DNA from: a virus
Reading direction: 5' to 3' (one strand)
Virus record (IMG/VR): IMGVR_UViG_3300043595_000029
Location: 1-22,221 of that record
DNA: 22,221 bases
Shown here piece by piece: positions 1-22,221 of the stretch. The notes under the pieces are model-generated. The model was not told the origin of the DNA, made no database searches, and saw only the letters and a program-made list of their open reading frames with translations. Position 1 is the first letter of the stretch. Each line of letters opens with the position of its first letter. A program made the translations under genes and the position numbers.

Positions 1-1
1 C

Positions 2-3000
2 GGCTACGATCCAGCGGAGGCGATCGCAGCCGCAGATAAGGCCAACAAAGCGATCGAGGAAAACGAGAAGTCGGCCGAGCGAGCGGGTGCGGCAATCGGA
101 AAGACGACGGACGCCCAGGCCCGGGCAATTGTCTCGATTACAGATCGAAGCCAGACAGCGATCAATCGAATCGTGCAGCAGGCGGAGCGGAAGGCTGCAA
201 TTGCCGGATCAAGTCCCGCAGAACTCCGGATATTGGAGAAGGAGCGTCTGCTGCGAAGCGTCTCCGGAAACCAGGAAGCCATCAATAGGGTCACCCTAGC
301 ACTGGAGAAGCAGGAAATCGCGGCCAGGAAGGCCGGGGAAGCATTGCAACTGCAGTCGGCGATCAATGCAAGCCGTCAAGCCGCTCGTGGCGCCGATGAG
401 TTCGCCGCGGCGCTCAATCGGGTCAACCTCGCCGCGCAGAAGGAGCGCGACTCCATCGAGCAAGGGATTCGCGCCATGGAGCGACGGGCTGCGGTGGCCG
501 GGAAAAACACGGTGCAACGGTTGGCGATTGAAGCTAACCAGGCAATCACCGGTCTCAGTAGTAAGGCCACGCCGGCACAGGTGGAACGCCTGACGGCGGC
601 TCACGCGATGCTTATCTCCGCTCAACAAAAAGCGAACGATACCAGCCAGACGTTTGCGCAGTCGCTGCTGTCACTGACGGGACGTGTCGGACTTGCGATC
701 GGGGCATTTGAGCTTTTCCGGAAAGTCGTAGGGTTCGGCACGGAGGCAGTAGCATACGCAGCGAGGACTGAGCTATTGGGTGTAGCTCTGCACGCCGTTG
801 CGAAGGCGAATGGTGTCGCTGAGAGCACTACGAATACGCTGGAACGGCGGTTGAAAAGCACGGGAATCGTAACGCAGGATGCCAGGCAGTCTCTCGCTCG
901 CTTGATCGCCGCCCAGGTGGATTATACGAAGGCGGCTCAATTGGCGCGCGCCGCCCAAGATCTCGGACGAGTAGCTGGAATTTCGTCCTCCGATGCATTC
1001 GACAAGTTAACTCATGCAATCGTCACGCAGCAGCCTGAACTACTGCGAATGTTGGGTCTGAATGTTAACTTGCAGCGGGAGTTTGAACTGGTCGCGAAGA
1101 AAGCTGGCCGCACCGCAGAGAGCTTGAGCGAGTACGAAAAACGCCAAATCACTGTTAACGCTGTGCTTCAGGCCGCTGCGGGATTCGCCGGCGTTTACGA
1201 AAAGTCTCTGGACACGGCTGGCGGACAGATGTTGAGCTTGCAACGCTACGCCCTCGAGGCAAAAGATGCATTCGGGCGAGAGTTTCTGCCCGAGTTGGCG
1301 AATACGGTGAAGTTGTTGACGTGGATCGCCAAGACTGGTGAAGAAGCAGGCTCCGTGCTCGCGAAAGCCGGGAAAATCGGTGCCGCGCCGTGGTACACGC
1401 TGCGCATCGAAATTCAAAAGCTGATCGAGGAAAAGCGAAAGTTGTTTGACCCTGACTTTGATGCGTCCGCGCGGAAGGAAGCCGAGGCCGCGACTGACCT
1501 TGTGAGGCGCCAGAAGGATCGGGAAGCGAGTACCAAGGTGTTGAGGGAGCAGGAGGAGCTTCGGGAGAAGTCAAAGCTCGCCCAACTTGAAATCGATAGA
1601 AAGCAACGGGAAGATCTGTTGAAACTTGATGAGCGCGCGGCGGATTTCCGCAGACGCGCAGAGCTCCAGGAATTACAGGGACTCGACCAGATCGCACTGA
1701 AACGGCGCCAGGCGCTGGATGAATTCGGGAAGACTCCCAAGGCGCGAGCCGATATTGAAAAAGGAATCGCTGTGGAGCGAGCGAAGTACCTCTCAGACTT
1801 CGATAAGAAACGGCAGGAAGCCCTCGACAAGACCCACGCGTCGATGGCGGATGGCATCCGTGACTTAGGAAGGCGCAACCTGGAGGAGCAGTATCGGGAA
1901 AACGTCGAACTCGCTAAATTAGGCGACGCCACAACGCGGACGAATGAGGAACGGGGACTCGCAGCGATAGAGGCGCGCAAGGCTTCTGAGTTACGTTCGA
2001 TTCAGGAAACTGGCGGGAAGAATATCGAGGCGCGGTTGACCGCTGAGGACAAGATCTTCGCCGTTGAGCAGGATTATGCGCTTAAGACCTTCCTGTTGAA
2101 AGCCGAATATATCAACCGCGAAGCCAATTTTCGAGCCGCGATGGCGACCACGGCCGGCGCGAAAGAGGCCATCCTGAATGAGGCCGCGGCTCGCGCGCAG
2201 CTCCTTACGGACCAGACTCAGGCATCCATTGATGCGGCTCGGGAGACTGCTGCCGTCCGGAAAATTCAACTCGTTCGGACCGAGCAGGAGAAGCTATTCG
2301 AAAAGGTCAGGAGCGCTGCCGATGGAGTCTTTGACGCGCTGGCCACCCGGACGCGTAGTCTCGGTGACTTGTTTAAAAACCTCATCCTGCAGCCCGTCCT
2401 TACTCTCCTAAAGAGCATCAGCAGCAACGCGATTGCAAGCCTGCTCACCGGTAGCCGTGGCGGCGGAGCGGCGGGCGGACTCGGCGGTTTGCTGGGCGGA
2501 CTCCTGGGCGGCGGGGGGGTTGCGCGCGCTGGCGCGCCTGGCGGCACACCGGGTTTCGCTGGGCCGGTTGGGCTGAGCGGAATGCTTGGGCTGGGTGGTG
2601 GCGTCGGGGGTGGCGGGGCGTTGGGCTTGAATGCCGGTGCGTTGGGGCTGGGGGCGGCCGGTGCCGGGCTCTTCGGCGCATTCAAGGCCGGGCAGAGCGA
2701 CAACAAAGTCTTGAAAGGGCTTGCTCCCGCCATTGGCGCAGTCAGCGGACTGGTCGGGTTCGGCGCTTTGGCGTCTTTAATCCCCGCGCTCATTGGGGCC
2801 GGGCCAGCCGGTTGGATCGCGGCGGCCGGGATCGGCGCCGCCATCGGAATCTACGGTGCGTTCAAGAAACGCGGCGAGGACAAGCTGGTCGAGAAGATCA
2901 AGGCGGTATACGGAATCAACGTTGACCGCAGCTTCGCCAAGAATCCGCTGATGGGGATCATCAAAGATCAGTTCGGTGGAGATATCGACGCCGGCATCCG

Positions 3001-3361
3001 ATCGCCAATAGTGAAGGAGCTGCTCGCGGTCTACCGGATGCAATCGAACCAGGCGGCCGCGGGATCCGGCCTCGGTGCGTTGAACAATATCGCCCGCGGT
3101 GTCTCGCTGTCTGGCTTCGGCGGCAACGTGTACCAGAATCCGGTGAACGTCCATGGCGGCTCATACGGGTACGGCGGCAGTATTGCCTCGAATGGCCCGG
3201 CGTCTCCGTTCCAGCCGGGCGATCGTCCCATCGTGATTGAGAACCGCTTACAAATCGACGGACGAGACGTGCAAGCCAGTGTTCAACGGACGAATCAGGC
3301 GAGTAATGGCCGCCGGGAATCCGCGGCGGTGCTTAGCGAGCCCCTTCTGATATTCGGATGA
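2..3361 (+). CDS. Phage tail tape-measure protein (5' partial)
   Basis: This protein sets tail length and is packed inside the tail tube. The frame is open from base 2 with coding-like sequence, so the GTG at 173 is internal and the true start lies outside the window; 1119 residues are visible. Order: helical Ala/Glu/Arg-rich N-terminal part; a core ending in TAGGQMLSLQRYALEAKDAF (about nt 1216-1275), typical of tape measures; a charged coiled-coil stretch (about nt 1410-1830); a segment ending GDLFKNLILQPVLTLLKS like the C-terminal part of lambda-type tape measures; a Gly/Ala/Leu-rich low-complexity stretch (about nt 2455-2690) containing a run of seven G; and hydrophobic helices (about nt 2718-2868). 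It sits directly upstream of minor-tail and tail-tip genes, as in siphoviruses. By the usual 0.15 nm per residue, the tail would be at least about 165 nm. The family call is firm; sub-domain limits are approximate. Confidence 0.9.
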   Translation, partial: GYDPAEAIAAADKANKAIEENEKSAERAGAAIGKTTDAQARAIVSITDRSQTAINRIVQQAERKAAIAGSSPAELRILEKERLLRSVSGNQEAINRVTLALEKQEIAARKAGEALQLQSAINASRQAARGADEFAAALNRVNLAAQKERDSIEQGIRAMERRAAVAGKNTVQRLAIEANQAITGLSSKATPAQVERLTAAHAMLISAQQKANDTSQTFAQSLLSLTGRVGLAIGAFELFRKVVGFGTEAVAYAARTELLGVALHAVAKANGVAESTTNTLERRLKSTGIVTQDARQSLARLIAAQVDYTKAAQLARAAQDLGRVAGISSSDAFDKLTHAIVTQQPELLRMLGLNVNLQREFELVAKKAGRTAESLSEYEKRQITVNAVLQAAAGFAGVYEKSLDTAGGQMLSLQRYALEAKDAFGREFLPELANTVKLLTWIAKTGEEAGSVLAKAGKIGAAPWYTLRIEIQKLIEEKRKLFDPDFDASARKEAEAATDLVRRQKDREASTKVLREQEELREKSKLAQLEIDRKQREDLLKLDERAADFRRRAELQELQGLDQIALKRRQALDEFGKTPKARADIEKGIAVERAKYLSDFDKKRQEALDKTHASMADGIRDLGRRNLEEQYRENVELAKLGDATTRTNEERGLAAIEARKASELRSIQETGGKNIEARLTAEDKIFAVEQDYALKTFLLKAEYINREANFRAAMATTAGAKEAILNEAAARAQLLTDQTQASIDAARETAAVRKIQLVRTEQEKLFEKVRSAADGVFDALATRTRSLGDLFKNLILQPVLTLLKSISSNAIASLLTGSRGGGAAGGLGGLLGGLLGGGGVARAGAPGGTPGFAGPVGLSGMLGLGGGVGGGGALGLNAGALGLGAAGAGLFGAFKAGQSDNKVLKGLAPAIGAVSGLVGFGALASLIPALIGAGPAGWIAAAGIGAAIGIYGAFKKRGEDKLVEKIKAVYGINVDRSFAKNPLMGIIKDQFGGDIDAGIRSPIVKELLAVYRMQSNQAAAGSGLGALNNIARGVSLSGFGGNVYQNPVNVHGGSYGYGGSIASNGPASPFQPGDRPIVIENRLQIDGRDVQASVQRTNQASNGRRESAAVLSEPLLIFG

Positions 3362-3545
3362 GCTGCGGAGCCTTGCAATTGGCTCGCTCGAATTCCTTGA
3401 GCGGCCGCTTGTAAATCACGGATTTATTACCAGCCGCATCGAAAACGATCTCATATGGCGCGTTGGTCGGGCTCGATCCTCCGATGAGCCACCGGCTCGG
3501 CCATGCTCCGCTTACTTTTGATTTCATCATTCGCTCTCGTTTCAT
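3333..3545 (-). CDS. Small antisense ORF between tail genes (possible moron)
   Basis: This is an unrecognised protein of about 65-70 aa on the strand opposite to all other tail genes. A longer open frame continues upstream over the next gene, but only this C-terminal part has a natural-looking composition, including APYEIVFDAAGNKSVIYKRP. Candidate starts are ATG at 3545 and tandem ATGs at 3530 and 3527; GAGAG lies just upstream of the tandem pair. It fills almost exactly the 208-nt gap between the tape measure and the next tail gene and overlaps the tape-measure 3' end by 29 nt. A TACAAT box (minus strand, 3570-3565) lies upstream, with no convincing -35. Single genes inserted between late genes and expressed separately are called morons, which would fit. 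It may instead be a chance open frame, since no family is recognised. Confidence 0.4.
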   Translation of the reverse strand: MKRERMMKSKVSGAWPSRWLIGGSSPTNAPYEIVFDAAGNKSVIYKRPLKEFERANCKAPQLIRISEGAR

Positions 3546-3569
3546 CTGCCGGCCCGACCCATTAATTGT

Positions 3570-3959
3570 ATGCCAGGAACCGTTTCGCAAGCCGTTGCCA
3601 CCACCGTGCTCCCTTATGCGCTCGCATCTGAGTATGTGGAGTGCCGGACATGGCCGGTGATTGAGAACGGACCGTTTCCTGACGGCAGCTACTTGAAGTA
3701 TCTGCAAGGCGCGGCGGACCGGCGGGAATGGAGGCTTGGCCGTCGATTGACCGGCGTGCAATACGCCGCGCTCCTGGCATTTTGGACGGCGCGCAAGGGC
3801 TGCCATCAAGCGTTCCACTTCTACCCGGTCCAGGCGCAGCATGACGCGACCGGCGCTTCGGCCACCGGCCGGTTTCTTGTCCGCTTCCTTGGTCCGTTCG
3901 GTACGACACATTCCAGCGGTCTCGACGCCGCTGGCTTTGGACTGATTCAACTACAATGA
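3570..3959 (+). CDS. Minor tail protein (gpM / DUF2460-like)
   Basis: A 129-aa protein, probably a distal-tail component joining the tail tube to the tip. Visible features are a WRLGRRLTGVQYAALLAFW segment followed by AFHFYP and a C-terminal GRFLVRFLGPFG. This is the layout of small siphophage tail proteins in which a helix (LxxxExxxLxxFWxxR) is followed by a beta strand ending in an aromatic-Asp/Pro turn and a final RF strand. Position supports the role: just after the tape measure and overlapping the tail-tip gene by ATGA (3956-3959). No Shine-Dalgarno is evident before the ATG, and upstream in-frame starts were not found. The assignment to lambda gpM (PF05939) or DUF2460 rests on pattern and synteny, not on a search. 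Confidence 0.6.
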   Translation: MPGTVSQAVATTVLPYALASEYVECRTWPVIENGPFPDGSYLKYLQGAADRREWRLGRRLTGVQYAALLAFWTARKGCHQAFHFYPVQAQHDATGASATGRFLVRFLGPFGTTHSSGLDAAGFGLIQLQ

Positions 3960-6900
3960 TTCGACTTCCCTACGGAACGGCGGAAAGCCGAGAGCCGGTC
4001 ATTCATGTCCACCGGTTTCAATCACGGGACACGAAGACGGAGCAGCGGTTCTATGCGGGCGCGGGCGAACGGCGATTGCAAGTTTCGCTGGGCGATCTAG
4101 CTCCCGACGAGCGGACGGAAGTAATTGACCAATTCGCCGCGGCGAGCGGGTCCTATCTTCCATTTACCATTGATCTCGTTGGGCCGTCCGGGGCGGTCGA
4201 ATCGCTCACTGTCCGCTTTGCCGTTCCGCGCCTGGAAATCCAGACGCTCATCGATGGCTCGAGTTGGGCCGCATCGTTTGAGCTGATCGTCGATCCAGGC
4301 GCAGAACCCTCGTACACGAGCGCCTCGGCAGAAACTCGGTTTCCTGGGTCGGCCTTGCAAGCCGCCTTGCTCAGCCCGGTACAGGAAATCATTCCGCTCG
4401 TTGTCATCACGCCGATTTCCGGTGAAATCCGGAGGGTATCGGAGCGCGGCTGTACAGTCGATGGCTCCCAATACTTGGCTCGACTCCTCGACTGGGACGG
4501 CATCAAGCAGTCGCTGTACGGCGCGGACCAGGCGAGTTTCACTTTGGCGAATGCGGACCGAGCGTTCACGGCTGCTGTCAATGCGGAAAACTGGCACGCC
4601 GCCGATGTACAGTTTTCGCTCCTGCACGTTGGCTCGCTGACAAAAATCAACCTGTGGCGTGGTCATGTGATCCCCGGTGGTTGGGATCTGTCTGGCGGCA
4701 ACGTTTTCCGGATTACGGCCGCGGACGGGGCGTACGAATTGCGGCTCGCCTATCCCCCGCGTAAGATCACGCGACAGGACGGCTTTGTGACGCCTGCGGA
4801 TCATCAGCCGGTCAATCTCGGGCGGGGAAAGAACCGGATAACGGCCACCTCAGTGGTCCACGACAGCGGGTTCGGGCGTCCGCTGAAGGACATTTGGGTA
4901 AACGATGCAACGGCGCCGTTGAAGGTCACCTGTGACGTGATCGCCGGTCGCGACGAGCGAGAATTCTATTCCGCGCTCGGGATTGTCGGACGCGGTCCGA
5001 TCGGCAATTTCGGTGCGCTCCCGATTATTGAAGGCGGATCGGCAGTCCACTATGGGACTCTCGATGGGCAGCCAAATCACGGGCCCGGGCTTTTCGGATT
5101 GCGGCGATCTCGCGGCGGCAATCCGGCGAATGGGTCGGAAGTCCAGTCCAGTGGAAATCCAGACGCTGGTTCCGACATTTTAGCCATCGACGAAGCAGGC
5201 TCCCCGCTCCCAGCCCAGCCTGCGCCTGCCGGCGCCGCGTTCCTGCAAATTCGCCGCACGGATGAGGCTGGGATTCAGCCGGACAATGCGACGAAAGAAC
5301 ACGAGATGATCGCGTTCGTTTCAGAGGGGAACGGCGGCTACATTTGGACTGGTGGAGTTCGCACGTGGTCCACGGCGATTACCAATCTGGCGTGGGTGGC
5401 GGTCAACGTATGGCTCCGCGGTAACGGTGTCGGGCTGGCTTCGCAGGCCGTGCAGGAGGAATACTTCGTTGTCTCGGCGGCCGAGGCCTTCGCGGCGACG
5501 TGTGGCGCGGTAGTCGATGCGCTGGTCGGCGCCGGGACGGAGCCGCAGTTTCAGTTTGTTGGGACAATCGCTGAGGAAAAGCCGCTCCGCGATTGGCTGA
5601 AAGAGATTTTGGCCGGCGGACTCGGCTACTTTACTTTCGCGTTTGGGAAACTAAAACTGGGCAGCCGGTTCCATAGTGGCTCCACTGAGGCGTTCGATAG
5701 CGGTAATATCATTCTCAATTCGCTCGCCCTGAGCGCGGCCACGGCTGAATACAACAGCCTTTCCGCCACGTTTGCTGATCGCGAGTACGGCTATTTGAGC
5801 AACCCGCTGGAATTTCGGGAGACGGATCACATTGCGGCGTTGGGGCAGGAACTAAAAGCCACAATGAACCTCGTGGGAGTCTGCACGAAATCGCAGGCCG
5901 CGCGCCTGGTGACAACGTTGGTGCGGGAGCGGCTCGGCGGTGTCGATGCGGCAGAGTGGGCGGCGGCGCGGCGGTTGCGATTTGCAACGACCGTCTTGGC
6001 GCTGAATGTGGAATGCGGCACAATCTCCGCGCTGACGCACGAAGACATGCCTGGCGGGTCTGGCGAGTTCATAACCGAGGGCTGGTCGCTGAATCGCGAC
6101 ATGAGCATTTCGATTGAAGGCCGGTCAACGACCGATGCCATGTACGACATGCTCGTCGGGAACAAGCCAACGGACGTCCCGGTGAACCTCCCCCTGGCGC
6201 AAACCGACAAGCTTCCCGGTCTTTTCGTTTATACGCCAGTCGTCAAGGATCTTGGTTTCCTGACGCTGACGGATTGCTCGATGACGGATGGCTCCAATCG
6301 AGGAATGAGGAGCGTAACTGTCTTCCTGGTGTTTGTGGATGACACGGAACCAGACAACTGGGTGACTCTGGACGCCTCACTTGGCACCGGGGATCCGGCT
6401 ACCTTCAACGTTACGCCGAATGGCGTGGTCTCCTTCGATGTCGACGATTACATTCTGTTTGACGATGCTGGTGGGTACGAGATCGCCAAGATCACTGCGC
6501 TCGCAACGAATACATGGACGCTGCAGCGCAACTGGCCTGGGAACGATCCGGCAGAGGCGATATTCGAATCGCTGAGGGTTGCCCACGCGGCAGGCACGCG
6601 GATCTACAAGTGCAAGATCCAGAAATTCAGTTTCAACGCCGCCGGCGGGACGTTCGAGAATTCCGGCGATACCGGCACTCTGGCGGCCGAGTTTCCTTGC
6701 CAATTAGCCGATGCGCGAGTGGTGGCAGTTATCGCGTCCGCGGCGAACGGATACGGGTATTCGGACTGGGTCGTGTACAACCTTGGCGCCGGCCTGGATA
6801 CGGACTCGATGTCCAGCTACGCTGCCGGGATCACGCCGCCTGGCGAAGTGACGATTGACTCGGCCGATTACGAGTTCATCGACGCTTACCGCCTTCGGGT

Positions 6901-9010
6901 CCGAGTCTACTGGTCGCCGCCGGCCATACTGGGCACCTTCGTGGGCGTGCACTGTTTCCATGAGGCGCCCGACGTTTCGACCAGTGGTCCGACGCCGATG
7001 GATGGAACACAGGCGATGGACGGGACTACAAATCTTGGTGGCGAGTGGGCTCCCATCGACCGCGGCCGCGGCACGATGAGTCCATTCGTCATCGAGATGG
7101 ACGCGGTCCGCGCGGCTGTGACGGATCGCTTCTACTTATCGAGCTATTCCACCGGGGCGGAGGCCGCGCTGGTAAGAGCGACGGAAGCGGATCCAACGCC
7201 GAGCATCACTCTCGCGATCGCGCCAGTTGCCTACCAGAACGGGGTTGAGTACGCGCAGTTGGTCACGGGCTTTGTTGCGACCGTGGAGTACGACGACTCG
7301 CATGTAGGATCGCCGAAGTACCGCATCAGATTCCAGTGGTCCGCTCCAGCGATTGCGCCTGCGGCATGGCAGCGCGGCTTCGGCGGTGTCCAGATCGTCT
7401 ACGAGTACAACGATGGGCGGCGGGCGAACGGACCAGCCTTCGCGGTGAACGAAACCGACGCCTACAGCGGCTGGTACGAGTTGCGCGCCGGATCGTCGGT
7501 CGTCCGGTGTTTGGGTGTCTCCTACGACAACTCCGACGAGCCACGAGTGAATTCGATTGTGCCCGGTGTCACGCCGCTGTCGATAGTGGTGGCTACGTGG
7601 CCGCTCGTGGCGAGACCGCCCGAGTCTCCATACGCGGATAATGTCACCGGCTTCGTGGTCCACAACGACCGATACGAGGTCAACGGCGCTGGGCAAAAAG
7701 TCCTGATGATCGATTGGTTTTGGACGCCTCCGGTAGGCACGGCCAATCTCGCCCGATGGGGCGGCGATGTCATCTTCCTGTACCTGCCTGCTGATCCGAA
7801 TGCCTATGCCTGCACCGGCAAGGATAGAGGCCCGAGCGGGACGATGGAGTTTAACGATTTCCCGTCTGGCGCAGTCACCTGGAAATTTCGCGCGATCAGC
7901 TACGACAACAACGACAACCCGAATACTGACCCGTTTGACCCCATCGCCGGGACGCCGGAATGCGATATCAACGTCGATGGGCCAACACTTGGCGGGACGG
8001 GGCTGGAGTACACATCGAACGTCACCGGCTTCACCGCCACGGCCGGGTATTCGACCGACGGGCAGGGGCAAAAGCAGCTACAGATTTCGAGCGCATGGAC
8101 CCGCCCGAGTGACCCGACATTTGCGGGCCCGACGATCTACGCAATTGTGCCCGGAATTACAAACCACGTCCAGTTGACCGGAATGGAGCCTGGAACAAGC
8201 GTCGAGAGCTTCCCGGGATACTTCCCCGCCGCGCCAGAGAACTGGACGGTGTACGCGCTCGCACAGGATGTCAACGGACGCTCAAATACCTACGACTCCG
8301 GTATCACGCCTAAGTCGGTTATAACGGTCAACCCGCCAACATTGGGCGCTGCTGGCGTGGAGTATACGTCAAACGTCACTGGGTACTCGTTCTCGGTACT
8401 GTCGCTAACCGGATCAGACGGCACCACACCGCAGCGGATAGGAGGGGTGTTCACGCCTCCCACAGACAAGACCTGGGGCGGCGTAGAGATCCGGATATAT
8501 GACGGCGGCGGTACGTTGGTTGCGAAGTCATCCGCCGCTACATCGCCCGTTGCTGTTACGATTCCGAATCCGACGACTTCGACGACATACACGGTCAAAC
8601 TGGTTAGTTTCGATGTCAACGGCAAATCGAACACGGAAACAGGCGGAACGCCGCAGGACACGGTACTGGCCGGATCGACGGCGGGGACGATGAATTGGGC
8701 GAAATTCGACCCGTTGACGGTCGAGGGCACTGAATTCGAAGTGGTGTCTGGCAAGGTCCAAATGAAGGGCCTTAACTTCACGAAGGCCATTGTCGGCACG
8801 TTTCTTGGATCGGAGTTTGAAGTCAGCGCGGGTGCATTTAAAATCAAGGAACTCGCTGCGGACAAGATCACAACCGGCATCCTTAGTGTTGGCGGTGGCG
8901 GGGGCAAAGTCAGTAAGTTTGCCGTGTTCAATAACGGCGGGTCCGCTATCGGCTGGATTGGCGACGACACCGCATCGAGCGGCTATGATGGCGCATGGTT
9001 CAAGCGGTAA
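3956..9010 (+). CDS. Tail tip / central fibre protein (lambda gpJ-like) with FN3-like repeats
   Basis: A 1684-aa tail-tip protein, likely the baseplate hub and host-contact protein. Residues about 1-120 form a compact domain resembling the preceding minor-tail protein (EVIDQFAAASGSYLPFTIDL, then LTVRF), so a DUF2460-like module seems fused to the hub. Residues about 130-720 look like the hub, including DQASFTLANADRAFTAAV and LWRGHVIPGGWDL. From about 950 there are repeated FN3-like units of about 118-127 aa, anchored near residues 971, 1097, 1224, 1350 and 1468; the last three share NVTGF/Y and two share PTLG followed by EYTSNVTG. The C-terminus has KFAVFNNGGSAIGWIGDD and GAWFK, a module repeated in the next ORF. 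It starts by ATGA overlap. The end is odd: TAA at 9008 cuts a fibre module short while coding signal continues in frame +1. Confidence 0.88.
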   Translation: MIRLPYGTAESREPVIHVHRFQSRDTKTEQRFYAGAGERRLQVSLGDLAPDERTEVIDQFAAASGSYLPFTIDLVGPSGAVESLTVRFAVPRLEIQTLIDGSSWAASFELIVDPGAEPSYTSASAETRFPGSALQAALLSPVQEIIPLVVITPISGEIRRVSERGCTVDGSQYLARLLDWDGIKQSLYGADQASFTLANADRAFTAAVNAENWHAADVQFSLLHVGSLTKINLWRGHVIPGGWDLSGGNVFRITAADGAYELRLAYPPRKITRQDGFVTPADHQPVNLGRGKNRITATSVVHDSGFGRPLKDIWVNDATAPLKVTCDVIAGRDEREFYSALGIVGRGPIGNFGALPIIEGGSAVHYGTLDGQPNHGPGLFGLRRSRGGNPANGSEVQSSGNPDAGSDILAIDEAGSPLPAQPAPAGAAFLQIRRTDEAGIQPDNATKEHEMIAFVSEGNGGYIWTGGVRTWSTAITNLAWVAVNVWLRGNGVGLASQAVQEEYFVVSAAEAFAATCGAVVDALVGAGTEPQFQFVGTIAEEKPLRDWLKEILAGGLGYFTFAFGKLKLGSRFHSGSTEAFDSGNIILNSLALSAATAEYNSLSATFADREYGYLSNPLEFRETDHIAALGQELKATMNLVGVCTKSQAARLVTTLVRERLGGVDAAEWAAARRLRFATTVLALNVECGTISALTHEDMPGGSGEFITEGWSLNRDMSISIEGRSTTDAMYDMLVGNKPTDVPVNLPLAQTDKLPGLFVYTPVVKDLGFLTLTDCSMTDGSNRGMRSVTVFLVFVDDTEPDNWVTLDASLGTGDPATFNVTPNGVVSFDVDDYILFDDAGGYEIAKITALATNTWTLQRNWPGNDPAEAIFESLRVAHAAGTRIYKCKIQKFSFNAAGGTFENSGDTGTLAAEFPCQLADARVVAVIASAANGYGYSDWVVYNLGAGLDTDSMSSYAAGITPPGEVTIDSADYEFIDAYRLRVRVYWSPPAILGTFVGVHCFHEAPDVSTSGPTPMDGTQAMDGTTNLGGEWAPIDRGRGTMSPFVIEMDAVRAAVTDRFYLSSYSTGAEAALVRATEADPTPSITLAIAPVAYQNGVEYAQLVTGFVATVEYDDSHVGSPKYRIRFQWSAPAIAPAAWQRGFGGVQIVYEYNDGRRANGPAFAVNETDAYSGWYELRAGSSVVRCLGVSYDNSDEPRVNSIVPGVTPLSIVVATWPLVARPPESPYADNVTGFVVHNDRYEVNGAGQKVLMIDWFWTPPVGTANLARWGGDVIFLYLPADPNAYACTGKDRGPSGTMEFNDFPSGAVTWKFRAISYDNNDNPNTDPFDPIAGTPECDINVDGPTLGGTGLEYTSNVTGFTATAGYSTDGQGQKQLQISSAWTRPSDPTFAGPTIYAIVPGITNHVQLTGMEPGTSVESFPGYFPAAPENWTVYALAQDVNGRSNTYDSGITPKSVITVNPPTLGAAGVEYTSNVTGYSFSVLSLTGSDGTTPQRIGGVFTPPTDKTWGGVEIRIYDGGGTLVAKSSAATSPVAVTIPNPTTSTTYTVKLVSFDVNGKSNTETGGTPQDTVLAGSTAGTMNWAKFDPLTVEGTEFEVVSGKVQMKGLNFTKAIVGTFLGSEFEVSAGAFKIKELAADKITTGILSVGGGGGKVSKFAVFNNGGSAIGWIGDDTASSGYDGAWFKR

Positions 9011-9827
9011 TATTGCGCTCAATGGAGCTTTACTGGTCAACGGGACCATCGGGGCTGGGAAGCTCTCAGCCAGTTCCGTCGTCGCCCTCAATGTCGTTAC
9101 CGGAAGCTTAACCAGCGACAAATTTGACACGACTGTTATCAACGTAGGTGGCGGCGGTTCGAAACCAGGAAAGTTCGCGGTCTTCAATGCGGCTGGGTCG
9201 CAGATCGGGTTTATCGGTGTGGAGAGCGGCAATGACGGCGCGTGGTTTAAGACGATGCGCGTCGGCGGATCGAGTTACGCAAACGGAATCCTTCGGGCGG
9301 ATGCCAGCGGGAACGTGTCAATGGACGGCGCGACCTTCACGCTCACGCTGAATGGGGTAACCACCGAAATTGCCAATCTCTTGGACGCAGCTGTTTATGT
9401 GGGACTGCGCATAAAGCAGGCTTCCGCTCCAGGCACAAAAACGGTTATCTCGCCCAACAGCGTCGTCATCTCGGACAACAGCGGCTGGACTCCGGTGACT
9501 ATATCGAATTCAGGAACTAGCGGATTTCTAGATATCACGGAAAGCACTTCGAGCCGAGCCTTTACGGTAATTCCAGGTTCGTCACTCGTTAACTTGAACG
9601 GGATGAACTTAGACGCGACCGGCTATATCAACTCAAATAGCCACTTTGAGGTGAGCGGTGTACGGGTAGTAGGTCCACGCAAAAGCGCCATCGGCTCCGC
9701 GTCAACATCGCACAGCGCGGGCGGCGGTGGAACAGTAGATACCGCCCTGAACAATCTCGGGACGATTATTAACGCAATCGTGAACCGCCTTGGAGCCACC
9801 AGCGGGCACGGGATGACATCAGATTAA
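8985..9827 (+). CDS. Tail fibre ORF, likely +1 continuation of the tail-tip protein
   Basis: A fibre-like protein of 280 residues from tandem ATGs at 8985/8988; the frame stays open further upstream, but that part is an Arg/Ser-rich shadow of the tail-tip gene. Real coding begins near 9006 (GNIALNGALLVNGTIGAGKL) and continues with beta-structured fibre modules: KFAVFNAAGSQIGFIG, NDGAWFKTMRVGG and ADASGNVSMDGATFTLTLNG, typical of gpJ C-terminal (DUF1983-like) and side-fibre regions. The KFAVFN...GAWFK unit repeats the one ending the upstream ORF. Three readings are possible: a separate protein coupled by the 26-nt overlap; the second half of one protein made by +1 frameshifting at AAG CGG TAA; or a one-base mutation or assembly error. 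It ends in a polar tail, 13 nt before the next gene. Confidence 0.7.
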   Translation: MMAHGSSGNIALNGALLVNGTIGAGKLSASSVVALNVVTGSLTSDKFDTTVINVGGGGSKPGKFAVFNAAGSQIGFIGVESGNDGAWFKTMRVGGSSYANGILRADASGNVSMDGATFTLTLNGVTTEIANLLDAAVYVGLRIKQASAPGTKTVISPNSVVISDNSGWTPVTISNSGTSGFLDITESTSSRAFTVIPGSSLVNLNGMNLDATGYINSNSHFEVSGVRVVGPRKSAIGSASTSHSAGGGGTVDTALNNLGTIINAIVNRLGATSGHGMTSD

Positions 9828-9840
9828 TTACAGAGGAACA

Positions 9841-10098
9841 ATGAACAAAATCGATCTATCGCCGGCGCAACAGCAGCGCCTGAAGGTCTTCAAGGCGCGG
9901 ATCATACCGCTGAAAGCGGAACTTGCTGCGCTTGAGCAGGGCGTGCACTCGATGCTTTCGACCGTCTGCGAGATGTCGGGGGCCGGTAACGACGTGAATT
10001 ACTCGCTCAACGAGGAATGCACCGCGCTTGTGGCGACTGTGAAGGCGGCGGAACTTGCCGTGCCCGAGCGCGCGCCGGCGGCGAAGAAAGGCAAGTAA
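9841..10098 (+). CDS. Hypothetical small phage protein
   Basis: An 85-aa, mostly helical protein with no recognised family. It begins LSPAQQQRLKVFKARIIPLK, has a short helical heptad-like stretch (KAELAALEQGVHSML) and ends in a basic Ala/Lys tail (PAAKKGK). The start is well set: AGAGGA lies 5 nt before the ATG. It sits between two fibre genes and its stop codon directly abuts the GTG of the next one, so it is probably co-expressed with the fibres. Small helical proteins in this place can be fibre chaperones or attachment adaptors, but nothing in the sequence shows this. Confidence 0.75.
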   Translation: MNKIDLSPAQQQRLKVFKARIIPLKAELAALEQGVHSMLSTVCEMSGAGNDVNYSLNEECTALVATVKAAELAVPERAPAAKKGK

Positions 10099-10809
10099 GT
10101 GTCTTGGTTATCACGGAATAACTTCACTGCGGCGCCGTCCGACGCTCTGCATTATTCCTTCTTGAATAAGTTGGCGGACGATATCCGCAGCTGGGGCGGG
10201 AATGTCAACGCGGGCGGGTACGAGCTCAACAACCTGAGCCGTGTTTCCTTCGGAGCGACGTTCAACGCACAGAATTTAGCCCTGTACGAAAGCGGGGCCA
10301 ATTTCTACGGTTTCGGCTTCGAGACCGGCGTTTACGGTGCTGCCATGAAGCACATCGCGGGAACGACAGGCGGGCACTCGTTTTACGTGGATAGCACCAT
10401 CCGCGCAATGTTCATTCATCCAGAGGGCCGGGTGGGCATCGGCACGATCGCGCCGGGACAGCGGGTGACGGTATACGGGACAACCTCGCTTCCACAGACG
10501 TCTGGTACGTCGCAAACCGGGCTGCTGCGGGTGGAATCAACTGCCAGCAATTGCATTGATATGGGTCTGTCGAGCGTTAGTCCCTTTGGGGCTTGGATCC
10601 AGGCCACGAACGTGTTGGCGCTGGGGACCAACTACCCGCTCATCCTCAACCCAAACGGCGGAAACGTGGGGATTGGAAAAGTCAATCCGGGAAGCGCTCT
10701 CTCGGTGGCAGGACTCGTCGAGTACGCAAATGAGGCAGCGGCGATCTTGGCTGGCCTGACTACCGACGACTTGTATTTAACAGGAACTTACGTAAGGGCG
10801 GTCTCATAA
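10099..10809 (+). CDS. Tail fibre protein
   Basis: A 236-aa fibre protein that would project from the tail and contact the host. The N-terminus (WLSRNNFTAAPSDALHYSFL, then NKLADDIRSWGGNVNAGGYEL) resembles the attachment part of phage fibres, where NxGGYxLxNL precedes a beta-rich shaft. Two copies of the fibre motif G(R/N)VGIG followed by PG occur: GRVGIGTIAPGQRVTVYG (about residues 113-130) and GNVGIGKVNPGSALSVAG (about 191-208). The C-terminus (EAAAILAGLTTDDLYLTGTY) looks like the short domain often ending such fibres. The start is GTG directly after the TAA of the previous gene, with AAAGG upstream. Which receptor it binds cannot be read from the sequence. Confidence 0.8.
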   Translation: MSWLSRNNFTAAPSDALHYSFLNKLADDIRSWGGNVNAGGYELNNLSRVSFGATFNAQNLALYESGANFYGFGFETGVYGAAMKHIAGTTGGHSFYVDSTIRAMFIHPEGRVGIGTIAPGQRVTVYGTTSLPQTSGTSQTGLLRVESTASNCIDMGLSSVSPFGAWIQATNVLALGTNYPLILNPNGGNVGIGKVNPGSALSVAGLVEYANEAAAILAGLTTDDLYLTGTYVRAVS

Positions 10810-11127
10810 ATGGCTCTATCAAACGAAGCGACACTGGCCGTACTGGCGGAAGTAGCTGCACATGGCATCGAAGCTACGACGAAGCAGATCCAAGATGCCT
10901 ATATTGCGTCAAAAATGGCTTCCGCGCTGGCTGTTCTGGATCAGGCCGTGTCGATGGATGTGCAGGACTGGACGATCCTGGAAGGTTTCCTGGGAGCGGG
11001 CGTGTCCTCAACGGCGCTGTATCCGCTTCGGGATGCGATCAAGGCCAAGCTGGCTGCAAGAGACAGCACGGGATTAGCAGTGCTGCTGCTGTCGTTTTAT
11101 GCGGCCGATCAGGCGCTTAGAGGTTAA
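10810..11127 (+). CDS. Hypothetical small phage protein
   Basis: A 105-aa protein, mainly helical and rich in Ala and Leu, with no recognised domain. No signal peptide or clear membrane span is visible; the hydrophobic stretch GLAVLLLSFYAADQALRG at the C-terminus is short. The ATG directly follows the TAA of the fibre gene, and AAGGGCGGT about 7 nt upstream may serve for ribosome binding. It lies between the fibre and lysis genes, with TAATG coupling to the next ORF. It may be a virion or chaperone component, but this is only a guess from position. Confidence 0.7.
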   Translation: MALSNEATLAVLAEVAAHGIEATTKQIQDAYIASKMASALAVLDQAVSMDVQDWTILEGFLGAGVSSTALYPLRDAIKAKLAARDSTGLAVLLLSFYAADQALRG

Positions 11128-11459
11128 TGATGGCCACGAGCTGGTTACGAACACTTGGGATCGGCAAGTATATCCTGCGGACGGCGCCGGTGGCGGCATT
11201 GACAGCCGATCAATTCGGCGTTCCGTGGGCGGCGCGAGCCGGTGAGGTTATCCGCGCCGCGCAGGAGCGGGGAGGCACCGGCAGTGAGCGCATGGCATTT
11301 GCCGTAGAGTCCATGATCGAAGACGCGCCGCCGTTGATTGAGGCGCTGGAAAAGCAGCTTGGCCGGCCGATATCTGGCGAGGCGGCGCTTGATTATATCG
11401 AGGCGCAACTCCAGGCTCACTATGACTTGATGAGGGCTGTGGGAGTGCTGAAAAAGTAA
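11127..11459 (+). CDS. Hypothetical small phage protein
   Basis: A 109-110-aa protein with no recognised family. The N-terminus is mildly hydrophobic (KYILRTAPVAALTADQFGV) without a clear membrane helix; the rest is predicted helical and acidic (MIEDAPPLIEALEKQLGR). The first ATG overlaps the upstream TAA (TAATG), but the second ATG at 11130 has better spacing (6 nt) from AGAGG, so translation may start there. Its own TAA overlaps the lysozyme ATG in the same way, placing it in the late transcript next to the lysis genes. A role in lysis is possible but not shown. Confidence 0.7.
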   Translation: MMATSWLRTLGIGKYILRTAPVAALTADQFGVPWAARAGEVIRAAQERGGTGSERMAFAVESMIEDAPPLIEALEKQLGRPISGEAALDYIEAQLQAHYDLMRAVGVLKK

Positions 11460-11911
11460 TGCGAGCCTCTAGCGCCGCGGTCGAACTCATCAAGGAATTC
11501 GAACTGTTGCATATGTCGCCGCACCTGGATTCGTCCGGAGTCCCGACGATTGGCTTTGGCCACACCGCGGGCGTTGCGTTGTCCACGCCGCCGGTAACAG
11601 AGCCCGAAGCGGTGCAGATGCTGCTGGAGGATATGGCCCGGTACGAGCAAGCCGTCCATGAGGCGGTGAGAGTGCCGCTTGTCCAACACGAGTTCGATGC
11701 CTTGGTGAGCTTCACTTTCAGCGTCGGCGTCGGCGCGCTCCGGACCTCCATGCTGCTCCGCTCGCTCAACGCGGGCGACCGCGCGGCCGCCGCCTGCGAG
11801 TTCCAGAAGTGGAACAGGGCGAGCAAGGGTGGCCAGATGGTAGTCACGAGTTTCTTGGTAGCCCGCCGGGCAGCCGAGCGACGAATGTTTGAAGGGCGAT
11901 CCGGAACTTAG
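11459..11911 (+). CDS. Phage endolysin, GH24 lysozyme (T4/lambdoid type)
   Basis: A 150-aa lysozyme that cuts the beta-1,4 bond between MurNAc and GlcNAc in peptidoglycan to release progeny. The GH24 catalytic triad is intact: Glu15 in KEFELL, Asp24 in HLDSSG and Thr30 in GVPTIGFGHT, with the same E-x8-D-x5-T spacing as T4 lysozyme (E11/D20/T26). The helical second half carries ALVSFTFSVGVGAL, matching the conserved ALxSFxFNxG segment with Ser in place of Asn, and a late W (FQKWN). Length is normal for the family. No signal peptide or SAR-type membrane helix precedes the catalytic domain, so it should need the holin to reach the wall. The start is fixed by TAATG overlap with the gene before. 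Confidence 0.93.
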   Translation: MRASSAAVELIKEFELLHMSPHLDSSGVPTIGFGHTAGVALSTPPVTEPEAVQMLLEDMARYEQAVHEAVRVPLVQHEFDALVSFTFSVGVGALRTSMLLRSLNAGDRAAAACEFQKWNRASKGGQMVVTSFLVARRAAERRMFEGRSGT

Positions 11912-11938
11912 ACCGGACCGCAAACAGTAACCGAAGCA

Positions 11939-11952
11939 CGCCCGAACGGGCG
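11939..11952. other. Short GC-rich hairpin before a ribosome-binding site
   Basis: A 14-nt self-complementary sequence (CGCCCGAACGGGCG) lies between the endolysin and the next gene and directly abuts GAGGGAGA, the likely Shine-Dalgarno for the ATG at 11963. No T-tract follows, so it is unlikely to be an intrinsic terminator. It could slow translation of the downstream gene or stabilise the mRNA; equally it may be chance in GC-rich DNA. Confidence 0.35.
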
Positions 11953-11962
11953 AGGGAGAATT

Positions 11963-12412
11963 ATGCAAAATCAAAAGTTTGTCGCGCCCGGCGGCGACAA
12001 GAATAATCGAACAGTCGCGGAGGCGCAAGCCGCCGAGCGACTGTACGGGAAACTCGGCATCCAGAGCCTTGGTATCGTGGCATTCGCGCATGCCGGGCAA
12101 GAACGGGTTGACATGGCTGACTTTGGGAGCTTTGGGATCGACCCGGCGCTGCCGGCCAATCTCCAGATACGCACATCCCCGAGCGTGGCTCCGGACGGGA
12201 CCAGCTCGGGACAGTGGGGTGAGTTTGTCGACGTGGACAAATCCCTGGACTGGCTCTCCCTGGCGCAGTTTCCGGACCAGGCGGCGGAGCGGCTGCTGGT
12301 GGCGGCGAAGCCGGGCCTCACGGCGCAGGAGATTCAGACCCGGCTGATGAACCTGCCGGGTGTGGCCAAAGCTTACGGCGCCGCAGTCCGCAAGGCGCTC
12401 GAAGCGGTTTAG
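11963..12412 (+). CDS. Hypothetical phage protein near lysis genes
   Basis: A 149-aa protein of no recognised family. It is soluble-looking, without signal peptide or membrane span. Notable segments are GGDKNNRTVAEAQAAERLYG near the N-terminus, an acidic/aromatic middle (EFVDVDKSLDWLSLAQF) and a helical C-terminus (GLTAQEIQTRLMNLPGVAKA). The start has a good ribosome-binding site (GAGGGAGA about 3-5 nt upstream). It stands between the endolysin and the holin genes, with a 51-nt leader holding a small hairpin, the loosest spacing in the late cluster. A lysis-accessory or virion role cannot be told apart from sequence. Confidence 0.75.
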   Translation: MQNQKFVAPGGDKNNRTVAEAQAAERLYGKLGIQSLGIVAFAHAGQERVDMADFGSFGIDPALPANLQIRTSPSVAPDGTSSGQWGEFVDVDKSLDWLSLAQFPDQAAERLLVAAKPGLTAQEIQTRLMNLPGVAKAYGAAVRKALEAV

Positions 12413-12425
12413 TAACCGCACGACA

Positions 12426-12545
12426 ATGCACGGGCCGCGGAGCCTTAAACATTGGCTTCGCGGCATTCTGCCGGACATTCTCGCCGCCCTGCTTATCGGC
12501 GGCCTGCTGTGGATCCTGCTGACGATCAGGAAGTGGAGCGAATGA
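12426..12545 (+). CDS. 39-aa single-span membrane protein
   Basis: A mini-protein with a basic N-terminus (MHGPRSLKHWLRG) followed by one hydrophobic helix (ILAALLIGGLLWILLTI) and a short charged tail (RKWSE). A longer frame opens upstream inside the previous gene, but ATG 12426 comes just after that gene's stop and is the sensible start; no clear Shine-Dalgarno is seen. Its stop overlaps the next ORF's ATG (12542). Between the endolysin and the holin, a one-helix protein could be an accessory holin, antiholin or truncated spanin-like protein. There is no lipobox and no periplasmic coiled coil, so a classical spanin is unlikely. Confidence 0.6.
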   Translation: MHGPRSLKHWLRGILPDILAALLIGGLLWILLTIRKWSE

Positions 12546-13126
12546 ATACGACGCATGTACCGACGTTTACGCCACTGGAGGCACCGACAATGCCCGAACG
12601 CTTGATTAAACCAGCGCTTCTTTATCTCTCCCCGTCCGCAATGCCGACCGTACCGATCCTGGCGGTTCAGATCGCAGTGTCGATCACGCTGGCGTGGATT
12701 TCCGCCGGATTTGCGTGGATCGCTGGGTTGCCGATTTCGGCCCAGGTTTTCTTTTGGGCAATGGCGGCCGACTATATTTCCGGGTTGTATGCATGTGGCC
12801 AAGGGGATGGTGGGTTTTGGGTCAGCTTCCAGTGGCGCATCGGCGTGGCCGGTATTTTCCGGAAGGCGTTGATCGGCGTCATTGCGCTGATTTTGTGGAA
12901 GATTTGCGGACTCGTCGGGCCGTCCGCTGAGTTACTTGCGGCCGGGATCACGTATCTCTGCGCGATCAATGAGGGCGCGAGCGTAGTAGCGAATCTGCGC
13001 AAGGGGAAATTCGAAGTCCCGGCGATCGCGGACGAAGTTCTACTTCGCGCGCGCCGGCAGTTTGAGGCGAAGGAAGAATTGCTGCGAGGGCGAGCACCGA
13101 TCGAAACGAAGAAGGAAGGTCAGTAA
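12542..13126 (+). CDS. Phage holin, four-span type (Phage_holin_4 / PF05105-like)
   Basis: A 194-aa membrane protein that would permeabilise the inner membrane and release the lysozyme. About four hydrophobic segments are visible: residues 36-61, 64-84, 105-126 and 128-150. The second carries MAADYISGLYA and the third follows RIGVAGIFRKALIG; this D-Y-x-x-G then G-I-x-K-K/R pattern is typical of the PF05105-type holin family. A charged C-terminal tail follows, as is normal in holins. Two starts are plausible: ATG 12542 (AGGA 10 nt upstream, coupled to the previous stop) and ATG 12590 (GGAGG at 12577-12581, 8 nt upstream, the better site). The longer form adds 16 residues with no Lys or Arg. 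Confidence 0.82.
   Translation: MNTTHVPTFTPLEAPTMPERLIKPALLYLSPSAMPTVPILAVQIAVSITLAWISAGFAWIAGLPISAQVFFWAMAADYISGLYACGQGDGGFWVSFQWRIGVAGIFRKALIGVIALILWKICGLVGPSAELLAAGITYLCAINEGASVVANLRKGKFEVPAIADEVLLRARRQFEAKEELLRGRAPIETKKEGQ
12577..12592 (+). promoter_or_regulatory. Internal ribosome-binding site and second start of the holin gene
   Basis: GGAGG at 12577-12581 is followed after 8 nt by ATG at 12590, in frame with the holin. This is the strongest Shine-Dalgarno in the lysis region and lies inside the longer reading frame. It either marks the only true start or creates a two-product holin gene. Confidence 0.6.
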
Positions 13127-14781
13127 TGAATATCAGCTTTCGCGCGGTGATTGCCGCGCTGTTGTGCCTGGCGCTGCGGGCGCAGTTCCCGGCTCCCGGC
13201 AGCGGTGGAGGAGGCGGTGGCGGAGGGGTGGGGGCCGCGAACGCCACGGCGACATCGGCGCCGGCGGTGACATCGCTCGCGGTGAATATTGCCAGCCTCA
13301 ACCTGTCGAGCGTTAGCACCGTCCTGGTGCAGTGCTGGTCCGGCACGGCGGCGCCATACAGCCCGGTGACGGTAACGTCGCTCGACCCCGCGTCGACCAG
13401 CTCCGTCACCGCGAACTTCACGAGCACGGCCAATGTGACGTGCCGGGCGAATTCTAGCGGCGGAGCTGGACCAACTGGGCCGGGCGGAGCGACGGGTCCA
13501 ACCGGCGCGGCAGGGGAAGTGACAAGCGCGGACAGCTCCGCTACAGACTCCCAATTGGTGGTGATGTCTGGGACCACCGGGAAGGCAATCAAGAAATCCG
13601 CGCTGAGTGGCGTGTTGAAAGCCGCGAGCGGTGTGCCCGCGGCCGTGACCGGTACCGCGACGGATTGTGTGCTGGTCGACGGGACATCGGGCCCGTGCGG
13701 ATCGGGCGGTGGGGTCACCTTTGTACCGGCGCGAACAACCTCACAAATCATCACGCTTCCCGCCATCGACGAGACCACCGGAGTCGGTAACCATAGGTGT
13801 CCAGGGGTTGCCGCTGGCGAGACATTCACTCGTACGAGTGGTTCAGGGAATCTGTGGGTTGGTAGAGACAAGGATTGCGCACTGACCGTAAGGCATAACC
13901 TCGTCGGGACTTGTTCCGCTGACTGCACGGCAGTCGGATCGTCGAGCGGTTTCGACCCCTCTGACCTCCCGCTTTATGAGTGGACCATCACCGGCACAGA
14001 CCTCGACCTAACAGGTACGTCAGCAATAATACCTTACCGATCCATTGTGAACGAACCAGACGCTAACATGACGCGCATTTGCGTGTCCGGTGTATGCACT
14101 TGGGCGGCGACGGGGTTCGATCCGCTGGACCGGACCAGCGACACCTTGACCGAGGAGTTCCGCGCGCCCGATGGTGGCACGGGCTCACTAGGCTGGGCAC
14201 CGTTTGATTCGCCGACACTGCAAGTGCAGGCGAGCGAATTAAATCACCCGGGAATACTGAGGATAGCGGTTTTTGGTAGCGGCTCGGGGTCCATCAGTCT
14301 AATCGCAAGCGGCCCGGTTAATTACGAGGTAGACCCGTTCTCCGACACAAAAACTAGAATGTGGTTGTTCCGGCCAAACACAACGGGTGGGGCCGTGAAT
14401 GTCGGGCTTTATACCTCGACCGCGTACACCGATTACATCATGGCTAGCATGACTGCTGATGGCGTTGGCCTGTCATTTATGTTTTGCTCGGCGAGTTGCG
14501 GCGGAGGGGCATCCAGTATTGCTTCCGGCGTTTCCGTGGCAGCGGGGGACTGGGTGACCGTGCGGTTTCGCAGCGTTGTGGCCGGAACGATACTCGCTTC
14601 TGCCGCCATAAATGGAGGAGCATTTAGCGTGGAAAAGTCCCTATGCGCCTCCGGTTGCGATGCGAGTGGGACCCTGCCATCAGTGGCTATGAGTCCGTTC
14701 TTTTTTACTTACCACGCAAGCAACCCGACCACCCTTGACCTTGATTACTACAAGTCTTATCAGACTGGGATGACTCGATGA
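13126..14781 (+). CDS. Secreted collagen-like / lectin-like fibre protein
   Basis: A 551-aa protein with a signal peptide (MNISFRAVIAALLCLALRAQ) although it lies in the phage late operon. Next come an eight-Gly run (residues 27-34), a Thr/Ser-rich beta region, collagen-like Gly-X-Y triplets (about 113-130, GPTGPGGATGPTGAAG) and a fibre-shaft segment (VVMSGTTGKAIKKSALSG). From about 340 a jelly-roll-like, possibly concanavalin/lectin-type domain begins (EEFRAPDGGTGSLGWAPF, later HPGILRIA). Close cysteine pairs occur at 263/267, 319/324, 454/458 and 507/511, suggesting disulphides formed outside the cytoplasm. The ATG overlaps the holin stop and has AAGGAAGG upstream. It looks like a fibre or adhesin made for export; whether it joins virions, decorates the host or is released with lysis is unknown. 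Confidence 0.72.
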   Translation: MNISFRAVIAALLCLALRAQFPAPGSGGGGGGGGVGAANATATSAPAVTSLAVNIASLNLSSVSTVLVQCWSGTAAPYSPVTVTSLDPASTSSVTANFTSTANVTCRANSSGGAGPTGPGGATGPTGAAGEVTSADSSATDSQLVVMSGTTGKAIKKSALSGVLKAASGVPAAVTGTATDCVLVDGTSGPCGSGGGVTFVPARTTSQIITLPAIDETTGVGNHRCPGVAAGETFTRTSGSGNLWVGRDKDCALTVRHNLVGTCSADCTAVGSSSGFDPSDLPLYEWTITGTDLDLTGTSAIIPYRSIVNEPDANMTRICVSGVCTWAATGFDPLDRTSDTLTEEFRAPDGGTGSLGWAPFDSPTLQVQASELNHPGILRIAVFGSGSGSISLIASGPVNYEVDPFSDTKTRMWLFRPNTTGGAVNVGLYTSTAYTDYIMASMTADGVGLSFMFCSASCGGGASSIASGVSVAAGDWVTVRFRSVVAGTILASAAINGGAFSVEKSLCASGCDASGTLPSVAMSPFFFTYHASNPTTLDLDYYKSYQTGMTR

Positions 14782-15128
14782 AACTTTTACTACTCGCTCT
14801 CTTTTCCGTCGTTGCATTTGCACAAGCGAAGTCGGCCATCCTCACCTGGACGGACGCCATCAATCCGGCTGGAACGACGTACAACGTCTACCGGGCGCCA
14901 GGGCCGTGCGTGTCCACGCCAGCGCCGGTTTTCGCCAAGATCGCCAGCGCGGTCCCGGCTAAGACCTACACCGATCCGGCGCTTGCTCTCGGCACGTACT
15001 GCTACCGAGTGACAGCGTTCGGCGGCGGGTTGGAGTCTGATCCATCAACGGCGGTTGGAGCGGCTGTTCCTCCGGCGACTCCTGGCGGGTTGAGCATCAC
15101 AGTCACGGTTACGGTGACGGTCCAGTAA
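14778..15128 (+). CDS. Secreted FN3-domain protein
   Basis: A 116-aa protein with a clear signal peptide (MKLLLLALFSVVAFAQA) and one fibronectin type III-like domain: AILTWTDAINPAGTTYNVYR forms the first strands, and YTDPALALGTYCYRVTAF the characteristic late strands with the Tyr-x-Tyr-x-Val pattern. It ends in a Thr/Val-rich run (ITVTVTVTVQ). The domain type is common in secreted proteins of Acidobacteriota. The start overlaps the previous stop as ATGA, with GGGA about 8 nt upstream. FN3 domains bind carbohydrates or proteins on surfaces, so a role with the neighbouring exported proteins is likely but the partner is unknown. Confidence 0.75.
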   Translation: MKLLLLALFSVVAFAQAKSAILTWTDAINPAGTTYNVYRAPGPCVSTPAPVFAKIASAVPAKTYTDPALALGTYCYRVTAFGGGLESDPSTAVGAAVPPATPGGLSITVTVTVTVQ

Positions 15129-15129
15129 C

Positions 15130-17448
15130 ATGCGAACACTCCTCCTATTCCTCGCAACCATCCCCGCGTTCGCGGCCATCACGGCAAGCCCGGCGTCCAT
15201 CACGATCCATGCCCGACAAGGCTACAGCTACCCGGCCCAGGCCACGAAGGACCCAGCCCGCAAACTGATTACCCTGTCCGGAACCGGCGCGTGGACTGCG
15301 GTTCGCTCTGGCGACCTTGCTACCGCTTGCGGCGGCGTGCCGTGCTTTCAGGTTACCGCCACGTCCGGCAGCGGGGCGGGGACTACATCGCTGTATTGGA
15401 CTGGACTCGGGTTTGAGAACTTGGCGCTCGGGACCTACACGGGCACGATCACCATTGGCTCGACAGCAATTGCAATTACCCTTGTCGTGGAGCCGCGCCG
15501 CCCGTTCGATAAGTTCGTGTACAAGGCAGGCTACCCGGTTGGCTGTGTTAATTCCTCCGGCGACTATCAAACACTGGATACCTGTACGATCACGAATGAG
15601 AGGCCGAGCTCGTCCTCGTTTGTCATTCCGGCCGTTGGTGGCTCCTACGTCGATCCACAGTATGGGCATACGGTTCGCCGGGTGACTCCCTCCGGTCACA
15701 ACATCCAGTACGGGGCGCTATCCGCCTTCTCAGCTACGGGGATTTACGTGCTGACATCGGACAGCCTTAGCTCTGTTGTGGATGTCTACAGAGTGTCCAC
15801 CGGCGCCAAAACGTACTCCAGTCTTCCATCGATCAATATCAGTCTTGCCGCTTGGGACCCGGTAAACGATGACAAGCTGTGGTATATCGAAGGCGCGGCA
15901 ATTAAGAGCCGCATTCTGCCCACAGGCACAGTGACGACACTGGTAACGATGCCATGGGAGATCACGAACGGCGGCACAACTGATATCACCGACGACGGAT
16001 GGTGGGCTTTCCGGGATAACACATCGTTTAACAACGCCTGCACGGTTAACCTGAATACGGGAGCCACATATTGCGCTGACACTTCCGCTTTGGGGATCTC
16101 CGACTTCGACTTTACACAAGTGACCCAGGTAGATAGTGAATCAGGGAAGCGGTACGTTGTGATTCTTACCGCCCCTCGTGGCCATGTGTACAGCGTCGGG
16201 GCTAGCGGTCTGAACTATGAGTACGCGATCACGACATTCGGCGCGGACGGATCATGGACGTACTCCGACATGACTGCGGAACCGCATTCCGACGTAGGAC
16301 AGGACGAAAAAGGCCGTCAAATCTTTTTCTGGAATTGGCTGAATGAAGACGGTCTGCGGGGTTACATCGCCTCCCTTCAACTCAACAAAGGCGCGTTGCT
16401 GACTCAGCCAGTTGAGATGGGTGGCGGGCTTCGCATCCTCTGGCATTCCACTGGCCAGATGGGAAGCACGGATGCTCATTTCGGTTGCACCTGGCGCGGT
16501 GTTTGCAGTTACTCTCCGTATGGTAATTCTGCGGGCGTGGCGACGGCGCGGTTGCAAAGCATTACACCCGGCAACCCATGCCAAATCAACTCAGCGTCAC
16601 ACGGCTACTCCTCGACAAACTCCGTGCTGATAGGAGGCGCGGACGGTACCGGCGTGGAACTGCTTAGCGGCGTTCATACGGTTACGGTGCTGGATGGAGG
16701 CGCCTACACGATCCCTATCGATTGCAGTAGTGGTTATACTTACACCGCGAACTCCGCTTACTCCACTCTCAACGCGGCCAAGGCCAGTAACGCCCCATTC
16801 CGGCAGGCGGTCATACTCTCCAAGCCTGGGCAATGGGCGCGTCCGATCTTCGTCCACCGCGCAGTGACATACATGATCGGGGATGTTCCTAGCCCTTACT
16901 TTTCGACTCCACGTTGCTCGATCAGCCGGGACGCATCTATGGTTGCCTGCGCCAGTAACATGGGCGTGCCAGGGCATCCATCGGTTTACGTCGCTTATAC
17001 CGAGGTCATAGCAGGCGCGGACATCAACGTATCTGTCTCGCCGGCCGACACGGAAGCAGTTATCAACTATACCTTGCCAGCCTCCGGCCAGGGACCGGCG
17101 ACGATCACGATCAGCACCCTACCGGGCCTTGTCTCTGCCGTGGTCTCCGCACCGGATAATCTCTCCGGCGCCGGGCGGCAGTACGTGGCGACTGGCCTCA
17201 CAGCGGACACGCAGTATTACTACCGGGTGTCCACGCGAGGCTTTTCGCATACTGGGCAATTCCGCACGTCACCAACGCTTTCGGGCGCGGCCCCGGTCAC
17301 TATCAGCAAGGGCGGCGGCGGGACGATCCACTATGGCCCTACCGAGGACCTCGGATCTAGCTGCCAATCGCCGTGCCCGCTGACACCGTCGCGTGGCTTG
17401 CTGTATCACGACGCCACCGGTAGCCCAACGGCAATTGTGGTCCGCTGA
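15130..17448 (+). CDS. Secreted beta-propeller-like protein with Ig/FN3-type ends
   Basis: A 772-aa exported protein. It has a signal peptide (MRTLLLFLATIPAFAA), then a BACON/Ig-like domain (about residues 17-125; ITASPASITIHARQGYSYP and GTYTGTITIGSTAIAITLVV). A long middle part (about 180-620) has recurring blade-like strands (SAFSATGIYVLTSDSLSSVV, LAAWDPVNDDKLWYIEGAAI, HSDVGQDEKGRQIFFWNWL), suggesting a beta-propeller, perhaps distantly related to polysaccharide lyase propellers. An FN3-like domain follows (about 627-725, TGLTADTQYYYRVSTRGF). Close Cys pairs (67/72 and others, including CQSPC near the end) fit an extracytoplasmic location. It starts 2 nt after the previous stop. No catalytic residues can be assigned, so binding and enzymatic roles remain open. 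Confidence 0.7.
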   Translation: MRTLLLFLATIPAFAAITASPASITIHARQGYSYPAQATKDPARKLITLSGTGAWTAVRSGDLATACGGVPCFQVTATSGSGAGTTSLYWTGLGFENLALGTYTGTITIGSTAIAITLVVEPRRPFDKFVYKAGYPVGCVNSSGDYQTLDTCTITNERPSSSSFVIPAVGGSYVDPQYGHTVRRVTPSGHNIQYGALSAFSATGIYVLTSDSLSSVVDVYRVSTGAKTYSSLPSINISLAAWDPVNDDKLWYIEGAAIKSRILPTGTVTTLVTMPWEITNGGTTDITDDGWWAFRDNTSFNNACTVNLNTGATYCADTSALGISDFDFTQVTQVDSESGKRYVVILTAPRGHVYSVGASGLNYEYAITTFGADGSWTYSDMTAEPHSDVGQDEKGRQIFFWNWLNEDGLRGYIASLQLNKGALLTQPVEMGGGLRILWHSTGQMGSTDAHFGCTWRGVCSYSPYGNSAGVATARLQSITPGNPCQINSASHGYSSTNSVLIGGADGTGVELLSGVHTVTVLDGGAYTIPIDCSSGYTYTANSAYSTLNAAKASNAPFRQAVILSKPGQWARPIFVHRAVTYMIGDVPSPYFSTPRCSISRDASMVACASNMGVPGHPSVYVAYTEVIAGADINVSVSPADTEAVINYTLPASGQGPATITISTLPGLVSAVVSAPDNLSGAGRQYVATGLTADTQYYYRVSTRGFSHTGQFRTSPTLSGAAPVTISKGGGGTIHYGPTEDLGSSCQSPCPLTPSRGLLYHDATGSPTAIVVR

Positions 17449-17477
17449 TTTCGCCGGGAGATTGCAGGGTTGACGGC

Positions 17478-17645
17478 ATGAGCGACATCGGCCGCATCAA
17501 AAGCGCCTTTTTGAGTCCCATTCCGGCTATCGTGATATGGCGGGTCACAACAGAGCCGCGGTCGCGGGAGCGAAGAAAGCGGCACTACGTCGTGACGGCC
17601 CAGGATCGAGCAGACGTTGCAGCGGCCAGAGCCTGGTTTGCGTAA
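17478..17645 (+). CDS. 55-aa hypothetical protein
   Basis: A short rightward ORF that begins MSDIGRIKSAFLSPIPAIVI and continues with a basic patch (TTEPRSRERRKRHYVVTAQD) to a helical end (RADVAAARAWFA). Its composition is protein-like, not that of a shadow frame. AGGG lies about 8 nt before the ATG. It is the last rightward gene before the leftward cassette, 26 nt from the facing stop codon. No family is recognised. Confidence 0.5.
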   Translation: MSDIGRIKSAFLSPIPAIVIWRVTTEPRSRERRKRHYVVTAQDRADVAAARAWFA

Positions 17646-17670
17646 CGCGGCATGCGCCGGGGCACGCTGA

Positions 17671-18612
17671 TCAATCTGAGAACCCCACCGTCGGATTGTC
17701 GAGAACTGTCTGGGCAAGCTGTAGTGAACGCGAAGCCCGCACCATGTTGAATTTGCAGTTAACGAAGATGACATCTTGCAGTAGGATTGGGCCACCTGAA
17801 TAACTGATCTCAATGCTATCGAGGATAACGTGTCTCAGGTGCATCCCGTCAAGCACCAAGCTCCCCCCGACGGCTACTAAAAGTTGATACCCGTGTGGAT
17901 CTTTGTTTTTGTTATCATCACCGATTCGGTTGAAGATCACAGCCTGGTCAATAGGTACTTGTCCCCCAACTGAGAGTCCAGGTAGTGCCCTGCCAGATAC
18001 GGGGCGCATCTCGTATTCCGCTAAGTGCTCGATAGCGACCTGTGTCGTTACCCGACGCATGGCTGCTTCGACGGATCGCAGGTTTTTATTGAGGTGCGTT
18101 CTATACGAAACAACCTCCAGCGCCGCATGCCATGCAGGCGCGGACTCGGATGCGGCGAGAAACCGGGAGCCAGCCTGCTTTATTGTGTCTTCAGGTATGT
18201 TGACATTTTGTTTTTTCGCGTCGTCGAAGATGGCCTTTACTTTCGTGGCGCTATCCGGGTTTGTTGGATGTGCCGCGATTAGGATGGTTTGAATGGCGGC
18301 CAGTTGCTTGTCGATGGCGTCCAGCCGAGCGTTAGTGCGGCCCCGAAATTCGGCGTTAACGGCCTTCTCAGCGTTGGCCGCACTGAATTGAGTTACGGCC
18401 ATCACTACCAACGTTGCGGAAACAGTCACTAAAGCGCTGAGGGCGCCCCATTCTTTCAGAAACCTTCTTAAAGGGCCTGATTTACTTCCATTTAAGGCAT
18501 CTTTTATCTCCTGCTGAACCCACTCCCTATCGGCCTTGCTTAGAGCCATTTCATCGCTCTCAGGCTCTTGGACGGTCTGGTCCGCAGCGTAAATCTGGAG
18601 TGCGTTGCCCAT
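17671..18612 (-). CDS. Membrane-anchored protein with beta-helix-like C-terminus
   Basis: A protein of up to 313 aa with no recognised family. After a soluble helical N-terminus (MALSKADREWVQQEIKDALN from residue 22) there is one membrane helix at about 55-76 (ALVTVSATLVVMAV), then a helical region (FRGRTNARLDAIDKQLAAIQ) and, from about 230, short repeated strands (LVLDGMHLRHVILDS, ILLQDVIFVNCKFNM) that look like a small beta-helix or pentapeptide-type fold. Two starts are possible: ATG 18612, with no Shine-Dalgarno but coding-like GC3 after it, or ATG 18549 with GAGAG 7 nt upstream. It is the last gene of the leftward unit, and the DNA here is visibly less GC-rich than the tail genes. It may be a superinfection-exclusion or surface cargo protein, but that is only inference. 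Confidence 0.7.
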   Translation of the reverse strand: MGNALQIYAADQTVQEPESDEMALSKADREWVQQEIKDALNGSKSGPLRRFLKEWGALSALVTVSATLVVMAVTQFSAANAEKAVNAEFRGRTNARLDAIDKQLAAIQTILIAAHPTNPDSATKVKAIFDDAKKQNVNIPEDTIKQAGSRFLAASESAPAWHAALEVVSYRTHLNKNLRSVEAAMRRVTTQVAIEHLAEYEMRPVSGRALPGLSVGGQVPIDQAVIFNRIGDDNKNKDPHGYQLLVAVGGSLVLDGMHLRHVILDSIEISYSGGPILLQDVIFVNCKFNMVRASRSLQLAQTVLDNPTVGFSD

Positions 18613-18759
18613 TTATGTCTAGCATGGTTTATCGGACGGGGGAACTCAAGCATCACGCTCCTTTTTTTGCGCGCCCGAATCGAGCGGCCGAGATCGAACA
18701 CGAGGATGGCGGGCTGCTGCATCACGATGGGTCAGGCGAGACGGCGACGGTAGCATGCT

Positions 18760-19890
18760 TCAAAAAACGGGACATGCATTCGGCCTCCAGCTTCCGAAGC
18801 CAGCGAGCCCAGATATTGGTTGGAATACAAAGCCTTTTGTATCGCCAGCCGTGTTCGCGTCGATGGTGAGTGGTAAGAGAATCTCAAGGGGAGAGCCAGG
18901 AGATCGAGAAGCGCCATTTGCGCCATTCCATCCGAAATACAATCGCGCGTCGATCGGGATCGGCTGCGCTGGGAGGGCAGTTCCACAGAGCGATACATGG
19001 AGGTTTATCTGCTGCAACCATGGAAAATCGCGGGTTGAGCCAATAAATTCGGCTTTCGTAGGGAAATAATAAAGGCTTCCTTTCAAGCTCAGTCCCACAA
19101 AGAGGGGTAGGTTGGCTGCCTGCGTTTCGCCGGCACAAAACGCCGCGCCGCAGGGCATCAGCTCGCCGAGCCCTGTAAGCCATACCGTCAGTCGTCCGCC
19201 ATTCCGCACCGGGTTAGATGTCGTAACCAAGGCTCCGTTAGGGTGGGTGACCGCGCCGAACCGAACGCTCGACACGGTGTTTTTCTCTGCCGAGACCGCG
19301 TGTGGTTGATTGAGCCCTGTAAATGGCATGTGATAACCCAGTACAGCCAATGCCGGGCGGGCAGCATCGCCAGCGACATCAAAAGGCCAGATATTCCAAA
19401 AAGCATCGCTGTCAGGATACATTCGACCGAGTCGAATGTATCCCATTCCGTTTTTTACAAGAACAATTGTTCCGAGATAGTCCGCGGAGTTGCCAGAGAA
19501 ACGTTGACCGGTGAGGTTGACGGTCCATGGAATAACCGCATTGATCTGTCCTGGGCTAACGTAAGTCAAGGTCAAAGGATCTCCGCAGAGAGCTACTTTG
19601 GCGGGATCTTCTTGCCCAGACACCGACTTTATATACGGCTCGCAACTGTCGGGATTGGCGAGGTATCTCACGCTGACCCCACCTAATGTTTCCGCCTGGT
19701 CTTGGTAGCTAGCAAAGGCTGGGACAGCAGCTAAGTTCTTGCCGAAGAATGTCACACTGTCACCGGCGGCGTACCATCGCTGCCTTGTAAAAGGATCGAC
19801 CGATGATGTCGCACTCGTGACTTCTGGACGCTGTCCGAGCACAATTGGAGCACTAATAATAAGCGCAGCAAAGACGTATCGCACGGTCAT
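18760..19890 (-). CDS. Secreted TIGR03437-family protein
   Basis: An exported protein of 376 aa (384 if the upstream ATG at 19914 is used). ATG 19890 is preferred because AAGGGA (19903-19898) sits 7 nt upstream and the product then opens directly with the signal peptide MTVRYVFAALIISAPIVLGQ. It carries both halves of the TIGR03437 domain: GDSVTFFGKNL (about 43-53), TLGGV (68-72) and SPGQINAVIPW (112-122), then TGLGE (239-243) and WLQQINLHV (291-299). The family is known mostly from Solibacter and relatives as a C-terminal module of extracellular proteins; its function is not established. Here it forms nearly the whole mature protein. It lies downstream of an RHH regulator in the leftward unit, suggesting expression in the prophage state as host-derived cargo. 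Confidence 0.82.
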   Translation of the reverse strand: MTVRYVFAALIISAPIVLGQRPEVTSATSSVDPFTRQRWYAAGDSVTFFGKNLAAVPAFASYQDQAETLGGVSVRYLANPDSCEPYIKSVSGQEDPAKVALCGDPLTLTYVSPGQINAVIPWTVNLTGQRFSGNSADYLGTIVLVKNGMGYIRLGRMYPDSDAFWNIWPFDVAGDAARPALAVLGYHMPFTGLNQPHAVSAEKNTVSSVRFGAVTHPNGALVTTSNPVRNGGRLTVWLTGLGELMPCGAAFCAGETQAANLPLFVGLSLKGSLYYFPTKAEFIGSTRDFPWLQQINLHVSLCGTALPAQPIPIDARLYFGWNGANGASRSPGSPLEILLPLTIDANTAGDTKGFVFQPISGLAGFGSWRPNACPVF

Positions 19891-19962
19891 TGTGGTTTCC
19901 CTTGAGTACATCACTTTAGTAGCCCGGCACGGCGGCCGGTATTCCGTTTCAGCGCCGCGGCT

Positions 19963-20484
19963 TCAACGGGCACGCCTTTTTTTCATTCCACCGGTTTTTG
20001 AGCCTGCCGAAGAAGATTCTGCATTGCTTGCGCTCCCGAGATCTGGGCCTGACATAAACGGTCTAGCAGCAGAAAGAGAATCCGAGTGCTCTTGGCTGGC
20101 ACTATTGGCTTTGTCGACGGAGTCGGCAAGAGATAAAGCGGCATTGTTCGTAACCTCAAGCGCGATCGTGCGAATCAGGTCACGGAGAATCGCGGCCATC
20201 GCCTCACTGCGCTTTTGTATTTGGAGAAGTGAGGTTACTAAATCTTCATCGACATGCAAATGGTTCGTCGGTACCTGTGCCTGACTACCCTGGACTGGTC
20301 CTAGTGGAGGAGTCTGTGTTGGCGAACTTTCGGCCGTCATGGGTAGCGGGGGTTCGGCGAGCCACAATGCTAGGCCTTCGATGATTGCCTTGGTTTGATT
20401 GGTCTTCCGTTTGAGGCAAGCGAGCTTCAGGCGCTGGAGGAGCTCCTCTGGTAATCGCACCGTTGTTTGAATGATTTCAGGCAC
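19963..20484 (-). CDS. Ribbon-helix-helix (RHH) DNA-binding regulator, long form
   Basis: A 173-aa protein starting at GTG 20484. The N-terminal 45 residues fit an RHH (Arc/MetJ/CopG) DNA-binding domain: beta strand IIQTTVRLP, helix A EELLQRLKLACLKRKT and helix B NQTKAIIEGLALWLAE. RHH dimers insert the paired strand into the major groove of palindromic operators. A Pro/Thr/Ser-rich linker (about 46-75) follows, then a helical region (DEDLVTSLLQIQKRSEAMAA and IRDLIRTIAL-like stretches, about 78-125) that may oligomerise, and a disordered Ser/Gly/basic tail ending GGMKKRRAR. It faces a second RHH gene across a control region with an inverted repeat and heads the leftward unit, so it is the best candidate for the phage repressor. 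RHH antitoxin is the main alternative, but no toxin partner is seen. Confidence 0.72.
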   Translation of the reverse strand: MPEIIQTTVRLPEELLQRLKLACLKRKTNQTKAIIEGLALWLAEPPLPMTAESSPTQTPPLGPVQGSQAQVPTNHLHVDEDLVTSLLQIQKRSEAMAAILRDLIRTIALEVTNNAALSLADSVDKANSASQEHSDSLSAARPFMSGPDLGSASNAESSSAGSKTGGMKKRRAR

Positions 20485-20507
20485 TATCTTCGTTTTGTTT
20501 TCAATAA

Positions 20508-20536
20508 GTTATAAATTTAATATCGCACGGTGTCTT
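20508..20536 (-). promoter_or_regulatory. Candidate leftward promoter for the RHH/exoprotein unit
   Basis: On the minus strand AAGACA (20536-20531) and TATAAC (20513-20508) are separated by 17 nt, matching four of six bases at -35 and five of six at -10. Transcription would begin near 20501, giving a leader of about 17 nt before the GTG at 20484. The -35 box shares two bases with that of the rightward promoter. Confidence 0.5.
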
Positions 20537-20563
20537 GACATCATGCGATATATACCGCATGAT
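20535..20563 (+). promoter_or_regulatory. Candidate rightward promoter for the short RHH gene
   Basis: A perfect TTGACA (20535-20540) is followed after 17 nt by CATGAT (20558-20563), four of six matches to TATAAT; TGATAT two bases on is an alternative with 19-nt spacing. The start point would be near 20570, leaving a leader of only about 13 nt before ATG 20583, which has no Shine-Dalgarno. The whole spacer is covered by an inverted repeat. Confidence 0.55.
20540..20563. promoter_or_regulatory. Perfect inverted repeat, candidate RHH operator
   Basis: ATCATGCG (20540-20547) and CGCATGAT (20556-20563) are perfect 8-bp arms separated by the 8-bp AT spacer ATATATAC, with 16 bp from arm centre to arm centre. 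It fills the region between -35 and -10 of the rightward promoter, so a bound protein would block polymerase there while leaving the leftward promoter largely free. RHH proteins on both sides are natural binders of such sites. Confidence 0.6.
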
Positions 20564-20582
20564 ATCCCTAACCCACGCAATT

Positions 20583-20756
20583 ATGGAAACCAACATAACA
20601 CAGCCAACACCGTTAGCTAAGGTTCAGGCTTGGGTTCAGCCGGAGTTGTGGCGGCGGGCAAAGGCCAAGGCAGCTTTGAAAGCGCAGAACAACAGCCAAC
20701 TGGTGACAGAGGCGATTGAGGCGTACCTGGAGAACAACAAGGACATTAGCGCATGA
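20583..20756 (+). CDS. Short RHH DNA-binding protein (57 aa)
   Basis: A 57-aa protein with a full RHH layout and little else: strand AKVQAWVQP (about 12-20), helix A ELWRRAKAKAALKAQ (21-35) and helix B NNSQLVTEAIEAYLENN (36-52). Length and layout resemble Arc- or omega-type phage and plasmid repressors. Reading could begin upstream at TTG 20535 or ATG 20559, but those lie inside promoter elements, so ATG 20583 is chosen; it lacks a Shine-Dalgarno and may be read from a very short leader. It is the first gene of the rightward early-type unit and is coupled by ATGA to the next ORF. A Cro-like role against the long RHH protein is inferred from geometry alone. Confidence 0.65.
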   Translation: METNITQPTPLAKVQAWVQPELWRRAKAKAALKAQNNSQLVTEAIEAYLENNKDISA

Positions 20757-21097
20757 AATCTTCTACCGCAGTCACGGCGCCCGCTGCGAATCGAACTCGC
20801 CAAACTACTGAAAACATAGAGAAGATCGTCGGCAACCTAACGCCGCAGTTGCGTCAGAGAATTATCACCGAGTGGCGGCGGCACAGTGACGGCCGGCGGC
20901 GGGGAACCTACGAACGGAGCCGTCTTGTTTCGAAGAACCTGGGGATTTCCGAGGCCGTGGTGGACGAGGTGATTTTCACGCATATGGAAGCGGTGGAGAG
21001 CGAGTTGGCGACGGTCCGGACGGGGATGTGCTCGGTTCTCGCGATGGCGACGGATGCGGGGCGGGCGGTGTGGGCGGAGAAGCGGGGGGCGGCATGA
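20753..21097 (+). CDS. Hypothetical basic protein, possibly DNA-binding
   Basis: A 114-aa, mainly helical and basic protein. The middle is Arg-rich (RQRIITEWRRHSDGRRRGTY), followed by SRLVSKNLGISEAVVDEVIF (about 56-75), which has the shape of a helix-turn-helix (helix, LGIS turn, helix), and a further helix (HMEAVESELATVRTG). The start is ATGA-coupled to the RHH gene, with AAGGA about 11 nt upstream. Position straight after a small RHH regulator suggests a second early regulator, but no family is recognised. Confidence 0.6.
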   Translation: MKSSTAVTAPAANRTRQTTENIEKIVGNLTPQLRQRIITEWRRHSDGRRRGTYERSRLVSKNLGISEAVVDEVIFTHMEAVESELATVRTGMCSVLAMATDAGRAVWAEKRGAA

Positions 21098-21322
21098 AGG
21101 ACGTCTCCCGGAAGGGCATGGCGGAGATTGTGGTTGGCTTGGCGAGAACGGGCGCTGACGGAAGCCGGCGACCCCAGCTCGGCGACGCACGCGTTGCGGA
21201 CGGCCATAAAGTTACTCAGCGAGGAAAAGGATTTTTGGGAAGCGGAATGCGAGCGCGTCTATTCCCAGCTTGGTCAGGCGTCCGAAGAGAGTCCGCAGCA
21301 TGCCAGGGGAGGGGCAACGTGA
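21094..21322 (+). CDS. Small early protein split over two frames (uncertain)
   Basis: Two frames overlap here. From ATG 21094 (coupled to the upstream stop) the frame reads MKDVSRKGMAEIVVGLAR and then turns into Arg/Gly-rich, shadow-like sequence up to a stop at 21327. From about 21140 the +1 frame becomes protein-like (RALTEAGDPSSATHALRTAI, then LLSEEKDFWEAECERVYSQL) and stops at 21322; its only starts are TTG 21128 or 21134. The simplest reading is one protein of about 75 aa that changes frame between 21135 and 21145, by frameshifting, mutation or sequence error. Alternatively, a TTG-started 64-aa protein is the real gene. No family is recognised. Confidence 0.4.
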
Positions 21323-21668
21323 ACTGACGTATACCTTCCCGATGAAGCTCACCGCGAAGGTAAGTTTGAGTGGCAGAAGACTGGTAGTCCAAGCCAATGA
21401 TGCCGTGTTCGGCATTAGTATCGCGAGCGAGGCGGCTGAATGGATATGGGAGGAAGTTCTGGGCGGTGGAGACCGCAAGGACGCCAGGGTGATCGTTGAA
21501 TCATCCGTCTCCCTGACAGACAAGGGTGTCGCCGTATTTATCGGCGGCGGCCCGACGAAGTATCCGCTATTCCGAACTTTGGATGGCCGGGCGCGCGGAA
21601 TACTGGCGGACCGCCAGGCGGCGGTGAACGCCGGTACTCCGATGCTTTGGAAGCCGGTGCAGCTATGA
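21300..21668 (+). CDS. Hypothetical small early protein
   Basis: A 122-aa protein with beta-strand character and no recognised domain: FPMKLTAKVSLSGRRLVVQA, AVFGISIASEAAEWIWEEVL and VIVESSVSLTDKGVAVFIGG. ATG 21300 is chosen because GAAGAGAG lies 9 nt upstream and the stretch before it (from GTG 21270) is shadow-like; ATG 21342 is a further candidate. The start overlaps the previous ORF, and its stop overlaps the next start as ATGA, so the unit is tightly coupled. Confidence 0.6.
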   Translation: MPGEGQRELTYTFPMKLTAKVSLSGRRLVVQANDAVFGISIASEAAEWIWEEVLGGGDRKDARVIVESSVSLTDKGVAVFIGGGPTKYPLFRTLDGRARGILADRQAAVNAGTPMLWKPVQL

Positions 21669-21991
21669 ATCAACCATTCCCTTGGATTATGGCGAGCGCG
21701 GAAGTCCGCGTCGTCGGCGAGATTATTGCGGTATCGGTGCATGGCCTTACGATCCGTACGCAGGTGAGGCCGGAGATGGCGAGAGCGATTTGGGCGCGTT
21801 TCCACATTCAGCCTGGGATCTTCTCCCTTGAGCTGAAAGATGACTTGGCCCGGGTGGAGCTGTGCCGGCGCAGTATCAAGGTTTGGATTGGTGAGATGAG
21901 TTTCGAGCGGCCGATTGTGGACCGGTATTGGAAGTTTCTGGAAGTACAAGAGACGGTATCGCGGGAAAGGCGGGTTGCAAATGTTGCATGA
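21665..21991 (+). CDS. Hypothetical small early protein
   Basis: A 108-aa protein of unknown family, soluble, with mixed alpha/beta character (AEVRVVGEIIAVSVHGLTIR; ELKDDLARVELCRRSIKVWI; EMSFERPIVDRYWKFLEV). ATG 21665 overlaps the preceding stop as ATGA and has GGAAG about 12 nt upstream; an upstream in-frame start at 21647 is inside the previous gene. It overlaps the next ORF by 11 nt. Like its neighbours it resembles the small ORFs that fill phage early regions. Confidence 0.6.
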   Translation: MNQPFPWIMASAEVRVVGEIIAVSVHGLTIRTQVRPEMARAIWARFHIQPGIFSLELKDDLARVELCRRSIKVWIGEMSFERPIVDRYWKFLEVQETVSRERRVANVA

Positions 21992-22208
21992 CACGGACTG
22001 GGCGCTGCGCATGGAAGCCGCGGCGGAGTTGGCTCCGGAGATTGAGTGCCTTGAAGGGCAGCTCCGGATAGCCAAGGCGGAGGCGGAAAAGTGGCGGCGG
22101 CTGCATCACCTTGGCACTCGCGCTTTAATCGCTGCGTGCTGCGTGCTGCTGGTGTCGATCGCCTGCGAAATTGCCGCCCTGCTGTATATGCACGGGAGGT
22201 GCTCATGA
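21981..22208 (+). CDS. Small membrane protein, one C-terminal span
   Basis: A 75-aa protein starting at ATG 21981, with AAGGCGGG about 6 nt upstream. An acidic helical N-terminal half (MEAAAELAPEIECLEGQLRI, then AEAEKWRRLHHLG) is followed by one membrane helix (ALIAACCVLLVSIACEIAAL) and a very short tail. It would sit in the inner membrane with the coiled-coil-like part inside or outside. No family is recognised. It is ATGA-coupled to the next, truncated gene. Confidence 0.6.
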   Translation: MLHDTDWALRMEAAAELAPEIECLEGQLRIAKAEAEKWRRLHHLGTRALIAACCVLLVSIACEIAALLYMHGRCS

Positions 22209-22221
22209 TGGGGCTCGCGGT
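22205..22221 (+). CDS. Start of the next early gene (3' partial)
   Basis: Tandem ATGs at 22205 and 22208 follow a strong GGGAGGT (22194-22200); the second has the better spacing (7 nt). Only the first few codons (MMGLA) are inside the window, so no product can be named. The ATGA overlap shows the rightward unit continues beyond the window. Confidence 0.55.

Follow-up and report, generated by a model that had tools for sequence, protein, structure and literature searches.

Two small genes that point away from each other follow a block of phage late genes, and the question raised by this locus is whether their products and the short gap between them form a regulatory switch and, if so, what that switch controls. 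The window (the whole stretch of DNA that was analysed) is an entire linear virus record of 22,221 bases, and it is a phage fragment. Its left and middle parts carry genes for a tail protein (Phage-tail_3), a phage lysozyme and a holin and, by our reading of the open reading frames (ORFs), a tape-measure-like protein; the gene order is tail, lysozyme and holin genes and then the divergent pair. Both divergent ORFs listed in the first-pass annotation are present, one coding leftward for 173 aa and the other rightward for 57 aa. The genes on which the argument turns are the following.

19963-20484, minus strand: gene of the 173-aa protein, GTG start at 20484; by profile matches and a low-confidence model, ribbon-helix-helix (RHH) domain at about residues 1-45, linker, predicted long helix (80-139) and basic tail.
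20583-20756, plus strand: gene of the 57-aa protein, ATG start at 20583.
20753-21097, plus strand: gene of a 114-aa protein, from the ORF table, the first gene after the 57-aa gene.
18760-19914, minus strand: gene of a 384-aa protein with TIGR03437 (Solibacter C-terminal domain), E=2.7e-16.

A clear ribosome-binding site was found at neither the 173-aa nor the 57-aa gene.

An RHH N-terminus had been assigned to both proteins, and this assignment is well supported for the first protein and more weakly supported for the second. Among the 300 ORFs of the window, both versions of a profile of solved RHH proteins placed the 173-aa protein first and the 57-aa protein second. In the six-segment version, segment 56B and the ParG alignment derive from a query patterned on the 57-aa protein; with both left out, the smaller version gave the same top two ORFs with lower scores. 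For the 173-aa protein, none of 5000 shuffled sequences equalled the observed score with the six-segment profile, and 4 of 5000 did so with the smaller one. An Arc/Mnt profile, made of phage Arc and Mnt proteins, was equalled in 0 of 3000 shuffles. In addition, the 173-aa protein gives the sole match to Pfam RHH_1 in the record (E=7.1e-4, which falls below the Pfam curated cut-off), and ParG, like RHH_1, matches its N-terminus weakly. Pfam Arc matched neither protein of the pair. Judged from its sequence, an RHH domain combined with a long helix is well supported for the 173-aa protein. A low-confidence AlphaFold model from the single sequence places helices at 13-24, 29-43 and 80-139 with the full RHH fold absent, and this helix pattern may resemble an RHH domain with an oligomerising tail.

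For the 57-aa protein, 2 of 5000 shuffles equalled the score with the six-segment profile and 18 of 5000 with the smaller, cleaner one. The Arc/Mnt profile gave no match (492 of 3000 shuffles were as good), and the Pfam RHH families gave none either. The protein does match NF052617 (E=9.7e-7), a family to which the analysis assigned no fold, and RelB-like proteins weakly (E=0.019). Its single-sequence AlphaFold model is one long helix, again with the full RHH fold absent; such single-sequence models are uninformative on the RHH question. The 57-aa protein is probably also an RHH protein. The proposal that two RHH-type genes diverge from an operator-like repeat is supported; the full fold appears in the single-sequence model of neither protein.

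The gap between the two start codons is 98 bp long and AT-rich (35% GC vs 59% GC for the window). The gene layout, promoter-like sites and half-sites can be read directly from the DNA, as follows.

20535-20563, plus strand: rightward promoter-like site TTGACA-17-CATGAT, 10 of 12 matches; the TTGACA is perfect and the spacer has 17 bp.
20508-20536, minus strand: leftward promoter-like site AAGACA-17-TATAAC, 9 of 12 matches, weaker than the rightward one.
20520-20534, plus strand: half-site H1, ATATCGCACGGTGTC, covering the -35 box and spacer of the leftward promoter.
20537-20551, read on the minus strand: half-site H2, ATATCGCATGATGTC, common to both inverted repeats.
20552-20566, plus strand: half-site H3, ATACCGCATGATATC, covering the -10 box of the rightward promoter.

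The back-to-back promoter-like elements with partly shared -35 boxes that had been noticed earlier are there, bases 20535-20536 being common to both boxes; by number, promoter-like matches in the region are not above chance (3 found vs 2.0 expected). The perfect 8-8-8 inverted repeat, ATCATGCG-N8-CGCATGAT, was likewise found, at 20540-20563. The first-pass annotation erred in confining it to the rightward spacer, for H1 adds a repeat that extends across the -35 box and spacer of the leftward promoter. The array at 20520-20566 consists of three similar 15-bp half-sites that form two interlocked inverted repeats, with H1 and H3 each matching H2 at 13 of 15 positions. H2-H3 makes a 30-bp palindrome with 26 of 30 palindromic positions, and H1-H2 holds another perfectly matched pair of 8-bp arms, ATATCGCA-N16-TGCGATAT, at 20520-20551.

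The operator repeat is above chance. In random 98-bp sequences of the gap composition, a 26/30 palindrome arises with p of about 5e-4 (rate 0.0005), a pair of such palindromes did not arise in 20000 trials, and a third half-site of at least the quality of H1 was seen in 12 of 20000 random gaps. The next even-centred 30-mers of the window reach 24 (a neighbour of the same repeat, at 20521) and 22 palindromic positions; an odd-centred hairpin at 19415-19443 matches the operator palindrome in strength. An alternative role of the palindrome as a hairpin in RNA (RNA fold z=-2.6) was set aside: both predicted transcription starts lie downstream of the array, which would therefore act in DNA rather than in an mRNA. 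The exact repeat pattern has three matches in virus contigs, in contexts unrelated by neighbouring ORFs, and these were taken as chance. Within the window, TTAGCGCATGAAATC at 20746-20760, where the 114-aa gene has its start codon, agrees with an operator half-site at 12 of 15 positions; chance alone predicts about one such site in the window.

We consider it probable that this divergent RHH pair regulates itself as a switch, through one operator of three half-sites that serves both promoters. At least one RHH-type protein would bind the three half-sites between the genes, and we infer that this is most likely the 173-aa protein. With H2-H3 occupied, the rightward promoter would be blocked across both of its boxes (-35 and -10) and the stretch between them; with H1-H2 occupied, the block on the leftward promoter would be at the -35 box. 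The array spans the rightward promoter from -35 to -10 plus the leftward -35 box, and a single protein could therefore repress both promoters. In a state resembling lysogeny, the 173-aa gene would be expressed and the small genes of the rightward run silent. The 57-aa protein, encoded first in the rightward run, would lower the leftward promoter as well as its own expression, as Arc does in P22. The 173-aa protein is proposed as a Mnt-like repressor on the lysogen side and the 57-aa protein as its Arc-like partner; the two would then be mutually opposed, and the rightward operon would be early or lytic.

The layout resembles that of the lambda-type CI/Cro region, in which two divergent promoters share an operator of several sites; the proteins there are of the helix-turn-helix type, whereas no such domain was recognised here by family search. 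The first-pass annotation had regarded an all-RHH divergent switch as unusual. Such a phage switch is in fact already known, from P22 immI, the closest known system, and from Kapi1, Edno5, SPN3UB and Emek.

In the P22 sequence (NC_002371), mnt runs leftward, arc runs rightward with ant next, and the promoters stand back to back. P22 and the window share, first, divergent small genes of RHH type (probable for the 57-aa protein) with back-to-back, overlapping promoters. Secondly, the intergenic gap is 90 bp in P22 vs 98 bp here, and Arc has 53 aa vs 57 aa for the rightward protein. Thirdly, the Arc operator lies inside the rightward promoter, starting at the final A of TTGACA and reaching the -10 box, and the window has its operator at the same promoter point (TTGAC-ATGATAGAAGCACTCTACTAT in P22 vs TTGAC-ATCATGCGATATATACCGCATGAT in the window). 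Finally, Mnt comprises an RHH domain and a C-terminal domain that were solved apart (1mnt, 1qey), which recalls the short RHH domain and long helix of the 173-aa protein. The immI-type layout, that is, divergent genes, overlapping promoters and an operator between -35 and -10, is present here. In contrast, P22 has separate operators for Arc and Mnt, whereas here one half-site sequence is repeated in a three-half-site array, and Mnt has 83 aa as against 173 aa. Membership of P22 immI itself fails, because the 57-aa protein does not match the Arc/Mnt profile and no ant gene was recognised after it.

The four other phages also carry divergent Mnt-like and Arc-like genes, with Arc-like proteins of 52-57 aa, and in Kapi1 the Arc-like gene overlaps the next gene by 4 nt, as the 57-aa and 114-aa genes do here. 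They differ from the window in having an antirepressor or KilA-N gene downstream, in their enterobacterial hosts and in their gap palindromes, which are all shorter than that of the window. An RHH protein that maintains lysogeny is F55 of the archaeal virus SSV1, which represses early promoters and its own promoter (PMC5569661). Autorepression by an RHH protein would be common to F55 and the switch proposed here; F55 differs in using tandem repeats as binding sites, and a divergent RHH partner is not described there.

What the switch would control can be read in two ways, which refine the role of the autoregulated switch and are not rivals to its mechanism. P22 immI is a secondary immunity region (PMC11016777) that tunes the main switch via Ant (PMC11016777; PMC7549136) and behaves as a variable 'moron' (PMC2629481). 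It is quite possible, at somewhat under even chances, that the present pair is likewise an immI-like moron or accessory module, in which the RHH proteins control local genes and tune, but do not set, the choice between lysis and lysogeny. The nearest anatomical match is immI, the 'ant moron', which lies in the late operon but has its own expression (PMC2629481), and the pair here also comes directly after late genes. Against this stands the absence of an Ant-like gene downstream. None of the genes after the 57-aa gene matched an antirepressor family, and the next product, the 114-aa protein, had no match in Pfam, NCBIfam, PHROG or PADLOC, toxin families included. One stretch of the 114-aa protein, SRLVSKNLGISEAVVDEVI, looks like a helix-turn-helix by eye, without a supporting family match.

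Alternatively, the pair could be the primary lysogeny switch in place of CI/Cro, with the 173-aa protein as prophage repressor and the rightward run as the early lytic operon, a role that we regard as rather unlikely. Lambdoid maps likewise have divergent units behind the late genes; other repressors were not recognised within the window; and F55 provides a precedent for an RHH main repressor (PMC5569661). However, the window is a fragment and a second repressor may sit outside it, no integrase was seen in it, and the same layout in P22 is secondary to immC (PMC11016777). Among the scanned proteins of the 22.2-kb window, neither an integrase nor a CI-like gene was recognised. A more specific and speculative proposal, to which we attach a low probability, is that an acidobacterial phage lineage without a CI-type repressor takes its primary lysis-lysogeny decision by competition of the two RHH proteins for a single operator of three half-sites.

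The rightward pair could instead be a toxin-antitoxin unit, with the 57-aa protein as RHH antitoxin, the overlapping 114-aa protein as toxin and the palindrome as autoregulatory operator. The end of the 57-aa gene and the beginning of the 114-aa gene have 4 nt in common, the small RHH gene comes first, and the weak RelB-like match points the same way. This is nevertheless improbable, since a toxin-binding tail would hardly fit into 57 aa, no toxin family matches the 114-aa protein (PADLOC was empty) and the divergent 173-aa RHH gene is left unexplained. A ParG/CopG-like partition or copy-control regulator of an extrachromosomal prophage, as suggested by the weak RHH_1 and ParG matches and by a long helical tail that could serve oligomerisation, is very improbable, as no ParA-type ATPase or replication gene was recognised nearby.

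Should both proteins bind, the locus would extend double-repressor switches of RHH type beyond the enterobacterial P22 group, in a form that uses a single common operator in place of two, and it would offer a candidate immunity region in phages of Acidobacteria, about which little is known. The system is small and cheap to test, comprising two small proteins and a 47-bp site. The phage host is probably a soil member of the Acidobacteria, because the leftward gene at 18760-19914 encodes the TIGR03437 Solibacter domain.

A single relative was found, IMGVR_UViG_3300020195_000171, which is similar across window positions from about 140 to 11140 and stops short of the RHH-pair region; by our reading of its ORFs, terminase- and portal-like genes lie to the left of the similar part. 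The 173-, 57-, 114- and 108-aa proteins had no relatives in virus contigs. No homologue was returned by tblastn of the 173-, 57- and 114-aa and tape-measure proteins in phage records or of the 57-aa protein in plasmids, and the 173-aa protein and the tail-tip alignment gave no match in species genomes.

The stretch at 20753-22208 is densely packed with overlapping genes (114, 64, 121, 108 and 75 aa) that have no convincing family matches, a packing like that of phage early regions. On the other side of the pair, the TIGR03437 gene lies 48 bp downstream of the 173-aa gene and is possibly cotranscribed with it. The start of its product resembles a signal peptide, and the leftward gene at 17671-18612, also downstream of the 173-aa gene, encodes a 313-aa protein with a hydrophobic stretch; both may be lysogenic-conversion or host-derived genes. 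Within the TIGR03437 gene, the hairpin at 19415-19443 has perfectly paired arms of 13 bp around a loop of 3 nt, GGATACATTCGAC-CGA-GTCGAATGTATCC, and is followed on the plus strand by TTTTTT 7 nt further on (RNA fold z=-5.8). It could be a terminator that keeps rightward late transcription from running antisense into the regulatory region.
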